64,000 nt of DNA. It comes from Halobellus salinus. GTDB taxonomy: Archaea; Halobacteriota; Halobacteria; Halobacteriales; Haloferacaceae. A program made the translations under genes and the position numbers. The DNA lies in assembly GCF_014646875.1 (NCBI RefSeq), contig NZ_BMOC01000006.1, forward strand, positions 62,001-126,000, in the 5' to 3' direction. Under the pieces are notes generated by a model. That model saw only the letters and a list, made by a program, of their open reading frames with translations, did not search any database and was not told where the DNA came from. Positions 1 through 64,000 of this stretch are shown here, one piece after another; within the stretch, counting starts at the first letter, position 1, and each line of letters begins with the position of its first letter.

Positions 1-1492
1 TATCGTCGAGATGCCGTTCGACGAGTACCTCGTCAAACCGGTCGACGAGGAGAGCGTCACCGAGGCCGTCGAAGAGCTGCTAGTGCGGGCGGAGTTCGAC
101 GACCGGATCCGGGAGTATTTCGCGTTGGCGTCGACCGAGGCGGTTCTCGACGGGCGCGAGGTCCGCGACCCGGCCGCGCTCGACGACCTGGCCGAACGGG
201 TACGGGAGCTCCGGGCCGAGCGAGAGTCCGAGATCCGCGAGCGGGAACGGCAGTTGGAACGGACCCGGCGGATCAACGGCCTCCTCCGGGAGGTCGACCG
301 CGGGCTGGTGGACGCGGACACCCGAGCCGACATCGTCGAGACTGTGTGTGACTCCTTCGAGGCGTCGGTGTACGACGGGGCGTGGGTGGCGGGCTACAAC
401 AAGGCGGTCGGGAGCGTTGAGTGCGAGGCCGCGGGCGGAGCGGTCGCGTCGCCGTTCGGTCGGGCCGAGCGGTCGGGACGGGACAGCGGCGACGGGGCGG
501 TCGACCACGAAGCGGTCGTGACGCAATCGATCGACACCCGATCGCCGGCAACCGCGGCGGTCGACCCGCCGGCTGCGGCGGCGGTGCTCGTTGACCCCGA
601 TCCGAAGGACGTCGGTCGGACAGTGGTGGCCGTCCCGATTGAGTACCGCGGGACCGTGTACGGTGCCTTGGTGGTGTACGTCCGGGGCGACGTTACCGAC
701 GAGGAGCTGTCAATGCTCGTCGAAGTGGGCGAGACTGTCGGAAACGGGATCAACGGGGCCGAGTCGAGACAGTTGCTCTACGACGACAGCGCGGTCGAAC
801 TGGAGTTCGCCCACGCCGATGACGGTGACGTCCTCGTCGACCTCTCGAAAGAGTTCGACACTACGATCCGGCTTGAAGGGCTCGCTCCCGCCGACGGCGG
901 CGTGGTCACGTGCTTTCTTTCGGTCGGTGGCACGGATCCGGAGGCGGTGCTCGGGAGTGTCACGCCCCGGAGCGCAGTGACGGGCGCGCGCGTCGTCTCC
1001 GAGGAGTCCGACGAGACGCTGTTCGAGTTACGGTTGACCGACGCGTCGGCGGTGGTGACACTCGTTGAGTTGGGCGCGAAAGTCGAGTCGTTCACCGCGA
1101 CGAGCGGGGAGGGGCGGCTCGTGATCCGGGCGCCGGCAGGGTCGGACCTCAGGACGTTCACATTCGGGGTACAGTCACCGTTCCCCGACGTGTCGGTCGT
1201 CGCAAAGCGAGAAGTCGACGACGACGTGCAGTCAACGTCGTCGTTCCGGCGGCAACTCGAGAAGAAGCTGACCGACCGACAGCGGGACGTGATGGAGACG
1301 GCACTCGCCTCCGGCTACTTCGAGTGGCCCCGCGGGAGCACCGCAGAGGAAGTGGCGTCGTCGCTCGGCATCGCCGCGCCCACCTTTCACGAGCACCTCC
1401 GGGCGGGCGAGCAGAAGCTTGTCGAGTCGTTCTTCGCAGAGACCGGAGACCGGACCGGTCTGGGTCGAGAGGAGACAGCCACAGACGACTGA
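1..1492 (+). CDS. HalX/GAF/HTH-10 response regulator, Bat type (5' truncated)
   Basis: The reading frame is open to the left edge, so the gene starts outside the window. The first visible residues (FDEYLVKPV) are the end of a response-regulator receiver domain. A HalX-type helical domain follows (about residues 25-80 counted from the Met at base 11), then a GAF-like sensor domain (about 90-250), a Bat-associated beta domain (about 260-400) and a C-terminal HTH-10 domain (about 425-480, LTDRQRDVMETALASGYFEW). Proteins of this architecture are haloarchaeal transcription regulators related to the bacterio-opsin activator Bat. The signal and target genes cannot be read from the sequence. A convergent zinc-ribbon gene lies downstream. 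Confidence 0.9.
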   Translation, partial: IVEMPFDEYLVKPVDEESVTEAVEELLVRAEFDDRIREYFALASTEAVLDGREVRDPAALDDLAERVRELRAERESEIRERERQLERTRRINGLLREVDRGLVDADTRADIVETVCDSFEASVYDGAWVAGYNKAVGSVECEAAGGAVASPFGRAERSGRDSGDGAVDHEAVVTQSIDTRSPATAAVDPPAAAAVLVDPDPKDVGRTVVAVPIEYRGTVYGALVVYVRGDVTDEELSMLVEVGETVGNGINGAESRQLLYDDSAVELEFAHADDGDVLVDLSKEFDTTIRLEGLAPADGGVVTCFLSVGGTDPEAVLGSVTPRSAVTGARVVSEESDETLFELRLTDASAVVTLVELGAKVESFTATSGEGRLVIRAPAGSDLRTFTFGVQSPFPDVSVVAKREVDDDVQSTSSFRRQLEKKLTDRQRDVMETALASGYFEWPRGSTAEEVASSLGIAAPTFHEHLRAGEQKLVESFFAETGDRTGLGREETATDD

Positions 1493-1567
1493 GACGGGCG
1501 GTCTCGGGAACGTCGGTTGCGCCGGAGATGCGGCCGACGGTGACCGACGAAAGCGACCGGTAGTGGT

Positions 1568-1768
1568 TCAGGCGTTGTTCATCCGCTGGCTGCGCGTGTC
1601 GCCGCAGATGCGACACTCGGTGACCCGGTAGGGCTCCCGCGAGAACGCCCGGTTCGTCTGTTTCGTGCTCTCGGTCTTGAGTTCGATCGACACCGCGTGC
1701 GGCGTCCGCGTTCCGCACTCTGCGCAGTTCTCGGTCAGTTCGGTGACCGCCGGTTGGCTTTGTGACAT
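1568..1768 (-). CDS. Small zinc beta-ribbon protein (DUF7835-like)
   Basis: This 66-residue protein has two Cys-x2-Cys knuckles (CAEC and CRIC), enough to bind one zinc ion in a beta-ribbon. It contains the stretch SREPYRV and ends in SQRMNNA. I recognise this pattern as a haloarchaeal family probably catalogued as DUF7835; the number is from memory. Function is unknown. An A/T-rich box (TCTTATAG on the minus strand, 1785-1792) lies about 21 nt upstream of the ATG, so the transcript is probably leaderless or nearly so. Confidence 0.8.
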   Translation of the reverse strand: MSQSQPAVTELTENCAECGTRTPHAVSIELKTESTKQTNRAFSREPYRVTECRICGDTRSQRMNNA

Positions 1769-1913
1769 AGTGGTTCTGTGTTTCCTATAAGATGTGGGAA
1801 GATATTGTCAGCCAACCCTACACAGTTAGGGGACCGACCGAACCCAGGGGCCCGCTCGCGTTCGCAGGATTCAAGTCCGCTGGCCGGCGGTGCCGAGCGT
1901 GGACGCCGGCCGA

Positions 1914-3611
1914 TCAGCCGGTGTCGGCGTTCGAGTCGTCGGTATCGCCCGGTGGGTCAGTGTCGGCGTTCGAGTCGTCGGTCCCTGCGCCTTCCCACCG
2001 CTCTCCCTGGTCGGGGCCGTTCCGGCCGTCGTTGGTCGCCGACGCCTCCGGGGAGAAACGATCGCGGACGGCCGCCCGGTCGACCGTCCCGGACACGGTG
2101 CGTGGCAGCGTCTCAGCGACCGAGAGCATCTTTGGGAGTTTGTACGCGGCGAGTCGATCCCGTGCGAACGCGAGGACATCATCGCTGTCGAGCCGGCGGC
2201 CGGTCGCCGGATCCGGTTCGGCGCTCGGAGGCGACACACCCGACTCGGGGACGAGCAGGGCTGACACCCGCTCGCCCCACTCGGCGTCGGGGACGCCTAC
2301 CACGGCCGCCTCGGAGACATCGGGGTGGTCGACGAGCACGTCCGCGATCGCACCCGGATTGACGTTCTCGCCGCCGGTCACGATCCGGTCGTCGAGTCGG
2401 TTCAGTACCCTGAGCGACCCGGATTCATCAAGCGCTCCGACGTCGCCGGTGTGGAGCCCGAACTCCCCGAACGCCGCCTCGGTCGCAGCCGGGGTGCCGT
2501 AGTATCCGGGTGTGACAGTCGGCCCGTCGACGACGAGCTCTCCCGACTCCCCGGGCGAGAGTGGGCTACCCGCCTCGTCGACGACCCGAACCTCGGTCAG
2601 AAACAGCGGGCTCCCGACGCGCTCGGGGCTCTCGACGGCCTGCTCTGGCCGGGCGGTCGCGATCTGTGACGCGGTCTCGGTCATGCCGTAGGTCGGGTAC
2701 ACCGGCACGGAGTAGTTGCAGCACCGTTCGATCAGGTCCGTCGGCGCCGGCGCGCCCCCGAGAAGGACAACACGGAGCGACTCCGCGAGCGTCCCGCGGC
2801 GGTCGAGCATCCGGCGGAGCATCGTGGGGACCAGCGACACCGCGGTGGCGTCGTAGCTGTCGAGGTCGTCCGCGGCGTCGCCGGCGTCGAACTCCTCGCG
2901 GAGGACGACCGTCATCCCGTATACCGGCATGCGGAGGATCGGCGAGATGCCGCCGGTGTGGTGCAGGGGCAGCGTCGCCACCCACCGGTCGCCGGGATCG
3001 ACGCCCAGCCGGAACGCCGAGGCGGCCGCGCTGGCGAGCAGGTTCCCCGTGGTGAGCCGCACTGGTTTGGGGTCGCCAGTCGTGCCCGAGGTGAAGAGGA
3101 GCAACTGGGTGTCGTCGAGCGACCACGATGCGGGCGACACGGAACCGGTTTGTACGGTCGAAAGCTGTTCCGCAGCCGTGGTTTCGGCGTTGTCGACGGT
3201 CGCGACGGTGATCGGGCCTCCCGGATCGTCGGCGTGGGTCGCGTTGACACCGCCAAGGGTGGAGACAGCCGCTGTCACCGCGTCCTCGGTCCCCCTGTCG
3301 CACACCACGGTGGCGACATCGGCTGCGTCCAACTGGGTCGCGAGCTCTCGGGGGGTGAGCCCATCCCCCATCGGCACCAGCGTCGCGCCCAGTCGCATCG
3401 CGGCGTGGATCAGACAGACGTACTCGACGCACGGCCGGAGCACGGCCCCGAGGTGCGTTCCATCGTCGACTCCAACCGCCGCAAGCCGGCTGGCGAGGTC
3501 GTCGACGAGCGTGTCCAGGGTTCCGAACGTGTAGCTCGTGTCGGTGGTCGTATCGACGAGCGCCTCTCTGCCCGGGTCGATCCCGGCGCGGTGTGAGAGC
3601 CAATCGCGCAT
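1914..3611 (-). CDS. menE: o-Succinylbenzoate--CoA ligase
   Basis: This 565-residue protein is an ANL-superfamily acyl-CoA synthetase. It has the AMP-binding P-loop (LLFTSGTTGDPKPV, about residues 170-185), the YGMTE motif (about 310), the GEL(V) region and the TGD motif (HTGDVG, about 395). MenE activates o-succinylbenzoate in menaquinone synthesis, and menaquinone is the haloarchaeal respiratory quinone. I assign menE by overall resemblance; another acyl-CoA ligase is possible. The gene lies 26 bp after the methylmalonyl-CoA epimerase gene on the same strand, so it is probably co-transcribed. The C-terminus carries a duplicated acidic peptide (DDSNADT) encoded by a 23-24 bp direct repeat. 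Confidence 0.82.
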   Translation of the reverse strand: MRDWLSHRAGIDPGREALVDTTTDTSYTFGTLDTLVDDLASRLAAVGVDDGTHLGAVLRPCVEYVCLIHAAMRLGATLVPMGDGLTPRELATQLDAADVATVVCDRGTEDAVTAAVSTLGGVNATHADDPGGPITVATVDNAETTAAEQLSTVQTGSVSPASWSLDDTQLLLFTSGTTGDPKPVRLTTGNLLASAAASAFRLGVDPGDRWVATLPLHHTGGISPILRMPVYGMTVVLREEFDAGDAADDLDSYDATAVSLVPTMLRRMLDRRGTLAESLRVVLLGGAPAPTDLIERCCNYSVPVYPTYGMTETASQIATARPEQAVESPERVGSPLFLTEVRVVDEAGSPLSPGESGELVVDGPTVTPGYYGTPAATEAAFGEFGLHTGDVGALDESGSLRVLNRLDDRIVTGGENVNPGAIADVLVDHPDVSEAAVVGVPDAEWGERVSALLVPESGVSPPSAEPDPATGRRLDSDDVLAFARDRLAAYKLPKMLSVAETLPRTVSGTVDRAAVRDRFSPEASATNDGRNGPDQGERWEGAGTDDSNADTDPPGDTDDSNADTG

Positions 3612-3637
3612 CCTGCGTAGCGTGGGTCGCCGACCGA

Positions 3638-4054
3638 CTAAACTGTGCGGTTCGCCCCGTCGCTGTCGCTCGCCACGAACTCAACCAGGACGCCGCCGGT
3701 CGAGCCGGGGTGGAGGAACGCGACGGTGTGGCCCCACGCCCCCGGCCGGGGCGCCTCGTCGACGAGGTCGATCCCGAGGTCGCTGGCGCGCTCTAGCGAC
3801 GCGCCGATGTCGTCGGTCGCGACCGCGACGTGGTGGATCCCCGGCCCCTGACGGTCGAGGTACCGGGCGATAGGCCCGTCTCCCCGGGGTTCGAGCAGCT
3901 CGAAGTAGTCGCCGTCGAGTTCCAGGAACCGGATCATCATCCCGTCGAAGCCTTCCTCGTGGACGATCGGGGCGTCGAGGAGCCCCGCGAACGTGGCCGC
4001 GAGGTCGGCGCCGTCGACCGTCGCAATCCCGAGGTGGTGAAACGACAGCGACAT
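3638..4054 (-). CDS. mce: Methylmalonyl-CoA epimerase
   Basis: This 138-residue protein is a two-motif vicinal-oxygen-chelate fold of the usual epimerase length. It starts FHHLGIATVD and has the second metal-site region GIHHVAVATDD, and a C-terminal GVLVEFV that supplies the last Glu ligand. It interconverts (2R)- and (2S)-methylmalonyl-CoA so that the mutase can make succinyl-CoA. It lies 67 bp downstream of the mutase large-subunit gene on the same strand, which supports the assignment and an operon. Confidence 0.92.
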   Translation of the reverse strand: MSLSFHHLGIATVDGADLAATFAGLLDAPIVHEEGFDGMMIRFLELDGDYFELLEPRGDGPIARYLDRQGPGIHHVAVATDDIGASLERASDLGIDLVDEAPRPGAWGHTVAFLHPGSTGGVLVEFVASDSDGANRTV

Positions 4055-4121
4055 ACCCGGGGTGATGGCTGGTGGAACATAAACTGTCGGGCGCGGGCGG
4101 TGACTGCGTGCCGCGACACCA

Positions 4122-5798
4122 CTACAGCCGGGGCTGGTACTCGCCGAACTCCTCGCGGAGCACGTTCGAGATCTCCCCCACCGTGGCGTAGGTCTTCACC
4201 GCGTCGACGGTCGGGGGCAGCACGTTGTCGTCGCCGGCGGCGGCGTCCCGCACGGCCGAAAGCGCCGCCTCGACGGCCTCGTCGTCGCGCTCGTCTTTCA
4301 CCGCCGCCAGCCGGTCGACCTGGCGGGCCTCGTCGTCCTCGTCGACCTCCTCGACGTCGACGTGGGGGTCCTCGTCGACCTGGAACTCGTTGACGCCGAC
4401 CACGACCCGGTCGCCCGACTCGATCTCCTGTTGGCGCTCGAAGGCGACGTCCTGGATCTGGCGTTTCACCCACCCCGACTCCACGGCGTCGAGCATACCG
4501 CCGCGGCGGTCGACCTCCTCGAGGATCTCGAACGCTTCCGCTTCGAGGTCGTCGGTCAGCGACTCGACGTAGTAGCTCCCCCCGAGCGGGTCGATGGTGT
4601 CGGCGACGCCCGACTCGTGGGCCAGGATCTGCTGGGTCCGGAGGGCGGTCCGCACCGACTGTTCTGTGGGGAGCGACAGCGCCTCGTCTTTCCCGTTGGT
4701 GTGGAGGCTCTGGGCCCCGCCCAGCACCGCCGCCAGCGCCTGGTACGCAACTCTAACAACGTTGTTTTCCACCTGCTGGGCGGTTAGCGTCGACCCGCCG
4801 GTCTGGGCGTGGAACTTCAACTGGCGGGACTTCGGGTCCTCGGCGTCGAACCGCTCGTCCAGTATGTCGGCCCACATCCGCCGGGCCGCGCGGAACTTCG
4901 CGGCCTCCTCGAAGACGTTGTTGTGGGCGTTGAAAAAGAACGACAGCCGCGGCGCGAACTCGTCGACGTCGAGACCGGCCGCAAGCGCTGTCTCGATGTA
5001 CTCGATACCGTTTCCGAGGGTGAACGCGATCTCCTGGGCCGCGGTCGACCCCGCCTCGCGGATGTGGTACCCCGAGATGGAGATGGTGTTGAACGTCGGG
5101 GTCTCGGCCCCGCAAAACTCGAAGATGTCGGTGATCAGCCGCATCGACGCGTTCGGCGGGTAAATGTAGAGGTTCCGCGCGATGTACTCTTTCAGGATGT
5201 CGTTCTGGATGGTCCCGCGGAGCTGTTCGCGGGGAACGCCCTGTTTGTCGCCGATTGCGACGTACATCGCGAAAAGCACCGCCGCGGGCGCGTTGATCGT
5301 CATCGACGTCGACACCTCGTCTAAGGGGATGCCGTCGAACACCACCTCCATGTCCCGGAGCGTGTCGACCGCGACGCCCGCCTTCCCCACCTCGCCGGCG
5401 GCCATCCCGGCGTCGGAGTCGTACCCCTTCTGGGTGGGGAGGTCGAACGCGAGCGACAGCCCCGAGGAGCCCTGGTCGATGAGGTACCGGAACCGCTCGT
5501 TGGTCTCCCTGGCCGTTCCCATCCCGGCGTACTGCCGCATCGTCCACAGCCGCCCGCGGTGCATTGTGGAGTAGACACCGCGCGTGTACGGCGCCTCGCC
5601 GGGGAACCCCAGGTCGTCGTCGTAGTCGAGGTCCGACACGTCAGCCGGGGTGTACAGCCGCCGGACGTCCTGCCCGCCGGTGTCGGTGGTGAACGCCTCC
5701 CGCCGTTCCCCGAACCGGTCGAGGGTGGGCGAGAGGGTCTCGGCCTCCCACTCGCGTTTGCCCTCGCGGATCGTCTGGAGGTCGTCGGGGTCGAACAT
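4122..5798 (-). CDS. mcmA1: Methylmalonyl-CoA mutase, large (catalytic) subunit
   Basis: This 558-residue protein is the catalytic TIM-barrel chain of an archaeal split mutase. Key stretches are [33 protein letters not shown] and [15 protein letters not shown]. It lacks the C-terminal B12-binding domain, as expected when that domain is a separate small subunit; that subunit is not in this window. I start it at MFDPDDL (base 5798) because family members begin there and the longer frame upstream is arginine-rich and unlike haloarchaeal protein. Mutase, epimerase and menE follow in order on the minus strand. It belongs to propionyl-CoA/methylmalonyl-CoA metabolism. Confidence 0.95.
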
Positions 5799-5917
5799 AC
5801 GGAACGAAAGCGCCCGCCGGGTATTGAAACCCACCGGAGCGACGGGCGACGACCCGCCACGACACCCGGACGGCGCGGAAGGGAAAACACAAAGTCCGAG
5901 CCGACGAACGCCGGCGT

Positions 5918-6382
5918 ATGTCCGAGAAGACAGCCCAGAACCCGGCCGGCGGCCGGATGACCGACGCGGAGGTCGACGCCTTCCTCGCCGAGCAGGGGAC
6001 GGGCGTTCTCGCACTGGCCGACGGCGGCAGTGCGTACGCGATCCCGATCTCGTTCGGCTACGAAATCGGGCGGGCGGTCTTCGCCTACTGGCAGTTCGGT
6101 GCCGAGACCACGAAAGGGGAGTACACGGCGGCGACGGATCAGGCGTGTCTGACGGTCTACGACGTGGCGTCGCGATCGGAGTGGCGGAGCGCCCTCGCCC
6201 GCGGACCGCTCCGGGAGCTGTCGGGGGCGGAGTGGGCCGACCTCGGAAGGTTGATCGACGACAACGCGCTCTCGCCGGAGTTCACCGGAGTCCGGGGGCG
6301 GAACCTCTCGGTTGCGGGGTACGAGATGCGGATCGAGGAGGCCACCGGATACCACCGCCGACCGGATGCGGCCGAAGAGTAG
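5918..6382 (+). CDS. Pyridoxamine 5'-phosphate oxidase family protein (FMN-binding split barrel)
   Basis: This 154-residue protein resembles the small PPOX/HugZ-like split-barrel proteins common in haloarchaea. It opens with a helix ending in a short strand ([22 protein letters not shown]), then the pair [14 protein letters not shown] and CLTVYDV, typical of a flavin-binding barrel. Substrate is unknown; it is unlikely to be a true PdxH. It is divergent from the mutase gene with about 120 bp between them. Confidence 0.85.
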
Positions 6383-6552
6383 CCGGCCGGGACCGACCGA
6401 AGGGAGCCGCAGAATGGACACGCCGAGCGTCCCGGGAAGCCAGCCACCGAGGACGCGGTGTCCCCGTCGGCGGGTGCGACCGTGGCTCGAACGGCCGTAC
6501 ACGCCGCGCTTCGCCACGTTTTTGCGACCGGCACCCGTGGGTTCCGACAACT

Positions 6553-6945
6553 ATGTTCGGTGGAGGCGGTATGAACCCGCGGAAAATGAAGCAGATGATG
6601 GAACAGATGGGTATCGACGTCACCGAACTCGACGTCGAGGAGGTCGTGATCCGGACGGGTGACGAGGACCTGGTGTTCGACGACGCCCAGGTCACCCGGA
6701 TGGACGCCCAGGGCCAGCAGACCTACCAGGTCGTCGGCGAACCCGACTCCCGCGATCCGGGCGCGACCGCGCTGGAAGGCGGCGACGGAAGCGATGCCGG
6801 CGACGACAGCGACGAGGACGACGGCATCCCGGAGGACGACATCGCCTTAGTCGCCGAGAACGCCGGCGTCGACGCCGGGACGGCACGCGAAGCCCTCGCT
6901 GAGACCGACGGCGACCTCGCGGCCGCCATCGCGAACCTGGAGTGA
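6553..6945 (+). CDS. nac: Nascent polypeptide-associated complex protein
   Basis: This 130-residue protein begins [20 protein letters not shown], the usual start of archaeal NAC. The NAC beta domain follows (about residues 20-65), then an acidic linker and a C-terminal UBA domain (about 90-130, ending LAAAIANLE). Archaeal NAC forms a homodimer that binds nascent chains at the ribosome exit. The frame is open for 900 bases upstream, but the start at 6553 is fixed by family resemblance. A strong hairpin follows 20 bp after the stop. Confidence 0.93.
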
Positions 6946-6964
6946 TACCGATTCCTCTCACTGA

Positions 6965-7006
6965 TTCCCGCCGATCGCCGGTAACGGGGGTGGCGATCGG
7001 CGGGAA
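6965..7006. other. Perfect 15-bp hairpin between nac and trmI
   Basis: Left arm TTCCCGCCGATCGCC (6965-6979) and right arm GGCGATCGGCGGGAA (6992-7006) are exact reverse complements around a 12-nt loop. The structure begins 20 bp after the nac stop and ends 18 bp before the trmI start. No T-run follows, so it is not a classical archaeal terminator. It could block read-through, stabilise the nac 3' end, bind a protein as DNA, or mask the trmI leader. Confidence 0.8.
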
Positions 7007-7024
7007 GGGACGAGAGTACTCGGT

Positions 7025-7759
7025 ATGAGCTACCTCCTCGTCCACGACGACCGGGAGTACCTCCGGGCGCCCGGCGACGAACTCCACACCGACCTCGGGG
7101 TGCTCGAGGTCCCCGAGGACGTCGACCCCGGGACCGTTCTGGAGACACATCTCGGCGAGCCCTTCGTGGTGCGTCGGCTCCGCGGGCCCGACCTGTTCAA
7201 CCACTTCGAGCGGACCGGCGCGCCGATGATGCCCCGCGACGTGGGGCTGGTGATGGGCCACACCGGGGTCGCGGCGGGCGACCGGGTGCTCGACGCGGGG
7301 ACTGGAACGGGCGTCCTCGCGGCGTACCTCGGCCGGTGTCACGCCGAGGTGACCTCCTACGAGGTCGACGCCGACTTCGCCGACGTCGCACGGGAGAACA
7401 TGCGGCTCGGCGGCGTGGCCGACCGGGTCGACGTCCGGACCGGCGACCTCACCGACCACCTCGACGACGCCGCCGAGGCGGGTCCGTTCGACGCGATCAC
7501 CCTCGACACCGGCGACGCGCCCGCGGTCGTCGCTGCCGCCCCCGACCTGCTCGCGCCGGGCGGCTACGTCGCGGTCTACTCGCCGTTCGTCGAGAACAGC
7601 CGCGAGAGTGTTGTGGCCGCGCGGGAGGCCGGGCTGGTCGATATTGAAACACTGGAGACCATCCAACGGGAGATGGACTTCGGCGACCGTGGCTCCCGCC
7701 CCTCGACCGCGGGTGTCGGCCACACCGGCTACCTGACGTTCGCGCGCAACAGCGTCTGA
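7025..7759 (+). CDS. trmI: tRNA (adenine-N1)-methyltransferase, TrmI family
   Basis: This 244-residue protein has a small N-terminal beta domain and a Rossmann methyltransferase domain. The SAM-binding motif I is VLDAGTGTGVLAAYLG (about residue 90), the acidic end of beta2 is YEVDADF and motif IV lies at FDAITLD. Archaeal TrmI makes N1-methyladenosine at positions 57/58 in the T-loop of tRNA. The N-terminal motif PMMPRDVGLVMGHTGV is characteristic of the family. The tail GHTGYLTFAR also fits. Confidence 0.92.
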   Translation: MSYLLVHDDREYLRAPGDELHTDLGVLEVPEDVDPGTVLETHLGEPFVVRRLRGPDLFNHFERTGAPMMPRDVGLVMGHTGVAAGDRVLDAGTGTGVLAAYLGRCHAEVTSYEVDADFADVARENMRLGGVADRVDVRTGDLTDHLDDAAEAGPFDAITLDTGDAPAVVAAAPDLLAPGGYVAVYSPFVENSRESVVAAREAGLVDIETLETIQREMDFGDRGSRPSTAGVGHTGYLTFARNSV

Positions 7760-7793
7760 TCGACGGATCGACGGCGACGTCTCGGACGCGACG

Positions 7794-8348
7794 TCACCGG
7801 ATCGACCGAAGCATCCCGAATAACTCCTCTCTCCCCTCGTCGCGGTCGAACGACGCCGGGCCGGGGAGCGACAGCGGGTACGCGCCGCCGCCAAGCAGGA
7901 ACTCTTCACCCGTCGGCCACGCCGCGAAGTACGCCTCCACCGGGAGGTCGCGGTCGTCGAGTTGGACCCGGGCGCGGTACCGCGTCGCGTCCACGTCGTC
8001 GCCGCCGACCGCGAACCGATGGGTGTCGGCGCGTTCGATCGCGGCGAAGCCGCGCTCTTCGAGCACGTCCACGAACGCCGACGACGCGCGGTCGGAGACC
8101 AAGTTCGTGAGCGCACGTGACGGGGAGTTCGCGGGCCGGATCCGGAGCCGGCTCGCGAACACGAACCGCCACGTGGTCTCGGTGCCGGTCGCGGCCGCGA
8201 GCCGATCCCGAAGCGCCGTGTCCTCGTAGATCCGAGTGGTCGCGCTGATGGTCACGATCCGGACGTCAAACGGCGTTGACAACTCCTCGGAGACGAGCCG
8301 CCACGACTCGGGGACGTCGAGTTCCGGCGGCGGGACGGCTGCGGACAC
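7794..8348 (-). CDS. Conserved hypothetical protein, 184 aa
   Basis: I do not recognise a named family. The protein is a mixed alpha/beta chain without transmembrane segments or cysteine clusters; it has a repeated WRxV/RRxxF character and the segment AYFAAWPTGEEFLLGGGAYPL. I start it at the GTG at 8348. A clear TATA box (8373-8380) is centred 28 nt upstream, fitting a leaderless transcript, and residues further upstream in frame look non-coding. It is convergent with trmI. The tfs gene is upstream on the same strand, but the private promoter suggests a separate unit. Confidence 0.7.
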   Translation of the reverse strand: MSAAVPPPELDVPESWRLVSEELSTPFDVRIVTISATTRIYEDTALRDRLAAATGTETTWRFVFASRLRIRPANSPSRALTNLVSDRASSAFVDVLEERGFAAIERADTHRFAVGGDDVDATRYRARVQLDDRDLPVEAYFAAWPTGEEFLLGGGAYPLSLPGPASFDRDEGREELFGMLRSIR

Positions 8349-8372
8349 GGCCGTCGGTTCGGCCGGCGAGTG

Positions 8373-8380
8373 TTTATAAT
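8373..8380 (-). promoter_or_regulatory. TATA box of the 184-aa hypothetical gene
   Basis: The minus strand reads ATTATAAA in otherwise G+C-rich DNA, centred 28 nt upstream of the GTG at 8348. This is the expected spacing for a haloarchaeal leaderless transcript and it decides the start codon. Confidence 0.65.
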
Positions 8381-8452
8381 CCCGTCCCGAAACCGGTGCG
8401 GGCGCGGACGGGTGGGGCTGCCGACGCTCCCCGGCGAGGCCCGCAGCCGCCG

Positions 8453-8776
8453 TCAGTGGTCGTCCTCGCGCCACTTGTGGTCGCACTCGACACACGTGAG
8501 GAACCGTGTTTCGGACTCGTCGGCCGACCGGATCTGCTTCATCTCGTAGCGGGCGCTGTCGTGGCCACACTCCGGGCAGATCACCGTCGTCGTCGGCCCG
8601 ATCTCGGCCTCGTCGACGTCGGACATGTCGACCACCTCGCTGTCCTCGCGCTCGGCGGTCGAGGTCATCGCCGCCTCGCTGTCGGCGTCGCGGGGCTTCT
8701 CGGCCCCGCAGCTACCACAGACCCAGACGTCGTCGTCGGTCTTCATCATCGAGCCACAGTCGTCGCAGAACTCCAT
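8453..8776 (-). CDS. tfs: Transcription elongation factor S (TFS/TFIIS-like)
   Basis: This 107-residue protein has two zinc ribbons: an N-terminal RPB9-like one (CDDC and CGSC, residues 4-30) and a C-terminal TFIIS ribbon (CPEC and CVEC) in the last 40 residues. TFS stimulates cleavage of backtracked transcripts by the RNA polymerase. In the C-terminal ribbon the catalytic acidic pair, usually DE just before or within the hairpin, is represented by SADESETRF. I start it at MEFCDDC; an A/T-rich box (CTTAAG) lies about 30 nt upstream. Confidence 0.93.
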   Translation of the reverse strand: MEFCDDCGSMMKTDDDVWVCGSCGAEKPRDADSEAAMTSTAEREDSEVVDMSDVDEAEIGPTTTVICPECGHDSARYEMKQIRSADESETRFLTCVECDHKWREDDH

Positions 8777-8887
8777 CGTACCCCCACGGAACGGCTTCAA
8801 CGACTTAAGCGGCCGGGATAGAGCCGCGGGGACGGCAGGTGATTATTTGTTTGTGTGCCGTGACCGTCCGCCAGGGACAGCGATGGT

Positions 8888-10849
8888 ATGACACCCGACA
8901 TCGAGACGATCACCGTATTACACGTTGACGACGAGCCGGGGTTCCCGGAGATGGTCGCGTCGTTTCTCGCTCGCGAGGACGACCGGTTCGAGGTGAAGAC
9001 CGCGAACAGTCCACGCCGCGGTGCGGAGCTGCTGCGTCGGGACGCGATTGACTGTATCGTCAGCGACTACGATATGCCCGACCAGGACGGGATCGAGTTC
9101 CTCGAATCGGTCCGCGAAACCCGCCCGGACCTCCCGTTCATCCTGTACACCGGCAAGGGGTCGGAGGCGGTCGCCAGCGACGCCATCTCCGCCGGCGCGA
9201 CCGACTACCTCCAGAAGCAGTCGGGTAACGAGCAGTACGAACTCCTCGCAAACCGGATCCGGAACGCGGTCGAGCGGTACAACACGGAGCGGGAGTTCCA
9301 CCAGCGGTCGAGTGCGATCGAAGCCTCGATCGACGGGATCGCGATCCTGAATCGGAACGACGAGTACACCTTCGTGAACCAGGCACACGCCGACGCCTAC
9401 GGGTATGGCGACCCGGCTGCCCTGCGCGGGAGCACGTGGCGGATGTGCTACGGCGAAGCGGAGATCGAGTGGTTCGAGTCCGAGGTGTTCCCGACGCTGG
9501 CCGAAACCGGCGAGTGGCGCGGCGAAGCCGTGGGTACCCGGCGTGACGGGACCACGTTCCCGCAGGAGTTGTCGCTCACGCGTCTCGACGACGGCGGGTT
9601 GATCTGCATCGTCCGCGACATCTCCGAGCAGAAGCGGCAGGAACGCGCGCTCACCACGCTCCACGACGCGACACAGGAACTCATCACACTCCGAGACGAG
9701 CAGGCCGCCGCGGAGGTGGCGGTCGAAGCCGCACGGGCCGCACTCGACCGACCGCTCGCCGCGCTGTGGCTCGCCGATGCCGACGCGGATCGGCTCGAAC
9801 CGGTCGCCGTCAGCGAGGCAGGCCAGGACCTCATCGACGACCCGCCGACGTATACCGGCGACGACAGTCTGTCGTGGCGGGCGTTCCAGGACGACGAACT
9901 CCGGGTCTACGACGACTTGGAGGCGGCGGGGGAACCGCTGAACGCCGACACCCCGATCCGGAGCGAGATCGTCGTCCCGCTCGGGGAGCACGGGGTGATG
10001 AACCTCGGGTCGACGGAGACGGAGGATTTCACGCCGGTCGACGTCTCCCTGGCCCGCACTCTCGGGAAGACGGTCGAAGCCGCGCTGTCGCGCGCGAACC
10101 GGGAACGACAGCTCCGGGAACACCGCGACGAACTCGGGCGGCAGAACCAGCGGCTCGAACGGATAATCAACGCCATCTCACACGACCTTCGGAGCCCACT
10201 GAGCGTGGCGAAGGGGCGGCTCGAACTCGCACAGTCCGAGCCCGACGGCGACCACCTCGACGACACTGCGGCCGCACTCGAGCGGATCGAAACGCTGATA
10301 CAGGATCTGGTGACACTCGCCAGGGAGGGAGAGCGTGCGAGCGAGACCGAACCGGTCGACATCGCGGAGATCGCCCGCGCGAGCTGGCGAAACACCGTGA
10401 CCGACGGGGCGACGCTGCGGGTGGAGACGGACCTGACGGTACGGGCCGACCCGGGTCGGGTGCAGCAACTGCTGGAGAACCTGGTTCGGAACTCTGTCGA
10501 GCACGGTTCGACGGACACCCGGACGGAGTCCGGTGACAGTGTGGAACACGGCGGCGGAGCCAGTCAGGCTTCGGGCGACGACAGCGTCGAGCACGGCGGT
10601 GTGACCGTCACGATCGGGGCGTGCGATGGTGGGTTCTCCGTTGCCGACGACGGGGTCGGCATTCCGGACGACGACCGAGATCACGTGTTTGAGACGGGGT
10701 ACACCACCTCGAACGAGGGGACTGGGTTCGGGCTGAGCATCGTTCAGGAGATCGCGAACGCACACGGGTGGGACGTCGGCGTGGCCGGGAGTGCGGACGG
10801 CGGGGCACGGTTCGAGATCACCGGCGTCGACGTAGTGTCGGGGTCGTGA
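8888..10849 (+). CDS. Hybrid receiver-PAS-GAF histidine kinase
   Basis: This 653-residue cytoplasmic kinase has no membrane segments. Domains in order: receiver (about 8-125; acceptor Asp60 in IVSDYDMPD, Lys in YLQK), PAS (about 135-260), GAF (about 265-405), HisKA with phospho-acceptor His432 in ISHDLRSP, and HATPase_c (about 500-645; N-box ENLVRNSVEHG, G1 DDGVGIPDDD, G2 GTGFGLSIV). An insertion after the N-box repeats SVEHG three times. An N-terminal receiver feeding a kinase is a common haloarchaeal layout. No partner regulator is adjacent, so the pathway cannot be named. Confidence 0.95.
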   Translation: MTPDIETITVLHVDDEPGFPEMVASFLAREDDRFEVKTANSPRRGAELLRRDAIDCIVSDYDMPDQDGIEFLESVRETRPDLPFILYTGKGSEAVASDAISAGATDYLQKQSGNEQYELLANRIRNAVERYNTEREFHQRSSAIEASIDGIAILNRNDEYTFVNQAHADAYGYGDPAALRGSTWRMCYGEAEIEWFESEVFPTLAETGEWRGEAVGTRRDGTTFPQELSLTRLDDGGLICIVRDISEQKRQERALTTLHDATQELITLRDEQAAAEVAVEAARAALDRPLAALWLADADADRLEPVAVSEAGQDLIDDPPTYTGDDSLSWRAFQDDELRVYDDLEAAGEPLNADTPIRSEIVVPLGEHGVMNLGSTETEDFTPVDVSLARTLGKTVEAALSRANRERQLREHRDELGRQNQRLERIINAISHDLRSPLSVAKGRLELAQSEPDGDHLDDTAAALERIETLIQDLVTLAREGERASETEPVDIAEIARASWRNTVTDGATLRVETDLTVRADPGRVQQLLENLVRNSVEHGSTDTRTESGDSVEHGGGASQASGDDSVEHGGVTVTIGACDGGFSVADDGVGIPDDDRDHVFETGYTTSNEGTGFGLSIVQEIANAHGWDVGVAGSADGGARFEITGVDVVSGS

Positions 10850-10931
10850 GGGGCTCGGCCCGCGCCCGCCAGCGTGGTACCGGCCCAGCAGAAGTTGAAA
10901 CGTCTTTGTACCTCGGTACGAAGAAGCGGGT

Positions 10932-11453
10932 GTGACAGACGACGGAACCCTCTCCGAGGAGGCGGTCGGCCGCCTCGCCGACGTGGTGCGGCTGCAGCCG
11001 ACAAAGAACAAGGAACTGCAGGACCAGTGGGGGTTAGAGTCGGGCAGCGAGGTCCACCAATACCTCGAATCGGCGCTCGGCGACTACTACTACCGCGACG
11101 ACAACAGCCTGATCCGCGCGACGCCCGAGGCCGCCGACCTCGTTGACGTCAACCCCGGAATCGAGGGCGGCGGGGCCGACGGCGACGGCGTGCCGACCGT
11201 GATCCGGGTGCCGGAGTTGGAGGCGCGGGTGTTCGAGGTCGTCGCGGATCACGACGAACGCTCCGAGAGCGTCGTGAGCGTGCTGCACAAGATCAGAGCC
11301 AAGTTCGACGTCGACCCGCCGGTCAACGACGTTCGCGAGGCGCTCCAGAGCCTCCGGCGAAAGGGTGTGGTCAAGGTCGTCTACCGCACGGTTCCGACCT
11401 TCGGGTTGGCCGCCGCCCGCGACGATATCGACGTCGAGGTGACCGACTTCTGA
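10932..11453 (+). CDS. DUF5797 family protein (winged-helix-like)
   Basis: This 173-residue protein starts at a GTG. It begins with a helical segment ELQDQWGLESGSEVHQYLES, followed by a short acid/Gly linker and a second alpha/beta segment ending with a probable winged helix (VREALQSLRRKGVVKVVYRT). I identify it as the haloarchaeal DUF5797 family. The arrangement suggests two wHTH-like modules and so a possible DNA-binding role, but that is inference. Confidence 0.85.
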   Translation: MTDDGTLSEEAVGRLADVVRLQPTKNKELQDQWGLESGSEVHQYLESALGDYYYRDDNSLIRATPEAADLVDVNPGIEGGGADGDGVPTVIRVPELEARVFEVVADHDERSESVVSVLHKIRAKFDVDPPVNDVREALQSLRRKGVVKVVYRTVPTFGLAAARDDIDVEVTDF

Positions 11454-11659
11454 GTTCACTCGCGAGTTCAGTCGTGGGGTTCGCCCGGTCACAGACCGCG
11501 TGTTACCACGACGTCTCGGGAGCTCCGAACTCGTGGCGGGTCGGTTCAGAGCCGACCCAGTACGGCTCCCGACGAAGACAGCGGGTTCGGGAACCGCTCC
11601 CTCGTCTCGACGCGCGAGGTGAGACAAATTTAATCTAATCCAAGACAAACGGACATTCG
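11454..11659. promoter_or_regulatory. Intergenic region with promoter of the orphan membrane protein
   Basis: No coding signal was seen in these 206 bases. The 3' end holds an A/T-rich stretch (AATTTAATC, about 11628-11636) about 28 nt upstream of the ATG at 11660, a good leaderless promoter. Confidence 0.55.
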
Positions 11660-13255
11660 ATGCTCGGAAGCTGGACGAAGGGCCAGCTCACGCCCGTTTT
11701 TTCGCTTGCGTGTTTCGAGGTCGTGTGGCGTGCAGTGATCGAACTCGCCGGGGCCGCTGACGTCGTCCTCCTGCCGATCGGCGGGGTGCTCTTTTTCAAC
11801 GAAGTCCTCAACGCGGGCGCGTTTGGTCGGCTTCTCGGCCTCGTCCTGCTCGGGATCGCGACGTTTCAGACGTTGCCCGAGGTGTTTCCGGAGCGCTACA
11901 TCGACTGGGGGAACGACGTCGTCGTCCGCGTCGTCGTCGCTGGCGGGGTCGTCGCGGTTGCGTCGCTGTTCAACGGCTTGGTGGGTCAGCTTCCCTTTCT
12001 CGATGGCGGACCGTTCAGGCCTGGAACGACCGTTCTCACCCTGATCGGTGTCAGTGCGGTCGCCGGGCTTCTGACGACGGACCTCCGAACCCGGTTCGTG
12101 CCACAGATCCAGCTGTTTCCGACGTACATTCGATACCGCCCGCTCCCCGGCATCGACACGGTAGAGCGGCCAACGGTCGGTATCATCGTCTCCAGGGTCC
12201 TCCTGATCTTGGCCTTCGGCGGCTTGGCGCTCGCTGTCGTGGTTCGGCTGTACCCGCTACCGGAACTGTTTATCATCGCAGTGACGGTGTACGAGGGGCT
12301 GTCGGGGCCAGCGACGGTTCGGACCGACATCGCCGAGGGGTTTCTCGCCGGACTGCGCGCCGTCTGGGCCGGCCCGCGGGGCGTATTGGGCGTCAGCTAC
12401 GGGATCGGCAGCCTTCTGGTCGTCGTCTGGATTGACGTCGCGTACCTCGCCGGCCTCGCGAACCGCGCGGCGGTCGTCGCCGATCCGGTGACGCTACTGG
12501 TTTTCGCCGCGACGCTCGGCGTCGGGACGGTTCACGCGGCGACGGGTATCGTCCGGTTGCTCGAACTGTTGCCCGCCGCAGTCGGTGACGACTCTGCACC
12601 GACAGTCGACAAGCCAGTGATCCCCGGGTTGCTGTTGCCGGCGGCGGCGCTGTTTGCGTGGTTCGAGTACGTCCGGGGTGGCTCCGATGCGACCTCGTAT
12701 TCGCTGATGGCGACGGGCCCGGAACTCGGGGTCGCAGTAGTGCTGGCGGCGGTCGCGACCGTGCCGCTTGTCTTCCCGCCGAAGGGGCCGCACCTACCGA
12801 TGTCGGGGTACCCGCGGATCGCACTGGCGCCGTCGCTGAGTGTCGGGCTCTGGGGAGCAGCACTCCCGGGCAACAACCAGATAGCAGGCCTCGTCACCGG
12901 ACTGTACGCGCTCGTTATGCTGTCGCTCTCGCCGTTCCTCGGACTGGAAGCGTTTCGACTCGACCGGTACGGGGCGTTCGGAGACTGGTTCGCCGGGGTC
13001 CTGTCCGGAACCGCGTTGAGCCGGGTTGGAGCCCCCGGCGAACGCGTGTTCGACCTGCTGGCCGAGGTGTGTCTGGCAGTGGTTGTCTTCGTCGTCGCCG
13101 GGGTCCTCTCGCTCGTGTTCCGCGACGCTCCCAACGTGGGTTCGGTCGCGATAGCGACGGTTATGATCCCTGCCGCCGCGGCTGCCGTCTTCCGGGCGAT
13201 GTTGCTCCCGTTCTACACCCCGGAAGTGATCGTCGACCGACTCGGTTCGTGGTGA
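11660..13255 (+). CDS. Polytopic membrane protein of unknown function, 531 aa
   Basis: I do not recognise a named family. The 531-residue chain has about 13-14 hydrophobic segments of 18-23 residues separated by short loops, including PIGGVLFFNEVLNAGAFG, near 35-55, and VVVWIDVAYLAGLANRAAV, near 250-270. It has no signal peptide, no nucleotide-binding motif and no large soluble domain. Composition is unusually non-acidic for this genome, as expected for a membrane protein. The gene stands alone: upstream is its own promoter, and the downstream gene is convergent. A transporter or lipid-modifying enzyme are both possible. Confidence 0.8.
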   Translation: MLGSWTKGQLTPVFSLACFEVVWRAVIELAGAADVVLLPIGGVLFFNEVLNAGAFGRLLGLVLLGIATFQTLPEVFPERYIDWGNDVVVRVVVAGGVVAVASLFNGLVGQLPFLDGGPFRPGTTVLTLIGVSAVAGLLTTDLRTRFVPQIQLFPTYIRYRPLPGIDTVERPTVGIIVSRVLLILAFGGLALAVVVRLYPLPELFIIAVTVYEGLSGPATVRTDIAEGFLAGLRAVWAGPRGVLGVSYGIGSLLVVVWIDVAYLAGLANRAAVVADPVTLLVFAATLGVGTVHAATGIVRLLELLPAAVGDDSAPTVDKPVIPGLLLPAAALFAWFEYVRGGSDATSYSLMATGPELGVAVVLAAVATVPLVFPPKGPHLPMSGYPRIALAPSLSVGLWGAALPGNNQIAGLVTGLYALVMLSLSPFLGLEAFRLDRYGAFGDWFAGVLSGTALSRVGAPGERVFDLLAEVCLAVVVFVVAGVLSLVFRDAPNVGSVAIATVMIPAAAAAVFRAMLLPFYTPEVIVDRLGSW

Positions 13256-13319
13256 GGGGCGACTACGATCGGACGGGACGCGCCCGGTGGGTTCCAGATT
13301 GGCCGCTACGGGTGTGGCG

Positions 13320-14360
13320 TCACGAGTCCGTACCGGGCTCCCGAACCGACCGCTTGCGAACCCACTCCCGACGGCGGCGCAGAAGCGCTCGGATCCCCGT
13401 TCCAGGCCCGCCCTCGACCGGCCACCCGCGGGTCCGCCACGCCGGGGGTTCGGGCTCGAACTTCGGGCAGGAGCCCGAACACTCCGCGGCGGTCTGCGAG
13501 CGACCCTTCGCGGCGCAGTACGGCACCAGTGCGCGTCCGAACCGTCGGAGCTCGAAGTGGCGGCAGTCCGGCCGCATCGTGTCGTGGTACGACCGCCATC
13601 CCCGGCCGTACGCCCGTTCGGCGAGTTCGAGCCGGCGGCCGCGCCGGTCGTCGTCCCGCTCGCCCGGCACCGGGGTCACGCTGCTGGGGTACCACTCGAT
13701 TGACGCGTCGACGCCGCCGGGTGCGGCGGGCCACCCGTCGGGGCCGTCGCCGGCCGTGCCGGTGTCGAACGCAAGGATTCCGACGTCCACCGGGAGATCC
13801 TCAAGCAACGCGGGTTCAACGCGCTCGCCGGTGGTTTCGGTCGCCACCCACACCTCGTCGGCGAGGCCGGTGTCGACGTCGTAGCGGAGTTGCGCAGAGA
13901 GCGCCCGCGCCGCGGTGGCGTTGAGATCGGGTTTGTTCTCGATTACGACGATCCGGCGGAGCCAATCGGGGTAGGCGGCGGTTCGGCGGAGTTGGATCCG
14001 GTTGCCGTCACGTCTGGTCTCGACGGCGCCGCGGTCCGCCGCGCGGTGGACTGCCGCGCGGACGTACCGCCAGGGGTAGCCCGGATGGGGAAGCGCGTCG
14101 CGGTACCACGCCCACTCGGCGGGCGCGTTGCGGACGACGTGGAGCAGATCCGAGTCGAGTTCGTTCGGGCCGAACTCGCCGCGAGCCGCGAGGCCGGCCG
14201 GGTCGCACTCCAGGACGACCGTATCCCACCGCCGCTCGGCGGTTCCGAGCTGCCGGGCGACCACGACCGAATCGCCGCTCCGGCCGGTCGGCGGCCACGA
14301 GGTTTCGGCCCACCGGCAGACGAGCAACTCGAAGCCGAACTCGGCGTCGGCGGGGTACAC
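13320..14360 (-). CDS. DUF5787 family protein, possible PD-(D/E)xK nuclease fold
   Basis: This 346-residue protein begins EFGFELLVCRWAE, which I recognise as DUF5787. The middle holds a predicted winged helix (WRYVRAAVHRAADRGAVETR), then AAYPDW, then a strand VVIENKPDL, then a helix AARALSAQLRYD and a strand EVWVAT. That order (acidic residue, E-x-K strand, helix with Gln) resembles the PD-(D/E)xK nuclease core of MmcB-type repair proteins. Four cysteines near residues 270-300 (CRHF, YCAAKG, ECSGSCPKF) could hold zinc or Fe-S. The nuclease idea is my inference. The NUDIX gene is 5 bp upstream on the same strand, so they are co-transcribed. Confidence 0.85.
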   Translation of the reverse strand: MYPADAEFGFELLVCRWAETSWPPTGRSGDSVVVARQLGTAERRWDTVVLECDPAGLAARGEFGPNELDSDLLHVVRNAPAEWAWYRDALPHPGYPWRYVRAAVHRAADRGAVETRRDGNRIQLRRTAAYPDWLRRIVVIENKPDLNATAARALSAQLRYDVDTGLADEVWVATETTGERVEPALLEDLPVDVGILAFDTGTAGDGPDGWPAAPGGVDASIEWYPSSVTPVPGERDDDRRGRRLELAERAYGRGWRSYHDTMRPDCRHFELRRFGRALVPYCAAKGRSQTAAECSGSCPKFEPEPPAWRTRGWPVEGGPGTGIRALLRRRREWVRKRSVREPGTDS

Positions 14361-14365
14361 GGCGG

Positions 14366-14824
14366 CTACGCCAGGTATTTGCCGTCAGGACCCTCGCTTT
14401 CGGCGGCGAGTTGGTCGAGGTACTCGTGGGCGTTCTCGAAGATCTCCCGCGGGCCGTCTTGGGTGATCGTGTTGAGCGCCTGGTCGTAGTCGCGCCACTG
14501 GAGATCCCGATGCTCCGTTGAGAGCTCCGCGCTGGCCTCGAACGAGCGCGCGATAAACAGGTGGACCGTTTTGTGGATGGTCTCGCCGCCGGCCTCGAAG
14601 ACGTAGTCGTACTCCTCGCGGAACCCGTCGATGAGCCTGAAGTCCTCGATGCCCGCCTCCTCTTTCACTTCTCGGATCGCCGTCTGCTGGAGCTCCTCTT
14701 CGCCCTCGACACCGCCTTTGGGGAACTCCCAGTCCCCCGGCCGGCTCTTCAGGAGCAGATACTCCCGTTCGCCGCGGGTGTCGCGGAAGAGGATGGCTCC
14801 AGCACTGACCGCTTCGACTGCCAT
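14366..14824 (-). CDS. NUDIX hydrolase, Ap4A-hydrolase type
   Basis: This 152-residue protein carries an intact Nudix box (GGVEGEEELQQTAIREVKEE, about residues 37-58) with the REVKEE metal-binding glutamates. The preceding WEFPKGG is typical of diadenosine tetraphosphatases. It would cleave a nucleoside diphosphate linked to another moiety; Ap4A is the likely family substrate. I start it at MAVEAV; an in-frame ATG three codons upstream is possible. It is the first gene of a two-gene unit with the DUF5787 gene. Confidence 0.92.
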   Translation of the reverse strand: MAVEAVSAGAILFRDTRGEREYLLLKSRPGDWEFPKGGVEGEEELQQTAIREVKEEAGIEDFRLIDGFREEYDYVFEAGGETIHKTVHLFIARSFEASAELSTEHRDLQWRDYDQALNTITQDGPREIFENAHEYLDQLAAESEGPDGKYLA

Positions 14825-15033
14825 TAGATGCACAAACCGGACAAGGCGTTAAGAGACTATCGGACGGGCAACAGGAGCGAGACCCACGACTCAGGGCGGG
14901 ACGAACGGGGCCTGACGGCGCGAGTGACCTCCCGAGACGGGACTGCGGGCCGCGCGTCCGCGCGCCCGCCGACGGGCAAACGGCCGCCTATGGGTGTGCT
15001 TTTACCCCTCCCGCCCGACGTATCGCGTATCCA

Positions 15034-15366
15034 ATGACTTTCGTCACGAAGCTCCGGTTCCAATCGGGGAACCGGTACGAACTGGAATCGGCTGTGTCGG
15101 ACCTCAAGTCGATGATCGAGCGCAAGGGCGCCGAGTGTAAAGGTCCACACACTACCCCCCCAGAGGAGGAGTCGGTGCCGCAGTCCCGGACGCTCGGGCC
15201 GGGAGCGAAGTTCGCGCCGTGGGAGTACACCGTCTACTCCCGCCAACTCGAGATCCACGGGAACGACCACATCGCCCGCGAGGTCGGCCACCGGAAGTTC
15301 CCCGAGAGCGTCCACGTCGAGATCGAGGTCGAACATCGAAAGCCCGCGGGCCACCTCGACCGGTAG
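15034..15366 (+). CDS. uS10/mL48-family ribosomal protein paralogue
   Basis: This 110-residue protein has an S10-like fold: strand TFVTKLRFQSGNR, helix YELESAVSDLKSMIERKGAE, then GPHTTPP (the uS10 hook GPxPLPT), a long acidic loop, and the strands EYTVYSRQLEIHG and VHVEIEV. It is divergent from canonical archaeal uS10 (rps10), which is normally about 102 residues and next to the EF-1 alpha gene. I read it as the haloarchaeal paralogue. It could be an accessory ribosomal or RNA-binding protein. Confidence 0.8.
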   Translation: MTFVTKLRFQSGNRYELESAVSDLKSMIERKGAECKGPHTTPPEEESVPQSRTLGPGAKFAPWEYTVYSRQLEIHGNDHIAREVGHRKFPESVHVEIEVEHRKPAGHLDR

Positions 15367-15435
15367 CCGGCCCCCGCTCCGGAGCCACCACCGCGTCGCC
15401 GACGCGTCTTTACCCTTCGGTTGTGCAGACGGAGT

Positions 15436-16704
15436 ATGACCGCCACCGACCTTCTCGATCTCAGACGCGACCTGCACCGACACCCCGAACCCGCCTGGCG
15501 GGAGTTCTACACCACCGCACGCATCGTTGAGGAACTGAAGCGCCGCGACCTCGACGCGCTCTACGTCGGCCCGGACGTCCTCGCCGACGACCGCGTGGGC
15601 GTGCCCGACGACGACGACCTCGAGACGTGGCGCGAGCGGGCTCGGAGTGCGGGCGCGCGGGCCGACATCCTGGACCGTCTCGACGGCGGTCGCACGGGCG
15701 CACTCGCAGTGGTCGAACGGGGGGAGGGGCCAACGGTCGGACTCCGCGTCGACATCGACGCGCTCCCGATCCGGGAGGCCGACACCGCCGACCACCACCC
15801 CGCGGCGGCGGGGTTCCGCTCGGAGCACGAGGGGTATATGCACGCCTGCGGCCACGACGCCCACACCACGATGGGGATCGGCGTCCTCGACGCCGTCCTC
15901 GACAGCGAGTTCGCGGGGACGCTGAAGGTATTCTTCCAACCCGGCGAGGAGCGGATCGTGGGCGGCGAGCCGATGGCGGACTCCGGGCACCTCGACGACG
16001 TCGACTACCTGTACGCGGTCCACATCGGGCTGGATCATCCCTCCGGCGAGGTCGTGGCCGGGATCGACGGGTTTCTCGCGGTCGCACAGTTCGGTGCCGA
16101 ATTTCGGGGAGCGTCGTCGCACGCGGGAGCGCGACCCGAGGCGGGCGACAACGCCATGCAGGCGGCCGCGACTGCGATCGGGAACCTCTACGGCATCCCC
16201 AGACACTCCGAGGGCGCGACCCGCGTCAACGTCGGCGTGATCGAGGGCGGAACCGCGACAAACATCGTCCCCGGGCGGGTCGCGATCGAAGGCGAGGTCC
16301 GCGGTGACACCACCGACCTGATGGAGTATATGGACGACAGCGCCCGCCGGGTGATTGAGTCGGCCGCGGAGACGCACGGCTGCGAGGTCGCAGTCGACAA
16401 CCTGGGTCGCGCACCCTCCGCCCGGAGCGATGCCGAACTCCGCGAGGTCGTCGCCGGCGTCGCGCGTACCACCGACGGCGTCACGTCGCTTTTGGGGTCG
16501 GACCACCTCGGCGGGAGCGAGGACGCCACCTACCTGATGCGGCGGGTCCAACAGCGTGGCGGGAAAGCGTCGTACGTCGGGATCGGCACCGACCACCCCG
16601 GCGGCCACCACACCCCGACGTTCGACGTTGACGAAGACACGGTCGGACTGGGGATCGAGGTACTCGCGGGTGCGATCGTCGAGACCGCGTCGCGGCGGCC
16701 GTAG
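15436..16704 (+). CDS. M20-family amidohydrolase (AbgA/aminoacylase-like)
   Basis: This 422-residue protein is an M20 zinc peptidase/amidohydrolase. Signature stretches are RRDLHRHPEPAWREF (residues 10-25), LRVDIDALPI, MHACGHDAHTTMGIGV (zinc ligands) and FFQPGEERIVGGEPM, with a C-terminal catalytic-domain segment HHTPTFDVDE. The length and HACGHD motif match aminobenzoyl-glutamate utilization proteins and indole-3-acetyl-amino acid hydrolases. The dimerisation (lid) domain lies at about 205-315 (SSHAGARPEAGDNAMQAA). Substrate is unknown. A TTTAC box lies about 25 nt upstream of this start. Confidence 0.9.
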   Translation: MTATDLLDLRRDLHRHPEPAWREFYTTARIVEELKRRDLDALYVGPDVLADDRVGVPDDDDLETWRERARSAGARADILDRLDGGRTGALAVVERGEGPTVGLRVDIDALPIREADTADHHPAAAGFRSEHEGYMHACGHDAHTTMGIGVLDAVLDSEFAGTLKVFFQPGEERIVGGEPMADSGHLDDVDYLYAVHIGLDHPSGEVVAGIDGFLAVAQFGAEFRGASSHAGARPEAGDNAMQAAATAIGNLYGIPRHSEGATRVNVGVIEGGTATNIVPGRVAIEGEVRGDTTDLMEYMDDSARRVIESAAETHGCEVAVDNLGRAPSARSDAELREVVAGVARTTDGVTSLLGSDHLGGSEDATYLMRRVQQRGGKASYVGIGTDHPGGHHTPTFDVDEDTVGLGIEVLAGAIVETASRRP

Positions 16705-16773
16705 TAGCAATCGCGGCGATCGACGGGTCGTCTGACGCTCCGGAAAGTATTTGATCCGGATTCGGTCATACGT

Positions 16774-19263
16774 ATGTACATGAATAGTCGAGCCATCGAC
16801 GTGGTGACCGGGTGGGGGACGGTCGCCACCCCCGGGGGGTATGAGGGACTCCGCCAACTCGCCGACGCGGAGTTCAGCGGGGCCGTCTCGACCGGAACCG
16901 CGTGGGCGTTCGTCCTGAACGGTCGGGTCATCGGGGTGTTCGAGGGGGAACTTGAGGACTTCGAGGACGCCGATCTGGTGGCGTACCGCGCCGCCCACCC
17001 CTGTCTGCCCCTGCTGTTCGCTATGCAGGAGCGCGGTGGCGAGACCCGCGCGAACTACTACACGAACGAGACGCCGCTTCGAGAGGTGGACCGGACGCTC
17101 GAAGGCGGCGGGTTCACCGGGTACGTCGAACTGTCGGAGAACGTCCTCTCGGGGGATTACTACGTTGTTTACCACGGCGGGAAGTCGATGAGCGCCGCGT
17201 TCGTCGGGAGTTCCGAGCGGTTAGTCGCCGGGGAGGAGGCGTTCGAGACCGCCGCCGACGAAGTGGGGATCTACGACGTCGTCGACGTCGACATCGAACT
17301 CATCGACATCCCAGAGCCCGAACCGTCGGCCGAGGGTGACAACGACGGCGCCGGCGCGGACGGTGCAGAGGCCGCAGCCGCGGGTCCCCTCGACGGAACA
17401 GACCCGGACGTGTCGGACGGTACGGAAGCCGACCCGGGCGGGAACGCGGCCGGCGACGGGTCTGCGGCCCCCCCTGACCTCACCCCGGAGACCGACCCCG
17501 ATGCCGGGACGGAAGCCGAGACGTCGGACTCGGCGAACGCCGGCGTGGCCGCAGAAGCGCCGGTGGACGACGACACAACGGACATGTCTGGCGAGGAGGG
17601 AGCCGCAAGCGCCGACCCGGAACCGGGTGAGGGGCGGACGATCGACGCCGAGTCGGCAGTCGACCCCGAGTCGGCAGTCGACCCCGAGTCGGCAGTCGAC
17701 GCCGACCCCGACACCGCGACCAGCGTCGACGCAGACGCCAGGGAGGCCGCGGGTGTCGACGCTGACCCCGACCGCGACGCAGACGCCCAACATAGCGGCG
17801 GAGAGCACGGAGGGCCCGAAACGGCCGGAGAGTCAGAAGCGCCCGGAGGCGCGGCGGTCGAGGGGCCGGCAACGCGACGCCCCGCGGGAGACGACACGCC
17901 GACCCGCCCGGAACCGGTCAACGACGGGGAAGCGGCGGATTCGACCGCCCACGACACCGTAAGTGACTCCCCGGAACCGCCCGGCACCGGCGCCGCCGGA
18001 TCGGATCCGAGCGAGACTGGGGGGCAACCGGCCGGAGCCGAGGGTGGAGACAGCGCACGCACCGACGAGCAGCGGTGGCAGCAGGCGCGGAGCATCCCGT
18101 CGCTTGACCCCGCGGCCTCGACCGCCGGCAGGGAGGACAGCGCCGAAGACCGGGGCAACCAGGACGCCGCGCGCGAGCGGATCGGACAGATGCAACGACA
18201 GCGGCGGCGACGGCGGGCAGCACGGGATCGGACGGGCCCGGACGCGGGCCGTGATTCGACCGACCGCAACGGGGCAGAGAGCGAGTCTCGGGCCGACCGC
18301 GACGCAGACGCCCTGCAGGAGCGGCTTTCGAACGCGAAAGACCGGATTGAGTCGCTGGAGGCCGACCGCGACGACCTCCTCGCGGAACGTGAGACGCTGG
18401 CCGAGGACCGAGACAGGCTGCGGAGCGAGCGAAGCGAGCGAGCAGAGCGGATCGACGCGCTCGAAGCCGAGCGCGACCGGCTCCGCGACGAGGTCGACCG
18501 GCTCCAGTCGCGGCTCGACACCGACGATGACGGGACCGCCCTATCCGAGTCGATGCCGTCGGACCGAGCGCTCTCGGGGACGAACCTGTTCGTCCGGTAC
18601 GACAACAAGGGGCAGGCCACGCTGAAACACGCACACTCGGGCGAGGCGTCGCACTCGGACGTCCGGGAGAACCTCCGCCTCGAACACCACACCACCTTTG
18701 AGACCGACGGCGTCGGCATCGACGACCGCCCCTACGAGGAGTTCCTCCACAACAGCACCGAGTACGCGTTCGCACGGTGGGTGGTCTCGGACCTCCTCTA
18801 CGAGATCGGCGAGACGGGGAACCGGTCGGGATTGGCAGGGGTGTTCGACGCAATCCCCGAGATCGACCGGATCGAACTCCGTGGTGAGGTCGGCGTTGAG
18901 ACCCACGACGGCGTCGAATCGCGTGCGTTCGACGTGGTCTTCCGGGACCGGATGGGCGATCCGTTGTTCGTGGCGGACATCAACCCCTCGCGCGATGCGA
19001 CCACCGAACCGATGGTGGGGTCGCTCGTGGAGAACGCCCACACGGTCGCGAGTGCGGCGGAGACGGTCGGTGCGGGGTTCTATGTCACCGAGTCGTTCTA
19101 CGAACCCGGTGCGCTGGAGACGGTCGCGAACCGGACCGGCGGGGGAATCCTCTCGCGGTCGAGCAAACGCTCGTTCGTGAAACTGTCACGGAAGCAGGGG
19201 TATCACCTCTGTCTGGTCGAGGCCCGGGGCGGGGAGTTTCACCTGAACGTGCCCGAACTGTGA
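16774..19263 (+). CDS. Large acidic multidomain protein (DUF7527-like)
   Basis: This 829-residue protein has four parts. Residues 1-175 form a folded N-terminal region with repeated WAFVLNGRVIGVFEG and YYVVYHGGK strands, reminiscent of the DUF4388/PATAN sensor fold. Residues 180-470 are a disordered acidic linker with an 18-bp tandem repeat (ESAVDP three times). Residues 510-590 are a long coiled coil (RIESLEADRDDLLAERETL). The C-terminal 220 residues form an alpha/beta domain with DVVFRDRMGDPLFVADINPS, loosely like a restriction-endonuclease core. The family number is from memory. I infer a scaffolding or signalling protein. No neighbour on the same strand suggests a partner. Confidence 0.72.
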   Translation: MYMNSRAIDVVTGWGTVATPGGYEGLRQLADAEFSGAVSTGTAWAFVLNGRVIGVFEGELEDFEDADLVAYRAAHPCLPLLFAMQERGGETRANYYTNETPLREVDRTLEGGGFTGYVELSENVLSGDYYVVYHGGKSMSAAFVGSSERLVAGEEAFETAADEVGIYDVVDVDIELIDIPEPEPSAEGDNDGAGADGAEAAAAGPLDGTDPDVSDGTEADPGGNAAGDGSAAPPDLTPETDPDAGTEAETSDSANAGVAAEAPVDDDTTDMSGEEGAASADPEPGEGRTIDAESAVDPESAVDPESAVDADPDTATSVDADAREAAGVDADPDRDADAQHSGGEHGGPETAGESEAPGGAAVEGPATRRPAGDDTPTRPEPVNDGEAADSTAHDTVSDSPEPPGTGAAGSDPSETGGQPAGAEGGDSARTDEQRWQQARSIPSLDPAASTAGREDSAEDRGNQDAARERIGQMQRQRRRRRAARDRTGPDAGRDSTDRNGAESESRADRDADALQERLSNAKDRIESLEADRDDLLAERETLAEDRDRLRSERSERAERIDALEAERDRLRDEVDRLQSRLDTDDDGTALSESMPSDRALSGTNLFVRYDNKGQATLKHAHSGEASHSDVRENLRLEHHTTFETDGVGIDDRPYEEFLHNSTEYAFARWVVSDLLYEIGETGNRSGLAGVFDAIPEIDRIELRGEVGVETHDGVESRAFDVVFRDRMGDPLFVADINPSRDATTEPMVGSLVENAHTVASAAETVGAGFYVTESFYEPGALETVANRTGGGILSRSSKRSFVKLSRKQGYHLCLVEARGGEFHLNVPEL

Positions 19264-19380
19264 GATATCGTGCGGTTTCGGGGTTGAGGACGGCCACCGG
19301 GAGAAAAACGCGTACGGGGGTGTGACAGTACGCACCCGCCGCAGGACGGCGCGGCCGACGACCCACCGGCTGGATCCGTG

Positions 19381-19686
19381 TCAGCCCTCGATTTCCACCG
19401 TCTCTTCGATCTTCATGTCGTCGAGTTTGTCGACGATCCCGTCGAGTTTCTCGTCGAGTTCGTCGACGAACTCCGCGGTCCGCTCGGTCGTGATCGCGCC
19501 CTGACTCGACGGCTCGATGAGGCTCTCCTCTTCGAGGACGCGGAGAGAGTACCGGACCTTGTGATGTGGATACCCGGTCTCGTTCGACATCTTCACGATC
19601 CCGATCGGCTCGCTGTCGATCACCATCCTGAGGACCTGGAGGTGTCGTTCGAGCATGTCCACTTCTTTCTCCAGTCGATCTATCAT
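19381..19686 (-). CDS. Small winged-helix transcriptional regulator
   Basis: This 101-residue protein starts with an amphipathic helix (MIDRLEKEVDMLERHLQVL), then a wHTH: IGIVKMSNETGYPHHKVRYS as helix-turn-recognition helix and a wing at LIEPSSQGAITT. The last 30 residues form a charged coiled coil, likely for dimerisation. A TATA box (ATTTAAAA on the minus strand, 19713-19720) lies about 30 nt upstream. Targets are unknown; it may self-regulate. Confidence 0.82.
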   Translation of the reverse strand: MIDRLEKEVDMLERHLQVLRMVIDSEPIGIVKMSNETGYPHHKVRYSLRVLEEESLIEPSSQGAITTERTAEFVDELDEKLDGIVDKLDDMKIEETVEIEG

Positions 19687-19892
19687 GTTATCTGTTAACT
19701 CGTCTGGTCAGGTTTTAAATGTTGCCCTCCGGCGCGGGGATCAGCGGCTCCGGCCGAGTGTGACGGGTCGGACGGGAGCGTGTCGGCGCCCGCATCGGAC
19801 TGCCGCGGGGGTCCGCCCGATCGAGTGCCCGTTAGACGCTTCTCGCGTGGCGGACCGTAATGGGTTTTACGGGGCGCGGAGAAGCGGCGTGT

Positions 19893-21224
19893 ATGACTGT
19901 GACGATCGTCGGTTCCCAGCTGGGCGACGAGGGCAAAGGCGCCTTGGTCGACCTGTGGGGAGGCGGCGCAGACGTCGTCGCCCGGTATCAGGGCGGCGAC
20001 AACGCGGGCCACACCGTCGTCGAGGGCGGCGACGAGTACAAACTGTCGCTGGTTCCGAGCGGCGCCGTCCGCGGGACAACCGGCGTCCTCGGCAACGGGT
20101 GTGTGGTGAACCCGCGGACGCTCTTCGAGGAGATCGACGGCCTGCGCGACCGCGGGATCGAACCGGACGTGCGCGTGGGCCGGCGCGCACACGTGATTAT
20201 GCCGTATCACCGGGTGCTCGACGGAATCGAGGAGGAAGCAAAGTCCGACTCGGATCTCGACGCGGGCACGACCGGCCGCGGAATCGGCCCGACCTACGAG
20301 GACAAGGCGGGGCGACGCGGGGTCCGGATCGGCGACCTCTTGGATCCGGAGGTGCTCAGGGACCGACTCGAATACGTGGTGCCGCAGAAGCGCACGCTCG
20401 CGGAGGACGTCTTCGGCATCGAGACCGGCGAGGCGTTCGACGTCGACGCGCTATTCGAGGAGTACCGCGCGGTCGGCGACCGCCTCGCCGAGGAATCCAT
20501 GACCGTCAACGCCGGGGAGTTCCTCGGGAGCCACCTCGACGAGGGCGACGAGCTCCTGTTCGAGGGTGCACAGGGGACCTCGATCGACATTGACCACGGC
20601 ATCTACCCGTACGTGACCTCCTCGAACCCGACCGCGGGCGGCGCGGCGACCGGGACGGGCGTGGGCCCAACGGTCGTCGGCCGCGGCGAGGTCGTCGGGA
20701 TCGTGAAGGCGTACCTCTCGCGGGTCGGCACCGGGCCGCTCCCGACCGAACTCGACGGTGACGACGAGGCGCTGGCCGACGCGATCCGGGAGAAAGGCGG
20801 GGAGTTCGGCACCGTCACCGGCCGGCCGCGACGCATCGGGTGGCTCGATATGCCGATGCTCCGCCACGCCGCTCGCGCCAACGGGTTCACCGGGATCGCG
20901 GTCAACCACATCGATGTCCTCGCCGGCTTGGACGAAGTGAAGGTGGGTCACGCCTACGAGCTCGACGGCGAGGAGCGGTTCACGATGCCCGCGACCACCG
21001 AACGGTGGGGTCGGTGCGAGCCGAACCTCCGTTCGTTCGAGCCCTGGCCCGAGGTCGAGTGGTCGGTCGTCGCCGAGGACGGGTACGACGCCATCCCCGA
21101 GAACGCGCGGGCGTACCTGGAGTACGTCTCCGAAGAGCTCGACGCGCCCACCTACGCTGTCGGCGTCGGCCCCGACCGCGCGGAGACGATCGAACTCGTC
21201 GATCCCTTCGAGACCGGGGCGTAG
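19893..21224 (+). CDS. purA: Adenylosuccinate synthetase
   Basis: This 443-residue protein begins MTVTIVGSQLGDEGKGALVD, which holds the GTP-binding loop and catalytic Asp of PurA. Other diagnostic stretches are GTTGRGIGPTYEDKAGR, LLFEGAQGTSIDIDHGIYPY and FGTVTGRPRRIGWLD. It condenses IMP and aspartate using GTP in AMP synthesis. The start is fixed by the family and by a TTTTAC box 26 nt upstream (19865-19870). The next gene encodes a Trm112-like protein. Confidence 0.97.
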   Translation: MTVTIVGSQLGDEGKGALVDLWGGGADVVARYQGGDNAGHTVVEGGDEYKLSLVPSGAVRGTTGVLGNGCVVNPRTLFEEIDGLRDRGIEPDVRVGRRAHVIMPYHRVLDGIEEEAKSDSDLDAGTTGRGIGPTYEDKAGRRGVRIGDLLDPEVLRDRLEYVVPQKRTLAEDVFGIETGEAFDVDALFEEYRAVGDRLAEESMTVNAGEFLGSHLDEGDELLFEGAQGTSIDIDHGIYPYVTSSNPTAGGAATGTGVGPTVVGRGEVVGIVKAYLSRVGTGPLPTELDGDDEALADAIREKGGEFGTVTGRPRRIGWLDMPMLRHAARANGFTGIAVNHIDVLAGLDEVKVGHAYELDGEERFTMPATTERWGRCEPNLRSFEPWPEVEWSVVAEDGYDAIPENARAYLEYVSEELDAPTYAVGVGPDRAETIELVDPFETGA

Positions 21225-21400
21225 GGGGAGCGCGTCGCCGCGTTCGGAGGGCGGGACGTCTCACCGACAACGGGGGCGAGGTGTGGACGCGGTGGGAACC
21301 CTGAGTGGGGTGAGTCGGGGGGCCGAACGCTCCGCACCCGGTTGTCGGGAGGTGACCAGAATCCGTAGCCTTTTCACCGCCGCTTGCCTTCCAAGACGTG

Positions 21401-21589
21401 ATGAAAGAGTCACTGATGGACATCCTCTGTGACCCCCTCGATAAGAGCGACCTCGACCTCGAAGTCGACGAACGCGACGGCGACGAGATCATCGAGGGAC
21501 GGCTGATCGGCAGCGTCACGGGGGAGGTCTACCCGATCGAGGACGGGATTCCGAACCTCCTGCCCCCGGACATGCGCGACGACGAGTAG
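21401..21589 (+). CDS. Trm112-like methyltransferase activator
   Basis: This 62-residue protein starts MKESLMDILCDPLDKSDLDL and ends with YPIEDGIPNLLPPDMR. This is the Trm112/YcaR pattern, in which a short zinc-ribbon-like fold activates methyltransferases. The usual N-terminal CPxC is reduced to CDP here. In archaea Trm112 partners several tRNA, rRNA and protein methyltransferases. No methyltransferase gene is adjacent, so the partner is encoded elsewhere. A palindromic relic begins 18 bp after the stop. Confidence 0.88.
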   Translation: MKESLMDILCDPLDKSDLDLEVDERDGDEIIEGRLIGSVTGEVYPIEDGIPNLLPPDMRDDE

Positions 21590-21607
21590 CCGTTTCACAG
21601 AAAACTC

Positions 21608-21652
21608 AAGCCGGATGCCCCGAGGCTTGACCCCGAGGCTGCTCACCTGAAC
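21608..21652 (+). repeat. IS200/IS605-like right-end relic, group A, copy 1
   Basis: The core CGAGGCTTGACCCCGAGGCT (21621-21640) forms a small hairpin and is followed by GCTCACC. Aligned over about 40 positions with the minus-strand sequence at 24985-24942, it shares roughly 78% identity, including a 14-nt exact block GGCTTGACCCCGAG. From memory, hairpins of the form GCCACGGGG-loop-CCCCGTGGC followed by GTTCAC close haloarchaeal IS1341/TnpB elements. No transposase is present. Both copies also lie just 3' of a gene, so a 3'-end regulatory element is an alternative. Confidence 0.5.
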
Positions 21653-21671
21653 GCTTTTACACGTCGGTGTC

Positions 21672-22379
21672 GTGGCTATCGACGTGTCAGAGTCGCTCTC
21701 GGTCGAACTGAACGCCGGTTCGGTTCACGCGGTCGACGCTCCCGGGGCGTTCACCGCCCGGGGGCCGTTCCACCTCGAACTCTCGAACACCGGCGGGGCC
21801 GTACACGTCCACGTCAACCTCGACGAGGACCTCTCGCGGGCGGCCCGACTGCGGGAGGTGAACCACTACGTCGAGACCGGCGAGACCGTCCGGATACCCA
21901 TCGGCACGGTGCCGGGTCACGGCGACGTCACCGGTTCTCTCGAGGTCGTCTCGGGGTACGGCGCCGAGCGGGAGCGGATCGAGGTCACGGTTGCCACCGG
22001 CGACCGCACCGACGAACGCGACGGCGGAGGCGACCGCAGTGGCCCACAACGGAAGCGCGGCGACGGCGCCGCGGGTGATCGCGAACCCGCAGCGCGAACC
22101 GCCACCCCGTCCGCCGAGGGACGCTCACCCGACCACCCGATGGAGCGGTCCGCGACCGGGATGGGTGTCCGGGGGCTGGTGAACCGGTCGCTTCCGGACG
22201 TCCTCACCTCGGTCGAGACGACCGCCCGCGAGGGGGCGGCATTCGTCGTCCTCGCCGCGCTCGCAGCGGTGATCGGAATCGCGGTGGGACTGACCGTCGG
22301 CGACCCGCTCCTGTCGCTGGTCGTCGGTGTCGTCGTCGTGTCGACTGTCGGGGTAGCGGGGTGGTTGCTGCTGGGGTAG
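21672..22379 (+). CDS. Membrane-anchored beta-sandwich protein (DUF7524-like)
   Basis: This 235-residue protein starts at a GTG. Residues 1-115 look like an immunoglobulin-like beta-sandwich (FHLELSNTGGAVHVHVNLDE). A disordered linker follows, then two hydrophobic helices at the C-terminus (about 185-210 and 213-234). The soluble domain lacks a signal peptide, so it probably faces the cytoplasm. I believe this is the haloarchaeal DUF7524 family; function is unknown. Confidence 0.78.
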   Translation: MAIDVSESLSVELNAGSVHAVDAPGAFTARGPFHLELSNTGGAVHVHVNLDEDLSRAARLREVNHYVETGETVRIPIGTVPGHGDVTGSLEVVSGYGAERERIEVTVATGDRTDERDGGGDRSGPQRKRGDGAAGDREPAARTATPSAEGRSPDHPMERSATGMGVRGLVNRSLPDVLTSVETTAREGAAFVVLAALAAVIGIAVGLTVGDPLLSLVVGVVVVSTVGVAGWLLLG

Positions 22380-22450
22380 CGGGAGACGGGCCCAAACGCC
22401 AACGCGCGACGTCACGGTGCAGCGGGCCGGTTACGGAGAATCGTGGAGAA

Positions 22451-22482
22451 GGCCCCGTGCTTTAGCGCGGGGAGGATGTCAA
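22451..22482 (+). mobile_element. Solitary IS200/IS605 right end / omega-RNA hairpin, group B, copy 1
   Basis: An 8-bp stem (CCCCGTGC/GCGCGGGG with one G-U pair) with loop TTTA at 22453-22472 is followed by AGGATGTCAA. The TCAA at 22479-22482 matches the right-end cleavage tetranucleotide known from IS200/IS605 elements, and hairpin-plus-GGATGTCAA is the usual end of haloarchaeal TnpB elements as I remember them. No tnpA or tnpB is nearby, so this is a relic or a solo end. Confidence 0.6.
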
Positions 22483-22515
22483 CGGCCAGCACCTGCAGGT
22501 GGCAGACGGCGACAC

Positions 22516-22650
22516 TCACTGTAGATACGATGGTTCCTCGGCGTCGCAGTTCTGCTCGTGGGCCTCGGCGTTGGCTTCGTCATCGAGCAACAGGCCGCAC
22601 TCGTCGCACTCGTACCACGTGCTTCCGTCCCGCTGTACGGTCGAGACCAT
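22516..22650 (-). CDS. 44-aa zinc-finger protein (DUF7128-like)
   Basis: This small protein reads MVSTVQRDGSTWYECDEC and then a LLLDDEANAEAHEQNC tail. Cys-x2-Cys, then His and Cys in a helix (AEAHEQNC), forms a classical C2HC zinc knuckle. I recognise the pattern ending CDAEEPSYLQ as a conserved haloarchaeal small protein, probably DUF7128. A TATA box (TTTTTTATC on the minus strand, about 22668-22676) lies about 22 nt upstream of the ATG, supporting a leaderless gene. Function is unknown. Confidence 0.78.
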   Translation of the reverse strand: MVSTVQRDGSTWYECDECGLLLDDEANAEAHEQNCDAEEPSYLQ

Positions 22651-22759
22651 ACCGTGAAGTTGTTTGTCAGATAAAAAAGCGCTTCCCCGACGGTGGCGGC
22701 CGCGCGTTCGTCCGGTCCACCCGGGCAAGACAAAAGACCGCGGGCGACGAACCGAACGT

Positions 22760-24949
22760 ATGAGCGCGGACGAGGGCCTCGAACTCACAGTTCGCGGGGC
22801 CGAAAAGCGGGACGCCGGCCGGGGGATCGCCCGGCTGCCGGAACCGGTCAGAAAGCGATTGGGTGTCCTCAGCGGCGACACCGTGGTCGTCACAGGGGCG
22901 AGCGAGACCGTCGCGAAAGTGTGGCCTGCCGGCGGTGACACCCCCGACGACGCGATCTTGGTCGACGCCGACACCCGGACGAACGCCGGCGCGAAGATCG
23001 GCGGCGTCGTCACGGTCCGGACGATCGACGTCGACGACGCCCGGTCCGTCACGCTGTCGATGCCCGACGACGTGGCGTTCGAAGACAACGAGCGCGCGGT
23101 CGAACTCATCAAGCGCGCGATCCGGGATCGACCGATCCAGCCCGGCGGCCAGATCCACTTCGAGTCGTTGAGCGCCGATCCGTTCGTGGTGGGGGAGACC
23201 GCGCCGGACGGGATGGTCAGGGTCACCGACTCGACCGAACTGAAACTCTCCACAGAAGGCCGCGTGAGCCGTGTCGTCTCCTCGATCGCGGGCAAAAACG
23301 AGAACGCGGACGCCCCCCCGGCCGGCGGATCCGACGACACGGGGGCCTCGCCGACGATCACCTACGAGGACATCGGCGGCCTCGACGAGGAACTCGACCT
23401 CGTGCGGGAGATGATCGAACTCCCACTCTCCGAACCGGAGGTGTTCGCTCACCTCGGGATCGACCCGCCGAAGGGCGTGCTGCTCTACGGGCCGCCCGGG
23501 ACCGGCAAGACCCTGATCGCACAGGCGGTCGCCAACGAGGTGGACGCCACGTTCGTCGACGTCTCCGGCCCGGAGATCATGTCGAAGTACAAGGGCGAAA
23601 GCGAGGAGAAACTCCGCGAGAAGTTCGCCGAGGCGGGCGAGAACGCCCCGGCGATTGTCTTTTTCGACGAGATCGACTCCATCGCGGGCAAGCGCGACGA
23701 CGACGGCGACGTCGAAAACAGAGTGGTCGGCCAGCTCCTGTCACTCATGGACGGTCTCGACGCCCGCGGGGACGTGGTCGTGATCGGGGCGACCAACCGG
23801 GTCGACACCCTCGACCCCGCGCTGCGCCGCGGGGGCCGGTTCGACCGCGAGATCGAGATCGGCGTGCCCAACGAGCAGGGAAGACGGGAGATCCTCGACG
23901 TCCACACCCGGCGGATGCCGCTGGCCGACGACGTGGACACCGACCGGGTGGCGTCGCGAACCCACGGGTTCGTCGGTGCGGACCTCGAATCGTTGGTGAC
24001 CGAAGCAGCGATGGTGGCGCTCCGGCGCGGTCGCCGCGACGACGCTGACGCGCCGCTCACGGGCCTGCGGGTGACCCGCTCGGACGTCGACGCCGCGATG
24101 GCGGCGGTCGACCCCTCCGCCATGCGGGAGTACGTCGCGGAGTCGCCCACGACCACGTTCGCGGACGTCGGCGGGTTGACAGAGGCCAAGCAAACGCTCG
24201 AACGCGCGGTGACGTGGCCGCTCACCTACGCCCCGCTGTTCGACGCGGCGGAGACGGACCCGCCGACCGGCGTCCTGCTCCACGGCCCCCCAGGGACCGG
24301 CAAGACGCTGTTGGCGCGGGCGATCGCGGGCGAGAGCGGCGTCAACTTCGTTCAGGTCGCCGGCCCCGAACTCCTGGACCGCTACGTCGGCGAGTCCGAA
24401 AAGGCGGTCCGAGAGGTGTTCGAGCGCGCCCGGCAGGCCGCACCCGCGATCGTGTTCTTCGACGAAATCGACGCGGTCGCGACCGATCGCGACGGCGCTG
24501 GCGCCGGCGGTGACTCCGGCGTCGGCCAGCGCGTGGTGTCCCAACTCCTGACCGAACTCGACCGCGTCTCGGACCACCCCAATCTGGTTGTACTCGCCGC
24601 GACGAACCGGAAGGCCGCCCTAGATCCCGCGCTCCTCCGCCCCGGGCGGCTGGAGTCGCACGTCCACGTGCCAGACCCCGACGACGCGGCCCGCCGGGAG
24701 ATCCTCGATGTTCACCTCGACGGCCGGCCGGTCGCCGATGATGTCGATCGCGACGACCTCGCGGCGCGGACCGGGGGGCTCTCGGGCGCCGACATCACGG
24801 CCGTGGTTCGGGAGGCGTCGATGCGCGCGATTGAGGACGTCGCAGGGGCTTACGATGGCGAGGTCGCGAACGACCACGCCGACGAGGTGGTGGTGACGCC
24901 GGATCACTTCGAGGCGGCGCTGAAGCGGGTGGGGTCGTCTGGCGGGTGA
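22760..24949 (+). CDS. CDC48/VAT-type AAA+ ATPase
   Basis: This 729-residue protein has an N-terminal double-psi barrel (about 10-185, LELTVRGAEKRDAGRGIARL) and two AAA modules. Walker A motifs are GPPGTGKT at about 248 and again at about 510; Walker B motifs are IVFFDEIDS and IVFFDEIDA. It is the p97/VAT unfoldase that pulls proteins out of complexes and feeds them to the proteasome. I start it at MSADEG (22760) because the longer frame upstream is not CDC48-like. It is convergent with the Lhr helicase gene. Confidence 0.95.
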   Translation: MSADEGLELTVRGAEKRDAGRGIARLPEPVRKRLGVLSGDTVVVTGASETVAKVWPAGGDTPDDAILVDADTRTNAGAKIGGVVTVRTIDVDDARSVTLSMPDDVAFEDNERAVELIKRAIRDRPIQPGGQIHFESLSADPFVVGETAPDGMVRVTDSTELKLSTEGRVSRVVSSIAGKNENADAPPAGGSDDTGASPTITYEDIGGLDEELDLVREMIELPLSEPEVFAHLGIDPPKGVLLYGPPGTGKTLIAQAVANEVDATFVDVSGPEIMSKYKGESEEKLREKFAEAGENAPAIVFFDEIDSIAGKRDDDGDVENRVVGQLLSLMDGLDARGDVVVIGATNRVDTLDPALRRGGRFDREIEIGVPNEQGRREILDVHTRRMPLADDVDTDRVASRTHGFVGADLESLVTEAAMVALRRGRRDDADAPLTGLRVTRSDVDAAMAAVDPSAMREYVAESPTTTFADVGGLTEAKQTLERAVTWPLTYAPLFDAAETDPPTGVLLHGPPGTGKTLLARAIAGESGVNFVQVAGPELLDRYVGESEKAVREVFERARQAAPAIVFFDEIDAVATDRDGAGAGGDSGVGQRVVSQLLTELDRVSDHPNLVVLAATNRKAALDPALLRPGRLESHVHVPDPDDAARREILDVHLDGRPVADDVDRDDLAARTGGLSGADITAVVREASMRAIEDVAGAYDGEVANDHADEVVVTPDHFEAALKRVGSSGG

Positions 24950-24985
24950 ACCGTCTCGGGGTCAAGCCCCGTGGCATTCGCCTCA
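24942..24985 (-). repeat. IS200/IS605-like right-end relic, group A, copy 2
   Basis: On the minus strand the core GCCACGGGGCTTGACCCC (24975-24958) forms a hairpin and is followed by GAGACGGTTCACC. It shares a 14-nt exact block and roughly 78% of about 40 positions with the plus-strand sequence at 21608-21652. The element overlaps the last codons and stop of the CDC48 gene in antisense, so its GTTCACC end may have been recruited as coding sequence. It begins 16 bp after the lhr stop. Confidence 0.5.
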
Positions 24986-25000
24986 AACAGCCTGTAAAAG

Positions 25001-27853
25001 TCAGTCCCAGAACGACTGCGTCCGGGCGTACTGCCGCTCCTGTGTGAGAATGTCACGGTAGAAGTCCCGTTCGTCCTCGCGGAGTTTTCCGATGATCCGC
25101 GCTGCGGTTTGTGGGCCAACCCCGCGAGCAGCCAAGGCGATCACCGCCTGTTTGCCGTGGCTCTGGACCAAACTCGCGGAGCGGTAGGCCCGCTTCACCA
25201 ACCGTTCGGCCTCGTCGTCGCGGTCGTGTGCCCTGACTGCGGCGACGGTCTCCTCGTCCCAGGGGTTCAGACACGCGACCCGGGTCGCGCCGCACTCCGG
25301 ACACTCGGGCTGGTCACGGACGCGGCGCACTTTGCTTTTGCGTTCCCAGTCGGTGCAGTGGAGGCACAACAACCGCACCCGGTCGTCGTGGATCCGGTCT
25401 CGAACCGTCTCGATCACGCTCGCGTCGGCGTTCTCGGGAACGACCAACTCCCGGCCGCTGGAGCGGCCACCGGTCCCGACAGGGGTGCGCTCGCGGGCGA
25501 CCGCCAGAGAAACCGACCCCGCCGTCCCGTGGAGGTCCGAAAGCAACGACGCGGCGGCGTCGCCCGCGAGGTCGACGTGGAAGACCTCTCTGAGGGCTTC
25601 ATCGTAGACGGGCGTGTCTTCCAGGGCGGCGAGCAGCCGGTCGGCGCCGAAGCGTTCCCGCCCCTGGTACCGCTTGAGCGCACCGAACTTCGCGGCGACC
25701 TGCGCGAGCGTGAACTTCAGCGCGTCGGAGTTCCGGAGCGCGAGTTCGAGCGTCGGCTCAACGTGCTCGGGTTGGGTCGTCTCCAGTACGTCGACCACGT
25801 CGCGGGCGGAGGCCCGCGATGGAACCTCGAGTTCGATCCGGTACGGGGAGACATCCATCCCGACCGACGACCCGGTACGCTGGCCCACGAGCGCGGCGAG
25901 TAACCGACCAAACGTCTCGTTGATCCGGTGACCGTGGGTGCTGTTGAGCACGACCGTCCGGGCGCGCCCCTCAACGACGAACCGGTCGGCCGTCGGGATC
26001 GGGTACCCCGCATCGACCTGCCGCTCGATCGGCTCCAACGCGGCTGAGAGGGTGTGCGTGTCGGTCGGGTACCGCGACAAGAAGTCGGCGGCGACCCCGT
26101 CGCGGTCGGCACCGCGTTCGAACTGGTCGGCGGCGACCTCGCGGATCTCGCCGACTTCCCGGGCGACGTGGGCGGGGACGGGGATCTCCGAGCCGGTCCA
26201 GGAGGGCACCTCGCCGCTGGGGTCCTCGATCGGGGTGACGTTCACCCTCGTCTCGTCGTCGTCGATGTCGTTGATCCGCCACATCTCCCCGCGCTGGACG
26301 AACGCCGCCCCGGGTTCGGCGAAGTTGACGACGAACCGCTCATCGAGCGTTCCGATCTGCCCCCGCGAGGAGATGTCGTGGACCTCGTAGGTCTCCTCGT
26401 CGGGGATCATGGAGAGATTGGCGTAAAAATACTGCCAGGTGCCGCCCGATTTCTCCAACTGGTCCCGCTCCTCGTCGAGCCACACCAGCCGGTTCTTCGA
26501 CAGCTCCCGGACGACCCGGCGGAACGTCTCTTCGTCGAGGTCCGCGAAAGGATACGCCGCGGTCACGAGGTCGTACGCGCGCCGCGCCGACACCTCACCC
26601 TCGTCCATCACGACTCCAACGATCTGGTTCGCGACCGTATCGAGGCTGGCGTGGTGGATCCGCGCGGGTTCGACCTCACCCGCCACGGCTCGGCGGGCGA
26701 TCGCGAGCGCCTCCAGGGTGTCGTCCGGCGAGGAGGTTACGAGCGTCCCGCGGGAGACCTCGTCCCGGCGGTGGCCCGCGCGGCCGACCCGCTGGAGCAG
26801 GCGGGCGACCTCGCGGGGGCTGCCGTACTGGACGACGTGGTCGACCCGGCCAACGTCGATCCCGAGTTCCATCGAGGAGGTACACACCAACGCGTCGAGA
26901 TCACCCGTCTTGAACCGCTCTTCAACGTCGATCCGGACGTCCTTCGAGAGCGACCCGTGGTGGACCTCGATCGGGTCACCGAGCGTTTTGAACCGCGAGC
27001 CCAGCGCCTCGGCGGTCTGTCGGGTGTTGACGAACACCAGCGTTGACTCGTGGTCGCGCACAATGTTGCGGACGAGTCGGACGTGGCTCGCGATGGTGGC
27101 GTCGGTCGCGAGTTCGCCCGCCAACCGCTCGTCTTCGGGTGTCACCTTGGGGTGGACGACTTCGAACTCGACTTCGCTGCCGGCATCCACCTCAACGACC
27201 TCAAAGCCGCGGTCGCCCGTGAGGAACTTCCCGACTTCCGTGGGTGACCCGACCGTCGCCGAGAGCCCGATCCGCTGGAAGGGCCCCGAAAGCGCCCGGA
27301 GTCGCTCCAGCCCGATGGTCAGTTGGGCGCCTCGCTTCGCGGATGCGAGTTCGTGTACCTCGTCGACAACGACGTGGCGGACGTCCGACAGCGCCGCCCG
27401 GAGCTTCCTGCCGGTCAGCATCGCCTGGAGCGTCTCGGGCGTGGTCACAAGCACGTCCGGCGGGTCGTCGGCCTGCTTCGACCGCTGGTACTGCGTGGTG
27501 TCGCCGTGGCGCACGTCGATCTCGATGTCCAGCGTCGACCCCCACCACTCCAGTCGCTCGCGCATATCGCGGTTCAGCGCCCGCAGCGGCGTGATGTACA
27601 GCGCCGACAGCCCCTCGCGGTCCTCGGGGTCGGCGCGGACGATGGCGTCGAACACCGGAAGCATCGCAGTCTCGGTCTTTCCGGTCCCGGTGGGGGCGAT
27701 CACCAGGGCGTTCCGGCCGGTCGAAAGCGGCGGGATTGCCCGGCGCTGCGGCTCCGTCGGGGTCTCGAACCCCCGCTCCGAGAGCGCTGCACGGACCGCG
27801 CTGCCGAGGCTCGCGAACGCGTCCATTCCGCGCGAGGCGGACCGGTCTGTCAT
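25001..27853 (-). CDS. lhr: Lhr-type DEAD/DEAH helicase
   Basis: This 950-residue superfamily 2 helicase has Walker A APTGTGKT (about 50), DEVH box VVDEVHEL, motif III LSATVG, and motif VI QRVGRAGHR. The C-terminal half is the Lhr-specific winged-helix and beta-barrel cassette, ending with a zinc-binding region (LCLHC and CPEC). Lhr helicases unwind DNA or RNA-DNA hybrids in repair or recombination. I start it at MTDRSAS (27853) rather than 19 codons earlier. A TTAATC box lies about 30 nt upstream. It is divergent from the small membrane gene. Confidence 0.95.
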   Translation of the reverse strand: MTDRSASRGMDAFASLGSAVRAALSERGFETPTEPQRRAIPPLSTGRNALVIAPTGTGKTETAMLPVFDAIVRADPEDREGLSALYITPLRALNRDMRERLEWWGSTLDIEIDVRHGDTTQYQRSKQADDPPDVLVTTPETLQAMLTGRKLRAALSDVRHVVVDEVHELASAKRGAQLTIGLERLRALSGPFQRIGLSATVGSPTEVGKFLTGDRGFEVVEVDAGSEVEFEVVHPKVTPEDERLAGELATDATIASHVRLVRNIVRDHESTLVFVNTRQTAEALGSRFKTLGDPIEVHHGSLSKDVRIDVEERFKTGDLDALVCTSSMELGIDVGRVDHVVQYGSPREVARLLQRVGRAGHRRDEVSRGTLVTSSPDDTLEALAIARRAVAGEVEPARIHHASLDTVANQIVGVVMDEGEVSARRAYDLVTAAYPFADLDEETFRRVVRELSKNRLVWLDEERDQLEKSGGTWQYFYANLSMIPDEETYEVHDISSRGQIGTLDERFVVNFAEPGAAFVQRGEMWRINDIDDDETRVNVTPIEDPSGEVPSWTGSEIPVPAHVAREVGEIREVAADQFERGADRDGVAADFLSRYPTDTHTLSAALEPIERQVDAGYPIPTADRFVVEGRARTVVLNSTHGHRINETFGRLLAALVGQRTGSSVGMDVSPYRIELEVPSRASARDVVDVLETTQPEHVEPTLELALRNSDALKFTLAQVAAKFGALKRYQGRERFGADRLLAALEDTPVYDEALREVFHVDLAGDAAASLLSDLHGTAGSVSLAVARERTPVGTGGRSSGRELVVPENADASVIETVRDRIHDDRVRLLCLHCTDWERKSKVRRVRDQPECPECGATRVACLNPWDEETVAAVRAHDRDDEAERLVKRAYRSASLVQSHGKQAVIALAARGVGPQTAARIIGKLREDERDFYRDILTQERQYARTQSFWD

Positions 27854-27935
27854 CGCTACTACTACCGGCGCGACGGGATTAAGCCCGACGTTCCGAAGCC
27901 TACGGTTCAAATACCGCGGCGTCCCGTCGACGCGT

Positions 27936-28109
27936 ATGTGTCCCTACCGGAGCTTCTGGATCGCGGTCCTCGCGTACGGCGCGTTGTCGGCGGTGGCCGC
28001 CCTGCCCCCGACCGGCCCCGCGTCGGCAATCGGCGGCGTCGCGGGCGTCCTCGTCGCCGTCAGCGATGGGTACGCGCTCCTTCGCCCCGATCGCGTCTGG
28101 GGGCCGTAG
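27936..28109 (+). CDS. Small membrane protein, 57 aa, possibly frameshifted
   Basis: The 57-residue product MCPYRSFWIAVLAYGALSAV... has two hydrophobic helices (about 7-25 and 31-47). A TTCAAATA box lies 26 nt upstream (27906-27913), ideal for a leaderless gene. The stop follows a run of five G (28099-28103). Removing one G lets the frame run on to 28185 as an 82-residue protein with a third hydrophobic segment (AAVSSAALYAGITALGAV), then stop. I therefore suspect a frameshift by sequencing error or mutation. Family unknown. Confidence 0.6.
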   Translation: MCPYRSFWIAVLAYGALSAVAALPPTGPASAIGGVAGVLVAVSDGYALLRPDRVWGP

Positions 28110-28201
28110 GGGTGGAACCCCTGTCCCCGCGGCGGTCAGCAGCGCCGCGCTCTACGCGGGTATCACCGCCCTCGGCGCCGTCTGATCCACCCACCCCACG
28201 G

Positions 28202-29020
28202 CTACACCGTCCGATACGGCCCCAGCCGCGTCCCGTCGAGCAGGTACGCGTCGGTCCGGTCGTCGACGAGCGCGTCGGGGAGGAACGGTGCGAGAAGGCC
28301 CTGCCCATCGACGTTCACCCAGGTACCGCCCGAGCGGTCGTTGAACGCGGGAAAGACAACCAGGTCGGGGTCGTGCCACGCCAACGCGGCGACGTTGACG
28401 CCCCAGTGGTCGGCGAACGGCTCGGGGTGGAGTGGTCCGCGGAGCCACGCCCGTTCCTTCCGCCCGCCACCGACGCTGTCTTCCAGCCGCACGGCAGGGT
28501 GCTCGTGGCCGACGCAGAGCACGTTGCCCGCAAGCACGTCCCGTGTGGGCCACGTGTGACCGTGAGCGAACCCGACACGCCCCAGTCTGGTCCCCCCGGT
28601 GTCCGCGAGGGTGAACCCGTCCTCGCCCGCGAACCGCTCGGCGACGCCGGTATCGTGGTTGCCCGGAACCAGTGTCACCGGGACGCGGTCGAGTAGGGCG
28701 CCCAGAAGGTCGTCGAGTTCGTCGGCCTCCGCGCCGTCGGCGCCGCCGACGCGGTGGCCGAGATCACCGAGGGCAACGAGGTGATCCGCGTCAGTCCGGT
28801 CAAGCAGGCCGAGCAGCCGGATTCGGCGGAGGTCCGCGCTGCTCTCGAGTTCCACACCCCGCTCGTACCGGAGTCCGGCCTCGATCCCGGCGTGGTAGTC
28901 GGCGACGACCAACGCGACGCCGTCGCCGGTCCGGACCGTTGCAGCGGGATCACCGAGGATCGGCTCGACCAGCGGGCCGGAGTCCGGCGACCCGGTCGCA
29001 AACCCCGTCGTATCGGACAT
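28202..29020 (-). CDS. rpe: RPA-associated metallophosphoesterase
   Basis: This 272-residue protein is a calcineurin-like phosphoesterase. Metal-binding motifs are DYHAG (about 44), GDLGH (about 78), GNHDTG (about 120) and GHEHPA (about 170). It is the third gene of an operon: its ATG overlaps the stop of the RPA-associated gene (TGATG at 29018-29022). In Haloferax the rpa1 operon is rpa1-rpap1-rpe, so I assign rpe. It probably acts on nucleic acid ends or nucleotides in ssDNA repair; the substrate is not established. Confidence 0.9.
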   Translation of the reverse strand: MSDTTGFATGSPDSGPLVEPILGDPAATVRTGDGVALVVADYHAGIEAGLRYERGVELESSADLRRIRLLGLLDRTDADHLVALGDLGHRVGGADGAEADELDDLLGALLDRVPVTLVPGNHDTGVAERFAGEDGFTLADTGGTRLGRVGFAHGHTWPTRDVLAGNVLCVGHEHPAVRLEDSVGGGRKERAWLRGPLHPEPFADHWGVNVAALAWHDPDLVVFPAFNDRSGGTWVNVDGQGLLAPFLPDALVDDRTDAYLLDGTRLGPYRTV

Positions 29021-30711
29021 CAGATGGCTTTCAGCCGTCCCTCGGCGGGTTCGTAGCATTTCCCGCCCATCAACGCGTCCTGGATTGCGGACTCCACCGC
29101 GTCGGGGTCAACGCCGTGTTTCTCGACAACTGTCTCCACGACAGCCTCCTGGTCTGCGCCGTCACCATCGTCGAGATCGTTCATAACCTCGACGGCGGTC
29201 GTTTCGAGGTCGATGTCGGCGGCCGCATCGGGCGCCTTGATATCAGTGTCGGCGGCCGCATCAGGCGCCTTGATATCAGTGTCGGCGTCGCTCCCGGTGT
29301 CCGCCGCCCCCTCGGGGCTTGCTTCGGTGGTCGGCTCCGTTTCGATGCCGGGAGATGAGGGTGACGCCTCAACGTCGGCCGCGGTGTCGCCCTCGGCCGC
29401 CGCGGCCGCCTCAGCTTCGAGGTCGTCGACGTCCGGCACGTCGATGTCGGCCTCCCCGGGGTCGTCCACCTCGTTGCCGGTGGCGAACTCGGTTCCGTAC
29501 TCGGATTCGACCTCGGCGCGCTCCGCCTCGTCGAGTTCGTACACATCCGATTCGTCCGGGGGGTCTCCGGCGCCAAAGTCGCCGAGGTCGTCGGCGTCCT
29601 GGTCGGAACCGCGGTCCGTATCGCCGGCGTCATCCGCCGACATCGACAGTTCGGAGGCTGCGGGGTCGGACGCCGTCGCGTCCGGCTGTCCGGGCTCCGC
29701 GGCGGTGTCCGCCGACCCCGACTCTTGAGCCGCCGTCGTCGTCGCCGCGGCGTCCGCCGTGTGGTCGGCTGTCGCATCCGCGGTCGAACCGTTGTCGGCG
29801 TCCGCCGCGGCGTCCGAACCGGTCTCAGGCCCCATCGTGGTCGCAGCATCGACACCGTCGGCCGCGTGGCCTCCGACGTCGGGACGGCTAGACTCCGGTG
29901 TCCCCCCGGCGGAATCGACCGACGTGTCGCCGGACTCCGGTGTCCCCCCGGCGGAATCGACCGACGTGTCGCCCGGTTCGAGCGATGCTGCGGGGACTTC
30001 CGGGAGCGCCCCGAGTTCGCCCGGTCCGGACTCATCGGGGGCGACGTCGAGCGTTTCGACGGTGTCGCGGTCGCCGGCGACGAGTTCCAGCGCCTGGACT
30101 GTGAGTGTGCGGACCGCCTCGAGGTAGTGTTCGGTCGGTCGGTAGTGGTCGATCGCGAGCGCGACGCCGCTGGCGTGTGCCGCGTCGACGCCGCGGGACT
30201 CAAGCGCCGTCCGAAGATCATCGGCGCGAGCGTCGATGTCGAGCGCCGCGGCCATCGTCGCAATCCGATCGAGCGTGTCGACGGCGGCAGCGACGACCCA
30301 CCGGTCGCGGGTGTCGGCGTCGACTTCGGTGAGGCTCTCGGGACGGACCGAGGTGAAGATGCGGTCGGAGTCTTCGGGCTGGTAGGTCCGGCCCTTCCCG
30401 GTGATTGAGACGAAACACGGCGGGGTCGCCCGTTCGAGGAACGCCGCGGCGTCGGGCTGATACTGGCCGGCGTAGGTCACGAACGCCCCGGTCGGATCCG
30501 CGATCCGACCCCGGAGCGCGTCGTCGTTGACCGCCTCGACCGTGGTGAGCGCGCCGGCTGCGAACACCCGGTTAACCCGGGCGCCGGTCGGCGTCACCAC
30601 GTAGTTGGGCGCGCGCTCCTCGTCGCTCTCCGAGTACGAGAGCGTGGCGTCGTTGAACTCCGCGGCGAAGACCCGCCGGGCTACCTCCCGCTCTTGGATC
30701 TCGTCGCTCAT
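29020..30711 (-). CDS. rpap1: RPA-associated protein
   Basis: This 563-residue protein has an N-terminal OB-fold-like domain of about 130 residues (PNYVVTPTGARVNRVFAAGAL, ISDPTGAFVTYAGQY-like), a helical region to about 215, then a long disordered acidic linker, and a C-terminal helix-turn region (YDxDDGDGADQEAVVETVVEK-like) near 520-563. Its ATG overlaps the RPA stop (ATGA). In Haloferax the associated protein binds RPA for single-stranded DNA maintenance. The linker carries a 42-bp duplication (GDTSVDSAGGTPES twice) and a 36-bp duplication (DTDIKAPDAAA). Confidence 0.88.
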   Translation of the reverse strand: MSDEIQEREVARRVFAAEFNDATLSYSESDEERAPNYVVTPTGARVNRVFAAGALTTVEAVNDDALRGRIADPTGAFVTYAGQYQPDAAAFLERATPPCFVSITGKGRTYQPEDSDRIFTSVRPESLTEVDADTRDRWVVAAAVDTLDRIATMAAALDIDARADDLRTALESRGVDAAHASGVALAIDHYRPTEHYLEAVRTLTVQALELVAGDRDTVETLDVAPDESGPGELGALPEVPAASLEPGDTSVDSAGGTPESGDTSVDSAGGTPESSRPDVGGHAADGVDAATTMGPETGSDAAADADNGSTADATADHTADAAATTTAAQESGSADTAAEPGQPDATASDPAASELSMSADDAGDTDRGSDQDADDLGDFGAGDPPDESDVYELDEAERAEVESEYGTEFATGNEVDDPGEADIDVPDVDDLEAEAAAAAEGDTAADVEASPSSPGIETEPTTEASPEGAADTGSDADTDIKAPDAAADTDIKAPDAAADIDLETTAVEVMNDLDDGDGADQEAVVETVVEKHGVDPDAVESAIQDALMGGKCYEPAEGRLKAI

Positions 30712-31982
30712 TGTCGCACCTCCCTCAGACGGTCGGCTGCGAGTCCTGCGGGGTCGTCGCCGGTTCGCTCGAACTCGGTCGCTTCGAGGTTCGCGCCGTA
30801 GTCGTCGACCGAGAGGTTCCCGCGCACCCGATACTCCCGGCCCACGATCCGCTCGCGGATCTCGTCGGCGACAACTTTCTTGTCCATCGCGTCGCGGGCG
30901 GCGGTCATGGCCTCGGCCATCGTTCCGTCGTAGACCAACTCGGTGAGGTCGCGGCCGAGCATCGCAGTCACCGTCCCGGTACCGTCGTCGACGATCGCTT
31001 TCACGCGCATATCGTCCTCGCCGTCGACGTCGCCGTGTGCGCGGCACTGGCCGTTCTGGAGCACCCGCCCGCAGTCGGGACACCGCTCGATCAGTCCCGA
31101 ACCGTCCCGGACCTCGAGGACGTTGCCGACAACCTCGACGTCGAACAGGCCCCCAGCGCCGACGGCCTCCCCGATCGGGAGTCGCGTCGCGTCGTCGTCA
31201 ACGTCGACCGAGCGGCCCAGCGGGGTGACGGTGGTGTACTCCGAGAGGTTCACCTGCGGGACGCCCCGGAACTCCCGGACGTACACCTCCTCGAAGCGGT
31301 GTTCCGACTCCTCCCGGAGTTCGGGGCGGGCCGCCCAGTCGGTGAAGGGGAGCCGCCCGCTCTCGTCGGCAACGACACCCGACCGAATGGTGGTATCCCC
31401 GTTACGACCGTCGATGACGCGCTCTTCCGATTCGATGACTTCGACCTCAACGTTGCGGCCGCGGTCGCCCGCCCGCAGATCCACGAGGCCGGTGTCGCCG
31501 CCGACCTCGTAGGGAACCTCCACGGGCGTCGTCTCGATGGCGACCGTCGAAGACTGGCCGATATTGAGCTCGGGTTCGCCGTCCCACTCCCGGACGCCGG
31601 CGTTACCGACGGTGATGGAGTCGCCGGGTTGGAACCCGAAATCTTCCCACGCGGTGTAAGAGATCCGGCCGGTTTCGTCGGCGAACTCCCCCTCCCGGAT
31701 TGTCTGCTCGTCGCCCTGATACCGGATCGACCGGCGGCCGACCGAGAGTACGCGGACGGTCACGGTGACGTTACCGTCTCCGGTGGTGACGTCGTCGATG
31801 TCTTTCGTGGTGGGCGCCGCGTCGTTGCCGCCACCACCGCCGTGTTTCCGGCGGATGCTCTGTTTGGCCTCGTCGACGGGCACACTGTACGACAGCAGAT
31901 TCTCCAAGTCGTCTTTGACCTCCGCTTTGTCAACACCGAGGGCGGAGGCGAGTTCCTCGGCGTGATCGTCTACGTCCATCAT
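30708..31982 (-). CDS. rpa1: Replication protein A, multi-OB-fold (RPA1 type)
   Basis: This 424-residue protein has three or more OB folds and a zinc finger near residue 315 (CPDCGRVLQNGQCRAHG). The N-terminal 45 residues form a small helical domain, then OB1 at about 60-160 (VTVTVRVLSVGRRSIRYQGD), OB2 at about 170-275 and OB3 with the zinc finger. It binds single-stranded DNA in replication, repair and recombination. Two adjacent ATGs (31982 and 31979) are possible. I choose 31982 because the TATA box TTTTTATC (32004-32011) is centred 26 nt upstream. Size matches Haloferax RPA1. Confidence 0.93.
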   Translation of the reverse strand: MMDVDDHAEELASALGVDKAEVKDDLENLLSYSVPVDEAKQSIRRKHGGGGGNDAAPTTKDIDDVTTGDGNVTVTVRVLSVGRRSIRYQGDEQTIREGEFADETGRISYTAWEDFGFQPGDSITVGNAGVREWDGEPELNIGQSSTVAIETTPVEVPYEVGGDTGLVDLRAGDRGRNVEVEVIESEERVIDGRNGDTTIRSGVVADESGRLPFTDWAARPELREESEHRFEEVYVREFRGVPQVNLSEYTTVTPLGRSVDVDDDATRLPIGEAVGAGGLFDVEVVGNVLEVRDGSGLIERCPDCGRVLQNGQCRAHGDVDGEDDMRVKAIVDDGTGTVTAMLGRDLTELVYDGTMAEAMTAARDAMDKKVVADEIRERIVGREYRVRGNLSVDDYGANLEATEFERTGDDPAGLAADRLREVRQ

Positions 31983-32003
31983 CACGGTCGTACGTCCGCC
32001 CGG

Positions 32004-32011
32004 GATAAAAA
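32004..32011 (-). promoter_or_regulatory. TATA box of the rpa1-rpap1-rpe operon
   Basis: The minus strand reads TTTTTATC, centred 26 nt upstream of the ATG at 31982. It supports a leaderless operon and the choice of start. Confidence 0.6.
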
Positions 32012-32054
32012 GGATCGGCGGCTCGGGGTCGGACACCGTCGGCCGAACCGTGGC

Positions 32055-32360
32055 TCACCCGCCGTCATCGATTCTCTGTGAGACGTAGACCACGAGCGAA
32101 AGCGGGACCCCGAGCACCAGAGCCAGTGTCAGCCCGCCGTAGGCGGCGAATCCGAGTGGCGTGGCGGGGAACGGGACAATGAACAGGAACTGGGGCTGTT
32201 CGAGCCCGCTCACGAACGTCCCGGTCAGCAGCCCCGCCGCAGCCCCGACGCCGGTCAGGGCGGCGTAGAGTACGAGCACGAACCGCTGCCCGTCGCGCCC
32301 GGCCGACTCGGCCGCCGACGTCGGCGTCTCCTCTCCCCCGGTGGCGTCGTGTTCGGTCAC
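32055..32360 (-). CDS. Small membrane protein (DUF7520-like)
   Basis: This 101-residue protein starts at a GTG and begins with a hydrophilic tail of about 30 residues. Two hydrophobic helices follow (VLVLYAALTGVGAAAGLL and LTLALVLGVPLSLVVYV), joined by an aromatic loop. A TTAACC box (32384-32390) lies 28 nt upstream, supporting the GTG at 32360. I believe homologues sit beside terminal oxidase genes in other haloarchaea, but the family number is from memory. It stops 72 bp upstream of the rpa1 start. Confidence 0.7.
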   Translation of the reverse strand: MTEHDATGGEETPTSAAESAGRDGQRFVLVLYAALTGVGAAAGLLTGTFVSGLEQPQFLFIVPFPATPLGFAAYGGLTLALVLGVPLSLVVYVSQRIDDGG

Positions 32361-32460
32361 ACCGTTGTGTCGGGTGTGGGGTCGGTTAAGCCACGCGCTC
32401 GCCGTCGGGTCGATCCCACGAAACCGACGCTGATTTGATCGCGCCCTGTCAACGCCACGT

Positions 32461-32544
32461 ATGAGTGACAGAGATCTCTTGGGGATCGTTCTCGCCGCGA
32501 TCGTGGTGCTGATGTTCGCGACCGGCATCATCCTCGCGATCTGA
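32461..32544 (+). CDS. 27-aa single-helix membrane microprotein
   Basis: The 28-codon frame starts with MSDRDLLGIVLAAIVVLMF and ends with IILAI. It has a charged N-terminus and one transmembrane helix of about 20 residues that fills the rest. It lies between the DUF7520-like gene and coxA, on the opposite strand to both. A GATTTGATC stretch 25-32 nt upstream is a weak promoter candidate. Single-helix subunits (for example subunit IIa of ba3 oxidase) are known in oxidases, so a cytochrome oxidase accessory role is a hypothesis only. Confidence 0.5.
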   Translation: MSDRDLLGIVLAAIVVLMFATGIILAI

Positions 32545-32618
32545 GAACGGGATCTGGTCCGGCCTGCCGGGGAGTTGCATCGGACCGACAGTACACCCGG
32601 AAAAAATAGAACGCCGAA

Positions 32619-34421
32619 CTACTCGTCGGCGTCGCTCTCTGGCTCCTGTCCGCCGTCGGGAACCACGTCCGCTTCCTCGCCGCCGTCGGGAACCACGTCC
32701 GCTTCCTCGCCGCCATCGGCAATCGCAGTCTGGAGCTTCCGGTCGAACCAGTCCCACTCGGCGGTGTAGAGGCCCGAATCTTTGAGATCCCACGGGTCAC
32801 CATCCTTGATCTTCGGGGCTTCGAGCCACGACTGCACGAAGTTCCACACGAAGATGATCTGGCCCACAAGCAGGATGAGCGCGCCGAGGGTCGCGAGCCG
32901 GTGGAGCGTCGCGAACTGCGGCAGGTAGTTGGCGTACCGCCGCGGCATCCCGCCGTACCCCAGCAAGATCATGGCGAAGAATGTGATGTTGGTCCCGATC
33001 ATGGAGAGCCAAAAGTGCATCTTCCCCAGGGTCTTCTGGTACATCCGACCGGTGTACAGCGGGTACCAGTAGTATAGGCCCGCGAACCCGGCGAACGCGA
33101 TCGCGCCCATAACGACGTAGTGGAAGTGCCCGACCACGTAGTAGGTGTCGTGGAGCACGAGGTCAACCGGGATCGACGCGAGGAACACGCCGGTGACACC
33201 GCCGATGATGAAGTTCGAGACGAATCCGATACAGAACAGCATCGGAGTGGTGAGCCGCACCCGACCATTCCACATCGTGGTGATCCAGTTGAATGTCTTG
33301 ACCGCGCTCGGGATCGCGATCGCCAACGAGACCGCCATGAACGACGCCCGAAGCCGGGGGTCCATGCCGGTCGCGAACATGTGGTGGGCCCACACGCCGA
33401 ACGAGAGCACGCCGATCGCGAGCGTGGAGTAGACGACGAACTTGAACCCGAACAGCCGCCGGCCGGCAAAGCGGGGTAGAACGTAGCTGACGATCCCCAT
33501 CGGAGGCAGCACCAGGACGTAGACCTCGGGGTGGCCGAAGAACCAGAAGAGGTGTTGCCACAGCATCGCGCCGCCCTCACCCGCGAAAAACGTGGTGCCG
33601 AAGTTACGGTCGAAAAGCAGCATCACGAGGGCGCTCCCGAGAAGCGGGAACGCGAAGAGAATCAGCCCAGACTGGGTCAGGACCGTCCACGAGAAAATGT
33701 CGAGGTTGGCCCACGAGACCTTGTCGCCGCGCTCGGTGAAGATGGTGGCGATGAAGTTGATCGCACCCATCGTTGTCGCGACGCCCGAGAGGTGCAGCCC
33801 AAGGAGGAACAGATCGACGCCGGCGTTCCCCTGGTTTCCGAGGCCTTCACCCACCGAGAGCGGGGTGTACATCGTCCAAGCGGTCTGCGCCGGGATGATG
33901 TCCCCGATCGGGAAAAAGCCCGCCCAGATGAGGAGTGCCGCAGGCGGTAGCAGCCAGAACGCGATGGCGTTGATCCGGGGGAACGCCATGTCTTCTGCGT
34001 CGATCAGAAGCGGCACTAGGTAGTTCGCGAACGCCGCGATGATCGGCGTCCCGAACAGGAACAGCATCGTGATGCCGTGGCTCGTCAGAAGCGAGTTGTA
34101 GAACGTGTTCGAGATGAGCGTCTGCCCGGGATTGATGAGTTCCAGCCGCATCACGACGACCATCAGCCCGCCGACGACGAACGCGGTGAGTGCGTACGCG
34201 CCGTAGAGCAGCCCGATATCCTTGTGATCCACCGTGGTGAGCCACCGGATAACGCCCGACGGTTTCTCGTTGGAGACGTAGCTGTCCTCCTGTCCGTACC
34301 CGCCGCCGCCGGCGACCGGTGTGTACGAGCGCCAGTTTTCGACCCGCGCGACCCACGCGGCGACGGCCACGAGGAAGAGCCCCATGAGGACCGTCAGTGC
34401 TAGCTGTCCGTTGACCTGCAT
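32619..34421 (-). CDS. coxA: Cytochrome c oxidase subunit I (heme-copper oxidase, A1-like)
   Basis: This 600-residue protein has 12 or more membrane helices. The heme-copper signature is intact: the low-spin heme His in TSHGITMLFLFG, GHPEVYVLVLPPMG (CuB His and the conserved Glu of A-type oxidases), AHHMFATGM (CuB His pair), and the heme ligands in VGHFHYVVM. The first 60 residues hold an extra helix before the catalytic core. The acidic C-terminus repeats GGEEADVVPD (30-bp duplication). It lies downstream of DUF6684 and DUF7541-like genes. I choose MQVNGQLALT as start. Subunit II is not in this window. Confidence 0.95.
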   Translation of the reverse strand: MQVNGQLALTVLMGLFLVAVAAWVARVENWRSYTPVAGGGGYGQEDSYVSNEKPSGVIRWLTTVDHKDIGLLYGAYALTAFVVGGLMVVVMRLELINPGQTLISNTFYNSLLTSHGITMLFLFGTPIIAAFANYLVPLLIDAEDMAFPRINAIAFWLLPPAALLIWAGFFPIGDIIPAQTAWTMYTPLSVGEGLGNQGNAGVDLFLLGLHLSGVATTMGAINFIATIFTERGDKVSWANLDIFSWTVLTQSGLILFAFPLLGSALVMLLFDRNFGTTFFAGEGGAMLWQHLFWFFGHPEVYVLVLPPMGIVSYVLPRFAGRRLFGFKFVVYSTLAIGVLSFGVWAHHMFATGMDPRLRASFMAVSLAIAIPSAVKTFNWITTMWNGRVRLTTPMLFCIGFVSNFIIGGVTGVFLASIPVDLVLHDTYYVVGHFHYVVMGAIAFAGFAGLYYWYPLYTGRMYQKTLGKMHFWLSMIGTNITFFAMILLGYGGMPRRYANYLPQFATLHRLATLGALILLVGQIIFVWNFVQSWLEAPKIKDGDPWDLKDSGLYTAEWDWFDRKLQTAIADGGEEADVVPDGGEEADVVPDGGQEPESDADE

Positions 34422-34460
34422 AGATGTGGGTGAGTATCGGAAGGTAATGAAAGGTTCGGG

Positions 34461-34500
34461 ACCCGACCGCGGCGTGTGGGACCCGACCGCGGCGTGTGGG
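34461..34500. repeat. 20-bp tandem duplication upstream of coxA
   Basis: ACCCGACCGCGGCGTGTGGG occurs twice in perfect tandem between the DUF6684 stop (34514) and the coxA start (34421), and a partial third copy (ACCCGCCGCTGG) overlaps the DUF6684 stop region. It may have been made by replication slippage. It lengthens the coxA leader within the operon. Confidence 0.85.
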
Positions 34501-34513
34501 ACCCGCCGCTGGA

Positions 34514-35002
34514 TCAAGCGTGCGCTTCGGAGTCGTCGTCGGCTTCGTCGGCGTCAACCAGGTCGTCCTCGGGTCCTGCCGGGCCGTCCCCGGACGCGTC
34601 GTGATCCGGCTCCCCGGATGCCGCGTCGCCGTTGAGCTCCGCGGCGGGCGCTTCCGAGTCCGTGTCGCCGAGTTCTGCGGCGGAGTCTCCGGAGTCCATA
34701 TCCTCGTCATCCGCATCGGGCACCTCGAGCGGTTCGGCCCCCGAAACGCCCGCCTGTCCCGGGAGATACACCGGCCCGTTCTTCTCGCTGCCCGCGACGG
34801 CGACCGCGGCGAAGTACGTCAGGACCGCTAGGAGGACGAACGGGATCGCAACCAACCCGAACTGGATCGACGACGCGAGCGGATCGACCCCGAACGGTGC
34901 GAACACCACGAAGCCGACGATGAAGAAGCCGAGAATGAAGAGCGGGATGATGTTGACGAGGAGGTCGAGTTGGGTCTCTCGATCGAAGATCTCGTTGCTC
35001 AT
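34514..35002 (-). CDS. Oxidase-cluster membrane protein (DUF6684)
   Basis: This 162-residue protein begins MSNEIFDRETQLDLLVNIIP, then two transmembrane helices (about 17-37 and 45-68). The remaining 90 residues are a disordered, strongly acidic tail. I recognise DUF6684, which in haloarchaea lies just upstream of coxA. It is probably an accessory subunit or assembly factor of the oxidase; this is inferred from conserved position. The coxA gene follows 92 bp downstream. Confidence 0.8.
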   Translation of the reverse strand: MSNEIFDRETQLDLLVNIIPLFILGFFIVGFVVFAPFGVDPLASSIQFGLVAIPFVLLAVLTYFAAVAVAGSEKNGPVYLPGQAGVSGAEPLEVPDADDEDMDSGDSAAELGDTDSEAPAAELNGDAASGEPDHDASGDGPAGPEDDLVDADEADDDSEAHA

Positions 35003-35069
35003 ACCCCGTCGTTCCGGTGGAGAAGCAAATAGGTTGTTGGTTCGTCGCAGGGGCAAGAGTCGGGACGGA

Positions 35070-35435
35070 CTAGTACGGTGGTTGCTGGTCCTGTGCGAAC
35101 AGCGTCCCGGCGGCGGCGACCGCGACCAGGATCACCGCGGCTGCGAGAATCGCGAACCCACGGGTCGGAAGGGAGATCGCGGTGTATACGAACCCAGCAC
35201 CCAGCGCGGCGAGCGGGATCGCGGCGCCGACGAGCGCCCGCCACGGTGTCTTTGCGTAGCCCGCCTCCGTCGCCAGCCCGGCGGCGCTCCCGCCGAACAG
35301 TAACAGTCCCCCGACAGCGATCGGGAAGAGACCGAAGACGATCCCGACTTCTCCGATCGGAATCCCGAGGGCGACAAAAACCGGCCAAGGGCTCGCTCGC
35401 CGATACTGGTCCGAGAGTCCCGGTTCAGCTTCCAT
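35070..35435 (-). CDS. Oxidase-cluster membrane protein (DUF7541-like)
   Basis: This 121-residue protein has four hydrophobic segments (starts at about 18, 38, 68 and 92) with short loops. It begins MEAEPGLSDQYRRASPWPVF, a stretch conserved in family members as I recall. It is the first gene of the three-gene oxidase unit DUF7541-DUF6684-coxA, with 67 bp to the next gene. No catalytic motif is visible. It is likely a structural partner of the oxidase. Confidence 0.75.
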   Translation of the reverse strand: MEAEPGLSDQYRRASPWPVFVALGIPIGEVGIVFGLFPIAVGGLLLFGGSAAGLATEAGYAKTPWRALVGAAIPLAALGAGFVYTAISLPTRGFAILAAAVILVAVAAAGTLFAQDQQPPY

Positions 35436-35550
35436 TACCGGCCGTACGCGTCCGAGCGTACAAAACGCTTCGTTCCACGCCGGTAGGGGTCAGCGCGGAC
35501 GGGACACCGAAAGAACACCTTTTTCGACGCAGGTCGCAGACTCCTACCCG

Positions 35551-36663
35551 ATGGGACTGGAGGAGGAGATCGAGGAACTCCGCGAGGAGATCTCGAACAC
35601 GCCCTACAACAAGTCGACCGAACAGCATATCGGTCGGCTGAAGGCGAAGCTCGCGGAGAAAAAGGAGAAACTCGAAAACCAGTCCGGAAGCGGCGGCGGT
35701 CACGGTTACGCGGTCGAGAAGACCGGCGACGCGACGGTCGCGCTGGTGGGGTTCCCGAGCGTCGGCAAGTCGACGCTGATCAACGCGCTCACCAACGCCG
35801 ACAGCGAGGTCGGGGAGTACGAGTTCACCACGCTTGACGTCAACCCCGGAATGCTGAAGCACAACGGTGCGAACATCCAGATCCTCGACGTACCGGGCCT
35901 CATCGAAGGGGCTGCCGGCGGCCGCGGCGACGGGCAGGCAGTCCTCTCGGTTGTCCGGACGGCCGATCTGGTGGTGTTTCTGCTCTCGGTCTTCGAGATC
36001 GAGCGGTACGAGCGGCTCCAGGAGGAGTTGTACGCCAACAAGATCAGGGTCGACTCGTCGCCGCCGAACGTCACGATCTCGAAACGGGGCAAAGGCGGGA
36101 TCCAAGTCACCACCTCCGATGAGGTCTCTCTCGGCGAGGATACGATTGCGAGCGTGCTCAGAGAGCACGGTTACGTCAACGCCGATGTGACTGTCCGCGG
36201 TAACCACTCTATCGACGAACTCATCGACGGGATCATGGACAACCGGGTGTATCTCCCGTCGATGGTGGCGGTGAACAAAGCTGACCTCATCGACCGCGAC
36301 TACCTCCCCACGGTCGAGGAGAACCTCCGCGAGGTCGGGGTTGACCCCGACGAGGCGGTGTTCATCAGCGCGGAAGCCGAGAAGGGCCTCGGCGCGTTCA
36401 AACAGCGGTTGTGGACGGAACTCGGCCTGATCCGGGTGTACATGGACAAGCCCGGCCGCGGTGTCGATTACGAGGAACCGCTGGTCCTGATCGAGGGGCA
36501 AAATACCGTCGACAACGCGCTCCGGAAACTCGGTGGGAGTTTGGAAGACCGGTTCCGGTTCGCCCGGGTGACCGGGCCGAGCGCCAAACACGACGAACAG
36601 CAGGTCGGCCGCGACCACGAACTTCGAGACGAGGACGTGCTCCGCGTCGTCGCCAGGAAGTGA
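35551..36663 (+). CDS. drg: Drg-type translational GTPase (OBG superfamily)
   Basis: This 370-residue protein starts with a helical region (about 1-50). The G domain follows with G1 GFPSVGKS, switch/G3 DVPG, G4 NKAD (about 245) and G5 SAEAEKG. A TGS domain occupies the C-terminal 70 residues. Archaeal/eukaryotic Drg GTPases associate with ribosomes. An A/T-rich TATA-like box (ACCTTTTTCG) lies about 30 nt upstream. The next gene overlaps its stop (GTGA). Confidence 0.95.
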   Translation: MGLEEEIEELREEISNTPYNKSTEQHIGRLKAKLAEKKEKLENQSGSGGGHGYAVEKTGDATVALVGFPSVGKSTLINALTNADSEVGEYEFTTLDVNPGMLKHNGANIQILDVPGLIEGAAGGRGDGQAVLSVVRTADLVVFLLSVFEIERYERLQEELYANKIRVDSSPPNVTISKRGKGGIQVTTSDEVSLGEDTIASVLREHGYVNADVTVRGNHSIDELIDGIMDNRVYLPSMVAVNKADLIDRDYLPTVEENLREVGVDPDEAVFISAEAEKGLGAFKQRLWTELGLIRVYMDKPGRGVDYEEPLVLIEGQNTVDNALRKLGGSLEDRFRFARVTGPSAKHDEQQVGRDHELRDEDVLRVVARK

Positions 36664-37133
36664 CTCGCGTGTCGATGCCCGCCGCGCGGTCGCGAGTGAC
36701 GGTCGTTGCGCTGTTGGGGCTGCTTGCGATCCCGTGGTCGGTGCAGGTGTTTTCCGGCCGCGACGCCACGCTGCTTTTCGCGTGGGGGTTGGTCAACACG
36801 AGCCCCCCGATGGTGACGACGCTCCCGGAGTTTCTGTTCCTGTACACGCGGGGGCTACCGGCGTATATTCTGGCGTGGCCGCTCTCCGTCGGACTCTACG
36901 CGACCGCGGTCGCGAGTGTCGGAATCCGGTGGTGGACCGGGGGGGAGGACCGCCGCGTGACCGCCGGAGTGTTGGTCGTCGCTGCCGTCGCGCAGGCACA
37001 ACTCGCGTGGGGCTTTTCGCTCCAACCGAGCCGGGTGGCGTGGCCGGTCGGGTCGGTCGCGCTGGTCGCGGTCGCAGCAGTGTACTACTGGGTGCACGCT
37101 CGAACCCCCGGCAAGGGCGACGACGGCCGCTGA
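36660..37133 (+). CDS. TIGR04206-like membrane protein
   Basis: This 157-residue protein has four hydrophobic segments and a short charged C-terminus. I choose the GTG at 36660, which overlaps the drg stop (GTGA); in-frame GTG at 36669 and ATG at 36675 are alternatives. I recall this haloarchaeal family as TIGR04206. Translational coupling to drg suggests co-expression, but no function is known. Confidence 0.72.
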   Translation: MTRVSMPAARSRVTVVALLGLLAIPWSVQVFSGRDATLLFAWGLVNTSPPMVTTLPEFLFLYTRGLPAYILAWPLSVGLYATAVASVGIRWWTGGEDRRVTAGVLVVAAVAQAQLAWGFSLQPSRVAWPVGSVALVAVAAVYYWVHARTPGKGDDGR

Positions 37134-37207
37134 CCGAACAGTGCCGACGCTCACCGGGCGGGTACCCTTCGGTACCCTTTTTGACTGCGGCGACCGTCGC
37201 TCCGGAT

Positions 37208-37972
37208 ATGTCCGGCGTACTCGATCACGTGATGTTGCGCGTGGAGGACCTCGACGAGTCCCTGGAGTGGTACCAGACCCACCTGGACTACGAGGAGACG
37301 GGTCGGTGGGAGGCCGACACCTTCACCAACGTCTACCTCGGTCCCGAGGGGATGCACGACGAGGGCGCGAAGCTCGAACTCACGTACAACCACGACGACC
37401 GAACCTACGAGATGGGCGACGCGTGGGGTCACATCGCGGTCCGGGTCCCCGAGGGCGAACTCGAGTCCTACTACGACCAGTTGATGGACGAGGGCGTCGA
37501 TGACTACCGCGACCCCGCCTCCTGCGGCGGCCGGTACGCGTTCGTGAAAGATCCCGACGGCCACGAAATCGAGGTCGTCCAACGGGACCCCGACCTGCCC
37601 ACGTGGGGCATTGACCACACGATGATCCGCGTCGCAGACGCCGACGAGGCGCTGGGGTTCTGGACCCGGAAGTTCGGGTACGAACACACCGGGCGGTGGG
37701 AGTCCGACACGTTCGCGAACTACTTCATGAAGCCCGAGGGCGCCTCCAAAGCCGCGATGGCCGTCGAACTCACGTACAACTACGACGGCCGGTCGTATAC
37801 GATGGGCGACGCGTGGGGCCACCTGTGTGTTCGCGCCGACGACCTCCACGACTACTGGGCCACGCTGATGGAGCGAGACGCCGAGGAGTACCGCGACCCC
37901 GCGGCGTGTGACGACCGCTACGCGTTCACAAAGGACCAGGACGGCCACGAGATCGAAGTCCTCGAGGCCTGA
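37208..37972 (+). CDS. VOC-family protein with two glyoxalase domains
   Basis: This 254-residue protein consists of two near-identical VOC (glyoxalase I-like) domains (residues 1-130 and 135-254). Each begins LDHVMLRV or IDHTMIRV, contains GRWE(A/S)DTF and YEMGDAWGHI or YTMGDAWGHL, and ends with DPDGHEIEV or DQDGHEIEV. The GDAWGH and GHEIE motifs supply His and Glu metal ligands. Lactoylglutathione lyase-like activity is likely, but haloarchaea use other thiols, so the substrate is uncertain. A CCTTTTTG box lies 28 nt upstream. Confidence 0.88.
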   Translation: MSGVLDHVMLRVEDLDESLEWYQTHLDYEETGRWEADTFTNVYLGPEGMHDEGAKLELTYNHDDRTYEMGDAWGHIAVRVPEGELESYYDQLMDEGVDDYRDPASCGGRYAFVKDPDGHEIEVVQRDPDLPTWGIDHTMIRVADADEALGFWTRKFGYEHTGRWESDTFANYFMKPEGASKAAMAVELTYNYDGRSYTMGDAWGHLCVRADDLHDYWATLMERDAEEYRDPAACDDRYAFTKDQDGHEIEVLEA

Positions 37973-38034
37973 CACTGCCGGCGTTAACGACAGCCGGGAC
38001 GGAGTTCGGTACCACCGAAAGAAGCGACCGTACC

Positions 38035-38083
38035 TTGACCTCCTCCTCAGCCTGAAGACGGAGGAATCCGCCCATCGGATTCG
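38035..38083 (-). mobile_element. Solitary IS200/IS605 right end / omega-RNA hairpin, group B, copy 2
   Basis: On the minus strand a hairpin CCTCCGTCTTCAGGC...GAGG is followed by AGGAGGTCAA, the same end pattern as at 22451-22482 (hairpin, then GGATGTCAA). The TCAA boundary is at 38038-38035. Upstream on that strand is a second inverted repeat, GAATCCG-loop-CGGATTC (38064-38080). No transposase or TnpB frame was found here. The relic may mark the end of a lost element. Confidence 0.55.
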
Positions 38084-38325
38084 GGCAAATCAGCGTCAAC
38101 GACGTGGGGGTTGACCCGACAGAGGTGGTTGTCGGCCGATTCCGCTCCGAGGGGTGGATCGCCGAGGAGCCCCGCCCCGATTCTGATCAACCTCGACGAT
38201 CCGGAGGCCCTGTCCACGCTGTCGGATTCGAGTGACCCCGAGTGAGGGACGCGGACGGCAGAGACGGCGGCTCCTTGAGTCGGCCGACCGGCGGTCTCCC
38301 GGCGCCGACGCACGCAACGACAAAG

Positions 38326-38334
38326 GATTTATTC
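38326..38334 (+). promoter_or_regulatory. TATA box of artA
   Basis: GATTTATTC is centred 26 nt upstream of the artA ATG in otherwise G+C-rich DNA. Confidence 0.6.
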
Positions 38335-38355
38335 GTCAATGTCGTTGCCGCACGT

Positions 38356-39294
38356 ATGCCCGGTCTCCTCTCCGACGCGTTCGCGTGGGTCGTGATCCTC
38401 ACGTTCGCGGCGGGGACGCTCTCCGTAGGCCGGAACGACCGGCTGGCGCGGTATCTTACGGTCGCTGCGTGGGTTGGGTTCGCCGCTTTCTGGCTCCAAC
38501 TCGTCCCGCATTTCGCGTTCGTCCACAAGAGCTACGTTGAGGGGTTGCTCTCGGTTGTTGCGGTCCCGGCGTCTCTGTACACCGGCTACCTGCTCTGGGG
38601 CGGCCGCGACTCGTTGTACGTGCTCTCGCGGTCGGTCGCCGTGATGGGGCTGCTCTACCTCCCGTTCGAGACGATCCCCGCGTTCTCGCTCGTGGGGATC
38701 GCGGTCCCGGCGCCCCGCGGCGTGCTGATGGAGACGGTCGCCGCACAGACCGGTGTTCTGGTCAATGCGTTCGGCTACACCCCCGAACTCGTCGTGGGCG
38801 AGCAAGGGTATCTGAACACCTTCGTCTTTTTCGACGGCGACCACCGCCTGACGGTGTCGGTCGTCCTCGCGTGTACCGGACTCGGCAGCATCGCCATCTT
38901 CGCCGGACTGATCGCCGCGGTGAAGGCGCCGTTCCGCCGGAAGCTCCGTGCGCTTGCGGTTGCGGTCCCGATCATCTACGCGTTGAACCTGCTCCGGACC
39001 ACGTTCATCACGATCGTCTTCGGCAAGCAGTACATGCAGTGGTTCGTCACCGAGATCCTGTTCCTGTTCGGCTCCACCGACCCGTACATGGTGTCGTTTT
39101 TTATTTCCGACCGGATCATCAGCCAGTTGCTCGCGGTCGTGGTGCTCGTCGGAATCACCTACCTGGTGGTCCGTGAGGTCCCGGAGCTACTGACGGTCGT
39201 CGAGGACGTGCTCTATCTCGTCACCGGCGACGAGTACGACCTCGCGTCGCAGCTCGACCTCGAGGCACCCGACCGGACCGACCAGGTCGCCTAA
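38356..39294 (+). CDS. artA: Archaeosortase A
   Basis: This 312-residue membrane protein has about eight helices. The catalytic residues of the archaeosortase/exosortase family are intact at the positions reported for Haloferax ArtA: Cys173 in LACTGLGS, Arg214 in NLLRTTF and Arg253 in ISDRII. ArtA cleaves the PGF-CTERM tripartite tail from substrates such as the S-layer glycoprotein and attaches them to lipid. A TATA box 26 nt upstream supports a leaderless start at 38356. It is convergent with dphB, with a tandem repeat between. Confidence 0.95.
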   Translation: MPGLLSDAFAWVVILTFAAGTLSVGRNDRLARYLTVAAWVGFAAFWLQLVPHFAFVHKSYVEGLLSVVAVPASLYTGYLLWGGRDSLYVLSRSVAVMGLLYLPFETIPAFSLVGIAVPAPRGVLMETVAAQTGVLVNAFGYTPELVVGEQGYLNTFVFFDGDHRLTVSVVLACTGLGSIAIFAGLIAAVKAPFRRKLRALAVAVPIIYALNLLRTTFITIVFGKQYMQWFVTEILFLFGSTDPYMVSFFISDRIISQLLAVVVLVGITYLVVREVPELLTVVEDVLYLVTGDEYDLASQLDLEAPDRTDQVA

Positions 39295-39307
39295 GATCCT
39301 GTCCGCC

Positions 39308-39433
39308 GGCCGCGAGTGACACGATCGCGGCGGCCTACCGCTCCCGGGCCGCGAGTGACACGATCGCGGCGGCCTACCGCTCCCGGGCCGCGAGTGACAC
39401 GATCGCGGCGGCCTACCGCTCCCGGGCCGCGAG
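39308..39433. repeat. 39-bp tandem repeat spanning the dphB stop codon
   Basis: Units beginning CGCGAGTGACACGATCGCGG start at 39311, 39350 and 39389, with a diverged start at 39428 (period 39 bp). The dphB stop (39413-39415) lies in the last unit. In the dphB frame each unit would read AAIVSLAARER plus stop, so a 13-codon block including the stop codon has been tandemly copied into the 3' region between convergent genes. Confidence 0.9.
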
Positions 39434-40192
39434 CGCATCGGCGGGCGCGCCGCCGAGCGCCGACAGCGCGTCGGACTCGATATGGTGAAGATCACCCGGA
39501 ATCACCAGTAGGTGGAGCGGATCGCCGAACTCCCGCGCCGCGAGCGCCGAGAGCGTATCCGCCGCGACGACGGGCTCCGGGCCGCCGGCCCGCGCGACCG
39601 CGACACCCAGGGTGTCGGTCCACCCCTCAGTGAGTAGTCCAGCGGCGACATCCGCAGTCATGTACTCGTCGCGGCTGGCGTTGATATCGAGGTAGACGAG
39701 GGTGTGGAGGCCGCGCTCCCGGTTGGCCTCGATCGATTCCACAACGCTTCCGGGAACCGCATCGCCGCCGCGGGCGTCCGGGAACGGGAGCGTGACCGAC
39801 TTTCCGAACCGGTAGTTCTGGAGGCCGGTGAGCCCGCTCGCGGCTGTCTGTGCGGTCACCCCGTGGATCACGCGAGTGTCGATTCCGCGGTCGATCGCCC
39901 GGAGCCGGAGGTCAACGTGCGTTGTCGAGATCATCGTGTCGCCCGCGGTCAGGAACGCGACGTGGTCGTTCTCTGCGGCCGCGAGGACGTCCTCCGGGTC
40001 CTGTTCAACGCCGGCGCGGTCCCGGACCTCGATGTCGATGCCGTGAGACGCCGAGAGTTCCGCGACGGTCGCGCCGACAAGGTGGCTGGTGTAGAACTCC
40101 GCGATCGCGCGGTCGGCGTCTTCGAGTGCGGCCCGTCCGTCGACGGTGATCGACTCCTCGTCGTATAACCCGAGACCGATGAACGTGAGCAT
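39413..40192 (-). CDS. dphB: Diphthine synthase
   Basis: This 259-residue protein is an SAM-dependent tetrapyrrole-methylase-like enzyme. It begins MLTFIGLGLYDEESITVDG, has FLTAGDTMISTTHVDL (the GDxM motif) and contains IHGVTAQTAASGLTGLQNYRFGK and TLVYLDI. It methylates the diphthamide intermediate on elongation factor 2. The last residues are encoded by one unit of the 39-bp tandem repeat. Length is normal for the family. Confidence 0.94.
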   Translation of the reverse strand: MLTFIGLGLYDEESITVDGRAALEDADRAIAEFYTSHLVGATVAELSASHGIDIEVRDRAGVEQDPEDVLAAAENDHVAFLTAGDTMISTTHVDLRLRAIDRGIDTRVIHGVTAQTAASGLTGLQNYRFGKSVTLPFPDARGGDAVPGSVVESIEANRERGLHTLVYLDINASRDEYMTADVAAGLLTEGWTDTLGVAVARAGGPEPVVAADTLSALAAREFGDPLHLLVIPGDLHHIESDALSALGGAPADALAARER

Positions 40193-40230
40193 ACCTCGGG
40201 TGGGCGACCGGCGGGAATAAACCGCCCGGC

Positions 40231-40446
40231 TTAGGTCTCGGACTCGTAGAGTCCCAGATCCGCTGCGACGTGGTCGGCGAGTTCGTCCGCAAGGACGGGG
40301 TCGACCTGCGCAACCTCCTCGCCGTCGTGCCGGTGGTGGTTGTGCGTGTCCAGCGACTCCCGGAGGTCGTCGAGTGGGACTCGTGACCGCGTCCCGCAGG
40401 CCTCACAGACGATCGGGACCGTCGGCTCGTCGGTGTCGTCGCTCAT
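40231..40446 (-). CDS. Small zinc-binding acidic protein, 71 aa
   Basis: This 71-residue protein has one Cys-x2-Cys (CEAC) followed by a histidine-rich stretch (HNHHRHDG), which together could bind one metal ion. The C-terminal half is an acidic helix (VLADELADHVAADLGLYE). A strong TATA box (TTTTTATTA, 40467-40475) lies 25 nt upstream of the ATG. I do not recognise a named family. It lies 38 bp upstream of dphB on the same strand and may be co-transcribed with it. Confidence 0.72.
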   Translation of the reverse strand: MSDDTDEPTVPIVCEACGTRSRVPLDDLRESLDTHNHHRHDGEEVAQVDPVLADELADHVAADLGLYESET

Positions 40447-40534
40447 ATCGACTAGTTGTCCGGGGGTAATAAAAACCGATCCGGTTCCGAGGAGCCGGCG
40501 TCAGTACGCCGAAACAGCCGGCAGAACGGACCGC

Positions 40535-41395
40535 TCAGACGCCGACTTCCGCGCCGACGTACAACACGACGACGAGGAAGATCCACACCACGTCCACGAA
40601 ATGCCAGTACATCGAGGCGGTGCTGACCGAGACGTGACGCTCGGCGGAGTACTGCCCCGCGAGCGCCCGCACGAGGACGACCCCCAGGAGGACGGCGCCG
40701 AGGCTCACGTGGAGGCCGTGGAGCCCAGTGAGCCCGAAGAACGCCGACGCAAAAAAGCCCGAGGTCAGCGTGAACCCCTCGTGGATAATAAATTCGTAGT
40801 ACTCGTAGATCTGTCCGGCGATGAAGACCGCGCCCAGAAGCACCGTGACGACGAGCCAGGACAGGAACTTCCGCCGGTCGTCTTTCCGGATCGCGGTGTG
40901 GGCGAAGTGGAGCGTGACCGACGACAGGATCAAAAGCGTCGTGTTGGCGATGACGAGCGAGCCCGTGAGGTCGGGGATCCCCACGAAGATCGACTCCCAG
41001 TTGCCCGCGCGGATGTAGAAGTAGTAGCCGAACAACGCGCCGAACGTCGCCAGCTCCGACCCGAGGAACGCGAGCATCCCCCACCGGAGCTTGTTGGCGC
41101 TGTCCGGGTTGGCCTCGCGCGACCAGAACGTACTCACGAAGGCGTGGTACACCCAACCGTACAGTCCGACGAGAAAGAGCCCGATCGAGGCGACGAGTGC
41201 CGCGGGGCCGGCGAGGGGGCTGACGAGGCTGGTATCGCCGCGGCCGAGGATGTATAGCGCCGCTGCGACGTAGACCCCGGCCGCGCCGGCGGCGGTGACG
41301 AACGGCCACCAACTCGCCTCGCCGAACCCGCGGGGCCAGTCTTCCACCGCGGGGAGATGGTGTTCGTGGTCGTCGTGTGCGTCTTCGGTACCCAT
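40535..41395 (-). CDS. coxC: Cytochrome c oxidase subunit III
   Basis: This 286-residue protein has a His-rich, acidic N-terminus and seven membrane helices. Subunit III signatures are LRWGMLAFLGSELATFGALF (the E-containing helix 3), TLHFAHTAI, FFGLTGLHGLHVSLGAVLLG and YWHFVDVVWIFLVVVLY. It stabilises the oxidase and is a partner of CoxA, encoded 6 kb away on the same strand. A TTTTTAT box (41419-41425) is centred 27 nt upstream of this ATG, supporting the leaderless start. No other oxidase gene is adjacent. Confidence 0.95.
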   Translation of the reverse strand: MGTEDAHDDHEHHLPAVEDWPRGFGEASWWPFVTAAGAAGVYVAAALYILGRGDTSLVSPLAGPAALVASIGLFLVGLYGWVYHAFVSTFWSREANPDSANKLRWGMLAFLGSELATFGALFGYYFYIRAGNWESIFVGIPDLTGSLVIANTTLLILSSVTLHFAHTAIRKDDRRKFLSWLVVTVLLGAVFIAGQIYEYYEFIIHEGFTLTSGFFASAFFGLTGLHGLHVSLGAVLLGVVLVRALAGQYSAERHVSVSTASMYWHFVDVVWIFLVVVLYVGAEVGV

Positions 41396-41418
41396 ACGCT
41401 GAGGTTTCGCTCCGACGG

Positions 41419-41425
41419 ATAAAAA
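41419..41425 (-). promoter_or_regulatory. TATA box of coxC
   Basis: The minus strand reads TTTTTAT, centred 27 nt upstream of the ATG at 41395, a canonical haloarchaeal spacing. Confidence 0.6.
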
Positions 41426-41488
41426 GCCTCCCAATGCTCGCGAGGGATCCGGGAGAATGTTGAAGTTGTGGCTGGGAGACGTCAAGGT

Positions 41489-42574
41489 ATGAAGACCCTC
41501 CTGATCGGCGTGGGCCAGGCCGGCGGGAAACTCACCCGCGAACTGGTCGACTACGACAACCGGATGGGGTTCGGCGCCGTCCGCGGTGCGGTCGGCGTTA
41601 ACACCGCCGCTGCTGACCTCCGCGACCTCCCGTTCGAGACCGTCCTCGTGGGGCGCGACCGGGTGAACGGCCAGGGCGTCGGCGGCGATAGCGAACTCGG
41701 CGCCGACGTGATGGAGACACACACCCGCGAGGTGCTTGCCACGCTCGAGGGCCGCATCACTGCTGGGATCGAGTCGATCTTCGTCGTGGCGGGGCTGGGT
41801 GGCGGCACCGGCAGCGGCGGCGCGCCGGTGCTTGCCCGCGAACTCGCCCGGGTCTACGACGTGCCGGTCTACGGCCTCGGGATTCTCCCCGGCCGCGACG
41901 AGGGGTCGATGTACCAGGTCAACGCCGGCCGGTCGCTGAAGACGTTCGCCCGCGAGGCCGACGCTTTGGTGCTCGTCGACAACGACGCGTTCCGGTCGGT
42001 TGGTGAGAGCCTCACCGGTGGGTTCGACGCGATCAACCGCGAAGTCGCAAAACGGGCGGGGTTGTTACTCGCCGCCGGCGAGACCGTCGAGGGGGTCGGC
42101 GAGAGCGTGGTTGACTCCTCGGAGATCATCAACACGCTCCGCAGCGGCGGGATCGCGGCGCTGGGGTATGCCGCCGCGGAAGCCGCGCCCGAGGCGGGAG
42201 AGAACATCAACACCGTCGTGAGCACCACACGCCAGGCGGTGCTCACCGGGTCGAGTCTCCCGGACGCCACCGACGCCGACGCCGCGCTCCTGATCGTCGC
42301 GGGTGACCCCGACGCCGTCCCGCGGAAGGGTGTCGAGCGCGCCCGAAAATGGGTCGAGGAGGAGACCGGGAGCCTTCAGGTCCGCGGCGGCGACTTCCCG
42401 CTGTCGAGCGGTCGACTCGCGGCCGTTGTGCTGCTCGGCGGCGTCGAGCGCTCCGAGCGACTCCAGTCGTTTATCGACCGCGCCTCGGAGGCACAACAGT
42501 CCGAAAAGAGCGACGAGTCCGCAGCGGATCCCGCCGCAGAGTGGGCGAGCGACGACCTCGACGACCTGGTGTAG
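41489..42574 (+). CDS. cetZ: CetZ-family tubulin/FtsZ-like cytoskeletal GTPase
   Basis: This 361-residue protein begins MKTLLIGVGQAGGKLTREL and has the tubulin signature AGLGGGTGSGGAP (about residues 100-112). The T7 loop and C-terminal domain follow. CetZ proteins control cell shape and motility in haloarchaea and are distinct from FtsZ. Haloarchaea usually have several; I cannot say which (CetZ1, 2 or other) this is. I start it at MKTLLIG (41489) rather than an upstream GTG. The gene is divergent from coxC. Confidence 0.93.
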   Translation: MKTLLIGVGQAGGKLTRELVDYDNRMGFGAVRGAVGVNTAAADLRDLPFETVLVGRDRVNGQGVGGDSELGADVMETHTREVLATLEGRITAGIESIFVVAGLGGGTGSGGAPVLARELARVYDVPVYGLGILPGRDEGSMYQVNAGRSLKTFAREADALVLVDNDAFRSVGESLTGGFDAINREVAKRAGLLLAAGETVEGVGESVVDSSEIINTLRSGGIAALGYAAAEAAPEAGENINTVVSTTRQAVLTGSSLPDATDADAALLIVAGDPDAVPRKGVERARKWVEEETGSLQVRGGDFPLSSGRLAAVVLLGGVERSERLQSFIDRASEAQQSEKSDESAADPAAEWASDDLDDLV

Positions 42575-42607
42575 TCGCCGACTCCGGGGTGACCGGTCAG
42601 ACGAGAG

Positions 42608-43954
42608 CTACTTACAGAGGCTCGCGCCGTCGAACTCCGTCCGCGTGTAATCGACCTCCAGGAGGTCAAGGATGGTCGGCGCGATGTCATAGAGGTCGGC
42701 GTCGTCGATTGCGATGTCGGGGTCATCGACGAACAGCGAGGCGTTGTCGAAGCTGTGCATCCCGTTTCTCGGTCCGACCCCGAACACCTCGTCGTGACCC
42801 GTGAAGCCGGATTTGAGGTCGAAGCCGTGGGTCGGCACGACCACGAGGTCGGGTGCGATGTCGTCGTGGTCGCCGCGGAAGGCGTCCTCCTTCTCGACCA
42901 CGCGGTCGGCGACCGGCTTGCCGTCGGGGCCTTCGAGGGCCTCGAGGTCGGCTTTAAGCTCCGCGCGGACCGAGTCGTACTCTGACTCGGGAACGGCGCC
43001 GTCGGGCTCGCGACCCTCGAGGTTGACGTAGAACCGCCCCGGGATGAACGAGTACGCTCGGGTGTCCCCGGAGACGTCGCCGAGTTCCTCGTGGTCGTCG
43101 TCCTCGTAGGAGAGCCACCCCTGCTCTTCGAGCCACGCGTTACAGTGGACCTCGTAGTCCAGCGACGTGAACCCGTGGTCCGACGCCACCACGAGTGTCA
43201 CGTCCTCGGGCAGTGACTCGCGGATCTTCCCGACGTACTCGTCGACTGCCTCGTAGAACCCGAGGAACGCTTCCTTGTTACCGCCGTGGCGCTCGTAATC
43301 CTCGAACAGGAAGTGGTTCACCCGGTCGGTGGTCATGAACACGCCGAAAAAGAGGTCCCAGTCGTCGCGGTCGAGCACCGATCGGAACGTCTGGAAGCGC
43401 TTGTCGAGGGTTTCGTGGGCGTCCTCGACGAACTCGGTCTTGTCGTCGGCGTGGCCGAGTTTCGCGTTGACGTCGATTCGGTACCCTGCCTCGTCGAGTT
43501 CGTCACGGAACGACTCCGGGTGGGCGGCCTTTTCAACGCCCGGCGACAGAAACCCCGAGACCATACGCTGGACGTCCCGCTGCGGCGGGAACGTCACCGG
43601 AACGTTGAGCACGCTAGCCTGGCGACCGGCGTCGGTGACGCGGTCCCACAGGCGGGTTGCCTGGACGTCCCGCCCCATCGGGACGTAGGTGTCGTACGAG
43701 CCGACCTCGCGGTCTTGGAACCCGTACACCCCGGTCTCGCCGGGATTCACGCCGGTTGTCAGCGACGGCCAACACGCCGAGGACTCCGGCGGAACGATGC
43801 TGTCGATAGCGCCGGCGCTGCCCTCGTCGGCGAGCGCGGCGAAGTTCGGAAACCGCTCGGGGTTGTCGGCGAGTAGGCTGAACGGAACGCCGTCGACGCC
43901 GACGAATGCGACGCGCGGGTCGCTCTCCCCGCGCAGCCGGTCGAACAATCCCAT
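42608..43954 (-). CDS. AlkP-superfamily phosphodiesterase/nucleotide pyrophosphatase
   Basis: This 448-residue protein has the superfamily features: FVGVDGVPFSLL (first metal Asp), PPESSACWPSLTTGVNPG (nucleophile region), DHGFTSLDYEVH (metal Asp/His) and GFTGHDEVFGVGPRNGMHS (metal His). It is related to archaeal predicted phosphohydrolases acting on nucleotide or sugar-phosphate esters. No signal peptide is visible, so it is cytoplasmic. A TTCTTATG box lies 27 nt upstream. It is convergent with cetZ, with a 33-bp gap. Confidence 0.88.
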   Translation of the reverse strand: MGLFDRLRGESDPRVAFVGVDGVPFSLLADNPERFPNFAALADEGSAGAIDSIVPPESSACWPSLTTGVNPGETGVYGFQDREVGSYDTYVPMGRDVQATRLWDRVTDAGRQASVLNVPVTFPPQRDVQRMVSGFLSPGVEKAAHPESFRDELDEAGYRIDVNAKLGHADDKTEFVEDAHETLDKRFQTFRSVLDRDDWDLFFGVFMTTDRVNHFLFEDYERHGGNKEAFLGFYEAVDEYVGKIRESLPEDVTLVVASDHGFTSLDYEVHCNAWLEEQGWLSYEDDDHEELGDVSGDTRAYSFIPGRFYVNLEGREPDGAVPESEYDSVRAELKADLEALEGPDGKPVADRVVEKEDAFRGDHDDIAPDLVVVPTHGFDLKSGFTGHDEVFGVGPRNGMHSFDNASLFVDDPDIAIDDADLYDIAPTILDLLEVDYTRTEFDGASLCK

Positions 43955-44100
43955 ACACATCGTTCTCCCCGGCGCTCATAAGAACTTTCGTCTCCGTCCG
44001 GGCGGCGGGTGAATCCGGCGGGCGCCGGCGCCCGCTGCCCCGGGGTCGATCGCTGCGGCGAAGAAGCGAAGTACACCCCGGCGTAACTACTAACCAGGCC

Positions 44101-44565
44101 GTGAAGGAGTTCGAACGAAAGCAGCTGTTGGAGCGGGTCAACCGCGAGGCCGCAACCGTCGGCGCGGAGATCCCGGAGACAATCGACATCCAGGGCGAGG
44201 AGGTAGACCTCCGGGAGTTCGTCTTCGAGATCAAGCGGCGGGACACCGTCCCGCCCGGGGAGCGCGACCGGGTCGAACGCGCGAAAAAGAACCTCCGCCG
44301 GGAGCGGCTCCAGCGCGTCCAGCGCATCGAGGACGGGTCGGTTACGTACGAGAACGGCGAACGGATCGCCGAGAGCGTCATCGGGATCGACCGCGCGCTG
44401 AACGCCCTCGAGCAGCTCCGGCCGGTCGACCTCGACGGTGAGGCCGACCGCAAGGAAGCCGCCGACCGGAAACGGTGGATGAACTTCCTGAAACAGGCGC
44501 TGGGCCGCGACGACGGGGTGTCGTCTCAGGGCGGCCGGGGCCGGAGCCGAGGTGGCGGGCTGTGA
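44101..44565 (+). CDS. DUF5788 family protein
   Basis: This 154-residue protein starts at GTG with VKEFERKQLLERVNREAATV. It contains IDIQGEEVDLREFVFEIKRR, then a positively charged coiled helix (ERDRVERAKKNLRRERLQRV) and a basic C-terminal tail. I recognise DUF5788 of haloarchaea. The basic helices and tail suggest nucleic acid binding, but this is inference. The polX gene overlaps its stop (GTGA), so the two are translationally coupled. Confidence 0.85.
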   Translation: MKEFERKQLLERVNREAATVGAEIPETIDIQGEEVDLREFVFEIKRRDTVPPGERDRVERAKKNLRRERLQRVQRIEDGSVTYENGERIAESVIGIDRALNALEQLRPVDLDGEADRKEAADRKRWMNFLKQALGRDDGVSSQGGRGRSRGGGL

Positions 44566-46313
44566 GCCGTACCGACGAGGTGGCGAACCGACTCGAGGAG
44601 TTCGCCGACCTCCTCGAAGCCGACGGTGTCGAGTACAAACCCAACGTCTACCGCCGCGCCGCCGAAAGTGTCAGAGAACACACCCGACCGATCGAGGACC
44701 TCGCCGCCGAGGGCGAGGAGGCGGTAGCGACGATCGACGGCGTCGGCGACGCGATCTCCGCGAAGATTGTCGAGTACATCGACACCGGGGAGATCGAGGA
44801 ATTGGAGTCGCTCCGGGAGGACCTCCCAGTCGACATCGCCGCGCTCACGCGCGTCGAGGGCGTCGGCCCGAAGACCGTCGGCACGCTTTTCGAGGAACTC
44901 GGGGTCACCTCCCTCGACGACCTCGCGGCGGCCGCCGAAGCGGGTCGGATTCGGGAGGTGAAGGGGTTCGGCCCCAAGACCGAGCAGAACGTCCGTGAGA
45001 ACGTCGCGTTCGCGCGGGAGGCGCAGGCCCGGGAGCGGTTGGGCGACGCGCGCCCGCTCGCGGAAGACGCGCTGCGGTATCTCCGCGGTCTCAACGCGGT
45101 CGACGCGGTCGAGATTGCGGGGTCGATCCGGCGGTGGCGCGACACCACCGGCGACGTGGACGTGTTGGTCGCGTCGGCGGAGGGTCCCGAAGTCATCGAC
45201 GCGTTCGTCGAGTGGCCGGCCGCGACCGACACGATCGAGGCCGGCGACTCGAAGGCGAGCGTCCGCGCCGGCGGGATGCGGGTCGACCTCCGGGTCGTCG
45301 TCTCCGACGAGTTCGGGGCGGCGCTGCAGTATTTCACCGGAAGCAAAGACCACAATGTCGCGCTCCGGAACCGCGCGATCGCGCGCGACCTGAAGATGAA
45401 CGAGTACGGCGTTTTCGACGTGTCCGGCGTCGATGATCCCGACGCCGGCCAGCGGGTGGGCGAGCGGGTCGCGGGCGGGACGGAGGCGTCGATGTACGAC
45501 GCGCTGGGGCTCCCGGCCATTCCCCCGGAGCTCCGCGAGGGAACCGGCGAGATCGAGGCCGCGGCCGCGGGGGAGCTGCCGGACCTGGTCGCGGTCGAGG
45601 CGGTCTGCGGCGACCTCCACACCCACACCGAGTGGTCCGACGGCGGGCACTCGATCGCCGAGATGGTGACCGCGGCCGCGGCGCGCGGCGACGACTACTA
45701 CGCGGTGACCGACCACGCGACCGGCCCGGGGATGGTCGGCAGTGTCGGCCTCACCGACGACGACCTCCGGGAGCAGGCGGCCGCCGTTGACCACGCCCGC
45801 GGAGACCTCGGCGACATCACGCTGCTCCATGGCGTCGAGACCAACATCGACGCCGAGGGGGATCTCTCGACCGGCGACGACCTGCTCGAAACCCTCGATG
45901 TGGTGGTCGCCTCACCCCACGCCGCGCTCGGACAGGACCGGGAGACCGCGACAGACCGACTGGTCCGGGCGGTCGAACACCCGAGCGTCGACATCCTAGG
46001 GCATCCAACCGGTCGGCTGATCACCGAACGCGAGGGGTTGACCCCGGACATCGAGCGGGTCGCCACGGCCGCGGCCGACGCCGGAACGGCACTCGAGATC
46101 AACGCCGACCCCGCGCGGCTCGACCTCCGCGGGGAACTCGTTCGGGTCGCGGTCGACGTGGGTGCGACGGTCGTCGTCGACACCGACGCCCACACGCCCG
46201 GTGCGCTCGAGTGCGTGCGATACGGCGTCCACACGGCGCGCCGCGGGTGGTGCGTGGCGGGCGACCTGCTCAACGCCAGGGGCGTCGAGGGCCTCCGGTC
46301 GTTCCTCCACTGA
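44562..46313 (+). CDS. polX: DNA polymerase/3'-5' exonuclease PolX
   Basis: This 583-residue protein has N-terminal helix-hairpin-helix segments (about 50-125, VEGVGPKTVGTLF), a family X nucleotidyltransferase domain (AGSIRRW... GDVDVLV, catalytic Asps at about 200-205) and a C-terminal PHP domain (CGDLHTHTEWSDG at about 345, HGVETNID, DTDAH). PolX fills gaps in base excision repair; the PHP domain gives 3'-5' exonuclease. The GTG start overlaps the DUF5788 stop. The Mut7-C gene follows after 1 bp, so this is a three-gene operon. Confidence 0.95.
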   Translation: MSRTDEVANRLEEFADLLEADGVEYKPNVYRRAAESVREHTRPIEDLAAEGEEAVATIDGVGDAISAKIVEYIDTGEIEELESLREDLPVDIAALTRVEGVGPKTVGTLFEELGVTSLDDLAAAAEAGRIREVKGFGPKTEQNVRENVAFAREAQARERLGDARPLAEDALRYLRGLNAVDAVEIAGSIRRWRDTTGDVDVLVASAEGPEVIDAFVEWPAATDTIEAGDSKASVRAGGMRVDLRVVVSDEFGAALQYFTGSKDHNVALRNRAIARDLKMNEYGVFDVSGVDDPDAGQRVGERVAGGTEASMYDALGLPAIPPELREGTGEIEAAAAGELPDLVAVEAVCGDLHTHTEWSDGGHSIAEMVTAAAARGDDYYAVTDHATGPGMVGSVGLTDDDLREQAAAVDHARGDLGDITLLHGVETNIDAEGDLSTGDDLLETLDVVVASPHAALGQDRETATDRLVRAVEHPSVDILGHPTGRLITEREGLTPDIERVATAAADAGTALEINADPARLDLRGELVRVAVDVGATVVVDTDAHTPGALECVRYGVHTARRGWCVAGDLLNARGVEGLRSFLH

Positions 46314-46314
46314 G

Positions 46315-46779
46315 ATGGACCACCGACTGCTACTCGACGCGATGCTCGGGAAACTGGCGACCTACCTCCGGATGTGCGGGTACGACGCTGCGTACGTGCT
46401 CGACGGGATCGACGATCCGACGGCGGGACCCACCGACGACGAGGTCATCGCTCGGGGCCGACGGTCGGACCGGACGGTCCTCACCCGCGACCGGGAACTC
46501 GCCGCGTGCGCCGACGACGCGATCCTGCTCCGGTCCCGGGAGGTGGTGGACCAGCTTTCGGAGTTGCGGGCGGCGGGGTACGACCTCTCGCTCGACGCGA
46601 CCCCGACGCGGTGCGGGGCCTGCAACGGCCCGGTCGACGCCGTCGACCCGGGCGAGTCGGGACCGCCGTACGCGCCCGATCCCGCCGACACCGACTGTTT
46701 CCGGTGTCAGGAGTGTGAGCGGGTGTTTTGGAAGGGGGGACACTGGGACGACGTGCGGGCGACGCTCACATCACTGTAG
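46315..46779 (+). CDS. Mut7-C RNase domain protein
   Basis: This 154-residue protein begins DHRLLLDAMLGKLATYLRMCGYD. It has the Mut7-C/PIN-like acidic residues (LLDAMLG, DDEVIARG, TRDRELA) and a C-terminal zinc ribbon (CGAC and CQEC). It starts one base after the polX stop. Members of the family are predicted RNases. The polX neighbourhood suggests a repair context, but the link is positional. Confidence 0.9.
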   Translation: MDHRLLLDAMLGKLATYLRMCGYDAAYVLDGIDDPTAGPTDDEVIARGRRSDRTVLTRDRELAACADDAILLRSREVVDQLSELRAAGYDLSLDATPTRCGACNGPVDAVDPGESGPPYAPDPADTDCFRCQECERVFWKGGHWDDVRATLTSL

Positions 46780-46794
46780 AACAGGGCCGCGCTC

Positions 46795-47763
46795 TCAGCG
46801 TCGGTGCCGTCTCGCTTTCGCCCGCGACTCCCACTGTGTACACGGGTCCATATCGCCCATCAACTCCTCGTGGGCGCCGCAGTAGGGTTGGATCCCCTCG
46901 TCGGTCCGGACGTACTCGAAATGCGCGCAGTTCCCGCAGTAGACGTCGCCGGCGGCGCGATCGGAGCCAGTGGATCGGCCGCGTCCGTTCCCGCTGTTCG
47001 AGGTCGATGACACCGCGCCGGAACGGCGGTCGGTCGTGGGTTTCGGTGTCGACGCCGCTGGCTGCGCCCCCGACTCGTCGAGCGGCGACGTGATCGACCC
47101 CGAAGCGGTGCCGCCGTCGGACGCCGCCCCCGGACCGTTGGAGACCGTCCCCGAACCGCCGGTCTGTGTCTTCACGCCCCCGTCCGGCGTGTTTCCGAAA
47201 AAGCCGATACCGCCGCCGGTATGCCGGTTCGACCGCTCAACGGGGACGTATCTGGTCTCGCTCGTTCGCGTCACGTTCACCCGTGCGGTGCCGCCGGGGT
47301 CGTTGCGCGTTTTGAAATTCGCGACACCGGCGAACAGACACCAGAATGTCAACAGCACCCCAAGCGAGTAGAGCCCTACCGTCGCGAGCGTCAGGTTGGG
47401 CTTGCCCGCCCCGCAGACCGACCCCGACCACCGACACGGGTACGCGTGGACGAAGAGCGCGACGCCGACGACGCCGATCCCGGCACCGATCACCGCCGCG
47501 GCCTTCGTGAGCCGTCCCGACGGCAGGATCGCGAAGACGCCGAGAAACACCGCGGGGACGCCGACGCCGGCGAGCACACCGCCGAGTTGTCGTTTGGCCG
47601 TGAGTGCGGCCACGTCGGTGCCGTAGACGACACCCGTGGTTGCGACGACGACGCCGGCCACCGCGAGCAGCGACCCGGCGGCGAACAGTCCCAACCCGAA
47701 CGTGAGTCGCCGGAGGCTCACCACCCGTTTTTTCCCCTCGTATACCTCCGAAAGGCTGGGCAT
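46795..47763 (-). CDS. Membrane protein with C-terminal zinc knuckle (DUF7139-like)
   Basis: This 322-residue protein begins MPSLSEVYEGKKRVVSLRRL. Four hydrophobic helices (about 19-45, 57-78, 84-105 and 127-148) are followed by a disordered Gly/Ser/Thr-rich linker (about 170-265). The C-terminal 45 residues have the pattern YCGNCAHFEY...YCGAHEELM...DPCTQW, a small zinc site. The family number is from memory. The architecture suggests a membrane protein with a cytosolic sensory or docking knuckle. It is convergent with the Mut7-C gene. Confidence 0.78.
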   Translation of the reverse strand: MPSLSEVYEGKKRVVSLRRLTFGLGLFAAGSLLAVAGVVVATTGVVYGTDVAALTAKRQLGGVLAGVGVPAVFLGVFAILPSGRLTKAAAVIGAGIGVVGVALFVHAYPCRWSGSVCGAGKPNLTLATVGLYSLGVLLTFWCLFAGVANFKTRNDPGGTARVNVTRTSETRYVPVERSNRHTGGGIGFFGNTPDGGVKTQTGGSGTVSNGPGAASDGGTASGSITSPLDESGAQPAASTPKPTTDRRSGAVSSTSNSGNGRGRSTGSDRAAGDVYCGNCAHFEYVRTDEGIQPYCGAHEELMGDMDPCTQWESRAKARRHRR

Positions 47764-47925
47764 ACCGGGCCTTCGTGGTCACCCCACAAAACGGTGTGTC
47801 AGACGGACGTCCGACGGCGGGGCCCGGCAGTGGACCGGTCGAACGCGCCGGTGAGGCGCTGTCGGCACCGCCCGTTCCCGGAGCGTGCCGAAGGGGTTAT
47901 TTCGGGCGACGAACAATCCGGGCGT

Positions 47926-48213
47926 ATGGCAGACGACGCCGAGACAGACGAAGACGAACCCGTCGTCGAACTGGGCGAGGCGGCGCCCGTCGAAGGGCAA
48001 CCCCTTGCGCGGGTCGCCGCCCGACTCACCTGGCCCCACGAGGTGAGCCGGATCGACGAACAGGAGGGCGACAGCGTCATCCGGACGCCGTCGGGGCCAC
48101 AGCCCGTCTCGGAGGTGCTGGACGACGTCGACGAGACGTACCTCGACTCGAGGCAGGCGTTCGTGACGGCCGTTCGCGACGTCGTCGGTACCGGCCCCGT
48201 CGAAACCGAGTGA
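47926..48213 (+). CDS. DUF5789 family protein
   Basis: This 95-residue acidic protein contains ARLTWPHEVSRIDEQEGDSV and ends TAVRDVVGTGPVETE. I recognise the haloarchaeal DUF5789 family, small and soluble. A TTATTT box (47897-47902) lies 26 nt upstream, supporting the ATG at 47926. Function unknown. Confidence 0.85.
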   Translation: MADDAETDEDEPVVELGEAAPVEGQPLARVAARLTWPHEVSRIDEQEGDSVIRTPSGPQPVSEVLDDVDETYLDSRQAFVTAVRDVVGTGPVETE

Positions 48214-48229
48214 TCGGGGCCGCGCGACG

Positions 48230-48919
48230 GTGTCAGTCCACGCCCGCATCCGCGCTGCCGCCGGCGAGTCGACCTGGCTGCAGCGCTCGCTCCTCTTCGG
48301 ACTGGCGCTTTCGCTCCTGTGGAGTTCGTGGTCGGTCCCGCCGACCGACCTCACCGCGCGCGTGGTTCGCGATGCCGTTGTCTTCTTTTTCGCACCGGCC
48401 GCGCTCGCGGTGACCCACGGGCGCCGGCTGGGTTATCGGGTCGATCGGATCGCGGTCCGCGACACGCTCCTGCTCGCAGCGTTTGTGCTCCCCTTCTACC
48501 TCGTCGGGTCGGCACTACCGAGCATTCGAGCGTACTACCCGATGTGGCAGACCACCACCGCGTTGGGGTCGTTTCTCCCGCACACTCTCCAACAGTTTGC
48601 GGTGGTCGTCGCCGCCGAGACCTACTACCGCGGGCTGCTCTGTGTCGGCGTCAGCGACGACTTCGGGTTCAAGAGCGTCTTCATCAGCCCCGTGGTGTAC
48701 GCGCTCCACCACGTCGGGAAGCCCCCGATCGAACTGCTGCTCTCGGGCCCTACGGACGTGCTATTCGGCGCGGTCGACTACCACAGCCGGTCGATCCTCC
48801 CGTCGATCGTCGCCCACGGCCTGGGGCTGACGCTGCTCGACTGGCTCGCGCTCCACGACCCGCTCGTCCCGCCGTCGGAGGTGGTGGCGGCCCTGCGGTG
48901 GCTTCCGGTGCCGCTGTGA
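48230..48919 (+). CDS. CPBP-family intramembrane metalloprotease-like protein
   Basis: This 229-residue protein starts at GTG and has about six hydrophobic helices. The CPBP/Abi signature is present as VVAAETYYRGLL (the second E of EExxxR is Thr here), followed by VVYALHHVG and VAHGLGLTLLDW. The missing Glu suggests reduced or absent protease activity, or an annotation-level divergence. It may act as a membrane chaperone or CAAX-type protease. It lies 16 bp after the DUF5789 gene. Confidence 0.82.
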   Translation: MSVHARIRAAAGESTWLQRSLLFGLALSLLWSSWSVPPTDLTARVVRDAVVFFFAPAALAVTHGRRLGYRVDRIAVRDTLLLAAFVLPFYLVGSALPSIRAYYPMWQTTTALGSFLPHTLQQFAVVVAAETYYRGLLCVGVSDDFGFKSVFISPVVYALHHVGKPPIELLLSGPTDVLFGAVDYHSRSILPSIVAHGLGLTLLDWLALHDPLVPPSEVVAALRWLPVPL

Positions 48920-48962
48920 CCCGGGTCGCCGGCTCGTCGGGAGACAGTGTGAAAAATCCGTA

Positions 48963-49271
48963 TCAGGAGTGGCGGGTGCCCGACAGCCGCGTCCGCCGCT
49001 CTTCGAACTCCGCGTCGTCGATGTCGCCCGTCGCGTAGCGCCGTCTGAGGACGGCCAACGCTTCGTCCTGTGTGTCGGTTGGAGTGGTGGACCCCCCGTC
49101 TTGCAGCGACCGAAACACCAGATACACCACCCCGACGAGGGCGACGAGCGCGAGTCCCACCCACAGCGGGCCCCAGTGGGTCCCACCGACGACTCCACCG
49201 GCCCCACCCATCGGCCCGTAGTGTGCGCCGTGCTGTCCCGAGTGCTGCAGGAGTACTGGTAGGATGTGCAT
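48963..49271 (-). CDS. SHOCT-domain membrane protein
   Basis: This 102-residue protein has a His/Gly-rich N-terminus (QHSGQHGAHYG), one transmembrane helix (about 36-58, WVGLALVALVGVVYLVF) and a C-terminal SHOCT motif of about 30 residues (ALAVLRRRYATGDIDDAEFE). SHOCT is a short oligomerisation motif at the ends of membrane or secreted proteins. The start MHILPVL is preferred. Function unknown. Confidence 0.83.
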   Translation of the reverse strand: MHILPVLLQHSGQHGAHYGPMGGAGGVVGGTHWGPLWVGLALVALVGVVYLVFRSLQDGGSTTPTDTQDEALAVLRRRYATGDIDDAEFEERRTRLSGTRHS

Positions 49272-49412
49272 CTGTGTTGCCTCCCCGGTTGGGTGTCGGC
49301 CCGGGATTCGCCTAAGTGGGGCGACGGTTCCCAGTCCGTGAGAACACGTTTGGGCTGCCGGTCTACGACCCAACCCGTACGTTTTCGTCGGTCCGGCGCG
49401 TACCGTTCGAGG

Positions 49413-49862
49413 ATGACACTACCCATCGACCCGGCGGCGATTGCGAGCGGCGACATCGGCGAGGAACGCGCGACGCTCCGGATGGACCACGAGGCGGCGG
49501 TCGAACACGTCCGCGAAACGTTCGTCGACGCGGGGTTCGGCATCGCCACGGAGTTTTCCCCCTCGGAGATGCTCAACGAGAAGGTGGACGCCGGGCGGGA
49601 CCCCTACCACGTGCTCGGCGCGTGTAACCCGACGATGGCGGACCGCGCGCTCGACGCGACCGACCGGCGGATCGGGGGACTGTTCCCGTGTAACGTCGTG
49701 GTCTGGCAGGAGAACCCCGGGGTTCAGACCGTCTACCACGTGAGTATTATGCGTATCGCGCGGCTGCTCGGGGTGGCTGCGGACGGCGACGCGATGGACG
49801 ACATCATCGCCGATACGGGCGAGTTGGTCGACGAGGCGTTCGGCAACCTCAACGCGGCGTAG
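49413..49862 (+). CDS. DUF302 family protein
   Basis: This 149-residue protein matches DUF302, which has an alpha/beta fold often fused or paired with stress proteins. It contains AVEHVRETFVDAGFGIATEFSPSEMLNEK, the loop YHVLGACNPTMADRALDATD and PCNVVVWQ. A cysteine at GACNP and another at FPCNV suggest a possible metal or redox site. Function unknown. Confidence 0.88.
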   Translation: MTLPIDPAAIASGDIGEERATLRMDHEAAVEHVRETFVDAGFGIATEFSPSEMLNEKVDAGRDPYHVLGACNPTMADRALDATDRRIGGLFPCNVVVWQENPGVQTVYHVSIMRIARLLGVAADGDAMDDIIADTGELVDEAFGNLNAA

Positions 49863-49874
49863 TCGGTCCGGCGA

Positions 49875-49976
49875 TCACGTGTCGGTCCCGGTGGGGCGTG
49901 GCTCCCACGACCCGAGCCGGCGCATCGTCTCGTCCATCTGCGAGAAATCGGCGGTGGCTCTGATACGTGAACTCAT
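49875..49976 (-). CDS. 33-aa predicted protein in an A/T-rich island
   Basis: The frame reads MSSRIRATADFSQMDETMRR and ends in a short Pro/Thr tail before TGA. It starts 28 nt downstream of the strongest A/T-rich promoter box in this gap, the correct leaderless distance. The N-terminus looks like a small helix with alternating charge. I do not recognise the family, and coding for 33 codons is uncertain. Confidence 0.45.
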   Translation of the reverse strand: MSSRIRATADFSQMDETMRRLGSWEPRPTGTDT

Positions 49977-49995
49977 CTCACGATTAGCAACGAGT

Positions 49996-50009
49996 ATGAT
50001 ACATAAATA
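49996..50009 (-). promoter_or_regulatory. Promoter box upstream of the 33-aa frame
   Basis: The minus strand reads TATTTATGTATCAT. TTTATGT is centred 28 nt upstream of the ATG at 49976. Confidence 0.5.
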
Positions 50010-50183
50010 CTTTATGTCGGGATATTGCGGCGTACCACCGGTTATACCGCCAGAATACTGCCGATACAGTCGGTTTCTGCCCAATAATCCGAACGTTTGT
50101 ACTACAGTTCCGGGATCGGCCCTGCGGTTAATGCCCCGGTCGCCTCCGGAAGATTTAGTCCCCGCCCCGGTCCACTCGGAGGT

Positions 50184-51017
50184 ATGACCCGGAGCGACTG
50201 GGGCGAGTGGCTCCCGCGCGCCGTGGAGTCGGCCGACCCCGACACCGTTGCGGTCTGGTATCTCGGGTGCAACGGGTGCATCCTGAAGGGATCCGGTGGG
50301 ACGACCGTCGCGATCGACCCCTACCTGGGGACGGGTGATCCGCCGCGGACGATCCGGATGATTCCCGTCCCGTTCGACCCCGGCGACGTCAACGAGATGG
50401 ACGCGGTGTTCGCCACCCACGAGCACACCGATCACACCCACGGCCCGAGCCAGGCACCGATACTGGCGTCGACCGGGGCGTCGTTTTACGCGCCCGACGA
50501 CTCGCTGTCGGTCGCGCTCGACGACGAGGAGTGGCCTGCGAACTACGACGTCGACCACGACCAGCTCGTCGAGGTCGCCGAGGGCGAGGCGTTCGCGGTG
50601 GGTGAGTTCACCGTTCACGTCGAGTTCGCTCACGATCCCGACTCCACGCACCCGGTCTCGTACGTCTTCGAGCACGACTCGGGGACGTTCTTCCACGGCG
50701 GCGACACCAAACCCCATCCGGAGTTCGACACGCTCGGGGAGCGGTACGACATCGATCTCGGCGTGTTGGCGTTCGGCGCGATCGGGAACATCGACGACAA
50801 GGAGACGGGCGAACCGGTCCGGACGCGGTGGTACTCCACCGAGAACGAGGTGATCGAGGCCGCGTCGGACCTCCGGTTCGACCGGCTCCTCCCCACCCAC
50901 TGGGATATGTGGAAGGGGCTGACCGCGGACCCGACGGCCCTGCACCACCACACCCGGAGCTACGACCACCCGCGCTCGCTGGCAATCGCCGAGATCGGCG
51001 ATCGGGTCGACCTCTGA
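50184..51017 (+). CDS. MBL-fold metal-dependent hydrolase (UlaG-like)
   Basis: This 277-residue protein is a metallo-beta-lactamase fold. The motif THEHTDHTHG (about 78-87) supplies the HxHxDH ligands, and later ligands are in FFHGGDTKPH and LPTHWDMW. The N-terminal VWYLGCNGCILKG and late HTRSYDHPR fit UlaG/L-ascorbate-6-phosphate lactonase-like enzymes. The true substrate in haloarchaea is unknown. A TTTAGT box lies about 25-30 nt upstream. Confidence 0.9.
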   Translation: MTRSDWGEWLPRAVESADPDTVAVWYLGCNGCILKGSGGTTVAIDPYLGTGDPPRTIRMIPVPFDPGDVNEMDAVFATHEHTDHTHGPSQAPILASTGASFYAPDDSLSVALDDEEWPANYDVDHDQLVEVAEGEAFAVGEFTVHVEFAHDPDSTHPVSYVFEHDSGTFFHGGDTKPHPEFDTLGERYDIDLGVLAFGAIGNIDDKETGEPVRTRWYSTENEVIEAASDLRFDRLLPTHWDMWKGLTADPTALHHHTRSYDHPRSLAIAEIGDRVDL

Positions 51018-51077
51018 GCGACCGAACCGCCCACACGAACATTTTTCATTGGGGCCGCGGCCAGCACCGACACCGAT

Positions 51078-53474
51078 ATGAACGCAGCGGGTCGACCCGG
51101 TGACGTGACTTGGGAGTCGGTTTTCGGCCACAGCGACCCCTACCCCGAACAGGCTGACGGCATCGACGCCGCGGTCGACATCGCCGACGACGGCGGGTTC
51201 CTGGTGGTTGAGGGCGCCTGCGGCACCGGGAAGACGATGCTCGCACTCACCGCCGGGATCGACCGCGTCCGCGATCCCGACTCCGACTACGAGCGGGTGG
51301 TGGTGCTGACGAGCGTCAAACAGCAGCTCCGGCAGTTCGAGGAAGACCTCCGCGCGATCAACGCAAACCTTCCAGACGAGTGGTCGCCGGTGTCGGGGGT
51401 GACGCTGGTCGGGAAGGCGGACGTGTGTCCGTACAGCCGCGAGGGGGTCGCCGGGATCGACACCGGAACCGTGTACGACCGGTGTGAGGGGCTCCGCGAG
51501 CGGACCCGGAACCTCGTGGGCGACGGCGGCGACACCACCGCGGGGGCGTTGGCGTCGGCGGCGCGGGAGGCCCAGACCGGACTGGTCGATTCGGGGTCCG
51601 CGGACGGGCCCGACTACCTCGAGACTGCGGGCGAACCCACACCGTACCTCCCGGGGACCGCCGAGCACGAGGGCGTGGAGTACTGCCCGTTTTATGCCAC
51701 CTTCCTGGAGGACGCCCCCGAGGACGGCGACCCCATCGAGGCGGTTCCGTTCGACATCACGGACCGAGGCCACATCGACACCGAGGAACTGGTCGGACTG
51801 AGTGCGGGGCACGGCACGTGTCCGCATTCGGTTATGGGTGCGGTGCTGCCGCACGCCGAAGTGGTGCTGGGAAACTACTACCACGCGTTCGACCCCCAGA
51901 CGGTCGGGTCGTTCACGGGTGCGGTCGTCGACGACTCAACGTTCGTCGTCTGCGACGAAGCGCACATGCTTGAACCGCGCGTGCGCGACCTGGTGAGCGA
52001 CGGCGTCGGCGACGCGACCCTCCGGGACGCCGAAGGCGAACTGACCCGCGTGATCCAGCCCGTTGAGTTCGAGCAGTCCGGCAGGGAGCCCGCCGGCGAC
52101 GCCGGAACCGCCGACGCCGATCTGGTGCGGGGTGAACTCGAGAACGCGGACGTGACCCTGCGGGAGGTGAAAGAGACGAGAGAGTTCCTCTCCGACCTCC
52201 GGGAGGAAGTCGATCGCAGAGTGCAGGCGCACCTGGATCGGACGGTGCCGGACTGGCGGGCGGATCCGCGAGCACTCGGCGATGACGAGCTCCCGCTGCG
52301 GGACCCCGAGGAGCCGGGCCGCGACGACCTGACCGCGTGGGCTGACGACGCCGGCTACGGCGAGGGCGCGTGGCTCCGCGCGGAGGCGGTCGGCGCGGTC
52401 GTCGCGCGGATCCTGAACGAAGCGGAGGGCGAGGACGTGACGCGGGCGGCGCCGGCCGTCGGCCGAGTCCTCGCCAACTGGGTCCGCGCGGACCACACTG
52501 CCTTCTTCCGGGAGATCGAACTGGAGCGGACCTGGGACGAAACCGAGCCCTCGGGGTCGTGGCGGCGGGCGTACAACGCCCGACTCGGGCTGCACAACTG
52601 CGTGCCCGGCGAGGCGATCGCCGAAACCCTCGGGTCGTTCGGCGGCGGGGTGTTGATGTCGGCGACAATCGAGCCGATTGAGGTCTTCCGGGCGGTCACT
52701 GGTCTCGATGACCTCGCGGCCGACGGCCGACCGGTCGCCGAACGGACCTACGGCCTCTCGTTTCCCGAAGCCAACCGGGCGTCGTTCGCGGTCGATGCTC
52801 CGAAGTTCACCCACGAGAACCGTGGCCGCAAGGGAGCGTCGAACCCGACCCGGCGGGCGCACGTCGACGCGGTGTGTGACGTCGCGGCGTCACCCGGAAA
52901 CGTCCTCGTTGGGATGCCAAACTACGCCGAGGCGGCGTGGATGGCCGACGCGCTGACCGATCGGCTGGACCGGCCGGTCCTGCTCGATGAGTCCTCCGAC
53001 GACGACGCCACGGAAGCGCTGAAAGCCGAGTTCTTCGGCGGCGACCCCAAGGTGCTGGTGACGAGTCTCCGCGGGACGCTCACCGAGGGCGTCGACTACC
53101 GCGGCGACCGGCTTGCGGCCGCGGTCGTCTGTGGCGTGCCGATCATCGACACCTCCAGCCCGCGGACCCGCGCGGTGAAGACGGCGTACGACCGCCAGTT
53201 CTGCGGCGACGGACAGGGCAGCCGCAGCGGGTTCGAGACCGCGCTCACAGTCCCCGCGGTCCGGAAAGCCCGACAGGCCGTCGGCCGGGTGATCCGGGGG
53301 CCGGAGGAGGTGGGCATCCGCGCGTTCGTCGACGCTCGATACGCCCGAGAGTCGTGGGACAGCGTCCGCGGTTACCTCCCACCGGCCGAGCGAGCGGAGT
53401 TCGACGCGGTCAGCCCGGATCTGCTCGGGTACGGCGTCGAGCGGTTCTGGTCGTCGGTCGACAATGACGGGTGA
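51078..53474 (+). CDS. XPD/DinG-type Fe-S DNA helicase
   Basis: This 798-residue superfamily 2 helicase has Walker A GACGTGKT (about 47), DEAH box VCDEAHML (about 295) and the C-terminal motifs LRGTLTEGVDYRGDRL and ARQAVGRVIRG. Cysteines in ADVCPYSR, YDRCEGL, VEYCPFY and HGTCPHS are spaced as an Fe-S cluster domain. Archaeal XPD (Rad3) unwinds 5'-3' and is involved in repair. The gene is longer than canonical XPD and fits the haloarchaeal DinG/XPD-like subfamily. Confidence 0.92.
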   Translation: MNAAGRPGDVTWESVFGHSDPYPEQADGIDAAVDIADDGGFLVVEGACGTGKTMLALTAGIDRVRDPDSDYERVVVLTSVKQQLRQFEEDLRAINANLPDEWSPVSGVTLVGKADVCPYSREGVAGIDTGTVYDRCEGLRERTRNLVGDGGDTTAGALASAAREAQTGLVDSGSADGPDYLETAGEPTPYLPGTAEHEGVEYCPFYATFLEDAPEDGDPIEAVPFDITDRGHIDTEELVGLSAGHGTCPHSVMGAVLPHAEVVLGNYYHAFDPQTVGSFTGAVVDDSTFVVCDEAHMLEPRVRDLVSDGVGDATLRDAEGELTRVIQPVEFEQSGREPAGDAGTADADLVRGELENADVTLREVKETREFLSDLREEVDRRVQAHLDRTVPDWRADPRALGDDELPLRDPEEPGRDDLTAWADDAGYGEGAWLRAEAVGAVVARILNEAEGEDVTRAAPAVGRVLANWVRADHTAFFREIELERTWDETEPSGSWRRAYNARLGLHNCVPGEAIAETLGSFGGGVLMSATIEPIEVFRAVTGLDDLAADGRPVAERTYGLSFPEANRASFAVDAPKFTHENRGRKGASNPTRRAHVDAVCDVAASPGNVLVGMPNYAEAAWMADALTDRLDRPVLLDESSDDDATEALKAEFFGGDPKVLVTSLRGTLTEGVDYRGDRLAAAVVCGVPIIDTSSPRTRAVKTAYDRQFCGDGQGSRSGFETALTVPAVRKARQAVGRVIRGPEEVGIRAFVDARYARESWDSVRGYLPPAERAEFDAVSPDLLGYGVERFWSSVDNDG

Positions 53475-53501
53475 GTACCGCGGCGCGGTCGCCCCGTGTC
53501 G

Positions 53502-53687
53502 CTACGCGCCGTCGTCGTCGGCCAGACACTCCTCGGAGCAGAAGTGACGGTGGTGAGCGCGTCCGTCCTCGACCCGGGTGACGACGCGGTGTGTGGGTGA
53601 CTGGACAATCTTCGTGCCGCAGGTCGCACACTCGGGGGCGTCGTCCTCGTCGACGTCCTCCCCGAGGTCCGAGGTCGGATCTACCAT
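53502..53687 (-). CDS. Small zinc-ribbon protein (DUF7576-like)
   Basis: This 61-residue protein has CATC near residue 19 and a second site in HHRHFCSEECLADD. Two Cys pairs with a TRASH-like FCSxxC form a single zinc ribbon. I believe this is a haloarchaeal small family, DUF7576. It ends 27 bp from the XPD stop, convergently. Function unknown. Confidence 0.78.
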   Translation of the reverse strand: MVDPTSDLGEDVDEDDAPECATCGTKIVQSPTHRVVTRVEDGRAHHRHFCSEECLADDDGA

Positions 53688-53789
53688 CTCTTCGAGTGGG
53701 TCGCAGTCGGTCCCACTTTACCGTGTCGTTCTCCCCGGAACGGTGTCTGTACCCGGCGTCGTGAGGGTCTGCCCCCTGCTGGCCCCGCC

Positions 53790-54878
53790 TCAGACGTTGA
53801 TGTCTTCGAACTCGTCGTTCACGATGAACCGGCCTTGAGGGGTGAGGCCGGCCGGCGGGTCGGCGTCGGTGATGAGCCCGTCCTCGTGAAGCGATTCCAG
53901 CCGGGTGTCGAGTTCGGCCTCTTCGACGTTCAAAAGCGACGCGAGGTCGATCCCCTCGCTTGTTGAGTACAGTCCCACGAGAACCTCGAGTTCGGTCTCC
54001 TCGACGTCGATGTCGCGGACATCGGTTTTGATCCAGTGGTAGATGAGCCGGAGGTACCGCCCCAGGATGTTCATCTTCCGCCGCGACGCCATCGTGATTT
54101 CGCTCGTGACCGTCCGACCGTCATCGACGTGCTGGACCGAGAGCACGAGGTGGCTCCTGGCACCATCGCTCCGTTCGACCACCTCAAAAAAGACGACCGA
54201 CGCGAGGTCGATCGACACCGAGTCGACGTCGGCGATATCGCCGCCCGTGAACCACACCGACTCGTACTCGAGGTGGAGCCCGCTTTTCCGCTCCGGGGAA
54301 TCCATCACCCGCCCGCCGACCTTCGCGGGGTGAGTGATGAGCGCGACCGACCCGTTGAGCACCGCCCGGAAGAGCAGGAGCGAGAACTTCTCGATGGTCT
54401 CGCGGTCGCCGCCGATGACGGTGGTCTTCCGGCGGTCGCCCGCAACGTACCCGATCATAACGGTGTAGTCGAAGAACTCCTCAACCTCCGGGGGGACCTG
54501 TCCGACAGCGATGTCGAAGATCGACGCGATCGGGACGGTGGTCTTTGTCCCCGAAGTCGCAAGCACCAACCGCCGCTCGCTCATCAGAACCCGTCCTTTC
54601 ACCGGATCGAACGCGGTGCTGCCGCCGGCGACGAAACTCGCGATGAAATCGACCACGACCGACTCCCCGGACCCGTCACCGTCGTCCGACCGTCTGCCGG
54701 CGGCGTCGCCATCGCGGACGTCGCGTTGCCGGTACGCCTCCAGTACGTCCGAGCGTCTCTCGGCCACGTCGCCGTCGGCACCACCGTCGTCGCCGTCGGC
54801 ACCACCGCCGTCGCCGTCGGCACCACCGTCGTCGCCGGCGTGCCGCGGGGGGTCGGCACCGGAGTCCGCCGGGGTCAT
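53790..54878 (-). CDS. cheF: Chemotaxis-archaellum adaptor CheF
   Basis: This 362-residue protein begins with a disordered, Asp/Gly-rich stretch of about 60 residues (GGADGD repeated). The conserved part begins near residue 70 (VVVDFIASFVAGGSTAFDPVKGRVLMSERRL-like) and ends in a wHTH-like C-terminus (GLTPQGRFIVNDEFEDI). In Halobacterium CheF proteins link CheY to the archaellum motor. The ATG overlaps the arlJ stop (ATGA), so it is the last gene of the arl operon here. Two CheF paralogues exist in some species; I cannot say which this is. Confidence 0.9.
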   Translation of the reverse strand: MTPADSGADPPRHAGDDGGADGDGGGADGDDGGADGDVAERRSDVLEAYRQRDVRDGDAAGRRSDDGDGSGESVVVDFIASFVAGGSTAFDPVKGRVLMSERRLVLATSGTKTTVPIASIFDIAVGQVPPEVEEFFDYTVMIGYVAGDRRKTTVIGGDRETIEKFSLLLFRAVLNGSVALITHPAKVGGRVMDSPERKSGLHLEYESVWFTGGDIADVDSVSIDLASVVFFEVVERSDGARSHLVLSVQHVDDGRTVTSEITMASRRKMNILGRYLRLIYHWIKTDVRDIDVEETELEVLVGLYSTSEGIDLASLLNVEEAELDTRLESLHEDGLITDADPPAGLTPQGRFIVNDEFEDINV

Positions 54879-56638
54879 ACGCTTATTAACCCTCCCGCGA
54901 GCCACGACGTCAACACCGCGGCGCCGCACCCGATCCACACCAGGATCACGAAGTGGAGGTAGGCGTTCGCCTTGTGGCCACCGTCAACCATCCGGATCAT
55001 GAACGCCGAGAGCACGCCGTTGAACAGGATGATCAGGGAGAGCAGATACTCGATGACCGGGATGTTGTAGACCCCAGCATAGATGATCTGGCCGAACTCG
55101 AACTGCGCGAGGTTCAGGTCAGTGGAGAACGTCGCCAGAATCTCCACGACCTCCAGCCCGATAAAAAACGCAAAGGACGCCGAGGCGGTGATCCCGTAGA
55201 GCACGCCGATCAGCGTCACCGTCGCCTGGCCGCGCTGGCGTCGGAGCTTGAGCACCTCGTTCATGTTCGTCGAGATGAGTTCGCCGAGCTGTTTCGGCTC
55301 CCCACCCATCTGTCGCCCGATCAGGTACATCTCGGAGAACTTCTGGATGAGGTAGGAACTCGCCTCGGCGGTGAAGAAGAACCACGATCGGTCGGGGGCG
55401 ACCCGCATGTTCAGCCGGACGTAGAGCCGGTCGATCTCCCGGGAGAGCACGCCGAAGTTCTTCTCACGCAGCGACTCCAACACCGCCCGGGTCGTCGACT
55501 GTTTGGCGCTCTCTGAGGCGCCGAGCGCACGGATGAACCCGGGGTACTCCTCGTCACGCTCCTTGACGTCGTTCTCGTGGTGCCGCGCGACCAGCCCCGG
55601 GACCGCAAGGGGCGTGATCGGCACAGCGATCAGCACCGGGACCGGAGTGTCGAGCATGATTCCCCGGACCGCCTCCCCGAGCGGCGTCCACCCAGCGGTC
55701 CCCAACCCGAGGATACCGATGAACGTCAGGCTGAGCGCCGCTGCGCCGTAGAGTGCGATGTCGATCTGGCGCTCCATCCTGGTTCGGTACTCGTCCTGCT
55801 GGTACCAGAGCGGATCGTGCGGCGACATCGTCCGAATCACGAAATAAAACCCCAGTTGGACGAAGACGAACAGCACGATGACCGCTGCGATCGTGAGTGT
55901 GGCGTCGGTGCCGGTCAGGATCGGGAGCACTATCGCGTTGATGATCGCGAACGTCATCGACAAGATCATGGAGAGATAGAGGTCCTTCATAACGTCGAGG
56001 TTCCCCAGTGCGCTCTCGTAGACGGTGACGTACTTTTCAATCATAGTCTGCTGTTCGCCGAGCAGGAAGTCGTCGAGGCTCTGGCCGGCGTTCAGCGAGT
56101 ACGCCAGCCGGTCGAGGAAATCGCCGAGCTCCCGCGACGGCACCGCCCGCGACCGGCGCTGGAGCGCGTCGTCGAGCGACTGGTTCCAGGTGTCGACGAG
56201 TTCGGTGATCCGGCGCATCTCAACCGCGAGTTCGCCGTACTCCTCCTCACGACCGAGCTGTCTGAACACCGCGACCCGGTCGATGTTCGTGGTCGAAAGC
56301 ACGGTGAGGTGGGTGATAACGAGGTGAAGCTGGTTCTCCAGCCCGCGGCGCTGGTTTTCCACCAGCAACCGCGGGTACAGCAGCCCCGACGCCAGGAGCA
56401 ACACGCCCAACAGGAGCACGGGGAGCCGAACCAAGAGCGGAACCGGGAGCGCGATGGCGCCAACCACCCCCAACACGAACACGAGCACCGACGGCGCGAG
56501 GACGGTGAGGCCGTACTTCCGCGTGTCCATCGGCATCTGCTCGTATGCGTCGAGCACCGACGACGCGAACTCCCGGATCTGCTCCCGCTGGGCGCCAAGC
56601 CCCGGATCCACGTCGGCATCTGCGCCGGCTTCGCTCAT
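54875..56638 (-). CDS. arlJ: Archaellum motor membrane protein ArlJ
   Basis: This 587-residue protein is the polytopic membrane platform of the archaellum, homologous to TadC/GspF. Hydrophobic segments lie at about 40-85 and 205-280, and three or more lie in the C-terminal 180 residues. The two repeated GspF-like cytoplasmic domains contain SLDDALQRRSRAVPSRELG and LGELISTNMNEVLKLR. I choose the ATG at 56638 (MSEAGAD) over the in-frame GTG at 56701 because a GGAGG ribosome-binding site lies 8 nt upstream. ArlJ anchors the ArlH-ArlI motor. Confidence 0.94.
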   Translation of the reverse strand: MSEAGADADVDPGLGAQREQIREFASSVLDAYEQMPMDTRKYGLTVLAPSVLVFVLGVVGAIALPVPLLVRLPVLLLGVLLLASGLLYPRLLVENQRRGLENQLHLVITHLTVLSTTNIDRVAVFRQLGREEEYGELAVEMRRITELVDTWNQSLDDALQRRSRAVPSRELGDFLDRLAYSLNAGQSLDDFLLGEQQTMIEKYVTVYESALGNLDVMKDLYLSMILSMTFAIINAIVLPILTGTDATLTIAAVIVLFVFVQLGFYFVIRTMSPHDPLWYQQDEYRTRMERQIDIALYGAAALSLTFIGILGLGTAGWTPLGEAVRGIMLDTPVPVLIAVPITPLAVPGLVARHHENDVKERDEEYPGFIRALGASESAKQSTTRAVLESLREKNFGVLSREIDRLYVRLNMRVAPDRSWFFFTAEASSYLIQKFSEMYLIGRQMGGEPKQLGELISTNMNEVLKLRRQRGQATVTLIGVLYGITASASFAFFIGLEVVEILATFSTDLNLAQFEFGQIIYAGVYNIPVIEYLLSLIILFNGVLSAFMIRMVDGGHKANAYLHFVILVWIGCGAAVLTSWLAGGLISV

Positions 56639-56646
56639 ACTGGCTC

Positions 56647-56651
56647 CCTCC
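56647..56651 (-). promoter_or_regulatory. Ribosome-binding site of arlJ
   Basis: The minus strand reads GGAGG inside CGGAGGGAGCC, 8 nt upstream of the ATG at 56638. It decides the arlJ start within the operon. Confidence 0.7.
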
Positions 56652-56705
56652 GTCCGGCCGTCGGCACCGGTGCAGTCACCCCCACCGGTCGGACGCGCCA
56701 CGCCA

Positions 56706-58373
56706 TCACTCTACCCTCGTGACGTCGAACGGCAGCCCCTCTGTCCCGTCGCGCTGGAAGTCTTCGATGAACTCGTTGACCTCGTGGTACCCCACGATGT
56801 TCTCCTGGATCGCTCGATTGATAATCTCCGTGCGGAATTCGAGGTCATCGTAGATCTTCCGGGTGTCGTCGTACCCCAGAAGCGTCGCGATCTTCTCTTC
56901 CATAACGTAGGAGTTGTTCCGGCCCTGGAACACGATTTCGTCCTCAACAGGATCCCAGTAGAACGCCTCTCGGGTGACGACCCCGCCCATCTCCTTGGAG
57001 TACCCCTCGATCTCCTGGACCGAGGTGACGCGGCGGAGGGTCTCGTCGCCCCGCTTGACCCGGTTCTGGAACAGCGCGATGTCGGCGTTGGACATGAACG
57101 TCTCGGGGACGTTTATCGGATCGCCGGTGAACCGCTGGATCATGGAGACGATGTCGGAGGCGTGGAACGTCAGCATGACAGGGTGGCCGGTCTGGGCCGC
57201 CTGGAACGCCATCCGCCCCTCCTCGCCGCGGACCTCCCCGACGATGATGTAGTCGGGGCGCGACCGGAGCGCGGCCGCGACCAGGTCGAACATGTCCACC
57301 TCTGAGTCGGTGCCGCGACCCTCCCGGGTGAGGAGCTGCTGCCAGGTGTTGTGCGGGGGCAGCACCTCCGCGGTGTCCTCGGCGGTGTAGATCTTCGCGT
57401 CCCGTGGGATGAACGACGTGATCGCGTTGAGCGTGGTTGTCTTGCCCGACGCCGTTTCCCCCACGACGAAGATGGTCCGCTCGTTCTCTAAGGCCATCCA
57501 AAGGTACGCACACAGCTGCGGCGAGAGGGTTCCCCAGTCGGCGATCTGGAACACCGAAAGCGGTACGTCGTCACCCTGCCGGATCGTGAGCGACGACCCC
57601 TTCAGCGACACGTCGTCGGAGTAGATGATGTTGATACGCGACCCGTCGGGCAGCGTCGAGTCCACGATCGGGTGAGCGTCCGAGACGGGGTCGCCGATCC
57701 GCTCGCCCATGTTTCGGAGCCAGTTGTCGAACTGCTCTGCGGAGTCGAACTCGATTGTCGTTTCGAGCAGTCCGAACTCGCCGTGGTCGACGTCGACCTG
57801 GTTGGGGCCGATGACGTGGATGTCCTCGTTTGCCGGGTCGCGCATAATCGGTTCCAGCGGCCCCAACCCGACGATGTCGCGCACCAACCGGTACTGGATC
57901 TTCTGGTGGGTCTGCTCGGAGACTTCGAGCGGGCCGAGTTCGAGCCGCTGGACCAGCTCCGAGAGCCGGCCGTCGCGTTCTTTCTCTAGGACAGTGATCT
58001 CGTCGAGTAGCTCTTCGATCCGATCCTCGTACTCGGTGTTCTCGGTCGGCGCGGGCTGGGAAACCGACCGTTCCAGGAGCTTGTTCTTCACGTCGCCGAA
58101 GACCCCTCGCTCGGACTCGTTGAGTTCCGGTTCGATGGTGTAGTATTTGGTGGTCTCGCCGAAGTTGCCGTACACCTGGCTGTAGACCGGGCCGCCGAGG
58201 TGGTAGATCACGTTCGGCCGCCGCGACTCGTAGCCGTCCGGCTCGTCGACCAACATCGGAAACTCCCCGGTGATCTGTCGGAACCGCTTGAGATGGTCTT
58301 GGAGGTGTGTCCACCGTTGAGCGTGGCGTTTGAGTTCCGGGTCCAGCTTGGCCGAGCCGTGTTCGGTCGCCAT
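56706..58373 (-). CDS. arlI: Archaellum motor ATPase ArlI
   Basis: This 555-residue protein is a GspE/PilT superfamily secretion ATPase that powers archaellum assembly and rotation. Walker A is VVGETASGKTTTL (about 305), the Asp box follows at IYTAEDTAE, Walker B is YIIVGEVRGEEG, and the His box is LTFHASD. The N-terminal 200 residues form the regulatory domain. Its ATG overlaps the arlH stop (TAATG at 58371-58375). The arlJ gene follows. Confidence 0.96.
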   Translation of the reverse strand: MATEHGSAKLDPELKRHAQRWTHLQDHLKRFRQITGEFPMLVDEPDGYESRRPNVIYHLGGPVYSQVYGNFGETTKYYTIEPELNESERGVFGDVKNKLLERSVSQPAPTENTEYEDRIEELLDEITVLEKERDGRLSELVQRLELGPLEVSEQTHQKIQYRLVRDIVGLGPLEPIMRDPANEDIHVIGPNQVDVDHGEFGLLETTIEFDSAEQFDNWLRNMGERIGDPVSDAHPIVDSTLPDGSRINIIYSDDVSLKGSSLTIRQGDDVPLSVFQIADWGTLSPQLCAYLWMALENERTIFVVGETASGKTTTLNAITSFIPRDAKIYTAEDTAEVLPPHNTWQQLLTREGRGTDSEVDMFDLVAAALRSRPDYIIVGEVRGEEGRMAFQAAQTGHPVMLTFHASDIVSMIQRFTGDPINVPETFMSNADIALFQNRVKRGDETLRRVTSVQEIEGYSKEMGGVVTREAFYWDPVEDEIVFQGRNNSYVMEEKIATLLGYDDTRKIYDDLEFRTEIINRAIQENIVGYHEVNEFIEDFQRDGTEGLPFDVTRVE

Positions 58374-59119
58374 TACGCAACGCTCCTGGACTCGATGACG
58401 ATGCCGATCCCCGACCGGACCGAGAAGCCGACCCGGTCGCCCACCTGTTCGCCCATCCCCGCGAACCGCTTCACGAAGATGTTCCGCCGGACGTCGTTGC
58501 CGACCTCAACCATCTCCAGTTGGAGGTAGACGTCCGCGATCGACCGGAACGGGCCGATCGCCTCATCGTCGACCGTCGAGGGGTCGACCGTGAGCACGAT
58601 GGTCTTGCCTTTCGTGGTCAGATCACGGAAAAAGGAGATGATCTCGAGGGCTGCCTGGCGCTCCTCGTTTTCTCGGACCAACGCCTCGAACTTGGGGTCG
58701 TTCCGGAGGATGGCGTCGAAGGTGTCGACGACGATGACATCGGCGTCCCACATCGTCTCGGCTCCCATCATCCGCTTGAGTAGCTCTTTCCGTTCCTCTT
58801 CGCCACCGCTTAACGTCCCCGAAGCGTCGATCTCTGCCGGGATGAAAAGCACCTCCTCGTTGATCAGGGGTTTGACCATGTCGTAGGCCAGCGAGTTCAT
58901 CTGGTCCAAGAACCCTTTCACGCCCAACTCGGTCGAGACGAGCGTCGTTACCACGTTCTCGGTGTTGAACCCGTAGGTGAACCGCTGGGAAAGGACGCTC
59001 TTGCCGGCGCCGTAGTCGCCCTCAACGAGGACAATCGAGCCTTTGGGGATGCCGCCGCCGAGTTCCTTTTCGAGCCGATCGTGGTCGGTGAGTCCGATGG
59101 GGTAGTGGTTCGAGCTCAT
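58373..59119 (-). CDS. arlH: Archaellum motor RecA-like protein ArlH
   Basis: This 248-residue RecA/KaiC-like protein has Walker A LVEGDYGAGKS (about 31-40) and Walker B DVIVVDTFD (about 130). The Walker A has a conserved Lys-Ser. ArlH binds nucleotide and scaffolds ArlI and ArlJ. It overlaps arlI and lies 2 bp after the arlG stop. The start is at MSSNHYPIGL. Confidence 0.95.
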   Translation of the reverse strand: MSSNHYPIGLTDHDRLEKELGGGIPKGSIVLVEGDYGAGKSVLSQRFTYGFNTENVVTTLVSTELGVKGFLDQMNSLAYDMVKPLINEEVLFIPAEIDASGTLSGGEEERKELLKRMMGAETMWDADVIVVDTFDAILRNDPKFEALVRENEERQAALEIISFFRDLTTKGKTIVLTVDPSTVDDEAIGPFRSIADVYLQLEMVEVGNDVRRNIFVKRFAGMGEQVGDRVGFSVRSGIGIVIESRSVA

Positions 59120-59121
59120 CG

Positions 59122-59571
59122 TTATGTCGTGGTGAATCTGAACGTCTCTTCGTCGCCGCTGACGACAAGCCGAACCCGGTGGTCGCCCGGATCCAGCGGG
59201 GTTAGGTCGCCGATGGTCACCCTGACGACTCCGTGGGGCGTCCACTCGGTCCCGCCGTCGACAACGGTGACTGATACGTTCGTGCGGTACTGCGCGTCGA
59301 CGATCACGTCGACGGACTCGCCCGTCGCGGGTATCGTTCGCCTCCCCGTGTTCTTGACGTAGAGTGTGAGGGTGCCCGCATTGTACACGTTGCTTTGGGA
59401 GTCGCTGATGACCTCGATATCGGTCCTGATGTTCTCGGCGACATCGGCGCCGCGGTCGTCAAGCGCACCACTGATTCCGGTGACGGTGTCGATCAGGACA
59501 CCCGCCACCCCTGCGGCGACCACGATGCTCGCGATGAACAGGATCAGGCTCGGGACCGAGACGTCGGCCAC
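59122..59571 (-). CDS. arlG: Archaellum stator protein ArlG
   Basis: This 149-residue protein starts at GTG with an N-terminal transmembrane helix (SLILFIASIVVAAGVAGVLI) and an immunoglobulin-like beta domain (NAGTLTLYVKNTGRRTI). It is anchored in the cytoplasmic membrane with the beta domain outside, and with ArlF forms the stator complex on the S-layer. The start follows the arlF stop directly (TGAGTG). Confidence 0.93.
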   Translation of the reverse strand: MADVSVPSLILFIASIVVAAGVAGVLIDTVTGISGALDDRGADVAENIRTDIEVISDSQSNVYNAGTLTLYVKNTGRRTIPATGESVDVIVDAQYRTNVSVTVVDGGTEWTPHGVVRVTIGDLTPLDPGDHRVRLVVSGDEETFRFTTT

Positions 59572-60036
59572 TCAGCCCACCTCCTCAACCGTGGTGTTGC
59601 TCGCGGCTACCCCGTTCTCGGCGACGACTTTCACCCGGTCTGGGGTGGTAGCGTCCAACGCGGGCGCGGTGTCGGCGTCGACGGTCACCACAAGCGACTG
59701 GTCGGGCGCCCACACGTCGGTCGCGGTGTCGTCGTCGACCGCCGTCGAATCCGGGATCGCGAACTCGTTGTCTACGAGAAGGCTCGTGTCCGCGACCGAC
59801 AGCGCCGTGGTCCCGTTGTTCGTGGCGGTGACGGTGAGCGTGCTCGTGTTGGTGTTGTACGTCACGGACGCCACGTTGATCACGGTGTTGCGACGGTCGA
59901 GGAGTTCCTCGCTCTCGGCGCTGCGGGCGTCGGATAGCTGTTCGGCGCTGCCCGCCGCCGCGGTGTACAGCGTTCCCGACGCGATCAGGACTCCCAGGAA
60001 GACGACCGCTGTCGACCCGCTAACGCCGAATCCCAC
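59572..60036 (-). CDS. arlF: Archaellum stator protein ArlF
   Basis: This protein of about 154 residues has one N-terminal helix (SGSTAVVFLGVLIASGTLYTA) and a beta-sandwich (NTSTLTVTATNNGTTALSV). ArlF binds the S-layer and with ArlG forms the stator. I prefer the GTG at 60036 giving M-GFGVSGS, the usual family start; GTGs at 60042 and 60045 are also in frame. It overlaps the arlCE stop by 17 nt. Confidence 0.9.
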   Translation of the reverse strand: MGFGVSGSTAVVFLGVLIASGTLYTAAAGSAEQLSDARSAESEELLDRRNTVINVASVTYNTNTSTLTVTATNNGTTALSVADTSLLVDNEFAIPDSTAVDDDTATDVWAPDQSLVVTVDADTAPALDATTPDRVKVVAENGVAASNTTVEEVG

Positions 60037-61642
60037 GGGCACCACCCCCGAGTGCCGACAGCTCTTCGAGCAGCCGTGCCTTTTCGACGTCGCCGGCGAG
60101 CCGGCTGATGTACGTGAGGCTCTCCTGGTGGTCCCGGACGCGGAGGTCGCGGGTCTCCTCGGTCCCGCCAGCAGCGGCAGCGTTGCGGACGTGTTCGCCG
60201 ACGGTCCGCTCGACCTGGCGAGTGATCCACCCCTGTTCGCGGTACTGCCGCAGGGCGCGGACTGCTCCGACCACGCCGCCGACGTCGACCAGGAACTGGG
60301 TCCACTCGAGCACCACCGACTCCGCGGTGTATCTGGCCGGAATCCGTGTGAGATACGCGTCGGCGTCGTGCTCGGCGGCTGCCGTGGAATAAACGGACGA
60401 ATCCGGACCCGCGTGGCCGTTGGTCACACCGTTCGTCTCCGCGCCGGGACTCGCGCCCCGGGCGTCTTCGGGATCGACCGGGTCCGACTGGACGAACTCG
60501 TCGGCCTCCACCTGGTCGGCTTTCACTCGACCCGCCTCAACCTCGTCGGCTGCCACTCTATCAGCTTCCACCTCATCAGCTTCCACCTCGTCGGATCCGG
60601 TACTCTCGGCTTCCACCTTGTCGGCTTCCATCTCGTCAGCTCCTCCCTCGTCGGATCCGGTACTCTCGGCTTCCATCTCGTCAGCTCCTCTCTCGTTAGC
60701 TTCGTCCCTGTCGCCGGGTCCGTCATCACCATCAGCTTCGTCGTTGTCGGACCCGAACGCGTCGTCCGCGTCGGGGTCGTCGATTCCGTCGGCATCGAAT
60801 GGTTCCTCCGCGACAGCTTCATCGAGGTCGCTCTCGGCGTCCTCGTCGTCGGCGACTTCGTCCCACTCGCCGTTCTCCTCGTATTCGGATTTTAGCTCAT
60901 CGAAGCTCGTTCCCCCGCCGGCGTTGGTCGAATCGTCGCCGTCAAGCGCAGCCGCAGGATCCTCCCGTTCGTCGCCGGCGAGTTCGTCGCCCGCGGCGAG
61001 TTCAGCCTCGTCCTCGTTTGCGTCGATGTCGCCGAAATCCTCGTCGAAGAACGCCTCCGCGTCCGCGTCGGCGACGTCGGGGTCAAGGCTGTCGTTGGAC
61101 TCTTCTTCCATCTCGAAGAGTCCGAAGGCGCCCTCACTCTCCAAACCGCCCATCTCGCGGGCGTCGTCGACGAACGGGTTGATGCCGCGAGTAACCATTT
61201 CGTAGATGTCCAGCAGCTTCCGAACCGTGTCGTCGAGTTCCTCAACGGTCTCGCCGATCTGTTTGTTCTCCTCGCGAACGGTGCTCATCTCCGAGGTCGT
61301 CGAGCTGAGCTCGTTTTCCAACTCGGAGATCCGGTCTTCCATCTCGGCGATGGTGTCGGGATCGATCTCGGTCCCGCCGAGGTCGCCGCCCGCGTCGTCG
61401 AGACCCTCCGTCCCATCGCCGAACCCACCCATATCGCCGTCCAGACCGTCCATTTCGTCGCCTGCATCGCCGCCGAAACCGCCCATATCGTCGTCGAAGT
61501 CGCCCATCCCGTCGTCAAGCCCGTCCATATCGTCGCCCGCGTCGTCGAAGTCGCCCATCTCATCGTCGAACCCCAGGCCGTCCGTCGCGACGGGTTCCGA
61601 CTCCGAGCCATCACTCCCGGTGATCCAGTCCATCATATCCAT
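60020..61642 (-). CDS. arlCE: Archaellum cytoplasmic ring protein ArlCE (fused ArlC and ArlD/E)
   Basis: This 540-residue protein is the haloarchaeal fusion. The N-terminus holds Gly/Asp repeats (MGGFGG, DMDGLDDGMG). Next is the ArlC coiled coil (MEDRISELENELSSTTSEMS, about 105-160) and the conserved region IYEMVTRGINPFVDD. A disordered acidic linker carries repeats of VEAD and ESTGSDE. The C-terminal 120 residues are the ArlD/E domain (AYLTRIPARYTAESVVLEW, about 425-540). It forms the cytosolic ring that couples the motor to CheF and chemotaxis. The linker is unusually long and repetitive. Confidence 0.93.
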   Translation of the reverse strand: MDMMDWITGSDGSESEPVATDGLGFDDEMGDFDDAGDDMDGLDDGMGDFDDDMGGFGGDAGDEMDGLDGDMGGFGDGTEGLDDAGGDLGGTEIDPDTIAEMEDRISELENELSSTTSEMSTVREENKQIGETVEELDDTVRKLLDIYEMVTRGINPFVDDAREMGGLESEGAFGLFEMEEESNDSLDPDVADADAEAFFDEDFGDIDANEDEAELAAGDELAGDEREDPAAALDGDDSTNAGGGTSFDELKSEYEENGEWDEVADDEDAESDLDEAVAEEPFDADGIDDPDADDAFGSDNDEADGDDGPGDRDEANERGADEMEAESTGSDEGGADEMEADKVEAESTGSDEVEADEVEADRVAADEVEAGRVKADQVEADEFVQSDPVDPEDARGASPGAETNGVTNGHAGPDSSVYSTAAAEHDADAYLTRIPARYTAESVVLEWTQFLVDVGGVVGAVRALRQYREQGWITRQVERTVGEHVRNAAAAGGTEETRDLRVRDHQESLTYISRLAGDVEKARLLEELSALGGGARGIRR

Positions 61643-62010
61643 CCCGACTCACCCTCGTCGCTCCGACTCCCGGTTGCCGCCCGGCGCGGCCGCCGTGGAG
61701 GGACGCAGCGCCCCGTAAACGCCGCTGGCGCGGTCCGACCGGTCCGGCGGTCCGGTCTCGGTGGCTCAGGTAGCATTCACCGAGATATCCTTTCGTTAGT
61801 ACAAGAAGGTTCGCCCGAAATTATCGCTCCTGATATACCGACAGACGGGTCGTGGCGGAGCGCCCAAACCCGCCGGATTCGGCGGCATCGAGCGGGGGTG
61901 AGTGTGCGCAACAGAGCTGCTCCCGTTTTGACATTTTCTCCGCGGAGGGAAGAATTATCCACGTGGGGAACGGATCGCGTATCAGACACCCTTCAGGAAG
62001 GGACCACACT
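61643..62010. promoter_or_regulatory. Divergent control region of arlCE operon and RAD55-like gene
   Basis: No coding signal was seen. Two A/T-rich patches (61785-61835 and 61920-61958) in otherwise G+C-rich DNA are candidate promoters. Two perfect palindromes, CTCCGCGGAG (61938-61947) and CCACGTGG (61959-61966), lie 45-75 bp upstream of the RAD55-like gene and could be operators. Confidence 0.5.
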
Positions 62011-62766
62011 ATGCCAGAATTCGTCAAAACCGGCGTCGAAGGGCTCGACTCCATTCTCAACGGAGGGATCGTAGAAAACGCTGCCGTGCTGGTGAGCGGA
62101 AACCCCGGGACTGGCAAGAGCATTCTCGGGATGCAGTACCTCTACAATGGGGTCGAGATGTTCGACGAGGGCGGGATCTACCTCACATTCGAGGAGACCG
62201 CCGACGACATCAGCCAAGCCGGGCAGTCGATCGGGTTCGACCGCTGGGACGAGTTCATCGAGGAGGGCCGGATCAAGATCTACGACAAGCGCACACTGCT
62301 CCGCAGCGGCGACTTCTCCGACACGCTGGACACCATCCTCGGCGACCTCCAAAACACCAAGTACGACCGGCTCGTGCTCGACTCGCTGACGATGTTCCAG
62401 CTGTTCTTCGATGACGAAACCGAGCAGCGGCAGTATCTCCTGAAGTTCATCGACATCCTCAAAGACAGCGGGCTCACCTCGGTTCTGACAATGGAGCAGT
62501 CGGCGGTGTTTCCCGACACGGAGATCGGACTCGAGAACTTCCTGACCGACGGCAACATCTACCTCATCCAGTCGCCCGCCGGGTCCACGTCGAACCGGTA
62601 TATCTGGGTGGCGAAAATGCGGAAACAGCCGATCGAGAACTCGATGTTCCCCCTGGAGATCGAGGAGGGCGGCATCCAAGTCTACGAGCAGGCCGCCGGG
62701 TTCTCCATGATGGGTGAGTCGCCACCGGGATTCGGCGAGGAGAGCCCCGGCGGCGGGTTGGAGTGA
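62011..62766 (+). CDS. RAD55/KaiC-like ATPase in the archaellum locus
   Basis: This 251-residue single-domain RecA-like protein starts MPEFVKTGVEGLDSILNGGI. Walker A is VSGNPGTGKS (about 30-39) and Walker B DRLVLDSL (about 128). It looks like a single KaiC domain. It is divergent from arlCE and convergent with the archaellins, and I see no second KaiC domain or serine phosphorylation pair. A GGAAGGGA stretch about 8-15 nt upstream is a possible ribosome-binding site. Haloarchaeal RAD55-like proteins are common; the location suggests a motility role. Confidence 0.85.
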   Translation: MPEFVKTGVEGLDSILNGGIVENAAVLVSGNPGTGKSILGMQYLYNGVEMFDEGGIYLTFEETADDISQAGQSIGFDRWDEFIEEGRIKIYDKRTLLRSGDFSDTLDTILGDLQNTKYDRLVLDSLTMFQLFFDDETEQRQYLLKFIDILKDSGLTSVLTMEQSAVFPDTEIGLENFLTDGNIYLIQSPAGSTSNRYIWVAKMRKQPIENSMFPLEIEEGGIQVYEQAAGFSMMGESPPGFGEESPGGGLE

Positions 62767-63150
62767 CGGACCGCTGAATCCTGTCTCCCGGAGCCACGAC
62801 GCCTTCCCGACGCCGTCCGACCACGACGCGACCCCCGTTGGCCAACGGTGTCCGGCCCTGTGGAGAACCGCTACCCGCGGGGCCCCGATGCTGGCGCTTC
62901 TCGGGTGGTTTCGCAAAAGGTGCTCGGCCGCGACCGACGACGAATCCGGTTGGTGAGTCCCTTGTTCTCCGGGCGCGTTGCCGAATCGTCGTGAGGGGTA
63001 CCTGTCGAAGTCGTGTGTCGGGGTGGCTTCCCGAACATATCCGCCGTTGTGCGTCGTCGCAGCGTATGACCTCTACGCGACTCCGGGGCGCTCAACTCGA
63101 GCGCTCGAAAAGGCAGAATACGGCCGGACAGCGGGATAGCCGGGGAGTCG
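62767..63150. other. Gene-free region downstream of the RAD55-like gene and archaellins
   Basis: This is a 384-bp convergent region with no supported gene. It holds a perfect 14-bp palindrome CCGTTGGCCAACGG (62835-62848) and a 6-bp-stem hairpin GCGCTC-loop-GAGCGC (63088-63104), about 50 bp after the archaellin stop. The hairpin could help end the archaellin transcript, but no T-run follows it. Confidence 0.5.
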
Positions 63151-63804
63151 TTATATCGGGACCGGGTCGCCCTCTTCGCTACCGGCGAGTTGATCGGGCA
63201 TCGTCAGCACCACTTCGGTAGTTCCACCCGATTGGGTCGTGATCTCAAGCTGGACTGTCTCACTCGGTTCCAGTCCGTCCCCGTCACTGTTGCCTTCGAT
63301 ATGCTCGGCGTTGATCGTCAACTCGTAGCGATCTTCGTTACTGTTTAGCACACCGAACGAGTCGTCGGAATCGGTCGCTTCGACCGGTGTGACGTTGAAC
63401 GCGGTGTCGGTGCCCGGGTCACCATTGAGAGCGGCTGTATTGTTCGTCAGCGTTGCGACGTTATCCTCGCTCAGGTACTTTATCGTAGTCGCATTCAAGT
63501 CGGTTGCGTCCGCCCCTGAGGCGAGTCCAACCGTCAGAGTCAGGTTCGCGACTGACCTGTCACCGTCGGTTCCCTTGGGCCCAACCGTCGCGTGCTCGTT
63601 GATGACCTCTATGCGCTCGGTAACCTGGTCAACGCTCTCCTGTCCGGTGTCCTCTGCGGTTGCTTGGAGGAACCCGGCGGTGTTTACCAAGACACCAGCG
63701 GCAATTGCTGCGACCAGCACCATCGCGATGAACACGATGAGCGTGCCGATCCCGACCTGTGCACGGTTCTCCGATTCGCCGTTGAATTGTATGAATTCCA
63801 TCAT
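63151..63804 (-). CDS. arlA: Archaellin
   Basis: This 217-residue protein has the archaellin class III signal: a short charged leader ([15 protein letters not shown]), then [20 protein letters not shown] and a long hydrophobic helix. ArlK would cut just before Q. The rest is a beta-rich domain with several NxT/S glycosylation sequons (NLT, NAT, NNT, NVT). It lies 9 bp downstream of another archaellin, so both are one operon. The family has A and B types; I cannot tell which one it is. Confidence 0.95.
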
Positions 63805-63813
63805 TGTGCTATC

Positions 63814-64000
63814 TTACAGTGGGACCGGGTCGTCGTCGTCCTCGCCGTTGAGTTGGTGCGGCATCGTCAAAACCACGTTCGTAGTCCCGCCGCTTCGGGT
63901 GGTGAGCTCTAGTTGTAGTGATTCACTCGTCCCGAGGCCGTTCTTGTCTGCCCCCTCGACGTTGGAGGCGTTGATCACGATCTCGAATCGGTCGCTCTCT
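63814..64000 (-). CDS. Archaellin (5' part outside the window)
   Basis: Only the C-terminal 61 residues are visible. They end NGEDDDDPVPL. The visible part aligns with the end of the next archaellin: both have SDRFEIVIN or EDRYELTIN, an acidic loop, S-G-G-T-T, a VVLTMP block and a final DPVP. It is therefore a tandem archaellin paralogue cut by the window edge. Confidence 0.9.
   Translation of the reverse strand, partial: ESDRFEIVINASNVEGADKNGLGTSESLQLELTTRSGGTTNVVLTMPHQLNGEDDDDPVPL

Follow-up and report, generated by a model that had tools for sequence, protein, structure and literature searches.

A putative 48-bp terminal-only IS200/IS605-type element with a single hairpin in Halobellus salinus and its relatives among haloarchaea

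TnpA, the transposase of IS608 from Helicobacter pylori, acts as a dimer and uses one hairpin per end; the foot of the right one carries the right guide GAAT. IS608 has the cleavage sites TTAC on the left (C_L) and TCAA on the right (C_R), and its left and right guides read AAAG (G_L) and GAAT (PMC5934647). Closer to the DNA studied here are the terminal-only 52-bp PATEs of Haloquadratum walsbyi, ISHwa23 and HqIRS46 (Dyall-Smith et al. 2011, PMC3119063). ISHwa23 has 1,500 bp and a 19-bp repeat and reportedly shrinks to 52 bp; repeat-mediated core deletion is known from Haloquadratum (PMC3119063). The same paper described six strain-specific ISHwa23 insertions, all of 52 bp, and already suggested movement of the short form (PMC3119063).

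The window analysed here is a stretch of 64,000 nucleotides from Halobellus salinus. In an earlier note, a solitary TnpB-type right end with an 8-bp stem, a TTTA loop and a TCAA boundary had been described in it. Hairpin and boundary were indeed present at 22453-22482 (Table 1), and one of the eight pairs of the stem is T-G. As single-stranded DNA, 22451-22482 folded with -8.3 kcal/mol (z -2.99), and none of 200 shuffles folded as well. The motif TTTAGNNNGGGGAGGATGTCA is expected by chance 0.01 times per window; with up to two mismatches, it was found at 45 sites in the genome, while its reversed control was found at none. The assignment to IS200/IS605 elements of the TnpB type with TCAA as cleavage site also held, as the same succession of hairpin, AGGATG and TCAA was detected after tnpB genes elsewhere in the genome by the search for matching right ends that the note had proposed. 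The window copy is, however, not a lone right end, since it is joined to a left end and its TTAC target and since the unit recurs as a dispersed repeat. It is complete and two-ended with 48 bp, or 52 bp when the TTAC target is counted. This is too short for a transposase, and in agreement with the note, a family profile search gave no tnpA or tnpB match in the window or on its contig C6.

Table 1. Features of the 48-bp unit and its neighbourhood (positions in the window).
Feature	Position	Strand	Basis or remark
Flanking gene, 235-aa hypothetical protein	21672..22379	+	ORF; ends 51 bp left of TTAC; order kept in congeners without the element
TTAC target / left cleavage site (C_L), outside the element	22431..22434	+	Found before every left end, in full-length and short copies alike
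48-bp terminal-only IS200/IS605-type element (PATE), very probable assignment	22435..22482	+	Genome copies, distinct sites, viral empty sites
Left-end leader GGAGAATCGTGGAGAAGG, 18 bp	22435..22452	+	Left-end alignment
Last four leader bases, AAGG	22449..22452		Position of the left guide AAAG (G_L) elsewhere
Single subterminal hairpin CCCCGTGC-TTTA-GCGCGGGG, replaces both end palindromes	22453..22472	+	Full-length copy L057 has the same hairpin at its left end
Stem CCCCGTGC	22453..22460		
Loop TTTA	22461..22464		
Stem GCGCGGGG	22465..22472		
Right-end tail AGGATG-TCAA with right cleavage site (C_R)	22473..22482	+	Same tail at the tnpB-bearing right ends of the genome
AGGATG	22473..22478		
TCAA	22479..22482		
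Flanking gene, 44-aa zinc-finger-like protein MVSTVQRDGSTWYECDECGLLLDDEANAEAHEQNCDAEEPSYLQ	22516..22650	-	Convergent with the 235-aa gene; 11 congeners have it with 75-86% identity

The unit belongs to the kind that was described in 2011, to which a GC-rich host and a wider distribution are added here. Like ISHwa23 and HqIRS46, it measures 52 bp with its target, goes back in all probability to a deletion between near-terminal palindromes, is non-coding and lacks a target duplication (as judged on a viral relative, see below). The host of the window copy, however, is a GC-rich haloarchaeon (65-69%) and not H. walsbyi. With IS608, elements of the window type share TTAC as left and TCAA as right cleavage site, the left guide AAAG at the hairpin foot (though not in the window copy itself, which has AAGG) and, where a full-length copy has its right end, GAAT. 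In contrast to IS608, the 48-bp unit is gene-less and has one hairpin instead of two and no GAAT at its foot. REP sequences moved by RAYT (TnpA_REP) are likewise short, single-hairpin, dispersed palindromes and are tied to Y1 transposases. The unit resembles them in this, but it has TTAC/TCAA ends with a guide in place of their GTAG-type tags.

Nine intact short copies with unrelated flanks were found in the genome, the one in the window included. In these, the left end runs straight into the right tail: TTAC is followed by GGAGAATCG(A/T)GGAGAAAG, one hairpin, AGGATG and TCAA, so that they consist of TTAC, an 18-bp leader, a hairpin and AGGATGTCAA. Their length is 48 bp, or 47 bp in two copies. 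Six of the first 20 aligned copies had an additional upstream stretch in common, GTTACGGAGAATCGAGGAGAAAG, with unrelated sequence further out, and a search of the genome with this stretch yielded 29 sites. Full-length copies of about 0.34-1.5 kb start after TTAC with GGAGAATCGAGGAGAAAG, a hairpin and ATGAATCC, and a matching right end of GAAT, hairpin and AGGATGTCAA lies about 0.4-1.5 kb downstream of the left end. They possess AAAG and GAAT as guides, while the short copies have only AAAG at the hairpin foot and the window copy has AAGG. From the Haloquadratum PATEs, the latter also differs in its hairpin arm CCCCGTGC and in CGTGG for CGAGG. Because its left guide is not AAAG, the window copy is probably immobile by now.

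The left and right palindromes of the full-length copies are nearly identical and have direct repeats of 7-21 bp in common. Deletion of the core between them in silico led to a 52-mer every time (TTAC included). From full-length copy L057, this gave exactly the sequence of the short copy L056; from L235, it gave the 52-mer that is most frequent in other haloarchaea. In Haloquadratum walsbyi C23 (G014), three identical 52-mers were found together with a 1,496-bp TTAC/TCAA element whose palindromes have 19 bp in common; its length and repeat length fit ISHwa23. We are confident that the window unit, 48 bp long and non-coding, is a terminal-only PATE of the IS200/IS605 type that originated by core deletion from a full-length TTAC/TCAA element. 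Such an element would lose everything between its near-identical subterminal palindromes, and left-end leader, one hairpin and right-end tail would be left.

A different, gene-less element of 244-245 bp with the ends CTGTCTCTTACCCA and 10-bp target duplications was observed in the host's own genome (L046, L051, L053, L061, L063 and L203-L230). It is located almost always in the loop of an IS605-type hairpin, with TGCTTTAGCG duplicated; two further short copies (L051 and L063) carry a 244-bp MITE in their hairpin loop. L203 is one copy outside such loops and has ATGTGACGAT duplicated. Comparable targeting by MITEs and SMR-A is on record (PMC3119063). At G000:C7:98727-99044, one MITE copy is flanked by two left ends of opposite orientation, which is a sign of recombination between MITE-bearing elements.

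Among the loci collected from Halobacteria, near-identical copies of the unit occupied 55 distinct sites, 21 of them with a letter-identical 52-mer, and the flanks showed no consensus besides TTAC. An order-wide sample of 392 genomes from 95 genera contained the unit in 28 genomes, which belong to 14 genera. It was present in Halorubrum, Natronomonas, Haloquadratum, Halohasta and other records, plasmids included. A contig titled Halobellus captivus ZY8 (L115) was identical at the site to G406 (L180), a genome placed with the genus Halorubrum, which is a naming or contamination issue. Hairpin and right-end tail (query 14-20 to 52) also matched bacterial records at 87-97% (plasmid matches H47-H60 and phage MZ648215.1), namely of Klebsiella, Shewanella, Variovorax and an Escherichia phage; some of them adjoin annotated tnpB or transposase genes. 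The right end thus occurs in bacteria as well.

A filled and an empty site were found in viruses. The virus OP630575 of Halorubrum lacusprofundi carries the 48-bp unit between ...TATCAC and TGAAAT... (OP630575.1 16048-16097, L140), whereas TATTAC-TGAAAT is uninterrupted in the related viruses OP630574 and OP630576. In the alignment of this pair, which concerns a relative of the window copy, the target is present once and not duplicated; units of the window type have no terminal inverted repeats and, as judged on this relative, no target duplication. The filled site reads TCAC where the empty relatives have TTAC, and this is expected to block re-excision. The pair documents a precise insertion, and it is compatible with a longer element having entered first. 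A scan of viral contigs with the exact pattern gave 0 matches. For the Halorubrum saccharovorum copy L130, the query matched 50 of 52 genomes of its genus, and almost all of these matches fell within the element or its left end. An empty site was searched there as well, but the search was uninformative because only left-flank orthologues were retrieved and these break off short of the site. For the plasmid copies H1 and H2, a search of PLSDB with their flanks did not bring up a clean empty site. An all-against-all flank search of the collected loci returned only the same insertion (self or other records) and one alignment of 70%, at the window locus.

This alignment belongs to the congener G007 and runs through the window junction without the hairpin; a junction lacking the element would read TTAC followed directly by CGGCCAGC. 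The gene pair on both sides, the gene for the 235-aa protein and the convergent zinc-finger gene, was retained in 11 congeners, G007 among them, and the hairpin was absent from all of them. The viral pair and the congeners without hairpin thus demonstrate insertion for the family and make it well supported at the window site, in the intergenic space between convergent genes.

After the deletion, the short copies would most likely have been moved by TnpA acting in trans. Single-strand excision would take place behind TTAC and behind TCAA, and insertion would follow 3' of a new TTAC and leave the target unduplicated. The genome contains three Y1 TnpA genes, one of which (126 aa, C1:244814-245152) lies inside an element with TTAC and TCAA ends, so that the genome can supply a transposase in trans. 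For the short form, mobility poses a mechanistic difficulty, since a single hairpin has to stand for both ends and has just the left guide at its foot. Possibly, though with lesser probability, the 48 bp never moved: a full-length TnpB-bearing element would have inserted at 22434/22435 and its core would have been lost in place by repeat-mediated deletion. The direct repeats between the palindromes would allow this, and the hairpins follow their hosts, as the short copies of this genome have the CCCCGTGC hairpin of the left ends of its own full-length copies and the short hairpins of Halorubrum are of the Halorubrum type. For HqIRS46, four core deletions at the same site in two strains have been published (PMC3119063). 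Loss in place is at odds with the letter-identical copies that several genera have at unrelated sites, with the plain 48-bp difference between close viruses and with Haloquadratum HBSQ001, where six out of six strain-specific ISHwa23 insertions had the 52-bp form (PMC3119063). It appears somewhat likelier to us that TnpA moves the 48-bp form itself than that each copy loses its core after insertion, a comparison that rests on one genome per species.

According to the earlier note, the right end might also be a stand-alone source of omega-RNA or guide RNA that a TnpB encoded elsewhere would use in trans, with the bases past 22482 as guide. The genome indeed has 21 PF07282 matches above cut-off, hairpin and TCAA are those of its tnpB ends, and strong transcription has been reported for another PATE, of 489 bp, in a Halorubrum virus (PMC10544981). 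The unit resembles the haloarchaeal TnpB omega-RNA/sotRNA (RF02656) in the terminal hairpin and in its position at the right end, but this hairpin is all that remains of the omega-RNA and the upstream scaffold is missing. Published haloarchaeal omega-RNAs possess a pseudoknot and further helices beside the right-end hairpin (PMC12558985). The sotRNA model sot0042 (RF02656) matched the tnpB end L016 at 95 bits and others weakly, whereas no match was obtained in 21000-24000 of the window with E up to 1. The comparison of the bases past TCAA with other loci, also proposed in the note, brought nothing above chance either: across the whole genome, the 16 bases matched only themselves and seven places with 1-2 mismatches (reversed control: 73). 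Since the scaffold is missing, a stand-alone guide RNA is, to judge from these searches, very unlikely. HgcC (RF00062) was considered as a further RNA family and rejected, as its match at the window reached 25.6 bits compared to the Rfam cut-off of 50 bits and probably stems from the common hairpin and tail. Sub-threshold HgcC matches were also seen at the tnpB right ends L010, L012, L014, L016 and L041. The 3' part of HgcC, a UUUA-loop hairpin with AGGAGGUCA, resembles an IS605 right end, and HgcC may itself be a TnpB omega-RNA.

That the hairpin is a conserved 3'-UTR structure, a possibility named in the note, or a terminator of a convergent gene would suit its place between two such genes but is hardly credible, because 11 congeners keep these genes without it, units of just this kind are found at unrelated sites and no T-run follows the hairpin.

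What had been taken for a lone guide-RNA end is a two-ended micro-element. To the question raised in 2011, whether one-hairpin IS605 remnants are mobilised, it adds data across genera and a filled and empty viral pair. We see even chances that the 48 bp are a minimal transposon in the true sense, for which TnpA in trans would excise and insert a 48-nt single strand with one hairpin in both end roles and one guide for both cleavages, and which would spread between haloarchaeal genera via plasmids and viruses. If the short form is mobilised, the two-hairpin model of TnpA transposition needs to be extended, and units of this kind would rank with the shortest known mobile DNAs.

Follow-up and report, generated by a model that had tools for sequence, protein, structure and literature searches.

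CirA, a KaiC-like ATPase, and the transcription factor CsmR are both already known from Haloferax volcanii, and the core idea that they regulate motility is not new. As stated in excerpts of two reports, H. volcanii deleted for cirA is hypermotile and rod-shaped in every growth phase, with derepressed arl and che genes (PMC13286277, PMC12240190), and still carries archaella in stationary phase (PMC13286277). A motility phenotype upon deletion, which the first-pass annotation of the present DNA had anticipated, is thus already published for H. volcanii. The excerpts of PMC13286277 also report that the CirA and CsmR regulons overlap, that CsmR binding was shown, that a cirA csmR double mutant resembles the csmR deletion mutant, that pilin transcripts are raised in both mutants, and that the RNA hvo_1211s overlaps the 3' end of cirA; csmR is said there always to co-occur with arlA1 and arlA2 in Halobacteria, and the biochemical activities of CirA are called uncharacterised. 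In the excerpts of PMC12240190, a density signal in conditioned medium is ignored by the cirA mutant, and CirA rises with conditioned medium.

Excerpts of two other papers place the genes in a wider setting. In PMC3941300, cirA was placed among the flagellar genes, and primers for its quantitative PCR were given. In PMC4858521, KaiC ATPases and a PF12840 regulator were noted near archaellum genes, the PF12840 family arCOG03067 was located near flaB genes, and most KaiC-like proteins were without a reported partner. CsmR probably belongs to arCOG03067, judging from the shared Pfam family PF12840.

The cirA gene of Halobellus salinus

The window, a 64,000-nucleotide stretch of the Halobellus salinus genome, carries a KaiC-like gene in its archaellum locus (Table 1). 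In a Pfam profile search, PF06745 (KaiC) matched residues 5-227 of the product in one stretch (E=1.5e-50). This match and the domains of the neighbouring genes agree with the first-pass description of a single-domain KaiC-like ATPase lying between archaellins and arlCE on the opposite strand. On the minus strand, arlCE is followed by arlF, arlG, arlH, arlI, arlJ and cheF (profile matches), and past csmR (L121) a CheY-like gene and then a CheC/CheX gene lie on the other strand. The reading frame is a real gene and not a chance one, because 192 of the 391 sampled genomes of the class Halobacteria encode an orthologue.

Table 1. Features of the cirA locus (window coordinates, except csmR).
Feature	Position	Strand	Remarks
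arlH	58373..59245	-	KaiC-like motor component of the same locus; start codon uncertain
arlCE	60020..61642	-	FlaC_arch and Arch_fla_DE domains; upstream of cirA, divergent
arlCE/cirA spacer	61643..62010		divergent spacer, 368 bp
Conserved promoter-like block GAACCTTCTTGTAC	61799..61812	-	between box and arlCE; putative promoter element
CsmR-box-like site TATCGCTCCTGATA	61822..61835	-	one mismatch to the consensus
Conserved TATA-like block GAAGAATTATCC	61949..61960	+	51-62 bp before the cirA start; putative promoter element
cirA orthologue	62011..62766	+	251-aa ORF, ATG at 62011 to TGA at 62766; single-domain KaiC/RecA ATPase
Archaellin gene	63151..63804	-	downstream of cirA, convergent
Second archaellin gene	63814..64000	-	runs past the window end
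csmR	L121:6766-7110		just outside the window, beyond the archaellins; 114 aa, PF12840 helix-turn-helix

The gene is identified from its sequence as an orthologue of cirA because of its protein identity, the layout that it shares with Haloferax and the fit of published primers. Its product is 82-84% identical to Haloferax proteins from loci with the same gene layout, and its closest named relatives are Halobellus proteins from five loci (86-90%); the layout around cirA is common to the Haloferax and Halobellus loci. The products of further KaiC-family genes of the same genome are at most 29% identical to it across most of the protein length, and the orthologue is single-copy in each of the 192 genomes. 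Both published H. volcanii cirA primers (PMC3941300, excerpts) fit inside the gene without mismatch in L044, L046 and L049, with 0-1 mismatches in L045, L047, L048 and L050, and with 1-6 mismatches in L051, L052, L072 and L085. The link to H. volcanii cirA itself is this primer fit in Haloferax loci, the identities being those to Haloferax orthologues. One locus titled Halobellus captivus strain ZY8 (L073) has a cirA only 62% identical and a layout unlike that of Halobellus, and is probably misnamed.

As in H. volcanii, the gene lies between archaellins and arlCE on the opposite strand and encodes a single KaiC domain; the differences are the genus and the spacer corresponding to hvo_1211s. 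The window region 62767-63150, between cirA and the archaellins, is the counterpart of the H. volcanii stretch that makes the RNA overlapping cirA. This spacer is poorly conserved even within Haloferax and does not align within Halobellus, where no conserved promoter-like block was found in it.

csmR is the constant neighbour of cirA

Among the 391 genomes, cirA was called at E<=1e-60 (192 genomes), csmR at E<=1e-15 (331) and ArlI above its curated cut-off (294). The cirA threshold sits in a gap: of 17 genomes rechecked at E<=1e-15, two gave no match, 12 had best E values of 1e-22 to 1e-30, and three had an orthologue at 1e-91 to 1e-99. All 192 cirA genomes contain csmR. Conversely, 139 of the 331 csmR genomes, including whole families, are devoid of cirA; csmR works there without it, which counts against a mechanism that joins the two proteins.

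The two genes are also physically linked, in 46 of 48 loci of a first set and in 30 of 34 loci of a further set, which holds one or two loci per genus and overlaps the first in species, so that the counts are not summed. The two misses of the first set are a locus ending at a contig edge (L041) and one from a metagenome bin that matches only in part (L086). The four of the further set belong to families f9 and f10, where csmR is not within 8 kb and lies about 10 kb or 43 kb from cirA. Four layouts were found: convergent, co-directional with csmR downstream, csmR directly upstream (gap of 5 or 29 bp), and split by archaellins, the last being that of the window locus. The gap of the convergent pair exceeds 200 bp in three loci (two of the first set, one of the further set). 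In Halorutilus (L082:9657-9971) and a related genome (L117), csmR directly precedes cirA on the same strand, by 29 and 5 bp respectively, in what looks like an operon.

Other neighbours vary. At 16 of the 48 and 2 of the 34 loci, a divergent arlC lies no more than 1 kb from cirA. The position beside arlCE, whose conservation the first-pass annotation had proposed to survey, is thus kept in a few lineages, and the constant neighbour of cirA is csmR, not arlCE. As a DNA-binding protein and not an ATPase, CsmR differs in kind from the protein whose constant genomic partner it is. A dedicated partner gene in every sampled cirA genome would allow a direct test of how archaeal KaiC-like proteins act. 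A response regulator gene is divergent from cirA, in the place of arlCE, in 12 of 48 and 10 of 34 loci (e.g. L055:9207-9818), and the one such regulator tested has a HalX domain. Other loci, eight of the first set and nine of the further set, have a CheW gene upstream of cirA in the same orientation.

CirA as a predicted ATPase

CirA is predicted to be an ATPase, as all KaiC-type ATPase motifs are present: Walker A (S29-S37), the catalytic glutamate pair E61/E62, Walker B (D124) and the K-x-R motif (K202/R204). Residues K36, E61, E62, D124, K202 and R204 are invariant in 74 of 74 distinct orthologues. In KaiC proteins, the K-x-R motif acts across the subunit interface. The best solved relatives of CirA are KaiC structures, and in the best hit the CI half scored 122.7 bits and the CII half 46.0 bits. 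N176 and F177 align with the CII phosphosites, which we take to be S431/T432 of KaiC; the orthologues have N or E and F or Y at these positions, and Ser or Thr in 0 of 74. Because the ATPase residues are invariant and the CII phosphosites are missing, CirA would be better described as a conformational switch driven by ATP than as a protein that runs through phosphorylation cycles as KaiC does. The assignment of the fold rests on sequence, since structure prediction gave a mean pLDDT of 54.9.

Two closer identifications were rejected. CirA is not a KaiC clock protein proper: Walker A and B, the Glu pair and K-x-R align with those of the cyanobacterial CI domain, but CirA is single-domain, lacks the CII half and its phosphosites, and scores 105.1 bits against a TIGR02655 cut-off of 546.25. 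Nor is it a duplicate of ArlH (FlaH). Both are KaiC-like ATPases of the archaellum locus, but ArlH is a motor component encoded in the arl operon whereas cirA is on the opposite strand and not part of that operon, and CirA scores 52.8 bits against the 215-bit NF052589 cut-off.

The best explanation of these data, which we consider reasonably probable, is that the cirA product is an ATP-driven modulator of CsmR that restrains motility. The boxes bound by CsmR (TATCA-N4-TGATA) would stand upstream of genes for the archaellum, for chemotaxis and, probably, for type IV pilins, and CirA, a KaiC-CI-like ATPase, would restrain motility by modulating CsmR. At high cell density CirA would accumulate, the targets of CsmR would be turned down, and the cells would leave the motile rod state. 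The proposal implies that CirA may oligomerise and may contact CsmR physically, and that its output would be set by nucleotide state and not by phosphorylation of the KaiC-CII type.

Phosphorylation is at the centre of an alternative proposed in the excerpts of PMC13286277, which sees CirA as a protein kinase or autokinase with the C-terminal tail of CsmR as its substrate. KaiC CII offers a precedent, and Ser or Thr occurs in the last eight residues of CsmR in 62 of 66 distinct cirA-linked sequences versus 6 of 15 from cirA-less genomes, groups that leave out L122n, L131n and L139n (S/T in the tail, cirA unlinked or distant). This contrast is suggestive but follows phylogeny, which may account for it. 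CirA, however, is closer to CI than to CII and has no orthologue with Ser or Thr at the CII positions, and S/T-free CsmR tails occur in two Haloferax (L051, L072) and in both loci with csmR upstream of cirA (L082, L117). We regard a kinase role as unlikely.

Retention of the pair without an archaellum

ArlI was absent (below the cut-off) in 16 of the 192 cirA genomes, and in 15 of these a PF01917 archaellin-type protein was absent as well; five of the 15 (G017, G073, G089, G195, G359) are at least 98% complete. The near-constant pairing with csmR, even after apparent loss of the motor, is the new point of this work. In the literature searched, supplements aside, no statement was found of an obligate cirA-csmR pair, of its retention without archaella, or of CsmR boxes at pilin genes, nor was an interaction or ATPase assay of CirA found.

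The view that cirA is confined to archaellated cells was rejected, as the gene is retained without ArlI and archaellins. Some of the losses are partial, since G359, with neither ArlI nor archaellin, retains an arlCE-like gene. One cirA genome (G225) gave seven archaellin-type matches while its ArlI was not over the cut-off. Among the 331 csmR genomes, 58 are without ArlI over the cut-off, archaellins having been checked in the 16 cirA genomes.

These genomes bear on whether the two genes are functionally tied at all. The conserved neighbourhood can be explained by descent alone, and 36 of 48 and 25 of 34 cirA loci also include an arl gene, as would be expected of two independent archaellum-locus genes held together by mere inherited synteny. 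Against this, the linkage holds across four gene orders and where archaellum genes have been lost, and cirA was never seen without csmR (192 of 192); simple synteny is therefore quite improbable as the whole explanation.

The same genomes argue against CirA acting directly on the motor beside ArlH. ArlH belongs to the same superfamily and the same locus, and the first-pass annotation had suggested that a second KaiC-like protein could switch the motor or archaellin synthesis. Of this suggestion, the regulation of motility and archaellin expression is borne out by the H. volcanii reports; a direct role beside ArlH in switching the motor finds no such backing and is very improbable, since CirA is 26% identical to ArlH and far below its cut-off, cirA is kept in genomes without ArlI and archaellins, and the published effects concern transcription and cell shape. 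A role of CirA in timing by light or by day and night, which its name implies and which the reported rhythmicity of the four H. volcanii cir genes in light-dark cycles would favour (PMC3941300, excerpts), is also hardly credible, given a single KaiC domain without CII phosphosites and knockout phenotypes that density and growth phase explain (PMC12240190, excerpts).

CsmR boxes in the arlCE/cirA spacer

CsmR boxes were searched with the published consensus TATCA-N4-TGATA and its reversed pattern as control. All 19 loci that share the layout of the window have a one-mismatch box between arlCE and cirA. The box of the window most likely serves arlCE, because the minus-strand block is then spaced from it as in archaellin promoters. 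As cirA has its own TATA-like block, while the box and the minus-strand block face arlCE, the spacer resembles a pair of promoters that point away from each other. The first-pass proposal of a control region shared by cirA and arlCE therefore holds for the divergent spacer, which appears to contain two separate promoters.

The 3.07-Mb genome to which the window belongs has two exact boxes, 1.3 kb apart, and none of the reversed pattern; they precede the archaellin pair and the CheY-like gene, both in the cirA locus. The distant genome G274 too has an exact box upstream of arlCE. Exact boxes were seen about 45-60 bp before genes for chemotaxis-transducer-like products (family assigned by eye) with similar N-termini in one Haloferax genome (L158, L161) and one Halobellus genome (L160).

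In four ArlI-less genomes (G073, G359, G017, G089), five exact sites were found versus two of the reversed control (both in G359). Exact sites alone prove little there, because they do not clearly outnumber those of the control. One of the five precedes a pilin gene (L146), one is at a pilin gene start in G089 (by coordinates), and one has no clear target (L145). In G359, one box lies about 45 bp before the arlCE-like gene (L151:172-1455), and the only other about 220 bp before a gene for the cell-shape protein CetZ (L142:1731-2909).

CsmR-box-like sites upstream of type IV pilin genes

Three sets of genomes were compared: nine without ArlI and archaellins (set A), ten without csmR and cirA (set B), and nine archaellated genomes with both cirA and csmR (set C). 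The region from -300 to +15 of PF07790 pilin loci was scanned, three loci at contig ends (L171, L246, L249) being dropped. No box was found before pilin genes tested in the genome of the window (0 of 2) or in one Haloferax (0 of 4).

In set A, boxes with at most two mismatches lay within 300 bp upstream of 17 of the 29 pilin loci listed, and six had at most one mismatch; the reversed pattern matched 1 of the 29 loci listed, and the rate in shuffles was 5.5%. The corresponding numbers among the loci listed were 3 of 30 in set B, with none at one mismatch, and 12 of 28 in set C, with five at one mismatch. Counted per genome among the loci listed, a box was found between -230 and -130, an interval picked after seeing the hits, in 8 of 8 genomes of set A (the only locus of the ninth was dropped), 0 of 10 of set B and 7 of 9 of set C. 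For the loci listed, Fisher tests of A versus B gave p=9e-5 per locus and 2e-5 per genome, with kinship ignored, although the genomes of set A are related, four coming from one genus, and are not independent.

These sites are consistent with a broader role, which we put forward tentatively: CirA-CsmR may be a two-gene switch for surface filaments generally and not an archaellum regulator, serving archaella where present and type IV pilins (perhaps also CetZ) where these have been lost. If the pair does control pilins as well, a single density-responsive ATPase would connect swimming with adhesion and cell shape. The contrast between the sets stays when only canonical pilins are counted, with 14 of 26 loci listed in set A versus 0 of 13 in set B, whose pilins are more divergent.
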